DNA of 45,110 nt, taken from positions 8,188 through 53,297 of the forward strand of contig PKZD01000027.1 in assembly GCA_003133745.1 (NCBI GenBank). Reading direction: 5' to 3'. Within the stretch, counting starts at the first letter, position 1. Every line of letters begins with the position of its first letter. The notes beneath the pieces are model-generated. The model made no database searches and was not told where the DNA came from. It saw only the letters and a list, made by a program, of their open reading frames with translations. A program made the position numbers and the translations under genes. Positions 1 to 45,110 of this stretch are shown piece by piece. Origin of the DNA: Candidatus Tyrphobacter aquilonaris (GTDB lineage Bacteria; Vulcanimicrobiota; Vulcanimicrobiia; Vulcanimicrobiales; Vulcanimicrobiaceae).

Positions 1-2
1 TG

Positions 3-1385
3 CCGACGATCGCCGGCAATCTCGGCGCCTCGACCGACGATGCGGCGTGGGTCGCGACGGGGTACCTGCTTTCGGCCGTCATCATCATGCCGCTCAACGG
101 CTGGCTGACGGCGTACTTTGGGCGGAAGAACTTTTACGCCGCGTGCATCGCGATCTTCACGATCGCATCGTTTTTATGCGGAACGGCGACGAGCATTTGG
201 CAGCTCACGTTCTATCGCGTCATCCAAGGCATCGGCGGCGGCGCATTGCAACCGACGGCGCAAGCGCTGCTCTTCGAGAGCTTTCCACCCAAGGAACGCG
301 GCGGAGCGATGGCGCTCTTCGGCCTCGGCGCGATGGTGGGACCGGCCATCGGCCCGTTGCTGGGCGGCTACCTCATCGACAATGCGACATGGCCGCTGAT
401 TTTCTTCATCAACATTCCGATCGGCATCGCCGCGTTTGTGATGACGCTCGCCTTCATCCCGAATCCGCACTATCTCAACAAGCCGAAGGGCGGGCTCGAC
501 TTCATCAGCCTCGGGTTGCTCGTCGCCGGCCTCGGATCGCTGCAGTACGTGCTCGAACGCGGACAGCATGACGATTGGTGGAGTTCCTCCACGATCACGA
601 CCCTCGCGGTCGTGTCGGTCGTCTCGCTGATCGCATTTATCGTACGATCGCTACGCGACAAGAATCCGCTCGTCGACCTGCGCATTTTTCGATACCGAGA
701 GTTCACGATCGGGAACATGCTGCTCGCGATTCTGGGCTTCGGACTCTTCGGAACCGCGCTCATCATGCCGCTCTTCTTTCAAAGCATAGCGGGCATGTCC
801 GCGTTCGAAGTCGGCCAAGTGCTCTTGCCGGGCGCAATCGCAACCGCGGTCTCAATGATCATCGCGGGCCGTCTGGTGGGACGCATCGATGGGCGCATTC
901 TCATTGCCTTCGGCACCGCGCTCTTCGCGCTTTCGACGTGGATGCTCGGTGGCTTGAATGAAAACACCGGCTACTGGGATGTCTTCTATCCGCGCGTGCT
1001 GCAAGGATTTGCATTGGGCTTTCTCTTCGTCCCGCTCTCCACGGTGATGCTCGCGCCGGTGCCGCGCGAAGAACTCTCGGGCGCGAGCGGCGTTTCGAAC
1101 CTCGTGCGGCAGATCGGCGGCAGCCTCGGCATCGCGATTTTGTACACGATGCTCACGCGCGAAACCGCCGTCGCGTGGTCCACGCTTGCGGGCGGCGTCA
1201 CGTCGACGCACGGCTATTCAATCCAAGCCTTGACGGGGCTCGTCGCGCAGGGCTCCTCGGTTATCGGCTACGACTATCTCTTCAGGCTGACGGCGGTCGT
1301 CTTTATCGCGACGCTTCCGCTCGTCTTCTTTATGCGGCCGCCGAAGGTCGCAAGCGGCGGAGCGACGCCCGCAATGGCCGAATAG
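3..1385 (+). CDS. DHA2-family MFS drug transporter (EmrB/QacA-like), 5' partial
   Basis: Frame stays open to the window edge upstream of the listed ORF start (PTIAGNLGASTDDAAWVATGYLLSAVIIMPLNGWL...). Contains the MFS motif GWLTAYFGRKN, RVIQGIGGGALQPTAQALLFESFPPKERGGAMALFG, and many TM segments. Confidence 0.9.
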   Translation, partial: PTIAGNLGASTDDAAWVATGYLLSAVIIMPLNGWLTAYFGRKNFYAACIAIFTIASFLCGTATSIWQLTFYRVIQGIGGGALQPTAQALLFESFPPKERGGAMALFGLGAMVGPAIGPLLGGYLIDNATWPLIFFINIPIGIAAFVMTLAFIPNPHYLNKPKGGLDFISLGLLVAGLGSLQYVLERGQHDDWWSSSTITTLAVVSVVSLIAFIVRSLRDKNPLVDLRIFRYREFTIGNMLLAILGFGLFGTALIMPLFFQSIAGMSAFEVGQVLLPGAIATAVSMIIAGRLVGRIDGRILIAFGTALFALSTWMLGGLNENTGYWDVFYPRVLQGFALGFLFVPLSTVMLAPVPREELSGASGVSNLVRQIGGSLGIAILYTMLTRETAVAWSTLAGGVTSTHGYSIQALTGLVAQGSSVIGYDYLFRLTAVVFIATLPLVFFMRPPKVASGGATPAMAE

Positions 1386-1396
1386 CGCATCATCGC

Positions 1397-2767
1397 ATGC
1401 ATTCGCTCGATGCTCGGCTGGCGCAAGCGCTTCCCCCGGGAACGCTCTACGCGGTCGGCGGGCGCGTGCGCGACGAGGTTCGCGCCGAGTTCGAGCGGAG
1501 CGAGCCGACGGTCAAGGACCTCGATTACGTCGTCACCGGCGTGCCGTTCGACGAGCTGCGCGCGCGGCTTGAAAAACTCGGGCGCGTCGACCTCGTCGGC
1601 GCGTCGTTCGCGGTCCTCAAGGTAACCTTCGACGGCACGACGGTCGACGTCGCATTACCGCGTCGCGAGCGCTCGACGGGGACCGCGCACCGCGCCTTCG
1701 AGGTCGAGGGCAGTCCCGAGATACCGCTCGAGGAAGATCTCGGCCGACGCGATTTTCGCATGAACGCGATGGCGCGCGCGCTGCCTTCGGGCGACTTGAT
1801 CGACCCGCATGGCGGCGCGGCCGACGTCCGTGCGCGCCGCGTCGATATCCTGATCGATCGCGCCTTCGAAGAAGACCCGTTGCGAATGGTTCGCGCAGCT
1901 CAGTTTGCAGCGCGCTTCGAATACGCGCCGACGCCGCGGACGCTTGATGCAATGCGCAAGGCCGCGCCACTCGCAAGCACGGTCTCCGGCGAACGCGTCG
2001 CCGAAGAGTTCACGAAACTCTTGACGCACGCGGCTCGGCCGTCGCTCGGCCTCGAACTGCTGCGTGAAACCGGCGTGCTCGCGGTCTTGGCACCGGAGCT
2101 CGTCGAGGGCGTCGGCGTCGAGCAGAACCAATGGCACGCATACGACGTCTGGCAGCACGCGCTCGCCTCGGTCGATGCGGCGCCGCGCGACGATCTCGTC
2201 GTACGGCTCGCCGCGTTGCTTCACGACGTCGGAAAGCCGCGCACGAAGGAAGGGCCGCATTTTTACCGGCACGAGCAGGTCGGTGCCGAGATGACGCACG
2301 CGTTGCTGCGCCGGCTTCGGTTTTCGAACGACGTCGTCGAAGCGACGACCCATCTCGTGCGTTCGCACATGTACGCGGCCGATCCGAATCTTTCGGATCC
2401 GGCGCTGCGGCGATCCATTCGGCGCATCGGCGTCGAGCATCTCGAGCGGCAGTTCGCATTGCGCCATGCCGATATCGCCGGTTCCGGATTGCCGAAGCGC
2501 GACGATTCGAACGAACGCTTCGAAACCAGAGTGCGCGAGGAAGTCGCGCGAAAGCCCGCTTTTTCCGTGGGGGATCTTGCGATCGGCGGGCAAGACGTCG
2601 TCGCCGCGATGATTCGCAGCGGCGCGGCGCAGCCCGGATTTCGCGGCGATCCGCGCGTCGGTGAAATCCTGCGCGGGCTCTTCGAGCAGGTCACGGAGCA
2701 GCCTGAGCGTAACGAGCGCCAGACACTTTTGAAGCTTCTCGACGAGCATCTCCGGGGGCTTACCTGA
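1397..2767 (+). CDS. cca: CCA tRNA nucleotidyltransferase / poly(A) polymerase family with HD domain
   Basis: In-frame ATG at 1397 (MHSLDARLAQALPPGTLYAVGGRVRDEV). Class II NTase pattern (GGRVRDE, DLDYVVTG, RRDFRMNAMA) and HD motif (LLHDVGKPRTK). Confidence 0.88.
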   Translation: MHSLDARLAQALPPGTLYAVGGRVRDEVRAEFERSEPTVKDLDYVVTGVPFDELRARLEKLGRVDLVGASFAVLKVTFDGTTVDVALPRRERSTGTAHRAFEVEGSPEIPLEEDLGRRDFRMNAMARALPSGDLIDPHGGAADVRARRVDILIDRAFEEDPLRMVRAAQFAARFEYAPTPRTLDAMRKAAPLASTVSGERVAEEFTKLLTHAARPSLGLELLRETGVLAVLAPELVEGVGVEQNQWHAYDVWQHALASVDAAPRDDLVVRLAALLHDVGKPRTKEGPHFYRHEQVGAEMTHALLRRLRFSNDVVEATTHLVRSHMYAADPNLSDPALRRSIRRIGVEHLERQFALRHADIAGSGLPKRDDSNERFETRVREEVARKPAFSVGDLAIGGQDVVAAMIRSGAAQPGFRGDPRVGEILRGLFEQVTEQPERNERQTLLKLLDEHLRGLT

Positions 2768-3540
2768 TGGGTCGCATCATCGCGCTCGTGAACCAGAAGG
2801 GCGGCGTGGGCAAATCCACGACCGCCGTCAATCTTGGCGCGGCGCTTGGGATGCTCGGCAAGAAGGTGCTCGTCATCGACGACGACCCGCAAGGAAACAC
2901 GACCACCGGCTTCGGGATCGAAAAGTCGTCGATCGGAGCGAGCGTCTACGACGTTCTCATGCGGCAGGCATCGCTGAGCGACGCGCTGCGCGCAACCGAG
3001 ATCGAGGGTCTCTTCCTCGCGCCCGCGACCATCGACCTCGCCGGCGCCGAGATCGAGTTGGTCTCCGAGTTGTCGCGGGAGACGCGGCTGCGCGAAGCGC
3101 TCAGCCCGATCGCCGAACGCTACGAATACGTGCTCATCGACTCGCCGCCGTCGCTCGGGTTGCTGACGATCAACGCGCTCGTCGCCGCGACCGAAGCGAT
3201 CATACCGGTGCAGGCGGAGTTCTATGCGCTCGAGGGGCTTTCGCAGCTCACGCGCGTCGTCAACCGCGTTCGCGAAGCGCTTAACCCGCCGTTGCACGTC
3301 AGCGGCGTGCTCGTGACGATGTACGACGGTCGCACGCGCCTCGCGGTCGAGGTGCTCGACGAACTTGCACGCTACTTCCCCGAGCAGATGTTCAAGACGC
3401 AAATTCCGCGCAACGTGCGCCTCTCCGAGGCGCCGTCGTTCGGGAAACCGGTCATGCTCTTCGATCCGAAGAGTCGCGGCGCGCAAGCCTACATGGCGCT
3501 CGCGCGCGAACTGCTCGAGCCCGCCAAGGTGCACGCGTGA
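2767..3540 (+). CDS. parA: ParA/Soj chromosome partitioning ATPase
   Basis: Deviant Walker A NQKGGVGKSTTAVNLGAAL; IDDDPQGNTTTGFG; ATGA overlap with cca. Confidence 0.95.
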   Translation: MGRIIALVNQKGGVGKSTTAVNLGAALGMLGKKVLVIDDDPQGNTTTGFGIEKSSIGASVYDVLMRQASLSDALRATEIEGLFLAPATIDLAGAEIELVSELSRETRLREALSPIAERYEYVLIDSPPSLGLLTINALVAATEAIIPVQAEFYALEGLSQLTRVVNRVREALNPPLHVSGVLVTMYDGRTRLAVEVLDELARYFPEQMFKTQIPRNVRLSEAPSFGKPVMLFDPKSRGAQAYMALARELLEPAKVHA

Positions 3541-4409
3541 CCGGTCGTCCCGCGCGCGGTCTCGGGCGCGGGCTCGATGCGTTGCTCGGTAGCGCGCCGT
3601 TGCCGGTCGCGCCGGCGGCAGGCGGATTTCGCGAGATCCCGGTCGATCGCATCACGCCGAACCCGTTTCAGCCGCGCCGCTCTTTCGACCAGACGACGCT
3701 CGACGAACTGAAGCGCTCGATCGAAGAGTTCGGCGTGCTCGTCCCAATCATCGTGCGCGCGCGCGGCGACCGCTTCCAAATCATTGCCGGCGAGCGGCGC
3801 TGGCGCGCCTGCGCCGCGCTTGGACGGAGCACGATTCCGGCGATCGTCCGCGAGAACGACGATCGGGAATCGCTCGAAGTCGCGATCGTCGAGAACCTGC
3901 AGCGCGAAGATCTCAACGCGCTCGAAGAGGCGGCCGGATTCGCGCAGCTGATCGAAGACTACGACCTGACGCAGGAACAGGTCGCGCAGCGCGTCGGACG
4001 CAGCCGTCCGGCGGTGGCGAACGCGTTGCGACTGCTCGCGCTTCCCGATTCCATCAAGGTGATGATCGTCGATCAACGCCTCTCGGCCGGACACGCGCGC
4101 GCGCTCCTCGCTGCGCCGGAGCGAGAGCGGGCGGCGCTCGCGGCGCGCGCCGTCGCGCAGGAACTCTCGGTGCGCGCGCTCGAGCGTCTCGCGTCGGAAG
4201 CATCCGCACCACCTCCGGCGCAAGCGGCGCCGAAGGCGCCCCGCGAGCTTTCGCCGGAGGAGCGCGATTTTGAATCGCATCTGCGCGAGCGCTTCGGCGT
4301 GCGCGTCACGCTCGTGCGCAGCGGAAGCGGCGGACGCATCGAGTTTCGCTTCGTCGACGACCGCCAGTTGATGGCGCTCGGCGAGCGGCTTCTCGGTCGG
4401 GAGCCGTGA
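3537..4409 (+). CDS. parB: ParB/Spo0J chromosome partitioning protein
   Basis: GTG start; RGLGRGLDALLG N-terminus; NPFQPRR; GERRWRA; HTH region EQVAQRVGRSRPAVANALRLL. Confidence 0.95.
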   Translation: MTGRPARGLGRGLDALLGSAPLPVAPAAGGFREIPVDRITPNPFQPRRSFDQTTLDELKRSIEEFGVLVPIIVRARGDRFQIIAGERRWRACAALGRSTIPAIVRENDDRESLEVAIVENLQREDLNALEEAAGFAQLIEDYDLTQEQVAQRVGRSRPAVANALRLLALPDSIKVMIVDQRLSAGHARALLAAPERERAALAARAVAQELSVRALERLASEASAPPPAQAAPKAPRELSPEERDFESHLRERFGVRVTLVRSGSGGRIEFRFVDDRQLMALGERLLGREP

Positions 4410-5035
4410 CGCGCGCACAGCGCGCTTCCCTCCTGCACGGCATCTACGTCATCGTCAATGAAGAATCGCGCGCGCTCGAGATCGCGCGAGCGGTCCTGGC
4501 CGCCGGCGTGCGAATCGTGCAGTATCGCGCAAAGGACGGCATCGCCGATGCGCGCCTGCGCGCGCTGCGCGAGTTGACGCAGGGGTATCGCGCGCTGCTG
4601 ATCCTCGACGACGATTGGCGGGCGGCGGGCGCGTACGAGTGCGACGGCATCCATCTCGGTCCCGGGGACGACGGTTTCGGCGATCCGGCCCGCGTGCGCG
4701 AAGCGCTTCCCGCGGCGCTGATCGGGCTCTCTTGCGCGAATGAAGAAGAGGCGCGCGCAGCCGAAGCGGGCGGCGCGGACTACGTCGGCGTCGGTTCCGT
4801 TTATGCGACCAACTCAAAAGAAGATGCCGGTGCGGCGATCGGGATCGAGACGCTGAAGCGCATTGCGGCTTCCACCCGGCTTCCGGTGGCGGCGATCGGC
4901 GGCATCTCGCTTGAGAATCTGCGCGAAGTGCGCGCGAGCGGCGTTGCAATGGCTGCGACGATCTCCGCGGTTGCGCGAAGCGCGGACCCCCGCGATGCAG
5001 CGCGGCGGCTCGTCGCGCTGTGGAACGACGGTTGA
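4406..5035 (+). CDS. thiE: Thiamine phosphate synthase
   Basis: QYRAKDG, DDDWRAAGAYECDGIHLG, GADYVGVGSVYATNSKEDAG, AIGGISLENL. Confidence 0.85.
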   Translation: MTRAQRASLLHGIYVIVNEESRALEIARAVLAAGVRIVQYRAKDGIADARLRALRELTQGYRALLILDDDWRAAGAYECDGIHLGPGDDGFGDPARVREALPAALIGLSCANEEEARAAEAGGADYVGVGSVYATNSKEDAGAAIGIETLKRIAASTRLPVAAIGGISLENLREVRASGVAMAATISAVARSADPRDAARRLVALWNDG

Positions 5036-5037
5036 TC

Positions 5038-5787
5038 GTGCGCTCGGTGCTCTCGATCGGGACGTCGCATCCGTGGAACGTCGCCGGCATCGGGCGCGAT
5101 ATCGTCGTCGGTGCGGAGTTTGAGGTGCGCGTCCTGACCGTCATCGCCGCGGTGAGCGCGCAGGACGAGCGCGGCGTACGCGCGTTGCACGTGCTGCCCG
5201 CGGCCGCGCTGCGAGCCCAGTTCGATGCGCTCGCGACTGCGGAGATCGCGGCCGTTCGCGTCGGGGCGCTCGGCTCCGCGGAGAACGTCACATGCGTCGG
5301 CGCATTCTTGCGTTCGATCGCGCCGGTTCCGGCGGTGCTCGATCCCGTCTTCGCGGCAAGCGCGGGCGGTGCGCTCGCCGACGAGGCCGCGATTGCGAAG
5401 CTGCGCGAGGATGCGGCGACGCTCGGAAACGTCGTGCTCACGCCGAATCTTGACGAAGCCGCCGCGCTGCTCGGGCGCGCGCGAATCGCGCGCGGCGATC
5501 TCGAGGATGCGGCAAGGACGCTGCGCGCGCGCGGCGTGCTCGCGGTCCTGCTCAAAGGCGGTCATCTCGCAGGCGATCCGGTTGACGTCCTCGCAAGCGG
5601 CGACGGCGTCGAAGCGTTCTCATCCCCGCGAATCGGCGCCGAGATGCCCGGCACCGGCTGCACGCTCGCGATGGCTTTGGCATGCGAACTGGCACGCGGG
5701 CGCGCGCTCCGCGACGCCGTAATCGCCGCACGCGCGTACGTGCGCACGAAGATGACGGCGATGACGCGTGGAAAGGCCAGCGCGTGA
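5038..5787 (+). CDS. ThiD-like hydroxymethylpyrimidine (phosphate) kinase, divergent N-terminus
   Basis: LDPVF, LTPNLDEAAALLG, LLKGGHLAGDPVDVL and GTGCTLAMALA match the ThiD family; directly follows thiE. The start could also be GTG 5020 or TTG 5032. Confidence 0.75.
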   Translation: MRSVLSIGTSHPWNVAGIGRDIVVGAEFEVRVLTVIAAVSAQDERGVRALHVLPAAALRAQFDALATAEIAAVRVGALGSAENVTCVGAFLRSIAPVPAVLDPVFAASAGGALADEAAIAKLREDAATLGNVVLTPNLDEAAALLGRARIARGDLEDAARTLRARGVLAVLLKGGHLAGDPVDVLASGDGVEAFSSPRIGAEMPGTGCTLAMALACELARGRALRDAVIAARAYVRTKMTAMTRGKASA

Positions 5788-6773
5788 GCAAGCCGCGCGT
5801 GATGTCGGGAATGCGTCCGACCGGGGGATTGCATATCGGTCATCTCGTCGGCGTCTTGACGCAGTGGGCGAACTTCTGCGAGACGGCTGAGGCCTTCTTC
5901 GAAATCGCCGATCTGCACGCGTACACCACCGGATTTGCCGATCCGGAGGCGATTCGTGCCGCGCGTGAGGAGATGGTGTCGGTGTGGCTCGCGGCCGGCG
6001 TCGATCCGGCGAGATCCACGATCTACCTTCAGTCCGGCGTCCCGGAGATCGCCGAACTGCACACGCTGCTCGCGATGATCGTGCCGGTCTCTTGGCTCGA
6101 ACGCGTTCCCAGCTACAAAGGGCAGATCGAGGCGCTCGGCAATCAGATTGCAACGTACGGATTTCTCGGTTATCCGCTCCTGCAGCTCTGCGACATCGCC
6201 GTCATGCGCGGCGAGCGCGTCCCGGTCGGCCGCGACCAAGTCGCGCACCTCGAGCTCGGCCGCGAGATCGTGCGGCGCTTCAACCATCTCTACGGCGACG
6301 GGCGCGACGTGCTCATCGAGCCGCAACCGACGCTTTCGGAGTTTCCCGAAGTGCCCGGCACCGACGGCCGCAAGATGAGCAAGTCCTACGATAACGCGAT
6401 CCTCATCGCAGACGACGAGGATACGACGACGAAGAGAGTGCGCGCGATGCTCACCGATCCGCAGAAGGTCCGCCGCGGCGACCCTGGGCGGCCCGAGATC
6501 TGTCCGGTATTCGCGCTCTGGAAGTTCGTGAATCCGCAGCGCCTCGACGGCATCGCCGCGGCGTGCCGCTCGGGTGAGTTGGGCTGCGTCCAGGACAAGA
6601 GCGAGTTCGCCGAAGCGCTCAACGCCTATCTGCGCCCGGTGCGCGAGCGTCTCGCGGAATATCGCGGAGACCGCGCCGCCGTGGACCGGATCATTACGGA
6701 GGGCACCGCGCACGCGAGAGAAATCGCCGCGGGCGTGCTGCGCGACGTCAAGCGTGCGATGAAGCTGACCTAA
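5784..6773 (+). CDS. trpS: Tryptophanyl-tRNA synthetase
   Basis: GTG start at 5784 (VSKPRVMSGMRPTGGLHIGHLVG, HIGH-type motif); KMSKSYDNAI. Confidence 0.92.
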   Translation: MSKPRVMSGMRPTGGLHIGHLVGVLTQWANFCETAEAFFEIADLHAYTTGFADPEAIRAAREEMVSVWLAAGVDPARSTIYLQSGVPEIAELHTLLAMIVPVSWLERVPSYKGQIEALGNQIATYGFLGYPLLQLCDIAVMRGERVPVGRDQVAHLELGREIVRRFNHLYGDGRDVLIEPQPTLSEFPEVPGTDGRKMSKSYDNAILIADDEDTTTKRVRAMLTDPQKVRRGDPGRPEICPVFALWKFVNPQRLDGIAAACRSGELGCVQDKSEFAEALNAYLRPVRERLAEYRGDRAAVDRIITEGTAHAREIAAGVLRDVKRAMKLT

Positions 6774-6791
6774 GAGCGCGCCTGCTCGCGG

Positions 6792-7226
6792 CTATTGCGC
6801 GGGCGTGAAACGAAGGCCGCTGATCAAACCGGAACCGTCGAGAACGAAGATTTCATCGAGCGTCGTCGTCGCAAATGCAACGCGATAGATGTACGCGGTA
6901 TTGCTCTCGACGATCTCTTTGCCGGCCGGCGTGAACGACGTCGGCTGACCGAGCGCCCCGAACTGTGCCGCGAGCCGGCGCGCGACGTCGGCGGTGAGCA
7001 GCGCGTTCATCTGCGCATCGAGTTGCGCACGATCGATCCTGCCCGTTTGAATCCGGTGCAGCCATTCCTGAGCGCGAGCCATGACGGCGGCATCGCTCGG
7101 CAGGCTCGGCATCGGCGACGCGCTCGCGGAAGGCAGCGGCGTCGCGGGCGTCGTGGGCGCCGCAACCGTGGCGATGGGTGCCGAGCATGCCGCGAAGAGC
7201 GCGACGGCGGCGGCCAGACGCGTCAC
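6792..7226 (-). CDS. Putative exported/lipoprotein of unknown function (tandem paralogue 2)
   Basis: MTRLAAAVALFAACSAP N-terminal signal with lipobox-like FAAC; P/S-rich linker; similar to the neighbouring 7223..7657 product. Confidence 0.7.
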   Translation of the reverse strand: MTRLAAAVALFAACSAPIATVAAPTTPATPLPSASASPMPSLPSDAAVMARAQEWLHRIQTGRIDRAQLDAQMNALLTADVARRLAAQFGALGQPTSFTPAGKEIVESNTAYIYRVAFATTTLDEIFVLDGSGLISGLRFTPAQ

Positions 7227-7657
7227 TGACCCACTGTGAAGCGAAGGACGGCGATCTTGTTATAGTCGTCGAGGACGAGTGTCTCGTCCCAGACGCCGTT
7301 GTCGAAGCGAATTCGATAGAGATACTGGGTCAGGCCGGCGCCAAGACTTTGCTTGTTCGCCAGATTGAACGAGAGCGGACTGCCGAGCGATCCCAGCTCG
7401 CCGGCGAGTCGGCTCACCACATCGGGCGTGAGAGCGGCATTCATTTGATCGTTGAGCTGCGAGCGGTCGATGTTCCCCATCTGCAAGTGCCGTAGCCAAT
7501 CTCGTGCCCATCCCTGGACGACGGCGTCGCTGGGCGGCGTTGGAGCGCTTATGGCCGCCGGGGTGGGCGACGGCGCGCTGGTCTGCGCGGCCGCCTGCGA
7601 AACGCTTTGCGCCGAACCGGCGAGCAAGAAGCAGAGGATAAGAAATCGCGTCATCAT
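7223..7657 (-). CDS. Putative secreted protein of unknown function (tandem paralogue 1)
   Basis: In-frame ATG at 7657 gives signal peptide MMTRFLILCFLLAGSAQSVSQAAAQ. The longer 7792 ORF overlaps the aminotransferase. Confidence 0.7.
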   Translation of the reverse strand: MMTRFLILCFLLAGSAQSVSQAAAQTSAPSPTPAAISAPTPPSDAVVQGWARDWLRHLQMGNIDRSQLNDQMNAALTPDVVSRLAGELGSLGSPLSFNLANKQSLGAGLTQYLYRIRFDNGVWDETLVLDDYNKIAVLRFTVGQ

Positions 7658-7662
7658 GAACG

Positions 7663-8859
7663 TCATCCTTTGAAGTTCGGAAGTGCTTGCGCGATCGCGT
7701 CGAGAGCCCAGTCGATGTCCTCGATCGAGGCCGCGTACGAGAAGCGCAGATATCCGTTCCCGGCCTTTCCGAAGGCGGAGCCGCCGGTGCACGCGACGCC
7801 GGCTTCATCGAGGAGAAAGCGCGCGAGCGCGCGATCGTCTTTCGTGATCCGCGACACGTTGGGGAAGGCATAAAAGGCGCCCTCGGGCAGCGTGCACGAA
7901 AGGCCGGGGATTTTGTTCAAGCCGGCGACGATGCGGTCGCGGCGTTTGTGAAAGGTTGCATTCATCTCGCGCACCGGAGCGTCGGGTCCGCGGAGCGCGG
8001 CGATTCCCGCCTGCTGCACGAACGATGCGACGCAACTGAACGTGTTGTTGTTGAAGAGCGTAACGACTTCGGCAAGCGCCTCGGGCATCAGTGCGTAGCC
8101 CAGGCGCCAGCCGGTCATCGCGTAGGCTTTCGAGAAGCCGTCGACGACGATCGTGCGTTCCCGCATGCCCGGCAGCGCGGCAATCGAAACGTACACGCCC
8201 TCCGTATAGAAGTTGCGGCTATAGATCTCGTCCGCGAGGACGAGGAAATCGTGGCGTTGCGCGAGCGCGGCAATCCGTTCGAGGTCTTCGGGCAGGAGCA
8301 CTCCGCCGGTCGGATTGTGCGGCGAGTTGATGACGAGCAGTTTCGTGCGGTCCGAGACGCACCGCTCCAACTCGTCGAGATCCATGCGCCAACCGCGCTC
8401 CTCGCGCAACGGGATCGCGGTCACCTTCGCTTCCAGGTAGCTCGCCGCACTGGCGTACGCGGGATAGGCGGGGTCGAAGTAGACGAACTCGTCGCCCGGA
8501 TCGAGCAGCGAGCAGAGCGTGTTCCAGATGACCGGTTTGGCACCGGGACTGATGACGACGTTCTCGGGCGTGTACCCCGGCTCGATGTTCCGGAACGCAC
8601 CGGCGTACTCTGCGATCGTGGCGCGGAGGTCGGCCATTCCGGCCGAGGGCGTGTAGTGCGTGTAGCCGGCGTAGAGCGCCTCGACGGCTGCCTGCTTGAT
8701 GTGCTCCGGGGTATCGAAATCGGGCTCGCCGATCTCCATGTGGACCACTCGCCGACCCTGCGCCTCGAGCGCGCGGGCCCGCGCTAGCACTTGGAAAGCG
8801 TTCTCGGCTCCCAGCCGCGCGACCGCGGCGGCGACCCGGTTTTCGGTGGCCGCAAGCAT
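7663..8859 (-). CDS. Class I/II pyridoxal phosphate-dependent aminotransferase
   Basis: HMEIGEPDFDTP, NSPHNPTGGVL, DGFSKAYAMTGWRLGY (PLP lysine region). Confidence 0.92.
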   Translation of the reverse strand: MLAATENRVAAAVARLGAENAFQVLARARALEAQGRRVVHMEIGEPDFDTPEHIKQAAVEALYAGYTHYTPSAGMADLRATIAEYAGAFRNIEPGYTPENVVISPGAKPVIWNTLCSLLDPGDEFVYFDPAYPAYASAASYLEAKVTAIPLREERGWRMDLDELERCVSDRTKLLVINSPHNPTGGVLLPEDLERIAALAQRHDFLVLADEIYSRNFYTEGVYVSIAALPGMRERTIVVDGFSKAYAMTGWRLGYALMPEALAEVVTLFNNNTFSCVASFVQQAGIAALRGPDAPVREMNATFHKRRDRIVAGLNKIPGLSCTLPEGAFYAFPNVSRITKDDRALARFLLDEAGVACTGGSAFGKAGNGYLRFSYAASIEDIDWALDAIAQALPNFKG

Positions 8860-8944
8860 CTAATGGTCCCTCTCATAGTGACTAAAGCAGTAGAAAATCA
8901 TCAAGGGGGCCTGCCTGGCACGGCGAACCAAACATGCCCTACCT

Positions 8945-11900
8945 ATGCGGACCCTGTCGGAAGTATTCACGCCGGGCGCGCCGACGTTGCCTGAAGGTCT
9001 CAGAACGCTCGTGGTTTCTCCCGAGCGCGAGTTAGAACCTGGGATGACGGTTCGCGCCGGGTTCACGTTCCGCAACAACGGCGGGGCGCCGGCAACCGGC
9101 GTCCGCGTGCGATTCAATCTTCCCGACGGGCTCGTGTACTTGGTCGGAACCGGCCGGCTCGATGGTGCGGACCTCGATGACGAGTTGGGGAACTCACCGC
9201 TGCTCGGTCGCAACGGCGCGCACATCGGCGATGTCGCGCCCGGCGAAGAGCGCCGCATCGAGGTCGCCTACAGCGTCGTCGGCGCGATCGAGAACGGCAC
9301 GACGATCGAGCTCCAAGCGGCCGTCGCTTCGTTTGAAGTGCAGCCGGTCGGCTCCAACGTCGTTCGGCTCATCGCGCGCAGCCGGCCGCAACTGCTCAAT
9401 GCGCTGACCGGCATCACGATCGAGACGCGGCGCGATCCCGCTCCGGGCTGCGAAGCCGAGATCACGGTGCGCGTGCACAACGCCGGCGAGTCGAGCGCGC
9501 ACGACGTCGTCGTCGTCGCCCCGATTCCGGAGCACACGTCGTACGTCCCAGGATCGGCGCGCGTGAACGGGCGAGAGATCGAGCGCGATTTGGGATGCGG
9601 ATACGATCGCGTCTACGCGCCGATCGTCGCGTCCGTGCTCTCCGCGAGCGCGAGCGCGATGCTCGTCTACCGCGTCCGCGTCGATTCCCCGCTTGCCGAC
9701 GGCACGCGCATCATTGCAAACGCGCAGATCGCGTCGCAGGAAACGCCGGCGTTTTCGCTCGAACCCGCGGCGCTCGTCGTGCGCGCGGCGCCCGATTTTG
9801 GGGACGACCGCACGTCGTTCTCCATCGAGCCGGCGACGCAAGTGCATCCGGGCGAGCGCATCGTGCTCACCTTCGTTGCGTGCAACGCGGGCACGGCGGC
9901 TGCCGAAGCGGTCACGCTTTCGATTGAACTTCCCGACGCGCTCATCGCGGTGCGCGGCGCCGCGCGGATCGACGGCAGGCCGACGCGCGAGCGGCGCGTC
10001 GATCAACTCTCCTTCGATCTCGGACGCGTTGAAGGCGGCGAGCGAGTCGAGTTGCGCAGTGAGGCGATCGTCGTCGCACCGCTGCCCGACGGAACGTCGC
10101 TGCCGGTCTATGCGACGCTCGCATGGCAGCCATCGCAGGGTGATGCCGTGCGACGCTTCGAGCGCAGCGTGCTCGTTCGTTCGGAACCCGCGCTCGTACG
10201 GCGCCGCAACACGATCGCCCGTAGCGGCGAAGAGGTCGTGCGCCCCGGACAAGAAATCGAGGCGACGATCTCGATTGCGAACGACGGCAGCGCGCCCGCG
10301 CTCGATTCGTCGCTGCAACTCCGCGTCGATCCCGCGCTCGAGGACATCAGAATATCCGAGCGTGGCACGCGCATTCCCATGGACGCCTTTGCCGCAGATC
10401 TCGGCGCGATCGACCCGTATGCCTATCGCCGCATCACGCTGCAAGCGCGCGTCCGGACGCCGTACGCCGACCGCAGCGAGATCGTCGTGGGCGCAAGCTT
10501 GATGACGCGCGAACTCGGCGAGACGCAACTCGGAGAAACGAGTTGGCGCGTCGATTCACACCCGGCATTTTCGACCGGCAGTTCGCGGATGGAGCTTTCG
10601 ACGGGCGCACTGCTTCGCCCGAATCAACTGGCCGAGGTCGTCGTCTACGTCTTGAACATCGGCAGCGACGTATCGCGCAACGTCCGCGTGCGGCTGCTCG
10701 TCTCACCCGAGGCGCGCTTCGAGAGCGTCGAGGGCGCGACGCGCGAGCGCTCGTCGATTCTCTTTGGCGAGATCGCGCCGGGCGCGGGGGCGCAGGCCCG
10801 TCTCGGACTCCGCCTGCTGCGCAGCGTGCCGAAGGAGCATCCGCTCACCGTCGACGCGGTGCTCACCGCCGATTCGATGCTGCCCGTTCCGCTCGAGCGA
10901 CTGACGATCGTGACCACCGCGACGCCGGATTTCTCGGTGGGAACCTTCCGCAGCAATCCGAGCGACGCGGCCGATCTCGGCGAGACGGTCGAGTGGGCGT
11001 TGCATCTCCGTAACGGCGGCGACGGACCCGCGCGTCAAGTCCAGATTCGCGTCGCGCAGCCGACCTCGCTCATCTACGTTCCGAACTCGACGACCGTGAA
11101 CGACGTTCCGATCCGCGACGTCGGCGCGCTCGGCCCATTCGCAAGCGATCGCGGCATCATGCTCAACGAGTTCGACCCGGGCGTTGAAGCGACGGTTCGG
11201 TGGCGCGACGTCGTGCACAACCAGTTACCCGCGGGCGAGGCGATCGTACGCGTCGCGCACGTCACGTACGACGGCGAGCGTTACGACGAGATCGCTTCGG
11301 ATGAACTGAAAGTGCGAGCAGCACCGGTCTTCGCCAACGCAATCCCCGGCTTGCAGTTCGGCCTCGAGGGCCTCGTCGGTCCGACGACCGACGCGGGAAC
11401 GCGCGAAGATCGCTACGTCGACCTCGCGGCGGCTTCGGCTAACGGCGAGAACGGTGCGTCGCACTACGCATACGGCAACGGCCACGCCGCCGAGACAGGG
11501 CACGCGGGAACCGTGCACGGGTTCAGCAACGAGTGGCTCGCGCGCACGCTGCGCTTCCTCGAGGAGGCGCGCTTCGGGGGCCTGGTAACGCATCTGTTCG
11601 CGCTGCGAGCGTTCCTACCGGAGGCATTGGGCGACGGTCACGCATCGATCGCGCCGGTTGCCGAAGCATTGCGCGAAGAACTCGACCGGCTCTTCATCAA
11701 GCTTCGCCTTCCGAGTTACGCGATCGCCCCGCGCGACGTCGAGACGCCGTCATCGCGCGCGACGGTCGAGCATCTCCTGCACGACTGCGCAGCCGCACAC
11801 GGCATGCCCGCCGATCCGCCGGGTGCGGCCGTGATCATGCGCGGCGGCTACGATCCTGCCGAACTGCACGAGTTGGGCGAGCGCCTGCGCGGCGCCGGGC

Positions 11901-12115
11901 TTGCGACGGCGCTTCCGTGGGCGGCGCTCGCGCGTCTCCTACCGGATTCGACGCCGCAAGCGCAGCACTATCGCGCGCTCCTCGTCGCTCGCCTCGATGC
12001 GCTCTGCGATGCCGAGTCGCCCGAGTTCGTCGAAGCGTTGCAGCATCGCGCCGATAGCGCGCTCGACGGCGCGCTCGACGTCTTCACCACTTCACTTCGT
12101 GCCGCGGTGCCGTAG
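8945..12115 (+). CDS. Large protein with about six DUF11/CARDB-like beta-sandwich repeats plus a C-terminal helical domain
   Basis: Recurrent ~125 aa units of the type LxPGxxVxxxFxxxNxGxxxAxxVxVxxxLPxxLxxVxGSxxxxG. C-terminal region from ~11530 resembles the 12578..13168 product. No hydrophobic N-terminal signal visible. Confidence 0.8.
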   Translation: MRTLSEVFTPGAPTLPEGLRTLVVSPERELEPGMTVRAGFTFRNNGGAPATGVRVRFNLPDGLVYLVGTGRLDGADLDDELGNSPLLGRNGAHIGDVAPGEERRIEVAYSVVGAIENGTTIELQAAVASFEVQPVGSNVVRLIARSRPQLLNALTGITIETRRDPAPGCEAEITVRVHNAGESSAHDVVVVAPIPEHTSYVPGSARVNGREIERDLGCGYDRVYAPIVASVLSASASAMLVYRVRVDSPLADGTRIIANAQIASQETPAFSLEPAALVVRAAPDFGDDRTSFSIEPATQVHPGERIVLTFVACNAGTAAAEAVTLSIELPDALIAVRGAARIDGRPTRERRVDQLSFDLGRVEGGERVELRSEAIVVAPLPDGTSLPVYATLAWQPSQGDAVRRFERSVLVRSEPALVRRRNTIARSGEEVVRPGQEIEATISIANDGSAPALDSSLQLRVDPALEDIRISERGTRIPMDAFAADLGAIDPYAYRRITLQARVRTPYADRSEIVVGASLMTRELGETQLGETSWRVDSHPAFSTGSSRMELSTGALLRPNQLAEVVVYVLNIGSDVSRNVRVRLLVSPEARFESVEGATRERSSILFGEIAPGAGAQARLGLRLLRSVPKEHPLTVDAVLTADSMLPVPLERLTIVTTATPDFSVGTFRSNPSDAADLGETVEWALHLRNGGDGPARQVQIRVAQPTSLIYVPNSTTVNDVPIRDVGALGPFASDRGIMLNEFDPGVEATVRWRDVVHNQLPAGEAIVRVAHVTYDGERYDEIASDELKVRAAPVFANAIPGLQFGLEGLVGPTTDAGTREDRYVDLAAASANGENGASHYAYGNGHAAETGHAGTVHGFSNEWLARTLRFLEEARFGGLVTHLFALRAFLPEALGDGHASIAPVAEALREELDRLFIKLRLPSYAIAPRDVETPSSRATVEHLLHDCAAAHGMPADPPGAAVIMRGGYDPAELHELGERLRGAGLATALPWAALARLLPDSTPQAQHYRALLVARLDALCDAESPEFVEALQHRADSALDGALDVFTTSLRAAVP

Positions 12116-12137
12116 GAAGGCTCCCGGAGGGTAACCC

Positions 12138-12578
12138 ATGATTACGATTGCCATCGCCATTCTGTTCGTTCTCGGTATCGGGCTCGGATTGTACGCCGTC
12201 GTCGCGCCGCGTCGCGCGAGCGAGGGGCTCACGCTGCTCGACCAGGTCGAGAAAGAGCCGCTCCAAGCGACGACCGATTGGACGCACGAAGCGGGGCACG
12301 AGTTCGCCGGGCTTTCGGAATCGGCGCGATGCGATCTCGTCTTTGCGGTCGCAGCGCTGCGCGACGATCGCGCGCACCACTTGCTCGAGTTCGCCTTGCG
12401 CGATCCCAACGAAGCCGTCGCGCTCGCAGCTGCGCACGCGCTGGCCGGTTCGGGGCGCGCACCGACCGTCGAACGTTTTCTCGCGCAGCATCCGGGCGAC
12501 CGCGCGGAGCGCATCGTCTCGACGCTCTCCCTGCTCATCAAACCCGTCGAAGAAGAAGCCGTACCGGCAACGCGGTGA
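12138..12578 (+). CDS. Small N-terminally membrane-anchored HEAT-like repeat protein
   Basis: TM segment MITIAIAILFVLGIGLGLYAVV, then helical repeats (DLVFAVAALRDDRAHHLLEFALRDPNEAVALAAAHALAGSG). GGAGG Shine-Dalgarno upstream. Confidence 0.75.
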   Translation: MITIAIAILFVLGIGLGLYAVVAPRRASEGLTLLDQVEKEPLQATTDWTHEAGHEFAGLSESARCDLVFAVAALRDDRAHHLLEFALRDPNEAVALAAAHALAGSGRAPTVERFLAQHPGDRAERIVSTLSLLIKPVEEEAVPATR

Positions 12579-13168
12579 TGGTGTGCGAGGCGCAGGAGAT
12601 GCTGCGCCGCGTTCGCCTGCTCGACGGCGCCCTCGGGAAGCGGCCGCTCTCGCACCTCCTCTCGTTATGCGTGCTCGTTCCGGCAGCCGCCCCACTGCGC
12701 GAGCGGATCGAGCGGTTGTTCGTGCGCATGCCGCCCGTCATCGATGCCGCCGATCTCGAGACGACGACGGAACGCGAAGCCGTGATCGCCGGCGCGGGCG
12801 CAGCGCTCGCTCCCGACGAGTCGGCGGGAGCAAACGGAGGAGCGGAGATCGTGCGCGTCGCCGGCCTCGTCGATGCGGAGCGCGTGCACGCACTCGTCAC
12901 GGAACTTCGCGCCTCGCCGCTCGGCTCGGCGATCCCATGGATACTCTGCGCGGAACTGCTCGGAACCTCGATCGAATATCGCGGCGCGAGTTCGGTGGTG
13001 CTGGAGACGTACCGCCGGCATCTCCTCGAACGCCTCGTTTCATTTGCGGATCAATCGCCGCAGATCTTTCGCCGGTGGCTTGCCGCCGGGGAGGAACGTG
13101 ACCTGGACGCGCGGCTCGCCGTCGTGCTCGATGCACTGCGCGGCGCCGCCGCGCTCGCGACGGCATAG
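12578..13168 (+). CDS. Helical protein of unknown function, paralogous to the C-terminal domain of the 8945..12115 product
   Basis: ATG at 12578 overlaps the TGA of the preceding gene. LRERIERLFVRM...DLETTTEREAV and LGSAIPWILCAELLG...YRRHLLERL align with the large protein's C-terminus. Confidence 0.7.
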   Translation: MVCEAQEMLRRVRLLDGALGKRPLSHLLSLCVLVPAAAPLRERIERLFVRMPPVIDAADLETTTEREAVIAGAGAALAPDESAGANGGAEIVRVAGLVDAERVHALVTELRASPLGSAIPWILCAELLGTSIEYRGASSVVLETYRRHLLERLVSFADQSPQIFRRWLAAGEERDLDARLAVVLDALRGAAALATA

Positions 13169-13172
13169 GCCC

Positions 13173-13493
13173 ATGCCGCTGATCGGCATTCTCATCGTGC
13201 TCTTGCTCGCGCTTGCGGTCTACGTGCGCGCGACGAACCGTCCGATCGCGATCGAATCCTCCAACGCCATCCCGTTACGGCCGCCCGAACTCACCTGGAC
13301 GAGACGCGTCGTCGGCGACGTGCCGACGCCCGATGCGCGTGAGCGGCTCGCGATCGTGAGCCGTCTCGCGTTGCTCGCCAATGCCTGGAGCATCGAAATA
13401 CTAGAGGAAGCGTTGGGCGACGAGTACGATGCGACGGTGCGCGATGCGATCTGGCGCGCGCTGCTCGCTATCCGCGCTTCTGAAAATACTTGA
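13173..13493 (+). CDS. Small N-terminally membrane-anchored HEAT-like protein, paralogue of 12138..12578
   Basis: MPLIGILIVLLLALAVYVRAT TM segment; LTWTRRVVGDVPTPDARERLAIVSRLALLANAWSIEILEEALGDEYDATVRDAIWRALLA resembles the 12138 product. Confidence 0.65.
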   Translation: MPLIGILIVLLLALAVYVRATNRPIAIESSNAIPLRPPELTWTRRVVGDVPTPDARERLAIVSRLALLANAWSIEILEEALGDEYDATVRDAIWRALLAIRASENT

Positions 13494-15327
13494 CCAAGAT
13501 TGCGCGCGCGATCGGCGCGGCAACTTGCGCGCCGTAACCGCCGCTGCGATCGACGAAGACGGCCATTGCAAACCGCGGATGGTCGCTCGGTGCCCAGCAG
13601 ATGAACCACGTCGTGTTCGGTCCATGTCCGCCCGCGGTTTCGACGGTACCGGTCTTGCCGGAAAACGGGAAGCCGGCGATTGCGAGCCCGTAAGCGGTTC
13701 CACCGGGATCGGTGACGCGTGCCATTCCCGCGCGCACCGCTTCGAGCGCTTCCTGCGTTGCGGGAATCTGACGGATGACGCGTGGTCGAAGCTCTGTTAC
13801 GAGCGTGCCGTTGGGCGCGCGGATCTCCGTGACGACGCGCGGGCTGTAAAGCGTCCCGCCGTTGATGACCGCCGACGCGATGTTGACCATCTGCAGCGGC
13901 GTCGCTTGCATCGCGCCCTGTCCGATGCCGAGGCTGCAGACGTCGCTCGGTTCGAGCGGAACGCCATACGTCTTTTCCATCCAAGCGTTGGTCGGCCAGT
14001 TTCCGTCGCCTTCGCCGGGCAAATCGATGCCGCTATCCTTTGCCAGGCCGAATAAGAGCGCCCATTTGCGCAAGCGCTCGTTGCCGAGGTACCACGAGAG
14101 GCGGTAGAAGTACCCGTCGCTCGAGGCGGCGAGCGCGGGCACGAACGTCGTGTCACCGAGGCCGCCGGCGGCGATGTCGCGAGCGAGATAGCCGCCGCAG
14201 TTCCACGCCCCGCTGTCGTAGACGACCTGACCCACGCCGATGACGCCTTCGGTGAGCGCCGCCGAACCGGTGACCATCTTGAACGTCGAGCCGGTCGGCG
14301 TTGCGGCGGCGATCGCACGGTCGAAGAGCGGTTCGAGCGGCGAGGTCAGATATGCCTCGACGTTCGCGGAGCGCTCCATCGCGAAATCGTTCGGGTCGAA
14401 GTTCGGAAAACTCGCGAGCGCGAGAATTTCTCCGGTGTACGGGTCCTCCGCGACGACCGCGCCGGAGAGCGCGCGCCCGCGACCCCAGGAGGCGAGACCG
14501 TTCGCAAGCGCTTCCTCGACGATGCGCTGCAAGCGCATGTCGATGGACGTGGTCAACGAATCGCCCGGCGACGCCGGCTTCTGTGGGAAGCGCGCGCCGC
14601 GCACGACCTGCCCGGACGCGTCTACCTCAATGCGCTCGCCGCCGGGCTGACCGCGCAGATACCCGTCGTATTGCGCCTCCAATCCGTCCTTGCCGATGAC
14701 GTCGTTCGGCGAGTAGCCGCGCGTGCGCAACTGCGTATACTCTTCCTGACTGATCTCACCGACGTAGCCGAGAATATGCGACCCGATGTCGCCGTTGGGA
14801 TAGTTGCGAATCGGCTGCGCCTCGAGATCGATGCCCGGAAGATCGGTCAATATCTCCGAGAGACGCGCAACGGTCGGCACCGGCAAGTTGACGGCGAGCA
14901 CGATCGGTCCGTACGGTTCGTTTGCCACGATCTGCGCGAACGAGGTGTAATCGATGCCGTGATGGTGGAAGAGCCGCTGCAGGAGCGTATCCTGCGATAC
15001 GCCGATCGTTTGCGAGATCACGGCGATCTCGCGGTCGAGATCGTCGATCTCGGACGGAATGAGTCCAACGACGAATGACGGCCGGCTGCGCGCGAGGACG
15101 TGGCCCGCGCGGTCGTAGATGATGCCTCGGGGAGCGGAGACTCGGATCAAGCGGATCTGATTCTCTTGCGCCGCGGCGCGATATCGCGCGCCGTCGACGA
15201 GTTGGAGGGCGATGAGCCGCACGATCAGGCAGAGCAGCGCCGCCGCCATTATCCCCGCGAAGACGAGGATGCGCAACGACGGGCGCTCCCACGCCTTCTT
15301 ACGACGTTGAGGATGCATCGCGCTCAT
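13468..15327 (-). CDS. mrdA: Penicillin-binding protein 2 (elongasome transpeptidase)
   Basis: MSAMHPQRRKKAWERPSLRILVFAGIM...; TPTGSTFKMVTG (SxxK), SSDGYF, SGKTGT(V)E motifs; follows mreCD. Confidence 0.93.
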   Translation of the reverse strand: MSAMHPQRRKKAWERPSLRILVFAGIMAAALLCLIVRLIALQLVDGARYRAAAQENQIRLIRVSAPRGIIYDRAGHVLARSRPSFVVGLIPSEIDDLDREIAVISQTIGVSQDTLLQRLFHHHGIDYTSFAQIVANEPYGPIVLAVNLPVPTVARLSEILTDLPGIDLEAQPIRNYPNGDIGSHILGYVGEISQEEYTQLRTRGYSPNDVIGKDGLEAQYDGYLRGQPGGERIEVDASGQVVRGARFPQKPASPGDSLTTSIDMRLQRIVEEALANGLASWGRGRALSGAVVAEDPYTGEILALASFPNFDPNDFAMERSANVEAYLTSPLEPLFDRAIAAATPTGSTFKMVTGSAALTEGVIGVGQVVYDSGAWNCGGYLARDIAAGGLGDTTFVPALAASSDGYFYRLSWYLGNERLRKWALLFGLAKDSGIDLPGEGDGNWPTNAWMEKTYGVPLEPSDVCSLGIGQGAMQATPLQMVNIASAVINGGTLYSPRVVTEIRAPNGTLVTELRPRVIRQIPATQEALEAVRAGMARVTDPGGTAYGLAIAGFPFSGKTGTVETAGGHGPNTTWFICWAPSDHPRFAMAVFVDRSGGYGAQVAAPIARAILVKYFQKRG

Positions 15328-15863
15328 CGACGGCGTCTCGCGATCGCGCGGTGCTCGAAGCGCCGGGCCAAGAACATGACGACGGCGGCGACGGCCGCGT
15401 TGAGCGCGGCCGCAATGAGCGCCTCGTGGAAGTGCATCGCGCCCAATCCCGCCGGGAAACCCTCGATCTTCTTCACGATCCAGAAGATGAGCGCGCGCAC
15501 GAGCGTCGCGAGCGCGGTCACGATCATGAAGAACGGCATCGAGTCTTCGAAGAAACGGCGCGTCGGAAGCGATGCCAAGACCGCCGTGATCGTCGTCGCG
15601 ATCGTCCATGCGCCGCCGGGATCGAAGGCGAGCATGTCCTCACCGAGGCCCGCGAAAAAGCCGTAGAGCAGCGCACGGCCGAGGCCGGCTCGCATCGCGA
15701 ACCAGACGACCGCGACGAGGACGAGGCTCGGCTCGACGCCGCGGACGGCGGCGAAGTGCACGACCGTTCCCTGCGCGATGAGCGCTGCGACGAGCCACGC
15801 CGCGGCGCCCGATTGCGGTCCCGCGAGGCGCAGCGACGGCGCGCTACTTCGTGAGTACGACAA
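15324..15863 (-). CDS. mreD: Rod shape-determining protein MreD
   Basis: Multi-TM protein between mreC and mrdA; stop overlaps the mrdA ATG (ATGA). The start is uncertain; TTG at 15863 is one candidate. Confidence 0.75.
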   Translation of the reverse strand: MSYSRSSAPSLRLAGPQSGAAAWLVAALIAQGTVVHFAAVRGVEPSLVLVAVVWFAMRAGLGRALLYGFFAGLGEDMLAFDPGGAWTIATTITAVLASLPTRRFFEDSMPFFMIVTALATLVRALIFWIVKKIEGFPAGLGAMHFHEALIAAALNAAVAAVVMFLARRFEHRAIARRRR

Positions 15864-16644
15864 CGCGATCGAGGGCGCCGAGTTCGACGGCGGGACGCAG
15901 CACGGCGGTTTGATAGAGCGCGGCATCATTGCGATCGACCTCGACGATCGTGCCGATCGGAACGCCGGATGCGAAGGAGCGGCCGTTGCCGGTGACGACG
16001 ACGTCGCCCGGACGCAGCGTCGCATCTTGCGAAACGTACTGCAGCCGAACGCTCGTGAGATTTCCCTGCGCGATGCCCCACCAGCGTCCCTGACGCACGA
16101 CCGCAGGGATGCGGCTCGTGTAATCGGTCATGAGCAGCACCGTGCTCGAGAACGGCCCGACGTCGAGAATGCGTCCGACGACGCCCGCCGCCGCGATGAC
16201 GCCCTCGTCCGGTTTCACCCCGGCGCGCGAACCGCGGTCGATCGTCACCGTTCGCGATTCGTTCTCGGGTGGAAAGCCGATGACGCGCGCGTCGATGCCG
16301 TCGGGGTATTCGTCGGCGACCGGCCCGATGGCCGCCGCCGACTGGAGGGCGGCCAGCTCTTCTTGGATCCTCGCATTCTGCGTCTCGAGTTGTTCGTTTT
16401 CGGCCTTCAGCGCGGCGTTCTCGCGGCCGAGTTGGGGGACGGAGATGAGGTTGCCGCCGGCATCGCGCACGCCGCCGACGACCGATGAAGCGATGCTCTC
16501 GACAAAGGCGACGACCGCCGAACCGGCCCACATAACCGGCCCCTGGCGACCGCTGCGCGCCGCGCCGATTTGGACGAGCACGAGAGCAGCGGCAGCGATG
16601 ATGACGCCGATCAGTGCAAAAAGTTTGCGTTCGTCTGTGTACAC
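15844..16644 (-). CDS. mreC: Rod shape-determining protein MreC
   Basis: VYTDERKLFALIGVIIAAAALVLVQIG TM segment, coiled coil NAALKAENEQLETQNARIQEEL, then beta domain (VIGFPPENESRTVTIDRGSRAGVKPDEGVIAAAGVVGRI). Confidence 0.88.
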   Translation of the reverse strand: MYTDERKLFALIGVIIAAAALVLVQIGAARSGRQGPVMWAGSAVVAFVESIASSVVGGVRDAGGNLISVPQLGRENAALKAENEQLETQNARIQEELAALQSAAAIGPVADEYPDGIDARVIGFPPENESRTVTIDRGSRAGVKPDEGVIAAAGVVGRILDVGPFSSTVLLMTDYTSRIPAVVRQGRWWGIAQGNLTSVRLQYVSQDATLRPGDVVVTGNGRSFASGVPIGTIVEVDRNDAALYQTAVLRPAVELGALDRVVVLTK

Positions 16645-16657
16645 GAGTGTTTCGGCT

Positions 16658-17266
16658 CTATTTCGATTCCGGCAGCGCAAATCCCGAGCGCCGCACGATT
16701 CGAATGAAGTCACCGAGCGGGAAACCCATGACCGTGAAGTAGTCGCCGTCGATCGACGCGACCAAGGCGGCGGCGCGCCCTTGGATGCCATAGGCGCCGG
16801 CCTTGTCCATCGGCTCGCCGCTCGCCACGTAAGCGGCGATCTCCGCGTCATCGAGTGCGTGAAAGTGCACCCTCGTCGTCGAGAGGCGCTCGATCGGCCC
16901 TTCGACTCCGGGAAGGGCGAGTGCGTACGCCGTGTGGACGCGGTGCCTTCGTCCGGAGAGCGATCGGAGCATCCTCGCGGCATCGGCGGCATCGCGCGGC
17001 TTCCCGAGCGCCCTCCCGTCGAGATCGACGACCGTGTCGGCGGCGAGCACGGCCCTCTCCGGATAGCGCCCGCGAACGGCCTCGATCTTCGCGCGCGCGT
17101 GGCGTCGAGCGAGTTCCTCGGGCGCGACGGCGTCGTCGTCGGGCTCGTCGTAGCCGCTCGGTACGACCTCGACCGTGAGCCCGAGCGATCGAAGTAGTTC
17201 GAGACGGCGCGGCGAGCTGCTCGCCAGTACGATCTCGTGCAGCGCTCGATTCCGCGGTTCGCTCAC
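16658..17266 (-). CDS. maf: Maf-like nucleotide pyrophosphatase
   Basis: EIVLASSSPRRLELLRSLGL; AADTVVDLDGRALGKP; GAYGIQGRAAALVASIDGDYFTVMGFPL. GTG at 17266 overlaps the upstream stop. Confidence 0.92.
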   Translation of the reverse strand: MSEPRNRALHEIVLASSSPRRLELLRSLGLTVEVVPSGYDEPDDDAVAPEELARRHARAKIEAVRGRYPERAVLAADTVVDLDGRALGKPRDAADAARMLRSLSGRRHRVHTAYALALPGVEGPIERLSTTRVHFHALDDAEIAAYVASGEPMDKAGAYGIQGRAAALVASIDGDYFTVMGFPLGDFIRIVRRSGFALPESK

Positions 17267-17679
17267 CAGTAGTAGCGTCCGGCGGCCTCGACGTAGCCGC
17301 TCGGATGCCGGCCGTGCGTTTCGCGGTGCGTCCAATGAATCACGCCGCCGAGCGCCTCGTATTCGTACTCACCCTTGACGACGACGTTTTCTCCGACGTG
17401 CAACGGAATGGGTCCGGTGAAGCCGACGTTCGTCTCGACGCGCAACGTGAGATCGCAACCGCTGCCGAGGTGCAAGAGAAAACCTTCGTGTGCGCCGCTC
17501 GGGCCCGCATTTGTTCCGAGCAGGCTCACGACGCGGCCGTCCGCGACGACCTCGAACGCCGACGTACCCGCGTGGAAAGCGCGGCAGACGGCCTCGTCGT
17601 CGGGGCCGGGGGTGCAGCCGGTCAGCGCGAGGAGAGCGAGGGCGACGGCAGCGCTACGCCGGTTGGCGCTGTTCGGCAT
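17263..17679 (-). CDS. DUF3465-type lipoprotein
   Basis: Lipobox LALLALTGCTPG; C-terminal GGVIHWTHRETHGRHPSGYVEAAGRYYW typical of DUF3465. Confidence 0.7.
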   Translation of the reverse strand: MPNSANRRSAAVALALLALTGCTPGPDDEAVCRAFHAGTSAFEVVADGRVVSLLGTNAGPSGAHEGFLLHLGSGCDLTLRVETNVGFTGPIPLHVGENVVVKGEYEYEALGGVIHWTHRETHGRHPSGYVEAAGRYYW

Positions 17680-18274
17680 AGCCGTACAGACCGCGCGCTT
17701 CGATGTGCTCCCAGACGGAATCGGGCACGAGATAGCGCACGCTGCGATGCTGCGCGAGCAGAGCGCGCAGCAATGTTCCCGATTCGGGTAACTCGGGCAA
17801 GTTGAGGGTGCGCACGCGTTCGCGCAGGGCGGTGGGAATCGACGCGATCGCGCGCTGGACCGCTTCGGCGCGAATGCCCGCGCGCGGTACGATCACGAAA
17901 CGTTCGAGCTGCTCGAGCACTTCGTCGAAGCGCACCCAATCTGCGTTCACCAACGAATCGGCGCCGATGATGAAGGTAAAATCCGCGTCGGGATAGCGTG
18001 CGCGTAAAGCGGGAATGAGATCGGCGGTGTATCCCGTCGCGTCGGCGCGTAGATCGGTATCGTCGAAGGCGAATGCGGCGTTACCGGCGATCGCCGTTCT
18101 TACCATCGCACAACGCTCCTCGACCGGCGCCTGCGCTTGAACGCGGTAGTGCTGGGCATTCGTCGGTACGAAGAGCACGCGCTCGAGCCCTTCGAGCACG
18201 CGCGCCGATTCGGCAACGAACAGATGCGCGTTGTGAATGGGATCAAAGGTCCCGCCGAAGATGCCGAGTCTCAC
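17654..18274 (-). CDS. nadD: Nicotinate-nucleotide adenylyltransferase
   Basis: MRLGIFGGTFDPIHNAHLFVAESA; FIIGADSLVNADWVRFDEVL; VPDSVWEHIEARGLY. Confidence 0.93.
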   Translation of the reverse strand: MRLGIFGGTFDPIHNAHLFVAESARVLEGLERVLFVPTNAQHYRVQAQAPVEERCAMVRTAIAGNAAFAFDDTDLRADATGYTADLIPALRARYPDADFTFIIGADSLVNADWVRFDEVLEQLERFVIVPRAGIRAEAVQRAIASIPTALRERVRTLNLPELPESGTLLRALLAQHRSVRYLVPDSVWEHIEARGLYGYAEQRQPA

Positions 18275-19533
18275 GAGTACGTAAACTCATACGAGCCGAT
18301 GCGTACCGTATCCCCTTCGACGGCACCCATCTCGCGGAGACGGCGCTCGACGCCGATGCGCTCGAGCGCGCGTTCGAACCGCGCCAGCGCCTCGTCGGAC
18401 TCGAAGTTCGTCATCGATGCCAGGCGTTCGACACGCTCGCCGCTGACGACGAAGCTGCCGTCGCGGGCGCGCTCGACCGAGAATGCGTTCCGCGGCACGA
18501 GATCGATCCGTGCGACCGGCTCGGGATGCGTCGGCTCCGGTGCTTCTTCGATCGCGCGCGCGATCGTGTAGACGAGATTCTGCACGCCTTCGCCGGTAAC
18601 GGCGCTGATGCCGTGCACGTCGGGAGATTGCTCGCGCAACTCGGCGAGGCGTGCGCGCGCCTCCGGCAGATCGAGTTTGGAGATGCACGTCAACATCGGT
18701 TTTTCGAGGAGCGACGGATTCCACGCGCGGAGTTCGCCTTCGATCGTCGCCTTGTCGTGCAGCATGTCTTCGAGCGACTTCGCGCCGTCGAGGAGGTGAA
18801 GCAGAATGCGCGTGCGCTCGACGTGACGCAGAAAGCGGTCGCCCAATCCGGCGCCTTCATGTGCGCCCTCGATCAAGCCGGGGACGTCGACGATCACGAA
18901 CGATTCCTCGTCGGAGACGCGCACGACGCCGAGTTGTGGCTCGACGGTCGTGAAGGGATAGTCCGCGATCTTCGGTCGCGCGGCGGAGACAACGGAGAGG
19001 AGCGTTGACTTCCCCGCGTTCGGGACGCCCACGATGCCGCAGTCGGCGAGAAGGCGCAGTTCGAGCCGCAGCGTGCAATGCTCGCCGGGTTCGCCCTTTT
19101 CGGCGTAACGCGGCGCCTGGCGCACGCTCGTTGCGAAGTGCTGATTGCCCAAGCCGCCGCGCCCGCCTTTCGCGACGAGCGCGCGTTCTCCGGAGACCGC
19201 GAGGTCCGCGATCAACGCCTCCGGCTTTCCTTCATACGCGCGGTGGACGAGCGTTCCGACGGGAACCGCGATCGTCAGATCTTCGCCGCTGCGCCCCGAC
19301 TTGTTCGAAGTGCCGCCGTTCTTGCCGGATTCCGCGTCGAAGCTGCGGCGTAACCGAAACTCGACGAGCGTCGAAAGCGCGGGTGTCGCTTCGACGTAGA
19401 TGCTGCCGCCGTGGCCGCCGTCGCCGCCCGCCGGTCCGCCTTTGGGAATGTATTTCTCGCGACGCCACGCCACGATGCCGTCGCCGCCGTTGCCGGCTGC
19501 GACGTTGATGGTCGCCTCATCTATGAATTGCAG
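18271..19533 (-). CDS. obgE: GTPase Obg/CgtA, probable CTG start
   Basis: REKYIPKGGPAGGDGGHGGSI, GVPNAGKSTLLSVVSAARPKIADYPFTT, C-terminal OCT-like domain. The conserved N-terminus (x)QFIDEATINVAAGNGGDGIVAW is encoded upstream of the GTG at 19473 and has no ATG/GTG/TTG. Confidence 0.92.
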   Translation of the reverse strand: MQFIDEATINVAAGNGGDGIVAWRREKYIPKGGPAGGDGGHGGSIYVEATPALSTLVEFRLRRSFDAESGKNGGTSNKSGRSGEDLTIAVPVGTLVHRAYEGKPEALIADLAVSGERALVAKGGRGGLGNQHFATSVRQAPRYAEKGEPGEHCTLRLELRLLADCGIVGVPNAGKSTLLSVVSAARPKIADYPFTTVEPQLGVVRVSDEESFVIVDVPGLIEGAHEGAGLGDRFLRHVERTRILLHLLDGAKSLEDMLHDKATIEGELRAWNPSLLEKPMLTCISKLDLPEARARLAELREQSPDVHGISAVTGEGVQNLVYTIARAIEEAPEPTHPEPVARIDLVPRNAFSVERARDGSFVVSGERVERLASMTNFESDEALARFERALERIGVERRLREMGAVEGDTVRIGSYEFTYS

Positions 19534-19540
19534 GAGGGGT

Positions 19541-19828
19541 TTAGAATTGAGCCGCGGCGGTGCGCACGTTCACGTGCTTGCGATTGCGCCGGTTCGTGAA
19601 CTCGACCGTGCCCGTGGTGAGCGAGAAGATCGTGTAGTCTTTGCCCATGCCGACGTTCTCGCCCGGATGAAACTGCGTGCCACGCTGGCGCACGATGATG
19701 TTGCCGGCGATCACGCGCTCGCCGCCAAACTTCTTCACGCCCAGTCGCTGGGCGTTCGAGTCGCGGCCATTGCGGGTCGAGCCGGCGCCCTTCTTAGTGG
19801 CGAAGAGCTGGAGATCGAAGCGGAACAT
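19541..19828 (-). CDS. rpmA: 50S ribosomal protein L27 with N-terminal extension
   Basis: [77 protein letters not shown]. Confidence 0.97.
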
Positions 19829-19872
19829 AGCCGCGTGAGTATAGCAAGGGCGCTGCGGCGGTGGCAAGCGGT

Positions 19873-20865
19873 TCACTCTGGACGGACCGCCGCTTCGGGG
19901 ATATCGAGGCTCCGGGCCGATGCGTCGAGCACCCCCTCCAGGCCGATCGGCAGCACCCATTGCTCGGGGATGTGCCCGACGGGGACGCCGGCGAGGACGG
20001 GCCTTCCCAAGCCCCCGAGCCGCTCGGCGAGGACCTGGTCGGCCGTTGGGGATGGACCCGTCGCCTCGCAGTGCGTGCAGGCGCCGAAGAGGATGCCCCG
20101 GGCCGCCTCGAGGGCTCCGGCCAGACGCAGCTGCGTGAGCATCCGGTCGATGCGGTAGGGCTCCTCCTCGGTCTCTTCCAGCAGCAGCAGCGCATCTCGA
20201 AACGCCGGCGCCCACGGCGTGCCGACGAGGCTCGCAACGAGGCTCAGATTGCCGCCGGCGATTCGGCCACGGGCGCTCCCCGCGTGGAGCGCGACCGCGT
20301 TCGGTGCCCGCAGCGTGCCGATCGGCTGCGCGGACATGCAGACGCGCTCGACGTACTCGCGCGTCACGCCGTCGAACTGCGATTCGCGCGCGGCGAGCGG
20401 ACCGTGAAACGTGACCACGGCGCACCGCCGCGCAACGGCGTTGAGGATCGCCGTGAGATCGGAGAAGCCCATCACGATCTTGGGGTCCGCCGCAATTGCC
20501 GCGTAGTCGAGCATATCGAGGATGCGCATCGTGCCGTAGCCGCCGCGCATCGCGATGATGGCGCGGATCGACGGATTGCGCGCCATGCGGTTGAAGTCGC
20601 CGGCCCGCTCCTCGTCGCTTCCGGCAAGGTAACCGCTGTGCGCTCCGACAAATCGGCCGAGCACCGGGTCGAGCCCGAGCGAGCGGATGTGCGCGATCCC
20701 TTTCTCGATCTCGCCGTCGGCGAGCGGCGACGCGGGCGAGATGAGACCGACGCGGTCGCCCGCGCGCAAGCGCGGCGGCTTGCGCATCGGCGAAGGAAAG
20801 GCCGGAAGCGCAGCGGTTGCGGCGGCCATCGTCATCGTGGAAAGAAACTCTCCGCGCGTCGTCAC
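19873..20865 (-). CDS. S66 family LD-carboxypeptidase
   Basis: [69 protein letters not shown]. Possible signal peptide ([18 protein letters not shown]). Confidence 0.88.
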
Positions 20866-20950
20866 CTGCGCGCTCCTTTCGTTTCGGGATTAGCCTTGGG
20901 GGAGGTGCCCCCCTGGGGTCGCCGTAACTTGCTTCGGAGTCTTGGAGCCA

Positions 20951-22228
20951 ATGCAGAAACATCCGGGCCCGGGCGGGAGTGCGAGCCGGCGCCGCGTCGT
21001 TGTCACCGGCCTGGGCGCAGTCACTCCGCTGGGTAACACGCGCGATGAGTTCTGGCGCCGCCTCGTCGCCGGCGAGTCGGGCATCGGGACCATCACCGCG
21101 TTCGACGCAAGCGAGTTCACGACGCGCATCGCGGGCGAGGTCAAGGATTTCGACGGCGAAAAGCTGATCGGAAAGAAAGAATCGCGCCGCATGGATCGCT
21201 TCGCGCAATACGCCTTCGTGGCGGCACGCGAGGCGATCGAGGACGCGAAGTTCCCCGAGGATCCCCATGTACGCAACGGCGTCGGCGTCGTGATCGGAAC
21301 GGGAATCGGCGGCATTTTGACGTTCTGGGCCATGTCTGATCGAGCGCACGAGTTGGGGACGTGGTCGAAAACTTCCCCCTTCTTCATCCCGATGCTCATG
21401 AGCAATGCGGCGCCCGCGCACATCTCGATGGCGTTCGGTTTTCGCGGTCCTATGTTCGCCACCGCAAGCGCCTGCGCGAGCGCGAACGATGCGATCGCGA
21501 CGGCATACAACCTCGTCGCGCACGGCGACTGCGTCGCCATGATTACGGGCGGAACGGAAGCCGTGGTCTCACCGCTCGCCGTCGGCGGCTTTTGCTCGAT
21601 GCGCGCGATGTCGACGCGTAACGACGAACCGATGCGTGCCTGCCGTCCGTTCGACCGCGAGCGGGACGGCTTCGTGCTCGCCGAGGGCGCCGGCATTCTC
21701 CTATTGGAGGAGGCGGAGCATGCGCGCGCTCGCGGTGCGCACGTCTACGCGGAGATGCTCGGATACGGACAGTCGGCGGATGCCTACGACATCGTCGCCG
21801 TCGATCCGAACGGCGACGGCGTCGTGCTTGCGCTTCAACGCGCTTGCCGGAGCGCCGGGATCGCTCCGACCCAGGTCGATTACATCAACGCGCACGGGAC
21901 CGCGACGCCGATCGGCGATCCCGCGGAATCAAAGGCGATCGAGCGCGCGTTCGGTGAGCATGCGTACAAGATCGGCGTCAGCTCGACGAAATCCATGACC
22001 GGTCACGCGCTCGGCGCCGCGGGCGGTCTCGAGGGCGTTGCGACCGTGCTTTCGGTTGCGAACGACGTCATGCCGCCGACGATCAACTACGAGTTCCCGG
22101 ACCCGGAGTGCACCCTCGACTACGTTCCCAACGTTGCGCGCCGCGCGCCGATTCACATCGGGCTTTCAAACTCGTTCGGCTTCGGCGGCCACAACTGCGT
22201 CATCGTCTTCGGCAAGCCAACCGGCTGA
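20951..22228 (+). CDS. fabF: Beta-ketoacyl-ACP synthase II
   Basis: [16 protein letters not shown]; active-site Cys [44 protein letters not shown]. Confidence 0.94.
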
Positions 22229-22229
22229 C

Positions 22230-22925
22230 GTGCCCGGGGAGAACCGGCGCCGCCGCCTTCGCAGCCTCCTCGGCCTCGCGGGCGTTCGCCTCGCGCCGGA
22301 TACTGACGCGATCGATCGCGCGTTCGTGCATGAGAGCCATGCGCGCGAAGCCGGCGTGCCGTCGAACGAACGCCTCGAGTTCCTCGGCGATTCGATCCTC
22401 GGTGCGATTGCCGCGGCGTGGCTCTTCGAGCGTTTTCCGCAGGAGCCTGAGGGCGAGCTAACGCTGCGGAAGGCGGGAATCGTGAACGATGCGCAACTCG
22501 CCCAAACGGCGCGTCGCCTTGGATTCTCCGACCTCGTGCTGCTCGGCGCCGGCATGCGCAATGCGGGCGGCGAGCAGAACGCCTCGGTGTTGGCCGATGC
22601 GTTTGAAGCGTTCGTCGGTGCGCTCTATCTCCGCTATGGACTCGAGCGTGCGCGACGCTTCGTGCTTCGCGAGCACGTCGAGAAGCTCGCGCACGAACCA
22701 GGCGCCCCGCTCGACCCGAAGACGCGCCTCCAGCACCACGCGCAGGCCCATCTCGGCGCAACGCCGACGTATCGGGAAGAGAGCCGCGGCACGCCGCAGC
22801 AGCCCGAGTTCTTCGCACGCGTCGAGGTGAGCGGCCGGACGTTGGGAACCGGCAGCGGTACCTCGAAGAAGATCGCGCAGCTGGCGGCCGCGCAGGACGC
22901 TCTGCGCCGGTTGGAGACGGAGTGA
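22230..22925 (+). CDS. rnc: Ribonuclease III
   Basis: NERLEFLGDSILGAIAAAWLF; VLADAFEAFVGALYL; C-terminal dsRBD (KTRLQHHAQAHLG...GTSKKIAQLAAAQDALRRL). GTG start at 22230. Confidence 0.94.
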   Translation: MPGENRRRRLRSLLGLAGVRLAPDTDAIDRAFVHESHAREAGVPSNERLEFLGDSILGAIAAAWLFERFPQEPEGELTLRKAGIVNDAQLAQTARRLGFSDLVLLGAGMRNAGGEQNASVLADAFEAFVGALYLRYGLERARRFVLREHVEKLAHEPGAPLDPKTRLQHHAQAHLGATPTYREESRGTPQQPEFFARVEVSGRTLGTGSGTSKKIAQLAAAQDALRRLETE

Positions 22926-25900
22926 AGCTCAAGAAGATCAAGGCGTTCGGCTTCAAGACCTTTGCAGAGCCCACGACGGTGGAGTTCGGCGGCGGCATTA
23001 CCGCGATCGTCGGACCCAACGGCTCCGGTAAATCGAATCTCGTCGATGCGATTCGCTGGGTCCTCGGCGAGACGTCGACGCGCTCGTTGCGCTCCGGCAA
23101 GCTCGAGGACGTCATCTTCGCCGGCAACGACAAGCGCAAGCCGCTCGGCCTCGCCGAGGTGTCGATCACCTTCGACAACAGCGACCACACGTTGCTCATC
23201 GAGTACGGCGAGGTCGAGATCACGCGTCGCGCCTATCGCGCGGGCGAGAGCGAGTACTTCATCAATCGGTCGCAGGTTCGGCTGCGCGACGTGCACGATC
23301 TCTTGATGGGAACGGGGCTCGGTCCGGGATCGTACGCAATCGTCTCGCAGGGGCAGATCGACGCGGTGCTGACGAGCAAGCCCGCTGAGCGGCGCGCGCT
23401 CTTCGAAGAGACCGCCGGCATCAGCAAGTTCATCGCGCGCAAGCACGAGTCGATGCGACGCCTCGAGCAGACCGAATCGAACGCGATTCGCATCAGCGAT
23501 TTGATCGCCGAAACGGAGCGGCGCATTCCGGAGTTGGACACGCAGGTGCGCCGAGCGAGGCGTTATCGTCGCGTCCAGACCCGGGTGCGCGATCTCGAAA
23601 TTCTCTCGTACCTTCGAGCGAGCGCCTCGCGACGGAACGAACGCGAAGAGCTGCGCGGATCGCTCAAGGGAAACGACGAGCGGCGTGCGGTTGCGGCCGC
23701 GCGCGTCGCGACGCTCGGTGCGAACCTGGCGGAGACGCGCACGCAGCTGTACCGCCAGGAGCTGCAACTCGAAGAACTTCGCACGCAAGCGCAGAACCGG
23801 CGCGCGGAACTCGCGCGCATGGAGGCGGAGTACGCGGCCACGCTCGCGCGCCGGGAAGCGCTGGAAGCGCAGTCGACGCAAACGTCGCACGATGTGGAGC
23901 GCGTCGTACAGGAGCGCACCTCGCTCGAGAACGCGATCGCTGCCCTCGATCGTCAACTCGAGCCGCTCGAGCGGCAGACGGCGAGCGCGCGCGAGCGCGA
24001 ACTGCAGGCGCAGGCGGCGCTTGCGCAGGCGCGCGGCCGGCTCGACGCGATCTTCACGCAACTGCGCGCCGTCGAATCGGATGCCGCGGAGCGGGCGGCT
24101 CGCCGCGCGGAGCGCCGCATGCAGGGCGAAAATCTTCGTGCCGAGGTGGAGCGCTTCGAGAGCGAGTTGCGGGCGTCGCGCGAGCACGTTGCCACGCTCG
24201 AACTGGCCGAGGGCACGGCGACGCAGCATTACGCGCAGGCGGAGCATCGGCTCGAAACGCTCGAAGCCCAAGCGGCGCAGGCGCGCCGCGAGGTCGAGGC
24301 TTCGGAGCGCGAATCCGTGCAGGCGCACGACGATCTCCTACGCGCGCAGAGCGTGCACCGCGAGCACACAGGCGAGGTGACGGCCGCGGAATCGCGTCTG
24401 CACACGATCGAAGAGTTGGAGAACGCACTCGAGGGACACGTGCCCGGAACGCGCGCGGTCGTCGAAGCGTGGCAGCGCGGCGAACTGAGCGGCATCGAAG
24501 GCGTCATCTCGAATCTCATCACGATCGACGAGCGGTATGCGCGCGCGATGGACACGGCGTTCGGCGTTCGCCTTTCCAACATCGTCACGCGCACCACGGC
24601 CGACGCCGAGCGCGCAATCGAGTACCTGAACCGCAGCGAGTCGGGACGCGCGACGCTCATGCCGCTCGACGCGCTGCCGAAGCGCGAGCGGCGCGCGCCG
24701 TCGGGCGACATGTCGGGCGATTCCGGCGTGCTCGGCTACGCGCCGGGCCTCATTCGCACGGCAGCCGAGTACGTGCCGGTCGTGGAATTCCTCGTCGGTG
24801 ACGTGCTCGTCGTCGACACGTTGCACACCGGGATGCGTCTCATCCGGGAGCGCGGGCTGCGCGAGACGATCGTGACGCTTGCGGGCGAGATGATCGCAGG
24901 CGGCGTCGCGATCACGGGCGGCCGCTTCAAACGCGAAAGTTCGATTCTCTCGCGCCGCGCGCAAGCCGCGCAACTCCGCGAGCAACTGACCCAGATGCAC
25001 GCGCGTCTTGCGAGCTTCGATGCACAGTTGCGGAGCGAACAGGTCCGTGCAGAGGCGGCGAACGCGAAGCGCGACGCGGTTCGCGATGCGCTCGGGAAGC
25101 ACGAGCTGCGGCTTGCCGAACTCCGCGCGGAGATGGCGGCGCGCGGCTCCGAGGTCGAGCGCATGCACGGCGAGGTCGAAACGGCGCGGCGCGCCGTCGA
25201 GGAACTCGTCGGCGGCGTGCGGCAATCGCGCGAGCGCGAACAGAGCTACGAGGCCGACGATCCTGGCGCGGAGCGTGCCGACCAGGAGCGGCGTCGGCTT
25301 GAAGCCGAGCTCGCGCGGGCGCGCGAAGAGATCACGCACGCCGAGGAGGCGCAGGCGCGGGAGAGTGCCGCCGCAAGCGGCGTCCGCGAGCAGGCCGCGT
25401 CGCTGAGCGCGCAACGCAACGCCGCGGCGGCGCGTTTGGCGATGCTCGATCAAGACGACGAGCGCGCGCGGCTTGCCCGCGAGCAGATGCTCGCGGAGAT
25501 TGCATCGTTGGCCGAACAGACGCGCGCGGCGCACGCGCACGTCGAGGGCTTGCGGCGCGGCGTGACCGAGACCGACGCGCAACTCGATCGCGCGCGGCGC
25601 GAGCGCGAAGGGCTCGCCGACCGCCAGACGTCGCTCGAGTCGGAGTTGCGGACCGCGGAACTCGAAGAGCGCGAGGTTGGCGCGGAGGGAGAGAGCCGCC
25701 ACACGCGGCTGACGCAGATCGAAGCCGAACTCGGGATGATCGTTTCGCAGTTCGCGCAAAACCCCGCGACCGAAGACGAATGCCGCGACGTCGAGCAGCG
25801 CTACGCGGAGGAACCCGACGCCGTCGTCGACGAGCTGCCGCGTCTTCGTGACGAGCTGGCGCGCCTCTCCGCGAACGTGAACCTCAACGCCGAAGCGGAG

Positions 25901-26488
25901 CGCGAGGAGACGGCCGAGCGCGAACGCTTCCTGCGCACGCAGCTCGACGATCTCGCGCGGGCGCGCGAGACGCTGCTCCAATCGATCAAGGAGATCGAAC
26001 TGCAGACGCAGGCGCAGTTCAACGAAATATTCGATCGCGTTGCGCGAGAGTTTTCTGCCGTCTACTCGCGCCTCTTCGAAGGCGGCACCGCGCGCATCTG
26101 GCAGACGAATCCGGAGAACCTCTCCGAGACGGGAATCGAGATCGCGGTGCAACCGCCTGGAAAGAAGCAGATGCCGTTGCCCGCGCTTTCCGGCGGCGAA
26201 CAGGCGATGACGGCGGCGGCGCTCATCTTCGCGCTGATCAAGGTCAGTCCGTCGCCGTTCTACCTGCTCGACGAGGTCGACGCGGCGTTGGACGACGCGA
26301 ACGTCGAGCGGTTTTCGGCGATGGTCCGTGAGCTCGCCAGCGATTCGGAGATGATCCTCGTCACGCACAACAAGAAGACGATGGAGCTCGCGAATCGCAT
26401 GTACGGCGTCACGATGACCGAATCGGGCATCAGCTCGATCATCTCCGCGGAGCTGACGGCGCGGAGGCCCGAGCCCGCACTTGCCTGA
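22922..26488 (+). CDS. smc: Chromosome segregation protein SMC
   Basis: MKLKKIKAFGFKTFAEPTTVEF; Walker A GPNGSGKSN; long coiled coils; hinge around LEGHVPGTRAVVEAW; LSGGEQAMTAAALIFALIKVSPSPFYLLDEVDAALDDANV. Confidence 0.96.
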   Translation: MKLKKIKAFGFKTFAEPTTVEFGGGITAIVGPNGSGKSNLVDAIRWVLGETSTRSLRSGKLEDVIFAGNDKRKPLGLAEVSITFDNSDHTLLIEYGEVEITRRAYRAGESEYFINRSQVRLRDVHDLLMGTGLGPGSYAIVSQGQIDAVLTSKPAERRALFEETAGISKFIARKHESMRRLEQTESNAIRISDLIAETERRIPELDTQVRRARRYRRVQTRVRDLEILSYLRASASRRNEREELRGSLKGNDERRAVAAARVATLGANLAETRTQLYRQELQLEELRTQAQNRRAELARMEAEYAATLARREALEAQSTQTSHDVERVVQERTSLENAIAALDRQLEPLERQTASARERELQAQAALAQARGRLDAIFTQLRAVESDAAERAARRAERRMQGENLRAEVERFESELRASREHVATLELAEGTATQHYAQAEHRLETLEAQAAQARREVEASERESVQAHDDLLRAQSVHREHTGEVTAAESRLHTIEELENALEGHVPGTRAVVEAWQRGELSGIEGVISNLITIDERYARAMDTAFGVRLSNIVTRTTADAERAIEYLNRSESGRATLMPLDALPKRERRAPSGDMSGDSGVLGYAPGLIRTAAEYVPVVEFLVGDVLVVDTLHTGMRLIRERGLRETIVTLAGEMIAGGVAITGGRFKRESSILSRRAQAAQLREQLTQMHARLASFDAQLRSEQVRAEAANAKRDAVRDALGKHELRLAELRAEMAARGSEVERMHGEVETARRAVEELVGGVRQSREREQSYEADDPGAERADQERRRLEAELARAREEITHAEEAQARESAAASGVREQAASLSAQRNAAAARLAMLDQDDERARLAREQMLAEIASLAEQTRAAHAHVEGLRRGVTETDAQLDRARREREGLADRQTSLESELRTAELEEREVGAEGESRHTRLTQIEAELGMIVSQFAQNPATEDECRDVEQRYAEEPDAVVDELPRLRDELARLSANVNLNAEAEREETAERERFLRTQLDDLARARETLLQSIKEIELQTQAQFNEIFDRVAREFSAVYSRLFEGGTARIWQTNPENLSETGIEIAVQPPGKKQMPLPALSGGEQAMTAAALIFALIKVSPSPFYLLDEVDAALDDANVERFSAMVRELASDSEMILVTHNKKTMELANRMYGVTMTESGISSIISAELTARRPEPALA

Positions 26489-27974
26489 TCCCGCGCGTGC
26501 GGCGATCCTCTCGCTCTCCGATACGACCGGCGCCGCCGAGTTGGCGCATGCCTTGCAGCGTGGAGGCGTCGCGATCTACGCAACCGGCGGCACGCAAGCG
26601 TTCCTCACGCGCAGCGGCATCGCGGCGCGCGCCGTCGAGGAGTTGACCGGCTATGCGGAGCTCTTCGGCGGGTTGGTGAAGACGCTGCATCCGAAGATAT
26701 TCGGAGGAATACTCTACGATCGCGATGCGAGCGCGCACCGCGACGAAGCGGCACGACGGGGCATCGAGCCGGTTGACGTCGTCGCGGTCACGCTCTACCC
26801 GCCGCCGGAGATCGATATCGGCGGCGTCGCACTCCTGCGAGCGGCGGCCAAGAATTATGCGCATGTCGCGGTCCTGTGCGATCCCTCGCAATACGGCGAG
26901 TACATCGAGGCCTTCGAGGGCGGCGGCCCGTCGCTCGCGCATCGCAAACGTCTCGCGGCCGCGGCGTTCGCGCGGACGGCTGCATACGACGCGGGCAATG
27001 CGCGCAGCCTTTCCCATCCCGAGGACGGACTCGCTCTCTACCTGCCGCTGCGCGCCGCATTGCGCTACGGGGAAAATCCCCAGGAGCGCGCGGCGTTCTA
27101 CAGCGATGAGCGCGCGCCGTTTCCCGAGCAGCTCCACGGAAAGGCGCTCTCCTATAATAATCTGCTCGATCTCGACGCGACGTTACGGATGCTCTCACGT
27201 TCGCCGCTCGCGCCACGCGGTGGCGACGACGCGGTGCGCGCCGCGGTCGTGAAGCACACCGTGCCGTGCGGCGTCGCGCAGCGCGCTCGCGTGGGCGATG
27301 CGGTGCGCGAAGCGCTCGAGGCGGACCGGCTCTCCGCGTACGGCGGCATCGTCGCGGTGGACGCTCGAATCGATCGTGAGGCTGCAGAGGCGTTGGCGAG
27401 CGTCTTTCTCGAGCTCGTCGCGGCGCCGGAGTTCGACGAGGACGCGCTCGTCGTGCTGCGGCGCAAGCGAAACCTGCGCGTCATGCGTTTTGCACGCACG
27501 CTTCCGGATGCGCTCGCTTCGGGGCGAAGCCTGCGAAGCGCGCTCGGCGGCGTCCTACTCGAAGAGCCGGACCCGAAGGCGGATCCGGAGCGGTTGCGCA
27601 CGGTCTCGCGCCGCGAGGCCACGGAGGCGGAGCGCCGCGATCTCATCTTCGCCTGGGACCTCGTGCGTCACGTGAAATCGAACGGCATCGTGATTGCCCG
27701 TGACAACGTCACCCGCGGCATCTGCGCGGGTCAGACGAATCGCGTGAGCGCCGTCGAGATCGCCGCGTCCCGCGCGGGCGAGAACGCGCGCGAGTCCGCG
27801 TGCGCGAGCGACGGCTTCTTTCCGTTCGCCGACGGGCTCGAAGCCGCGATCGCCGCCGGCTGCACCGCGGTCGTGGCCCCCGGCGGTTCCATCCGCGACG
27901 AGGAGGTCATCGCTGCCGCGGACCGCGCCGGCGTCGCACTCCTCTTCTCATCGCATCGCCACTTTCTCCATTAG
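26481..27974 (+). CDS. purH: Bifunctional AICAR transformylase/IMP cyclohydrolase
   Basis: AILSLSDTTGAAELAHAL; IYATGGTQAFL; VKTLHPKIFGGIL; VKHTVPCGVA; VKSNGIVIARD; GICAGQTNRVSAVEIA; SDGFFPFADGLE. TTG start. Confidence 0.93.
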   Translation: MPDPARAAILSLSDTTGAAELAHALQRGGVAIYATGGTQAFLTRSGIAARAVEELTGYAELFGGLVKTLHPKIFGGILYDRDASAHRDEAARRGIEPVDVVAVTLYPPPEIDIGGVALLRAAAKNYAHVAVLCDPSQYGEYIEAFEGGGPSLAHRKRLAAAAFARTAAYDAGNARSLSHPEDGLALYLPLRAALRYGENPQERAAFYSDERAPFPEQLHGKALSYNNLLDLDATLRMLSRSPLAPRGGDDAVRAAVVKHTVPCGVAQRARVGDAVREALEADRLSAYGGIVAVDARIDREAAEALASVFLELVAAPEFDEDALVVLRRKRNLRVMRFARTLPDALASGRSLRSALGGVLLEEPDPKADPERLRTVSRREATEAERRDLIFAWDLVRHVKSNGIVIARDNVTRGICAGQTNRVSAVEIAASRAGENARESACASDGFFPFADGLEAAIAAGCTAVVAPGGSIRDEEVIAAADRAGVALLFSSHRHFLH

Positions 27975-27988
27975 GGGTATAAGAAATC

Positions 27989-28387
27989 ATGCCGCGATTC
28001 TTGCATACGTCGATCTTCGTCAACGACATGAACGAGTCGATTGCGTTCTACCGAGACAAGCTCGGGCTTCGGCTGCTCGACGGGCCGTTCCACTATCCGG
28101 GAAATGCCGACATGGCGTTCGTCGGCAATGATTGGAATGCGTACGTCGAGTTGGTTTACGATCTCGACGAACACCCGCCGTACGAGATCGGCAACCGGTA
28201 CGAGCATCTCGCGATCGAGGCCGACGGCGATCTCCGTGCCTACGTCGACGGGCTGAAGGCGAAGGGCGTGAAGATTCTCAAGGACGTCTACAAGTCGCCG
28301 GGCGGCACACGCGCAATTGCCTTCGTCGAAGATCCGAACGGGATCCCCGTCGAGCTCCTGGAGCCGCGCAAAGAGAAGACGTCCTAA
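27989..28387 (+). CDS. VOC/glyoxalase I family protein
   Basis: HTSIFVNDMNESIAFYRDKLGLRLLDG; YEHLAIEADG; IAFVEDPNGIPVELLEP. Confidence 0.88.
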   Translation: MPRFLHTSIFVNDMNESIAFYRDKLGLRLLDGPFHYPGNADMAFVGNDWNAYVELVYDLDEHPPYEIGNRYEHLAIEADGDLRAYVDGLKAKGVKILKDVYKSPGGTRAIAFVEDPNGIPVELLEPRKEKTS

Positions 28388-29536
28388 TCACCGGTAGATG
28401 AAGGGATCGCCGGGTGCTGCGATCGCTTCGATCCTCTGCGGTGAGAGGCGGAGTTCGTCGCCGTTGCGCACGATGGCGCCGTCGGCGCGCAGCCACGTTC
28501 CGGCGCGCAACGTCAACGTGCGCGTGAGGCGCACGACAACCGGAGCGGCGTCCGCGCGGCAGCACGTGATCGCGAAGCGCACGAGCGCATCCGCTCCTCT
28601 CCCGTGCACGAGCGTTCCGGTAAACGTCAGGTGTTCGCCGGGGAAGATATCCGCCATCGTCGTTTCGGTTGCGTCGTAGCTCGGCACCGGCGCGCCGAGC
28701 AACGCACCTGCGAGCATGAGCGCGGGAGCGATGCGCGTTCTCGCGCACTGTGCGCGGCGGTGGAGGACGGCGAGAACCGCGCAGGCGGCGGCGCTGCATC
28801 CGAGCGGTATGGCGAAACGCGGATGCACGAGCGCATCGCCGCCGCGCACGGCAACGACAAACGACGCGCTCGCCGCAATTGCGTAGGCGAGCGCATCGTG
28901 GCCGGCGTGCGTGCTCCGTGCGCGCACCAGCGCGCGCAGATCAGCAATGCCGCAGATGCAGAGCATGCCGATTGCCGCACATGCAGAGCGCGCGTGCAGC
29001 GCCGCAGCAAGCGGGACCGCCCCAAGCGCGCACGGAGCCGCGACGAAGCCGAAAGCCATTCCGGCCGCGAACTGCAACGGCACCGCAACGCGCGCGAGGT
29101 CGACGCTGCCGAAGAGGTGGAGCACGATGCCCGCCAGGATTCCGGCGGGAAGCAGCGCGGCGAGCTGCGCCGGGAGCGACGCTCGATGATCGCACGACCG
29201 GGAACGCATCAGGCGCGCGGCAATGAAGGCGCCGAAGAAGCGGAACAGCGCCGGAATCGGTCCGAAGGCCAAGGCCGTGGCGATCGCCGCGGGGAGCGAT
29301 CGGGCCGAGGGACCGCCCTCGCAGCCGCATCCGAGCAGGGGCACGAGCCAAGAGCATCTGCGCGCGGAGCCGCTCGAAATCCAAGAGAGCGCCGCCTGGA
29401 GCAGCATCCCGGCAAGAATAAACGGCGTCCCTTCGAACAGGGAGGCCGCGGCGGTTGCGAGCACGCCGCGCACGGCCTGCGCCGGCAGCATCGCCAGCGC
29501 GGCGAGCACGCAACACGTCACCACCACGGAGTTCAT
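28388..29536 (-). CDS. DUF318-like permease fused to a YcgQ/DUF1980-like C-terminal domain
   Basis: Multi-TM N-terminus with LFEGTPFILAGMLLQAAL, LLGCGCEGGPSARSLPAAIATALAFGP and APCALGAVPLAAAL. C-terminal HLTFTGTLVHGR...VRFAITCCRADAAPVVV...APGDPFIYR. Confidence 0.65.
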   Translation of the reverse strand: MNSVVVTCCVLAALAMLPAQAVRGVLATAAASLFEGTPFILAGMLLQAALSWISSGSARRCSWLVPLLGCGCEGGPSARSLPAAIATALAFGPIPALFRFFGAFIAARLMRSRSCDHRASLPAQLAALLPAGILAGIVLHLFGSVDLARVAVPLQFAAGMAFGFVAAPCALGAVPLAAALHARSACAAIGMLCICGIADLRALVRARSTHAGHDALAYAIAASASFVVAVRGGDALVHPRFAIPLGCSAAACAVLAVLHRRAQCARTRIAPALMLAGALLGAPVPSYDATETTMADIFPGEHLTFTGTLVHGRGADALVRFAITCCRADAAPVVVRLTRTLTLRAGTWLRADGAIVRNGDELRLSPQRIEAIAAPGDPFIYR

Positions 29537-30809
29537 GTCTTCGAAGATCACCGCGCCGCGCGGTACCCAGGACCTCATTCCCCCGCACTCCGCGCAATGG
29601 CAAGCCCTGGAGCAGAGAATTCACGCGCTCGCGCGCCGCTTCGGCTACGGTGAGGTTCGCACGCCGCTCTTCGAAGCGACCGAGCTTTTCGTTCGCGGCG
29701 TCGGCGAGACGACGGATATCGTCGAGAAAGAGATGTACACGTTTCGCGACAAGGGCGACCGCAGCATGACCCTGCGACCGGAATGGACCGCGCCCGTCGT
29801 GCGCGCGCTGCTCGAGCACCAGTTGCTCGCGCAGGGGCCGCAGCGCCTCTACTATATCGGCCCGATCTTTCGCTACGAACGCCCGCAGAAGGGGCGCTAC
29901 CGCCAGTCGCATCAGTTCGGCGTCGAATGCACGGGGTATCGCGAACCGGAAGCCGACGTCGAGGTGATTTCGCTCGCGTGGGAACTCGTTCGCTCGTACG
30001 GCATCTCGGATGCGGCGTTGAAGATCAACTCGATCGGCGACGCGCAGTGCCGCCCACGCTATCGCGAAGCGCTGCTCGAACACTTTCGCCCGAACGTCTC
30101 GCAGCTTTCTCCCGAGGCGCAGCAGCGCGTCGAGCGCAATCCGCTGCGCTTGCTCGATAGTAAGGAGGAACGCGACGCGCCGTTCGTTGCGAGCGCGCCG
30201 CGCTTTGAAGAGTTCCTTTGCGAGCCGTGCCGCGAGCATTTCACCGCGCTCAAAGCCGATCTCGATATGCTCGAGATCCCGTACGCCGTCGATCCCCGCA
30301 TCGTGCGCGGCCTCGACTACTACACGCGTACGGTTTTCGAGATTACGTCGAACGCCCTCGGCGCGCAGAGCGCGGTCTGCGGCGGCGGCCGCTACGACGA
30401 CCTCATCGCCTCCCTCGGCGGCCCCGACGTTCCGGCGGTCGGCTTTGCCCTCGGAATGGAGCGGTTCTTGATGATCGTTGAGGCGGCGGGGAGCGAGAAA
30501 CCATCGGCGCGCAGCGGCGTGCAAGCGATCGCGCTTGGCGCGCAGGCACGCGCGACGTTGCTGCCGATCGTCGCCGAGTTGCGGCGTCTCGCGGAGGTGC
30601 CGGCCTTCATGGATTACGAGGAACGCAAGCTGCTCGCGCATCTGAAGATCGCCGACCGCAACGGCGCGCGCTTCGCGCTGATCGTCGGGGAGCAGGAGCT
30701 CGCGGCCGGGGAGGCCGTCCTGCGCGACCTCGAGAGCCGCACGGACCGGCACGTGCCGCTCGGGAGCCCGAGAGTCGTTGCGGCAGCGCTTGTAGAAACG
30801 GGCCTTTAG
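29535..30809 (+). CDS. hisS: Histidyl-tRNA synthetase
   Basis: MSSKITAPRGTQDLIPP; TLRPEWTAPVVRAL; FRYERPQKGRYRQSHQFGVE; RGLDYYTRTVFEI; GGGRYDDL. GGAG upstream of the ATG. Confidence 0.95.
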   Translation: MSSKITAPRGTQDLIPPHSAQWQALEQRIHALARRFGYGEVRTPLFEATELFVRGVGETTDIVEKEMYTFRDKGDRSMTLRPEWTAPVVRALLEHQLLAQGPQRLYYIGPIFRYERPQKGRYRQSHQFGVECTGYREPEADVEVISLAWELVRSYGISDAALKINSIGDAQCRPRYREALLEHFRPNVSQLSPEAQQRVERNPLRLLDSKEERDAPFVASAPRFEEFLCEPCREHFTALKADLDMLEIPYAVDPRIVRGLDYYTRTVFEITSNALGAQSAVCGGGRYDDLIASLGGPDVPAVGFALGMERFLMIVEAAGSEKPSARSGVQAIALGAQARATLLPIVAELRRLAEVPAFMDYEERKLLAHLKIADRNGARFALIVGEQELAAGEAVLRDLESRTDRHVPLGSPRVVAAALVETGL

Positions 30810-31247
30810 ATGGATGAAGAGCGCCGGACGCTCGAGGAACTGCTCGGCATCATGCGCGAGCACGACCTCGACCGCATCAAGGTGAAGGTCGGCGACGCGA
30901 CCTACGAGATGGTGCGGCGTCAGACCGCGCCCGCGGCCGCATTGAATGGCGCCGCCTATGCCGCGCCGCAAAACGCCGATGCGGCCGCGGGCGCCGCGGT
31001 GCCGGCGAACGTCAAGCGCGTCCTCGCGCCGCTGACGGGCGTCTTCTATCGTCAGGCGTCGCCGGATGCCGAACCGTTCGTGCGTGAGGGCGATCGCGTT
31101 GAAGTCGGTCAAGTGCTCTGCGTTCTCGAAGCGATGAAACTCTTCAATGAGATCCAAGGCGATTACGCCGGAACCGTCGTGCGCGTGCTCCCCGGAAACG
31201 GCGAGCTGGTCTCGCAAGGCGAGGAGTTGTTTTGGATTCAGCCGTGA
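30810..31247 (+). CDS. accB: Biotin carboxyl carrier protein of acetyl-CoA carboxylase
   Basis: A/P-rich linker; APLTGVFYRQASPDAEPFV; biotinylation motif VLEAMKLFNEI. Confidence 0.92.
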   Translation: MDEERRTLEELLGIMREHDLDRIKVKVGDATYEMVRRQTAPAAALNGAAYAAPQNADAAAGAAVPANVKRVLAPLTGVFYRQASPDAEPFVREGDRVEVGQVLCVLEAMKLFNEIQGDYAGTVVRVLPGNGELVSQGEELFWIQP

Positions 31248-31831
31248 CCAAAGACGTGCGAGGGCGGCGAAGCTTTGACGAGTTGATCGCCGATCGCCGT
31301 GGAATCTTCGACGCGCAACACTATCGCGGGCAGATCGAGGCGATCGCGGAGGCGTGCGTTCGCGCGCTGCGCTCGGGCAACAAGGTGCTGTGGTGCGGGA
31401 ACGGCGGTAGCGCCGCGGAGGCACAGCACATGGCCGCGGAGTTGTCGGGTCGCTTTCTGCGCGAGCGTCCGGGCTTGGCGAGCGAGGCGCTCTCGGTCAA
31501 CACCTCGACGCTTACCGCGGTGGCGAATGATTTCGGTTACGATGCGATCTTTGCGCGGCAGATCGAGGCATTCGCGAAACCCGGCGACGTCGTCATCGCG
31601 CTCACGACGAGCGGCAACTCACGCAACGTCGTGCTCGCTCTGGAAGCGGCAAGACGCAAAGGCGCGGTCGCCGTCGCCTTTACCGGAAATGGCGGCGGAA
31701 AGATCGCCGCGGCGGCCGACCTCGTGCTGCTCGGACCCGACGGCTACTCCGCGATCGTCCAAGAGGTGCATCAGGTGATGGCGCACATTCTCTGCGATCT
31801 TATCGAACAGCGCATCATATTCGGAGACTAG
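31244..31831 (+). CDS. gmhA: Sedoheptulose-7-phosphate isomerase / SIS domain protein
   Basis: CGNGGSAAEAQHMAAELSGRF; ALTTSGNSRNVVLAL; QEVHQVMAHILCDLIE. Start GTG 31244 or TTG 31232. Confidence 0.9.
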   Translation: MTKDVRGRRSFDELIADRRGIFDAQHYRGQIEAIAEACVRALRSGNKVLWCGNGGSAAEAQHMAAELSGRFLRERPGLASEALSVNTSTLTAVANDFGYDAIFARQIEAFAKPGDVVIALTTSGNSRNVVLALEAARRKGAVAVAFTGNGGGKIAAAADLVLLGPDGYSAIVQEVHQVMAHILCDLIEQRIIFGD

Positions 31832-31833
31832 AA

Positions 31834-32817
31834 ATGAGCACGACGGCGCTGTTGGTCGACGATGCGCGATCGCTCGTCGCCCGCATGCGGGGGCGCTCCG
31901 TCCTCGTCGTCGGCGATCTCATGATCGACGAGTGGATTTGGGGTACGGTCTCGCGGATCTCGCCCGAGGCACCCGTGCCCGTCGTGGCGGTTTCCAATCA
32001 TTCGTTCACCCTCGGCGGCGCCGGCAACGTCGCGAACAACCTTCGAGCGCTCGACGCGCGCGTGAGCTTCGCAGGAGCGGTCGGCGCGGACGATTTCGCC
32101 GCGCAGGTTCGCCGGCTGCTGCGGGAGGAGGAGATCGACGACGCGGGTGTCTTCACGCTCGCCGATCGTCCGACGACGCGCAAGACGCGGATCGTCGCGC
32201 ACAACCAGCAGGTCGTGCGCGCCGACTGGGAGTCCGCACAGCCGATGGCGGCGAGCGATCGCGCGCGCATCGCGGCGTTCGTGCGTGAGCGCGCCGCAAA
32301 GAGCGATGCGGTGATCCTGAGCGACTACGCGAAGGGGTTGTTCTCGCGAGATCTCGTCGAGGCCGCGTTGCTCTGCCCGATCGTGATCGCGGATCCGAAG
32401 CCGGCAAACCTCGACCTGTTCGCCGGCGTGACGTGCGTCGCTCCAAACGTGCAGGAAGCCGCGCACGCGACGGGCGTGGCAATTGGCGATGAGGCATCGC
32501 TCGACGAGGCGGGAGCGCGCCTACTCGCGCGGATGAACTGCCGATACGTCGTGATCACGCGCGGCGAGCACGGCATGTCGCTCTTCGGACGCGACGGCCG
32601 AAGGCTCGACGTGCCGTCGGTTGCGCGCACCGTCTTCGACGTCAGCGGCGCGGGCGACACCGCCGTCGCGGTCCTTGCGCTCGCGCTCGCTGCCGCAACG
32701 CCCATCGAGCAGGCCGTTCAGCTCGCGAACTTCGCCGCGGGTGCCGTGGTCGAAAAACTCGGCACCGCGACGGCATCCGGCGACGAAATCCTGGAACTCG
32801 TGGCGCATGACCGCTGA
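31834..32817 (+). CDS. D-glycero-beta-D-manno-heptose-7-phosphate kinase (HldE N-domain type, PfkB family)
   Basis: VVGDLMIDEWIWGTVSRISPEAPVPVV; LGGAGNVANNL; SDYAKGLFS; DVSGAGDTAVAVLALALAA. Confidence 0.9.
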   Translation: MSTTALLVDDARSLVARMRGRSVLVVGDLMIDEWIWGTVSRISPEAPVPVVAVSNHSFTLGGAGNVANNLRALDARVSFAGAVGADDFAAQVRRLLREEEIDDAGVFTLADRPTTRKTRIVAHNQQVVRADWESAQPMAASDRARIAAFVRERAAKSDAVILSDYAKGLFSRDLVEAALLCPIVIADPKPANLDLFAGVTCVAPNVQEAAHATGVAIGDEASLDEAGARLLARMNCRYVVITRGEHGMSLFGRDGRRLDVPSVARTVFDVSGAGDTAVAVLALALAAATPIEQAVQLANFAAGAVVEKLGTATASGDEILELVAHDR

Positions 32818-33307
32818 AGATTTCTTCGGAAGACTCCTCGACGTCGAGGCCGCGGTGAAATGGCGCGAAGAGCAGCGTGCCTCCGGACGCTGCGTCGTCT
32901 TCACGAACGGTTGTTTCGACGTGCTGCACGCGGGGCACGTGGAGTTCCTCGCGTGGGCTCGCTCGCAGGGCGACGTGCTGATCGTCGGCTTGAACGACGA
33001 CGATTCCGTGACGCGGCTCAAGGGACCGCGGCGCCCGATCCTGGAGTTCGCGCAACGGGCGCGCCTGCTCCAGGCGCTGCGCAGCGTCGACGTCGTCGTC
33101 GGTTTCGCCGAGCGAACGCCCGAGGCGTTGATCGATCGCATTCGCCCCGACGTGCATACGAAAAGCTCGCAATACCGCGAGGATGAACTGCCCGAGCGCA
33201 ACGTCGTGCTCGAGCACGGCGGCGTCGTTCGCCTCGCTCCGCACAAAGCCGGCAGTTCGACGACCGAGACGATCGCGCGGATCCTCGCGCGTTACGGATC
33301 GAGTTAA
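32807..33307 (+). CDS. D-glycero-beta-D-manno-heptose 1-phosphate adenylyltransferase (HldE C-domain / HldC type)
   Basis: CVVFTNGCFDVLHAGHVEFLAWARSQGD; GLNDDDSVTRLKGPRRPI; ATG at 32807 overlaps the kinase stop. Confidence 0.9.
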   Translation: MTAEDFFGRLLDVEAAVKWREEQRASGRCVVFTNGCFDVLHAGHVEFLAWARSQGDVLIVGLNDDDSVTRLKGPRRPILEFAQRARLLQALRSVDVVVGFAERTPEALIDRIRPDVHTKSSQYREDELPERNVVLEHGGVVRLAPHKAGSSTTETIARILARYGSS

Positions 33308-33315
33308 GGAGCCCG

Positions 33316-34533
33316 GTGCGTCTCGTGCTGACGGCGAACGGCCCAGGCGAGGTCGCCGGCTGGGTGCGTCCGCTGCTGCACCGGCTCTACGAGCGCGCGC
33401 CGGAAAGCGACGTGCACCTCTTCATCGTGCCCGACGACTATGCAACCGGAGCGGAGGCGCAGACGGCGCGCGCCGCCTTTCCGCAGGCGCACGTCTACGA
33501 TCCAAAGCGCTACGTCGCAGTCGCGCTCGGCGCGAGCGGCGCCGACTTGCGCAAGGGAGTCGACGTCGTGCAATATCTGGGCGGCGACTTGATGCACGCC
33601 GCGCGGTTGCACCGGCGTTTCGGCGGCATCGCAACGACGTACAAGTTCACGCGCCCCGCTTATCGCCGGCTCTTCGCGCGCGCCTTCGCGGTCGACGAGC
33701 GCAACGCCGAGCGCTTGCGTGCGTATGGGACGCCGCCGGAGCGCATCACGGTCGTCGGAAACCTCGCGATCGACGGCGCGCTCATCGAAGCAGGCGCGGA
33801 GGTCGAGCCTGGTGCGCCGCGCGACGGCATCCTCATCATGCCGGGCTCGCGCGGCTATGAAATCGAGCACCTCGTTCCGTTCTTCTTTACGATGGCACTG
33901 CGCATGCTGCGCGAGCGTCCGGATTTGCCGATCGCATTCGGCGTCTCGCCGTTCACGACGAACGCGCAGCTGCGAACGGCGATCGAGCGCGGCGGCGATC
34001 CGCGCGTCTGGTCGAAGCGCGGACGGCTCGTCGAGGAAGGCGATCGCACGTATCTCGTCTCGCTCGACGAGAGCGTTCGGATTCCCGTGCTGCGCCACGC
34101 ACTCGCCGCAGCGCGCACTGCTCGATTCGTGGTCACGCTGCCGGGAACGAAGTGCATCGAACTGGCGGCGCTCGGCGTCCCCATGATTGCGATCACGCCG
34201 CTCAACGCCGCCGAGCTCGTGACGTTCAATGGCCCGCTCACGTATCTCGATCGCATTCCGGGTGTCGGGCGTTTCCTCAAGCGCGCGGTCGCGGTCTCGA
34301 TTTCGCGTAAGCACGCCCTGCACACGCAGCCGAATATCGATCTCGGCGAAATGGTCGTGCATGAACTGCACGGTACGCTGACACCCGGGCGCGTCGCGCG
34401 GGTGGCGCTCGCGCGATACGAGGATCGCGCGTGGTTGCAAGAGAGCGCGGCGCGCTTGAAGCCGCTCTACGCCAAGCACGCCGGTGCCGCCGACCGCATG
34501 GTGACATCGTTGCTGGAACTGACGGGTACGTGA
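33316..34533 (+). CDS. Lipid-A-disaccharide synthase-related protein (LpxB-like)
   Basis: LVLTANGPGEVAGWVRPLL; QYLGGDLMHAARL; VVGNLAIDGAL; ILIMPGSRGYEIEHLVPFF; TLPGTKCIELAALGVPMI. Confidence 0.75.
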   Translation: MRLVLTANGPGEVAGWVRPLLHRLYERAPESDVHLFIVPDDYATGAEAQTARAAFPQAHVYDPKRYVAVALGASGADLRKGVDVVQYLGGDLMHAARLHRRFGGIATTYKFTRPAYRRLFARAFAVDERNAERLRAYGTPPERITVVGNLAIDGALIEAGAEVEPGAPRDGILIMPGSRGYEIEHLVPFFFTMALRMLRERPDLPIAFGVSPFTTNAQLRTAIERGGDPRVWSKRGRLVEEGDRTYLVSLDESVRIPVLRHALAAARTARFVVTLPGTKCIELAALGVPMIAITPLNAAELVTFNGPLTYLDRIPGVGRFLKRAVAVSISRKHALHTQPNIDLGEMVVHELHGTLTPGRVARVALARYEDRAWLQESAARLKPLYAKHAGAADRMVTSLLELTGT

Positions 34534-34534
34534 C

Positions 34535-35407
34535 GTGCGCATTTCGATCGTGATTGCGACGAAGGACCGCGCAGCCTACCTCGAGCGTGCACTCCGCTCG
34601 CTCGATGAGCAGATCGGCGCGCCGACCTTCGAGATCGTGGTTGTCGACAACGGCTCGACCGACGCGACGCGTGACGTCGCCGAACGCGCGTCTCGAGAAG
34701 GACGCGTTCCGGTGCGCTACGCGTACGAGGCGAAACCGAATCGAGGCAAGGCGCGCAACCGCGGCGTCGAGGTCGCCGAGGGTTACCTCGTGCTTTTCTG
34801 CGACGACGACGTCCAGACGCCGCCGGGCTTCGTTGCTGCGCACGAAGCAGCGCACACGACCGCGGGCCTCGTCGTCAACGGCCCCATCCTCAATGTATCG
34901 TCGTTCGAGGAACGTCCCCGTCCGACGGTCGCCAACTTTTCGCGCGCGTTCTTGTGCACGTGCAACGTCTCGTTTCCGCGGTCGGCGTTTCGTGAGGCCG
35001 GCGGCTTCGACGAAGATTTTGATCTCTACGGCTGGGAGGACACCGAGCTCGGCGTTCGATTGCGCGAGCGCGGCCTACGGCACAAGTTTGCGTGGGACGC
35101 GTACCTCTGGCACATCAAGCCGCCCGCGGAAAATACGCTTGCGATCGAAACGAGGAAGGCGATGGAGAAAGCCCGGATGGCGGCGCGCTTCGTGCATAAG
35201 CAACCCTCGCGGCGCGCGCGCCTCGCGACCGGCGCTCACGCCGTCAACGTGTGGCGTGGAAAATACTTGATGCCCGACTCGCTGCTCGCAGTCTTCGCGG
35301 GCGCGGCGTCGAGTACGTGGTTGCCGGGCACGCTGCGGGCGATTGCGAAGGCGCAGTTCCTCGACGGTATGTACACGCGCGAGTTGGTGCGTGCACTCGA
35401 GGAGTGA
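34535..35407 (+). CDS. Family 2 glycosyltransferase (GT2 copy 1)
   Basis: RISIVIATKDRAAYLERALRSL; VVDNGSTDATRDVA; LVLFCDDDVQTP; GGFDEDFDLYGWEDTELGVRL. Confidence 0.92.
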   Translation: MRISIVIATKDRAAYLERALRSLDEQIGAPTFEIVVVDNGSTDATRDVAERASREGRVPVRYAYEAKPNRGKARNRGVEVAEGYLVLFCDDDVQTPPGFVAAHEAAHTTAGLVVNGPILNVSSFEERPRPTVANFSRAFLCTCNVSFPRSAFREAGGFDEDFDLYGWEDTELGVRLRERGLRHKFAWDAYLWHIKPPAENTLAIETRKAMEKARMAARFVHKQPSRRARLATGAHAVNVWRGKYLMPDSLLAVFAGAASSTWLPGTLRAIAKAQFLDGMYTRELVRALEE

Positions 35408-36404
35408 TGGGGCGCGCGCGCTCGTTCTCTGCGCGGGCGGTGGAATTGGCGACTCGCTCCTCGCCTCGGTCGTCGGGCGCGCGCTGCACGAGCGTTTTGC
35501 GCGCGTCGAGGCGTTCACGCTCCCCGGGCATCGGCAGACGCTCGAGCGCGTTCCCGATTTCGACGGCGTCCTGATCGATGACGGTGGCGACGAGCGCGCC
35601 TTGGCGGAAAGCCTGTTCGAGCGCGGCTATGCGGCCGCGATCGTCACGTGGGCGACGTCGCGCATCGCGCGGATTGCAAAGCATGCCCGCATTCCCGTGC
35701 GTATCGGGCAGGCGCGCCGGCTCTACTCCGGCTCCTTCACGAAGACGGTTGTAGTGCGGAGCGAGCGCGGTGACGTGACATCGCATTGGACGCAGATTCT
35801 GCTCGATTACGCGCGCGCGCTCGGCTGCGACGCGAGCGACGCGCGGCCGCGGTTCGTTCCGACGGCGCACGACGAGGAAGAAGCGCAGAGGCTTCTCGCG
35901 CAACGAGGCCTCAAGCCGGAAACCTTCCTCATTCTGCACGCGACGAACGCGCAGGCGACGAAGCGCGACCACTGGCCCACGCAAGGTTGGGCATCGCTCG
36001 CACAGGCGTTGCAGCGGCGTTTTTCGATGCCCGTCGCGGTCACCGGGAGCGAGGCGGACGTCGCGATTGCGCAAAGGATTGCCGGTGAGAACGCCGTCTC
36101 GCTCGCCGGAAACCTGTCGATTGGTGGTTTCGGCGCGCTCGCGCGACGCGCGCGCGCGTTCGTGGGCATTACGACCGGCGTGATGCACGTGTCGGCGGCG
36201 GTCGGATGCCCGACGGTCGGCATCTTTCCGTTTCAATCGGACTTCCCGGAGCGGTGGGCGCCGCTCGGCGAGAAGACCGAGATCGTGCGCCCTTCGTTCC
36301 GTTGTCATCCCGGCGACACGAAGGAGCGTTGCATCGACTATGCCTGCATCGAGAATCTGGACGTGAAGCAAGTGCTCGCGGCGACGGAAGCATTGCTGCG
36401 ATGA
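35391..36404 (+). CDS. Family 9 glycosyltransferase / heptosyltransferase-like (copy 1)
   Basis: GARALVLCAGGGIGDSLLASVVGRAL; FLILHATNAQATKRDHWPTQGWASL; GITTGVMHVSAAVGCPTVGIF; GTG 35391 is the nearest in-frame start, overlapping GT2 copy 1. Confidence 0.85.
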   Translation: MHSRSDGARALVLCAGGGIGDSLLASVVGRALHERFARVEAFTLPGHRQTLERVPDFDGVLIDDGGDERALAESLFERGYAAAIVTWATSRIARIAKHARIPVRIGQARRLYSGSFTKTVVVRSERGDVTSHWTQILLDYARALGCDASDARPRFVPTAHDEEEAQRLLAQRGLKPETFLILHATNAQATKRDHWPTQGWASLAQALQRRFSMPVAVTGSEADVAIAQRIAGENAVSLAGNLSIGGFGALARRARAFVGITTGVMHVSAAVGCPTVGIFPFQSDFPERWAPLGEKTEIVRPSFRCHPGDTKERCIDYACIENLDVKQVLAATEALLR

Positions 36405-37138
36405 GCGCCGCAATTCGCTTCGAAGGCGTGACGAAGCGCTTTGGCGCGCTCGCGGCACTTCAAGACGTGACGCTCGACGTCGAAGACGGCGAGCTGCTCG
36501 TCGTCATCGGTCGCAGCGGCAGCGGTAAAACCACGCTGCTGCGTTGCGTGAACGCGCTGGAGATTCCCGATGCCGGGCGCGTTGTCGTGGAAGGGCAACC
36601 GATCTCCGGCAGCGACCTCATCGCGCTGCGGCGACGCATCGGTTACGTCATCCAATCGGGCGGACTCTTCGCGCATATGACGGTCGAGCAGAACGTCGGA
36701 ATCCTCGGCCGCGCCGCCGGCGATGCGCCGGCTCGGCGTGCGGCGCGCGCCGCCGAGGTTCTCGCGACCGTCGGTCTCGCCGATTTCGGCCCGCGCTATC
36801 CCGGTGAACTCTCGGGCGGCCAGCGCCAGCGCGTCGGCATCGCCCGCGCGCTTTACGCCGATCCGCAGATCATGCTGCTCGATGAACCCTTCGCCGCGCT
36901 CGACCCCGTCACGCGCATGGAACTGCAAGACGAGTTCAAGCGCTTGCGGCGAGAGCTGCGCAAGACGATGCTGTTCGTCACCCACGATGTCGAGGAGGCG
37001 CTCTACCTGGGCGATCGCATCGCGGTCTTCGACGGCGGCAGCCTCCTGCAGCTCGAGACGCCCGCCGAGTTGAAACAGCATCCGGCAACCGACTACATCG
37101 CTCGGTTCTTGCGGCGCAGAGAGCAGGACATGCAGTGA
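36401..37138 (+). CDS. ABC transporter ATP-binding protein, osmoprotectant (ProV/OpuCA) type
   Basis: FEGVTKRFGALAALQDVTLDV; GRSGSGKTTLLRCVN; GYVIQSGGLFAHMTVEQNV; LSGGQRQRVGIARAL; LLDEPFAALDPVTR; no CBS domains. Confidence 0.9.
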   Translation: MSAAIRFEGVTKRFGALAALQDVTLDVEDGELLVVIGRSGSGKTTLLRCVNALEIPDAGRVVVEGQPISGSDLIALRRRIGYVIQSGGLFAHMTVEQNVGILGRAAGDAPARRAARAAEVLATVGLADFGPRYPGELSGGQRQRVGIARALYADPQIMLLDEPFAALDPVTRMELQDEFKRLRRELRKTMLFVTHDVEEALYLGDRIAVFDGGSLLQLETPAELKQHPATDYIARFLRRREQDMQ

Positions 37139-38631
37139 TGCGGCGCGCTCTTCCCGCCGTTCTCATCGCGCTCGTCGTGCTGAGCTTCGCGCGCCTTCAC
37201 GCGGCCCCGCCGACCATCGTCATCGCGTCGAAGCAGGATACCGAAGGGCAAATCCTCGCCGAGGTTTTCGCGCAACTGATCGAAGCGCGCACGCCGTACG
37301 CGGTGGAACGGAAGACGAACCTCGGCGGAACGCTCCTCGTCTTTCAGGCGCTGCGCTCGGGTTCGGTCGACGCCTATCCGGAGTACACCGGTACGATCGA
37401 TGCCACGATACTTCACGGCACGCTCTCCTTCGACGGCATTCGCGCCGCGATGGAGCAGCGCTACGGCATCTTCGTCTCGGACGAACTCGGCTTCAACAAC
37501 ACGTACGTCCTCGCGATGAAAGCCGAGACTGCGAGGCAACTGGGAATTCGTCGCATCTCCGATCTCGCGGCGCACCCCGATCTGCGGTGGGGCGTTACGC
37601 CGGAGTTCTTGCGCCGCAGCGACGGGCTTCCCGGACTCGAACGGGCGTACGGCCTCGGAACCGTCGATGCGGTCGACCTCGAGAAGAGCCTCGCCTATCA
37701 AGCGCTCGCGCGCGGCGCAATCCAAGTGACCGACGCGTACTCCACCGATGGGCAGTTGTTGCGCTACGGATTCGTCACGCTCCAGGACGACCGGCATTTC
37801 TTTCCAGGGTACCGCGCGCTCTATCTCGTCCGCGACGGGACCCTGCGTGCCGCGCCGGACCTACGCGGCGTGCTCCACGCGTTGGCCGGGACGATCGACG
37901 ACCGCACGATGACCGCGATGAACGCGCGCGTCGATATCGCTCGAGAATCCCCCGACGAGGTCGCGGCGCAGTTTCTCGCGCAGCGCCTGCACGTCACGCG
38001 CGCTCGAGCAGCCGACTCGACGTTCTCGCGGCTCATGCGCGCGCTCTTGCGGCACATCGAACTGACCTTCGTCGCGTTGCTCTTCGCCGTGCTGTTCGGC
38101 GTGCCGCTCGGCATCCTCGCGGCGGCGCACGCCGGCGCCGGGCGCGCGATCATGAAGGTCGTCGGGACGTTGCAGACGGTTCCGAGCATTGCGTTGCTCG
38201 CATTGATGATCCCGCTCTTCGGCATCGGCGTGCTTCCGGCGGTCGTCGCGCTCGTGCTTTACGGGCTGCTTCCGATCGTCGCGAACACGCTCGCGGGCTT
38301 GCGCCAGATCCCATCGGAGCTGCTCGACGCGGCCGAGGGCATCGGCCTCTCTCCCCGTCAGGCGCTCGCGTGGGTGCGGCTCCCGCTCGCGCTCCCCTTC
38401 ATTTTGGCAGGCGTGCGAACGTCTGCCGTCATCGCGGTGGGAACGGCGACGATCGCCGCCCTCATCGGTGCGGGTGGCTTGGGCGACTTCATCCTGACCG
38501 GCCTCACGCTCAACGATCCGGCGACGCTGCTGCTCGGTGCCGTGCCCGCGGCGCTGCTCGCGATCGTCGTCGACGAGCTCGTCTACCGCCTCGGCCTTCT
38601 GGTTCGGCCGCGCGGGCTCGATCGAGCGTAA
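37138..38631 (+). CDS. Fused substrate-binding protein/permease of osmoprotectant-type ABC transporter (SBP N-terminal, TMD C-terminal)
   Basis: Signal peptide then IVIASKQDTEGQILAEVFAQLIEA...LRSGSVDAYPEYTGT (OpuAC/ProX-like). C-terminal permease with VGTLQTVPSIALLALMIPLFGIG...GLRQIPSELLDAAEGIGLSPRQALAWVRLPLALPFILAGVRTS. Confidence 0.9.
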   Translation: MRRALPAVLIALVVLSFARLHAAPPTIVIASKQDTEGQILAEVFAQLIEARTPYAVERKTNLGGTLLVFQALRSGSVDAYPEYTGTIDATILHGTLSFDGIRAAMEQRYGIFVSDELGFNNTYVLAMKAETARQLGIRRISDLAAHPDLRWGVTPEFLRRSDGLPGLERAYGLGTVDAVDLEKSLAYQALARGAIQVTDAYSTDGQLLRYGFVTLQDDRHFFPGYRALYLVRDGTLRAAPDLRGVLHALAGTIDDRTMTAMNARVDIARESPDEVAAQFLAQRLHVTRARAADSTFSRLMRALLRHIELTFVALLFAVLFGVPLGILAAAHAGAGRAIMKVVGTLQTVPSIALLALMIPLFGIGVLPAVVALVLYGLLPIVANTLAGLRQIPSELLDAAEGIGLSPRQALAWVRLPLALPFILAGVRTSAVIAVGTATIAALIGAGGLGDFILTGLTLNDPATLLLGAVPAALLAIVVDELVYRLGLLVRPRGLDRA

Positions 38632-38647
38632 GTCGAAACAAGGCGGC

Positions 38648-39547
38648 ATGCGCGCAACGATTCAACTGTGCACGTACAATCGCGCTGCGCTGCTCGAGCG
38701 CGTGCTCGATGCCTGCTTCGAGCAGAGCGTCGCCGACGACATCTACGAGGTCGTCCTCGTGAACGACGGTTCGACGGATGCGACACCCGAGGTGATCGAG
38801 CGAGCTCGCGCGCGCGCGACGTGCGCGTTCATCACCGTCAACCAGCAGAATGCCGGCCTCGCCGCCGGACGTAATGTCGGCGTCGCGCGGGCGCGCGGCG
38901 AGCGCATCATCTTCATCGATGACGACGTTCTGCCGCTTCCAAACTTCGTCGAAGCGCACCTCGCGTCGCACGAGCGGCACCCGCGGGCAATCGTGCGCGG
39001 TGCCGCGATCAACGTTGAGAGTTTCGACGATCTTCCGCCGCCGGTTTGGTCGATCGCGCAGTACAGCGCGAACTATTTTTGGACGACGAACGTCTCGGTG
39101 CCGCTCGAAACGTTGCGCGCGGTCGGCGCTTTCAACGAGAGCTTCTCCGAATACGGCTGGGAAGACATCGACGTCGGGCTACGCCTGCGCTTCGCGGGCG
39201 TGCGAGCGACGTTCAATCCGCAAGCACTCGTCTACCACTACAAGCCGCGAGCCCACGCCGATAATGTCGAAGCAATGGTTCGGCAAGCGCGCGCGCAGGC
39301 GCGCACCGCGGTGCAACTCGCGCGCCTGCACCCTCATTGGCGTACCTATCTCGCAACCGGGAATTACGCGGCAGCCCGAATGCTGCACGGCGCGATCCGC
39401 AGTTTCGGCGTGCCGAAGCGCTGCCGCGGAACGCTGCACGAGTTGCCGCCGGATCGCACGCTCTCCGATGCGGAGCTTCGCGCGGCGCGGCGGTTGGCCA
39501 AGGACGCATACTTCGAAGAACTCGAACGCGCGCGCACGGCGACGTGA
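38648..39547 (+). CDS. Family 2 glycosyltransferase (GT2 copy 2)
   Basis: ATIQLCTYNRAALLERVL; VLVNDGSTDATPEVIE; IIFIDDDVLPLP; GAFNESFSEYGWEDIDVGLRL. Confidence 0.92.
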   Translation: MRATIQLCTYNRAALLERVLDACFEQSVADDIYEVVLVNDGSTDATPEVIERARARATCAFITVNQQNAGLAAGRNVGVARARGERIIFIDDDVLPLPNFVEAHLASHERHPRAIVRGAAINVESFDDLPPPVWSIAQYSANYFWTTNVSVPLETLRAVGAFNESFSEYGWEDIDVGLRLRFAGVRATFNPQALVYHYKPRAHADNVEAMVRQARAQARTAVQLARLHPHWRTYLATGNYAAARMLHGAIRSFGVPKRCRGTLHELPPDRTLSDAELRAARRLAKDAYFEELERARTAT

Positions 39548-40530
39548 TGCGCATCCTCCTTTCGCGCACGGACCGCATCGGCGACCTCGTCCTCTCGACG
39601 CCGGCGATCTCCACGGTACGCGCCTCGTTTCCGCAGGCGCACGTCACGATGGTCACCTCCGCTTACAATCGCGTGGTGATGGAGCGCAACGACGACGTTG
39701 ACGAACTGATCACGCTCGAAACCCCCGCGGGTGCGACGCGCCTGGGGAAAACGCTGCGCGACTACGACGTCGCGATCGCGCTCGCGCCCCGCATCGTCGA
39801 TCTGCGCCTCGTCGGTGCGACGCGCGCGAAACGCCGCATCGGCTACACGTACATGCGCCGCTGGTTTTCTCGCCTGACCGCGCCGCTCTATCTCAACGAA
39901 CTGATGATCTCCGAGGCGGATCCGACGCTCTCCGAGCGCGATTCGACTCGCGAGGTGCGTCACGAAGTCGATCAACTGCTCGATCTCGTCGCCCTCGCCG
40001 GCGCTCGGGAGCGGGTGACGCAACTGCGGCTCGACGTGCGCGATTCCGATCGCGCCGCATTGCGCGGCCTCCCGGAGAACCCGATCGTTCTGCACCTCGG
40101 ATTGCGGTGGTTTCGGGACGGCAGCACGCCGGAATCGACGCAGGCGCTCGTGCGCGAGTTGGGCGCGCTCGGACGGCCGGTCGTCGTGACGTGTCCCCAC
40201 GAAAGCCTTGCCTACGCGGCCGCGCTCGAGCCGCCGAACGGGAACTGCGTCGTGTTACGCGAGCTGCCGTTCTTTGTTTGGGCGGCCGTCTTCGAACGAG
40301 CGGCATGCGTCGTCACCGTCGATACCGCCGCGACCCACGTCGCGAGCGCCGTGCGCAGGCCCACGCTCGTCGCCTTCGAACATCGGTACTTCGAACTCAA
40401 CTCCCAAGAATGGGCGCCGTACGGCGTGCCGAACGTGCTCGTTCGCAAACCCGCTTCCGAGGATTCTGCCTCCCTGGCGCGCTTCCGCGGCGCCATCGTG
40501 GAAGGCGTCACCCGATTGATGCATGCCTGA
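39547..40530 (+). CDS. Family 9 glycosyltransferase / heptosyltransferase-like (copy 2)
   Basis: MRILLSRTDRIGDLVLSTPAISTVRASFPQAHVTMVTS; VVTVDTAATHVASAVRRPTLVAF. Confidence 0.9.
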   Translation: MRILLSRTDRIGDLVLSTPAISTVRASFPQAHVTMVTSAYNRVVMERNDDVDELITLETPAGATRLGKTLRDYDVAIALAPRIVDLRLVGATRAKRRIGYTYMRRWFSRLTAPLYLNELMISEADPTLSERDSTREVRHEVDQLLDLVALAGARERVTQLRLDVRDSDRAALRGLPENPIVLHLGLRWFRDGSTPESTQALVRELGALGRPVVVTCPHESLAYAAALEPPNGNCVVLRELPFFVWAAVFERAACVVTVDTAATHVASAVRRPTLVAFEHRYFELNSQEWAPYGVPNVLVRKPASEDSASLARFRGAIVEGVTRLMHA

Positions 40531-41410
40531 ACTCTCCGTCGTCATCCCGACGTACAACCGTCTCGAAACGCTCGATCGCGTGCTGCCGTCCCTGCTCGCG
40601 CAAGACCTGGCGGCGGAGTCGTACGAGGTGCTCGTCTGCGATTCGAACTCGAACGACGGAACCGCCGAGTTTCTTGCACAGATTTCGTCCCGGCACGGCA
40701 ACGTGCGCCATCTGCCCGGCGCATACACCGGTCGCGCGATGGCGCGCAATGCGGGGATTGTTGCGGCGCGTGGCGACGTCGTGCTCTTCAACGACGCCGA
40801 CATTCTCGCTTCCCCCGACCTCCTCTCGCGCCACCTCGATCGCCATCGGGCGCGGCGCGGCATTGCGGTCGTCGGCTGGGAAGTGCAGGTACGCAACTAC
40901 GACGACTATCTCTACAAACGCGATCATCCGCCGGAGCGCGGCTCGCTCCACCCGCCGATGCGCAAGCGCCTCTCATGGCTTTACTTCCTCACGGGCAACG
41001 CGTCGGCGCGGCGCGAAGACCTCCGGCGCGTCGGCTCTTTCGACGAATCGTTCACGGGCTACGGGCACGAAGATCTGGAACTCGGCTTCCGCTTGCAGGA
41101 GGCGGGGATTGAGATCGTCTACGAGCAGCGTGCCGTGAACTATCACTGGCAAGACGTTCCCCACGACGATCAAAAGGAAAAGATGCGCCTCGCAGGACAC
41201 TCCGCCGTTCGATTCTATCGCAAGCACCCCGGCTTCTCGGTCATGCTGAACCTCGGCATGACGCCGGTTTCGCGCGGGCTCCATTCCGTGCTTTCCGGCC
41301 TCCCGCCGCTCCTGCGATACTTCGATGTGCGTGCATCCCGCAGCCGCTTCGCGCAACGGCTCATCGAGCAGTATTATTACGTCGGCGGCATCAAGGAGGC
41401 GCTCCGATGA
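40523..41410 (+). CDS. Family 2 glycosyltransferase (GT2 copy 3)
   Basis: ELSVVIPTYNRLETLDRVLPSLL; VVLFNDADILASPDLL; GSFDESFTGYGHEDLELGFRL. Confidence 0.92.
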   Translation: MPELSVVIPTYNRLETLDRVLPSLLAQDLAAESYEVLVCDSNSNDGTAEFLAQISSRHGNVRHLPGAYTGRAMARNAGIVAARGDVVLFNDADILASPDLLSRHLDRHRARRGIAVVGWEVQVRNYDDYLYKRDHPPERGSLHPPMRKRLSWLYFLTGNASARREDLRRVGSFDESFTGYGHEDLELGFRLQEAGIEIVYEQRAVNYHWQDVPHDDQKEKMRLAGHSAVRFYRKHPGFSVMLNLGMTPVSRGLHSVLSGLPPLLRYFDVRASRSRFAQRLIEQYYYVGGIKEALR

Positions 41411-43167
41411 CCCGCCGCTCTTGCGGGGCGCTGCGCGCCGCGGATGCCGAGACCGTTGCCGAACTGAACGGTTGGGTGCACCGCCGCCGCGATCACGGTG
41501 GCTTGATCTTCGTGGATCTGCGAGACCGCGACGGCCTCACGCAGATCGTCTTCGATCCCCAGCATACCGCGTTCTCGCAGGCCGAGCACCTACGAAACGA
41601 GGACGTGCTGCGCGCCGTCGGCCGCGTGCGCAAGCGTCCGCCGGGAACCGAGAACCCGAAGCTCGCGACCGGCGAGGTCGAAGTCGAAGTGCAGGAACTC
41701 GAGATCCTCAACCGCTCGCAGGTACCGCCGTTCCAGATCAACGTCGAGGAGAATGCCGACGAGAACCTGCGCTTGGAGTACCGGTATCTCGACTTGCGCC
41801 GAACGCGCATGCAGCGCAATCTTACGATCCGCCATCGCATCATCAAAGCGATGCGGGACTTCTTCGACGAGCGAGACTTTCTCGAGATCGAAACGCCGCT
41901 GCTCATCAAGAGAACGCCGGAGGGCGCGCGCGACTATCTCGTGCCGAGCCGTCTCTACCCCGGCAGTTGTTACGCGCTGCCCCAGTCGCCGCAAATGCTC
42001 AAGCAGCTCCTCATGATCGCCGGATTCGGGAGGTACATGCAGATCGCGCGCTGCTTGCGCGACGAGGATCAGCGAGCCGATCGCCAACTCGAGTTCACGC
42101 AGCTCGACGTCGAGATGAGTTTTTGCACGCAGGATGAGGTGCTCGACTTGATGGAGTCGTGCATGCGCTTCGTGTGGAAGCGCGTGCTCGACGTCGAGAT
42201 CCCGCCGTTCGCGCGCCTGACCTTCGCCGAGGCGGTCGAGCGCTACGGCAGCGACAAACCCGATCTGCGCTTCGGCCTCGAGTTGGCCGCATCGAGCGAC
42301 GTCTTCGCGGGATCGGAGTTTCTCGTTTTCAAGTCCGTCATCGAGAACGGCGGAGAGATCGTCGCGCTGCGATATCCCGGCGGCGCCGCCCTTTCGCGGC
42401 GTGAGTTCGACGCGCTGACGGAAGAAGCGAAGCTGCTCGGCGCCAAGGGCATGGTGTGGATCGCGCTCGGGGAGGACGGAATCAAGTCGTCCGCGCAGCG
42501 TTTCATCGAGCAGCCTCACGCCGACGAGTTGGCGCGACGAACGCAGGCGCAGCGCGGCGATGCGATCCTGCTCTTTGCCGACGCGCGCGATGCGGCGTAC
42601 GCCGTTGCCGGGAAGATGCGCGTCGAAGTCGGGCGGCGCGCCGGACTCCGCCGCGATGATGCGTACGCGTTTTGCTTCATCACGGATTTTCCGTATCTCG
42701 AGATCGATCCCGAAACGGGGAAACCGATGCCGGCACATCACCCGTTCACATCGCCGGCTCCGGGGGAGTGGGATCTCATCGAAACGGATCCGGTGCGCAT
42801 GCGCGCGCAACAGTACGACATGGTGCTCAACGGCTACGAGATCGGCTCGGGCTCGATCCGCATCCACAAGCCGGAGCTGCAGAGGCGCATCTTCGAGATG
42901 CTCGGCATGACGCCGGAGCAGGTGGAGGCGCAGTTTGGATTCTTCGTGCGCGCGCTCGACTACGGTGCGCCGCCGCACGGCGGGATGGCGCTCGGCGTCG
43001 ACCGCATCGCGATGGTAGCATGTGCGGAAGAAAACATCCGCGAGGTCATCGCCTTTCCAAAAAACCAGGTTGCGCGCGATGTCATGATGGATGCGCCTTC
43101 ACCTGCGCCCGAAAAGGCGCTACGCGAGCTCCACATCCAGCAGATCCCGAGCAAGCCGAAAAATTGA
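41407..43167 (+). CDS. aspS: Aspartyl-tRNA synthetase (bacterial type)
   Basis: GWVHRRRDHGGLIFVDLRDRDGLTQIVF; YRYLDLRR; CLRDEDQRADRQLEFTQLDVEMSF; GVDRIAM; IAFPKNQ. Confidence 0.95.
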   Translation: MTRRSCGALRAADAETVAELNGWVHRRRDHGGLIFVDLRDRDGLTQIVFDPQHTAFSQAEHLRNEDVLRAVGRVRKRPPGTENPKLATGEVEVEVQELEILNRSQVPPFQINVEENADENLRLEYRYLDLRRTRMQRNLTIRHRIIKAMRDFFDERDFLEIETPLLIKRTPEGARDYLVPSRLYPGSCYALPQSPQMLKQLLMIAGFGRYMQIARCLRDEDQRADRQLEFTQLDVEMSFCTQDEVLDLMESCMRFVWKRVLDVEIPPFARLTFAEAVERYGSDKPDLRFGLELAASSDVFAGSEFLVFKSVIENGGEIVALRYPGGAALSRREFDALTEEAKLLGAKGMVWIALGEDGIKSSAQRFIEQPHADELARRTQAQRGDAILLFADARDAAYAVAGKMRVEVGRRAGLRRDDAYAFCFITDFPYLEIDPETGKPMPAHHPFTSPAPGEWDLIETDPVRMRAQQYDMVLNGYEIGSGSIRIHKPELQRRIFEMLGMTPEQVEAQFGFFVRALDYGAPPHGGMALGVDRIAMVACAEENIREVIAFPKNQVARDVMMDAPSPAPEKALRELHIQQIPSKPKN

Positions 43168-43827
43168 ATCGAACATCGGCCGCGTGAGCTTGCCGGTGTT
43201 CGTGTTTTGACGGCTGGGATGATAGGAAGCGAGGAGGTGAAGCGTTCGTTCCTTGCGGTGCGCGCCGACGAGGGCACCATGGCCGAAACGCGGTCGCGGC
43301 GAATCGAGCGCGAAGCCGCGCTCGCGCAAGAGGCGCAGCGACGCGTCGAACCCGATCGCGCCGAGCGCGACGATCACGCGTAGGCGCGGCAATGCGTCGA
43401 ACTCCGCGAGCAAGTGCGGGAAGCAGTTGCGCAACTGCGTGGGCGTCGGCTTGTTGTTCGGCGGCGCGCAACGCATCGCCGCGGTGATGAGACAATCGCG
43501 CAGCCGCACACCGTCGTTGCGGTGCGTTGCCGACGCCTGTGAGGCGAAGCCGGCGCGGTGGAGCGCGGGATAGAGGAAATCGCCGGATGCGTCGCCGGTG
43601 AAGGGGCGGCCCGTCCGATTGCTCCCGTGCGCACCCGGAGCGAGGCCCACGAGTACGAGCCGTGCTTTCGGATCGCCGAAGGCGGGAACGGGTTTGCCCC
43701 AATAGTCATGATCGCGGTACGCACGGCGCTTCTCGCGCGCGACCGAGGCGCAGTACGCGCGCAGCTCGGGGCAACGGCGGCAGGCAATGACGCGCCGCTC
43801 GATCGAGGCTAGATCTGCCACTGCCAT
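43120..43827 (-). CDS. Uracil-DNA glycosylase, type 5 (UdgB)-like
   Basis: CRRCPELRAYC; YWGKPVPAFGDPKARLVLVGLAPGAHGSNRTGRPFTGDASGDFLYPAL; ITAAMRCAPPNNKPTPTQLRNC; YHPSRQN. Start ATG 43827 or GTG 43821. Confidence 0.88.
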   Translation of the reverse strand: MAVADLASIERRVIACRRCPELRAYCASVAREKRRAYRDHDYWGKPVPAFGDPKARLVLVGLAPGAHGSNRTGRPFTGDASGDFLYPALHRAGFASQASATHRNDGVRLRDCLITAAMRCAPPNNKPTPTQLRNCFPHLLAEFDALPRLRVIVALGAIGFDASLRLLRERGFALDSPRPRFGHGALVGAHRKERTLHLLASYHPSRQNTNTGKLTRPMFDSIFRLARDLLDVELA

Positions 43828-45110
43828 GCGTTCCACTCGTCGGCGATGAACGCGGCCGGCCGATAGTTCTTCAGGTCGCGATTCATCGCGACGTACCCGG
43901 TCTCCCAATAGACGAAGATCGCGGGGTTCAGTGCGCGCAGCCGCGCCTGTTCGCGTTGATAGAGCGCCTTGCGCACGTGCTCGTCGAAACTGCGCGCGGC
44001 CGCGTCGCTTGTCGCGTCGACGATCGAGTCGCGGAGCCAACTCGTGTTCGCGCCGTTGGGTGGGATGAATCGCGAGTTCCACGAGCCGGAGTCGTCCGGA
44101 TCGGGGCCGTTCGTGACGACCGACCACTCCATATCGTACTTGCCGGTGTAGATCGGCCCATCTTGCGCGAAGAGCAGGTTCGGCGGATAGTTGCGAATCT
44201 CGACGTCGATGCCGAGCGGGCGCAGCATCGATTGGATGACGACTTCGGCGCGCTCGTTCTCCTGATTGTTCGTCGTCGTCGAAATCGAGACGTGCATCGC
44301 GAGCGAGCCCTTGTGCAGCACGCCGTCGTCGCCCATCTGCCAACCCGCTGCGGCGAGCAGACGCCGAGCATCGGCGGGGTCGTAGCGATACGGAGGAAGG
44401 TTCGGCGCCGCCCATGACTGCGGAAAGACGTCGGAGACGGCGAGTTCTCCGTAGCCGTGATAGACGGTGTCCTTGATGCGCTTCCAATCGACGCCTTCCG
44501 CGATCGCGCTGCGGACGCGAACGTCGGCAAACTGCGGTTTGCGCATATTCATCGCGAGGTGACGCCAGTTTGCGACGAGGCGTTTGACGACGCGGATCCC
44601 GCCGACTGCGTCGAGGTAGGGAATCTCGTCTTCGTCGACGCTCGCATAGACGTCGATCTCGTGGGTACGCAGTTGGCTGAGCAGCGTGTTCGGATCGGGG
44701 ATGATCTTCCAGATAATCTCTTTGAGTTTCGGCGGTCCGCGGAAGTAGAGCGGGTTCGCGACGAAGACGAGCGAGCTCCCGTGGTTCCACTCCTTGAGCA
44801 AGAAGGGCCCGCTCGAGATCGGCGCGCTGTTGAACGGCGCATGATTGATATCCGGGAGTTTCGCAAGCAGGTGCGCGGGGAGGGGCGGATATGCGTCGCC
44901 GCCCATCGTGAGGATGTCGAGCACCTCGACGGTCGGTTCCTTGAGATGAATGACGATCGTGTACGGATTCGGCGCGTTCGCCGATGCAATCTCGTTCCAG
45001 CCGTAGTCGGTCTTCGTGTTGTTCGCCTTGTTCATCACGGCATGATAGGTGAAGAGCCAGTCCGCCGCCGTAAGCGGCGCGCCGTCGGACCATTTCACGC
45101 CGTGGCGCAA
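43809..45110 (-). CDS. Peptide/oligopeptide ABC transporter substrate-binding protein (SBP family 5), N-terminus outside window
   Basis: RHGVKWSDGAPLTAADWLFTYHAV; ISSGPFLLKEWNHGSSLVFVANPLYF; VRSAIAEGVDWKRI; DPADARRLLAAAGW. Confidence 0.9.
   Translation of the reverse strand: MRHGVKWSDGAPLTAADWLFTYHAVMNKANNTKTDYGWNEIASANAPNPYTIVIHLKEPTVEVLDILTMGGDAYPPLPAHLLAKLPDINHAPFNSAPISSGPFLLKEWNHGSSLVFVANPLYFRGPPKLKEIIWKIIPDPNTLLSQLRTHEIDVYASVDEDEIPYLDAVGGIRVVKRLVANWRHLAMNMRKPQFADVRVRSAIAEGVDWKRIKDTVYHGYGELAVSDVFPQSWAAPNLPPYRYDPADARRLLAAAGWQMGDDGVLHKGSLAMHVSISTTTNNQENERAEVVIQSMLRPLGIDVEIRNYPPNLLFAQDGPIYTGKYDMEWSVVTNGPDPDDSGSWNSRFIPPNGANTSWLRDSIVDATSDAAARSFDEHVRKALYQREQARLRALNPAIFVYWETGYVAMNRDLKNYRPAAFIADEWNAWQWQI

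Follow-up and report, generated by a model that had tools for sequence, protein, structure and literature searches.

Four consecutive genes in the window, the whole stretch of 45,110 nucleotides analysed here, include what is, judged by gene order across related genomes, a conserved two-gene module of the Eremiobacterota/Vulcanimicrobiota order to which this genome belongs. Its first member, A, combines beta-sandwich repeats with a C-terminal helical domain (CTD); its second, B, is a HEAT-like protein with an N-terminal transmembrane (TM) helix. The two remaining genes, A' and B', are paralogues of these. Our first-ranked reading, held tentatively, is that the module would form a membrane-tethered cytoplasmic scaffold linked to type IV pili.

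The four-gene block and its conservation

The four open reading frames that the first-pass annotation grouped as a single block are all present at the positions listed in Table 1. The mrdA gene is convergent with the block and overlaps gene 4 by 26 bp, while the TGATG overlap of genes 2 and 3 suggests that these two may be translationally coupled. An Rfam scan of the whole window gave no match.

Table 1. Coordinates of the block and of the genes bordering it in the window.
Feature	Position	Strand	Description
Left border: aminotransferase gene (aat)	7663..8859	-	
Gene 1 (A), N-terminal ~850 aa	8945..11506	+	tandem DUF11/CARDB-type beta-sandwich repeats, without signal peptide
Gene 1 C-terminal helical domain (CTD)	11507..12115	+	family-defining domain; 68-sequence alignment
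Gene 2 (B)	12138..12578	+	N-terminal TM helix (~12147-12203), linker, HEAT-like helices
TGATG, shared by the stop of gene 2 and the start of gene 3	12576..12580	+	sequence
Gene 3 (A')	12578..13168	+	stand-alone CTD copy
Gene 4 (B')	13173..13493	+	TM helix (~13179-13235) and short HEAT-like region
Right border: mrdA (PBP2)	13468..15609	-	followed by mreD, mreC, maf

The 1056-residue product of gene 1 matches Pfam DUF11 (PF01345) in four stretches with an E-value of 2.7e-24 (86.1 bits against a curated cut-off of 24.6) and also matches NCBIfam TIGR01451 (E 3.3e-28). Genes 2 and 4 each encode a hydrophobic N-terminal helix (KD19 of 2.71 at residue 4 and 2.49 at residue 3, respectively). Their matches to HEAT_2 (PF13646), at 17.3 and 16.9 bits, lie below the curated cut-off of 27.7, which is exceeded by the B homologue at locus L085 (28.2 bits, E 2.3e-6). 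Estimates of dN/dS by the NG86 method were 0.41-0.55 and 0.37-0.55 for the gene pair 3-4 as against 0.14-0.24 for genes 1-2, figures in which dS is near saturation so that only the contrast between the gene pairs is meaningful. Genes 3 and 4 are thus under constraint, yet evolve faster than genes 1 and 2. Chance open reading frames, or chance adjacency, could be ruled out since the genes are conserved, dN/dS is below 1 and the gene order is kept.

In a profile search covering 149 genomes of the phylum, 82 proved to contain the CTD, all of them within one order, and a pattern-based search of GTDB genomes using a 20-sequence CTD alignment returned 44 relatives. Deep sampling covers that one order; the search across phyla, being pattern-based, is one that distant relatives may escape. 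The genomes are mostly metagenome-assembled, the genes of the relatives come from a simple in-house caller, and the genus and family labels used here (g1, f1 and so on) are anonymous. B is closely tied to A: 63 of the 66 B matches lie directly downstream of the CTD of A on the same strand, at a median distance of 10 bp from the CTD match. The three exceptions are a B at a contig start (G073), one whose A stands at the end of another contig (G005) and one on a contig that carries A2, a second copy of A, without a match to A itself (G098). The order A-B is therefore retained across relatives rather than being an accident of a single genome.

The usual site of the module is between aat and mrdA, in the orientation opposite to both, and this position is conserved in most of the family f1 genomes examined. 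Where the module is missing, mrdA and aat are adjacent and in the same orientation, usually with 50-270 bp between them, an arrangement also seen in another family of the class. It follows that the block as a whole either was inserted at this site, oppositely oriented, or has repeatedly been lost from it. Family f2 carries the module away from mrdA, as does genus g9 at its extra loci; g9 has copies at unrelated positions (for example L083, L084, L091 and L095); one genome, G015, has two A-B loci (L045 and L091).

Paralogy and history of the duplication

The resemblance of gene 3 to the C-terminus of gene 1, first proposed by eye, is readily confirmed. Gene 3 shares 30% identity with residues 865-1054 of gene 1 (BLASTP E 2e-9), and profile-profile comparison with the gene 1 CTD gives a probability of 99.7 and an E-value of 6.3e-27 over 201 columns. 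For genes 2 and 4, the other pair so proposed, comparison as single sequences was not significant (E 0.42), but as family profiles they match with a probability of 94.1 and an E-value of 1.3e-7, pairwise profile E-values here being single-comparison figures with no database correction. Similarity is thus detected for both pairs of proposed paralogues. The case for genes 2 and 4 is the weaker, because of the single-comparison E-values and because both proteins have a hydrophobic TM helix and HEAT-like helices, and the two appear to be more distant relatives than are gene 3 and the gene 1 CTD.

The block had been interpreted as a duplicated A-B unit in which the beta-sandwich repeats were only ever present in A. 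The first part of this stands, A-B being a conserved module and A' and B' its paralogues; the second is not supported. In 12 related genera (g7, g10, g11, g12, g14, g29, g36, g40, g41, g42, g43 and g46) the order is A-B-A2, with a full-length A2 of some 1,090 residues, and it is in the genus of the window that the second copy is reduced to the CTD. Since a full-length A2 occupies the same position in those 12 genera, gene 3 is likely an eroded, fast-evolving A2 that has lost its beta-sandwich repeats. In a tree of CTD sequences the A proteins are monophyletic (bootstrap 88) and gene 3 falls outside their clade, which would make the duplication older than the genus of the window; the homologues of gene 3 lie near A2, albeit weakly supported and beside a long branch. 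A recent, simple tandem duplication of an A-B unit would account for the A-B-A'-B' order in the window genus, but is decidedly unlikely in view of both the full-length A2 and the tree.

Gene 4, as the family profiles indicate, is a diverged second B. The second B is missing or small in several of the A-B-A2 genomes, so that the complete A-B-A'-B' order does not hold throughout. Genus g34 presents a different arrangement, in which A is followed by one open reading frame fusing B to a second CTD, as seen at 10 of 10 loci examined, in ten genomes. A longer form of B is found in family f2 and in part of g9; its N-terminal half aligns to gene 4 (E 4e-12) and its C-terminal half to gene 2 (E 4e-9). 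This hints that B and B' may have retained different parts of a longer ancestor, bearing in mind that HEAT repeats resemble one another anyway.

Structure and cellular location

The AlphaFold model of the CTD (pLDDT 96, pTM 0.92) is mostly helical, with two short strands. Foldseek comparison of this model with the PDB yielded 73 matches at E<=10 and none at E<=0.001, the best having an E-value of 0.65 and a TM score of 0.17. The CTD sequence profile likewise gave no significant match to the PDB (best E 0.68), nor was the domain matched in Pfam, NCBIfam or PADLOC. The CTD stands a real chance of being a new fold, as does the module of forming a new class. The model of a fused B-CTD homologue comprises a TM helix, a disordered linker, six helices, a further linker and the CTD; its pTM is 0.63, and docking of B on the CTD is not demonstrated by it. 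The fused protein had no significant Foldseek match in the PDB, and the module proteins revealed no catalytic site and no binding site.

No signal peptide was apparent on A: among 19 homologues none has a hydrophobic N-terminus (maximum Kyte-Doolittle 19-residue window within the first 60 residues, <=1.12), and the start of the A homologues is marked by a conserved N-terminus, MRTLxEVFxxG. Around the TM helix of B, net positive charge is higher after than before the helix in 26 of 41 homologues and lower in 8 of the 41, a modest sign that the C-terminus may be cytoplasmic. Since A is without a signal peptide and B is anchored at its N-terminus, the two probably form a cytoplasmic, membrane-tethered complex. 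The suggestion in the first-pass annotation of one joint membrane-tethered complex gains plausibility from the fusion in genus g34, where B and a second CTD are physically linked as one polypeptide.

Possible association with type IV pili

Type IV pili are a grappling-hook motility machine. In six genomes (G010, G021, G023, G024, G080 and G107) a CTD gene, followed by a TM/HEAT or HEAT gene, lies within the pil operon, flanked by pilQ and a second pilT; in a seventh (G130) a CTD gene stands alone after pilQ, at a contig end. All seven are without a copy of the module between aat and mrdA, and they provide the strongest lead as to function. The nature of one of these operons (L206) was confirmed by Pfam matches to secretin, PilM, PilN, PilC and PilT. 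The pil-operon CTD matches the profile of the module CTD with an E-value of 5.1e-17, and the HEAT partner matches the profile of the long B at 7.8e-13 and that of the short B weakly. By these comparisons the pil-operon pair is homologous to A-B. The genome of the window has its pil genes on another contig (G000:C6; L236), beside ftsA-ftsZ-like genes, and its own pil operon contains no CTD-B pair; nor was a CTD match obtained in G097, a genome of 84% completeness that does possess a pil operon.

The distribution of the module also follows in part that of PilT. In a set of 58 genomes with completeness of 90% or more and contamination of 5% or less, counting the module at either site, it is present in all 38 that have PilT and in 11 of the 20 that do not (Fisher p 1.6e-5), and all nine genomes lacking the module also lack PilT. 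The test was post hoc, with kinship corrected by genus only; collapsed by genus, the association has p 0.0012. Restricting the comparison to genomes without flagellar FlhA leaves the module in 15 of 15 with PilT against 8 of 17 without (p 0.001). The cut-off for PilT, an E-value below 1e-60, lies in the gap between strong matches and cross-hits and was set after the data had been seen. Two other pilus markers were dropped, PilM_2 because almost all genomes gave matches that seem to be cross-hits to FtsA, and secretin as too widespread, PilT being used instead. Within the wider group, the cultured Vulcanimicrobium alpinus WC8-2 (PMC9758169) is reported to show phototactic movement with type IV pili and to be without flagella.

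Proposed function and alternatives

The N-terminal helix of B would anchor this protein in the inner membrane, leaving the HEAT domain on the cytoplasmic side, and B would hold the CTD of A and/or that of A'. The DUF11 array of A, presumably stiff, would then reach out into the cytoplasm and serve as spacer or docking rod, making of the module a membrane-tethered cytoplasmic scaffold. Its likeliest client, from context, would be the type IV pilus machine, whether in assembly, in positioning or in regulation of the cytoplasmic motors and inner-membrane platform. This pilus-linked scaffold is favoured by the adjacency of A and B, the B-CTD fusion, the location signals, the pil-operon pair and the co-occurrence with PilT. 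Eleven high-quality genomes, however, keep the module without PilT, and it is therefore not strictly pilus-dependent. The pil operon of the window's own genome, with no CTD-B pair, and that of G097 likewise speak against the pilus reading. Eight of these 11 also lack FlhA, which, together with the copies at unrelated g9 loci, lends weight to our second-ranked reading, a credible possibility: a scaffold likewise tethered to the membrane on its cytoplasmic side but serving a different envelope process, of which the pil-operon pair would be only a specialised relative. A possibly related protein with DUF11 repeats and a CTD-like domain, found beside an ExeA-like ATPase in flagellar loci, points the same way, with a profile probability of only 36. 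Against this second reading, no high-quality genome with PilT is without the module. As to the flagellar-locus protein itself, direct comparison of its domain with the pil-operon CTD revealed no relation, and we regard it as a lead only.

The remaining alternatives fare less well. The position beside mrdA-mreDC, kept as it is in most of the f1 genomes examined, might indicate a part of the cell-elongation machinery (MreB/PBP2), but this is unlikely: the module is convergent with mrdA and not co-transcribed with it, many genomes, some belonging to another family of the class, place mrdA directly beside aat with no module in between, and neither in family f2 nor at the extra g9 loci is it found beside mrdA. 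DUF11 proteins are for the most part regarded as surface or secreted proteins, and the repeats of gene 1 could on that basis mark a surface or secreted adhesin-like protein. We consider this quite improbable given the lack of a signal peptide in the 19 A homologues, the start fixed by the conserved MRTLxEVFxxG, and the basic residues after the B helix, which favour a cytoplasmic HEAT domain. Least probable of all, and scarcely credible, is an anti-phage defence or other mobile cassette; the presence or absence of the block as a unit between two housekeeping genes would suit it, but PADLOC matched no family in any of the four proteins or in the fused homologue, the site is the same across the family, and genes 1 and 2 are under strong purifying selection.

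Relation to known systems

Like the DUF11/CARDB repeat proteins (PF01345, PF07705, TIGR01451), gene 1 contains several beta-sandwich repeats, but it differs from them in having no signal peptide, in its helical C-terminus without family or fold match, and in the TM-HEAT partner gene that follows. B homologues match HEAT-repeat proteins (PF13646), as at L085, from which B is distinguished by its single N-terminal TM anchor and its tight linkage to a CTD protein. FimV and HubP are inner-membrane/cytoplasmic accessories of type IV pili, membrane-anchored and with a cytoplasmic repeat domain that organises the pole or motor. The module would work alike, with a membrane anchor and a cytoplasmic repeat domain; unlike them it consists of two separate proteins, has no LysM domain and showed no sequence relation to them in Pfam and NCBIfam searches. 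A further counterpart is the pil-operon pair of related genera (L205-L209, L243), in which CTD and HEAT partner are homologous and the gene order is the same, though its CTD protein has, by eye, short N-terminal repeats in place of the DUF11 array. The beta-sandwich repeats, the HEAT domains and pilus accessories as such belong to known kinds. The CTD, the A-B pairing and the fused form have no counterpart in the libraries or literature searched; the literature search turned up no publication in which Eremiobacterota are connected with DUF11, and none that connects DUF11 with both HEAT repeats and type IV pili.

A broader and more speculative idea, which we think somewhat doubtful, is that of a lineage-specific class of cytoplasmic, membrane-tethered scaffolds, built on a helical domain of new fold and recruited, with changing partners, to type IV pili, perhaps to flagella, and to a stand-alone locus, in which Ig-like arrays that are normally extracellular would serve as rigid cytoplasmic rods. 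What is defined here is an uncharacterised gene module that the majority of one order shares, in a little-known phylum with very few cultivated members, and that includes a domain without match among solved structures. The link to type IV pili gives the first functional handle on this module and makes its function testable.

Variation within and around the module

The module arrangement varies in some relatives. In one, a gene encoding a PIN-domain-like protein and a short antitoxin-like gene are inserted between B (the TM and HEAT-like protein gene) and A2, the full-length second A; by eye, this pair is of VapBC type. In G007, B' (the second TM and HEAT-like gene) is flipped in orientation relative to A-B-A'. 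The window itself carries two adjoining paralogous genes (BLAST E 5e-22 between their called parts), both of whose products have signal-peptide-like N-termini.

Coordinates of the features described
Feature	Location	Strand
Paralogous gene	window:6792-7226	minus
Paralogous gene	window:7223-7792	minus
Inserted gene pair	L039:9479-10119	
Flipped B'	G007, L035:7526-7831	
Short A, 369-aa protein	G012, L051:7366-10411	
Short A paralogue, g9 and g44	L084, L086, L088, L089, L091, L092	
Flagellar-locus DUF11 protein	L101:11291-13672; L100:8723-11345; L198-L203	
DUF11 remnant	G000:C9:4322-4687 (L197)	
Second FHIPEP protein	G000:C8:13291-15225	

Genera g9 and g44 have a short paralogue of A (about 730-950 aa), paired with its own small TM protein at loci where a downstream gene is called; a Crp-like regulator gene adjoins, with priA or clpX/clpP genes nearby. 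At the aat-mrdA site of G012, a 551-aa short A precedes an unrelated 369-aa protein without a match in Pfam.

Related proteins elsewhere

A further DUF11 protein lies among fliD/fliS-like, flagellin and glycosylation genes and adjoins an ExeA-like AAA ATPase gene. Its C-terminal domain resembles the A C-terminal helical domain in size and motif order (profile probability 36, E 4e-4). The window's own genome retains a remnant of this gene, just a short DUF11 piece with a csrA-like gene alongside.

That genome, like most of its order, also encodes an additional FHIPEP-family protein (E about 1e-190), separate from flagellar FlhA (E about 1e-257) and found also in genomes lacking the latter, which may be part of a different type III-like export system.
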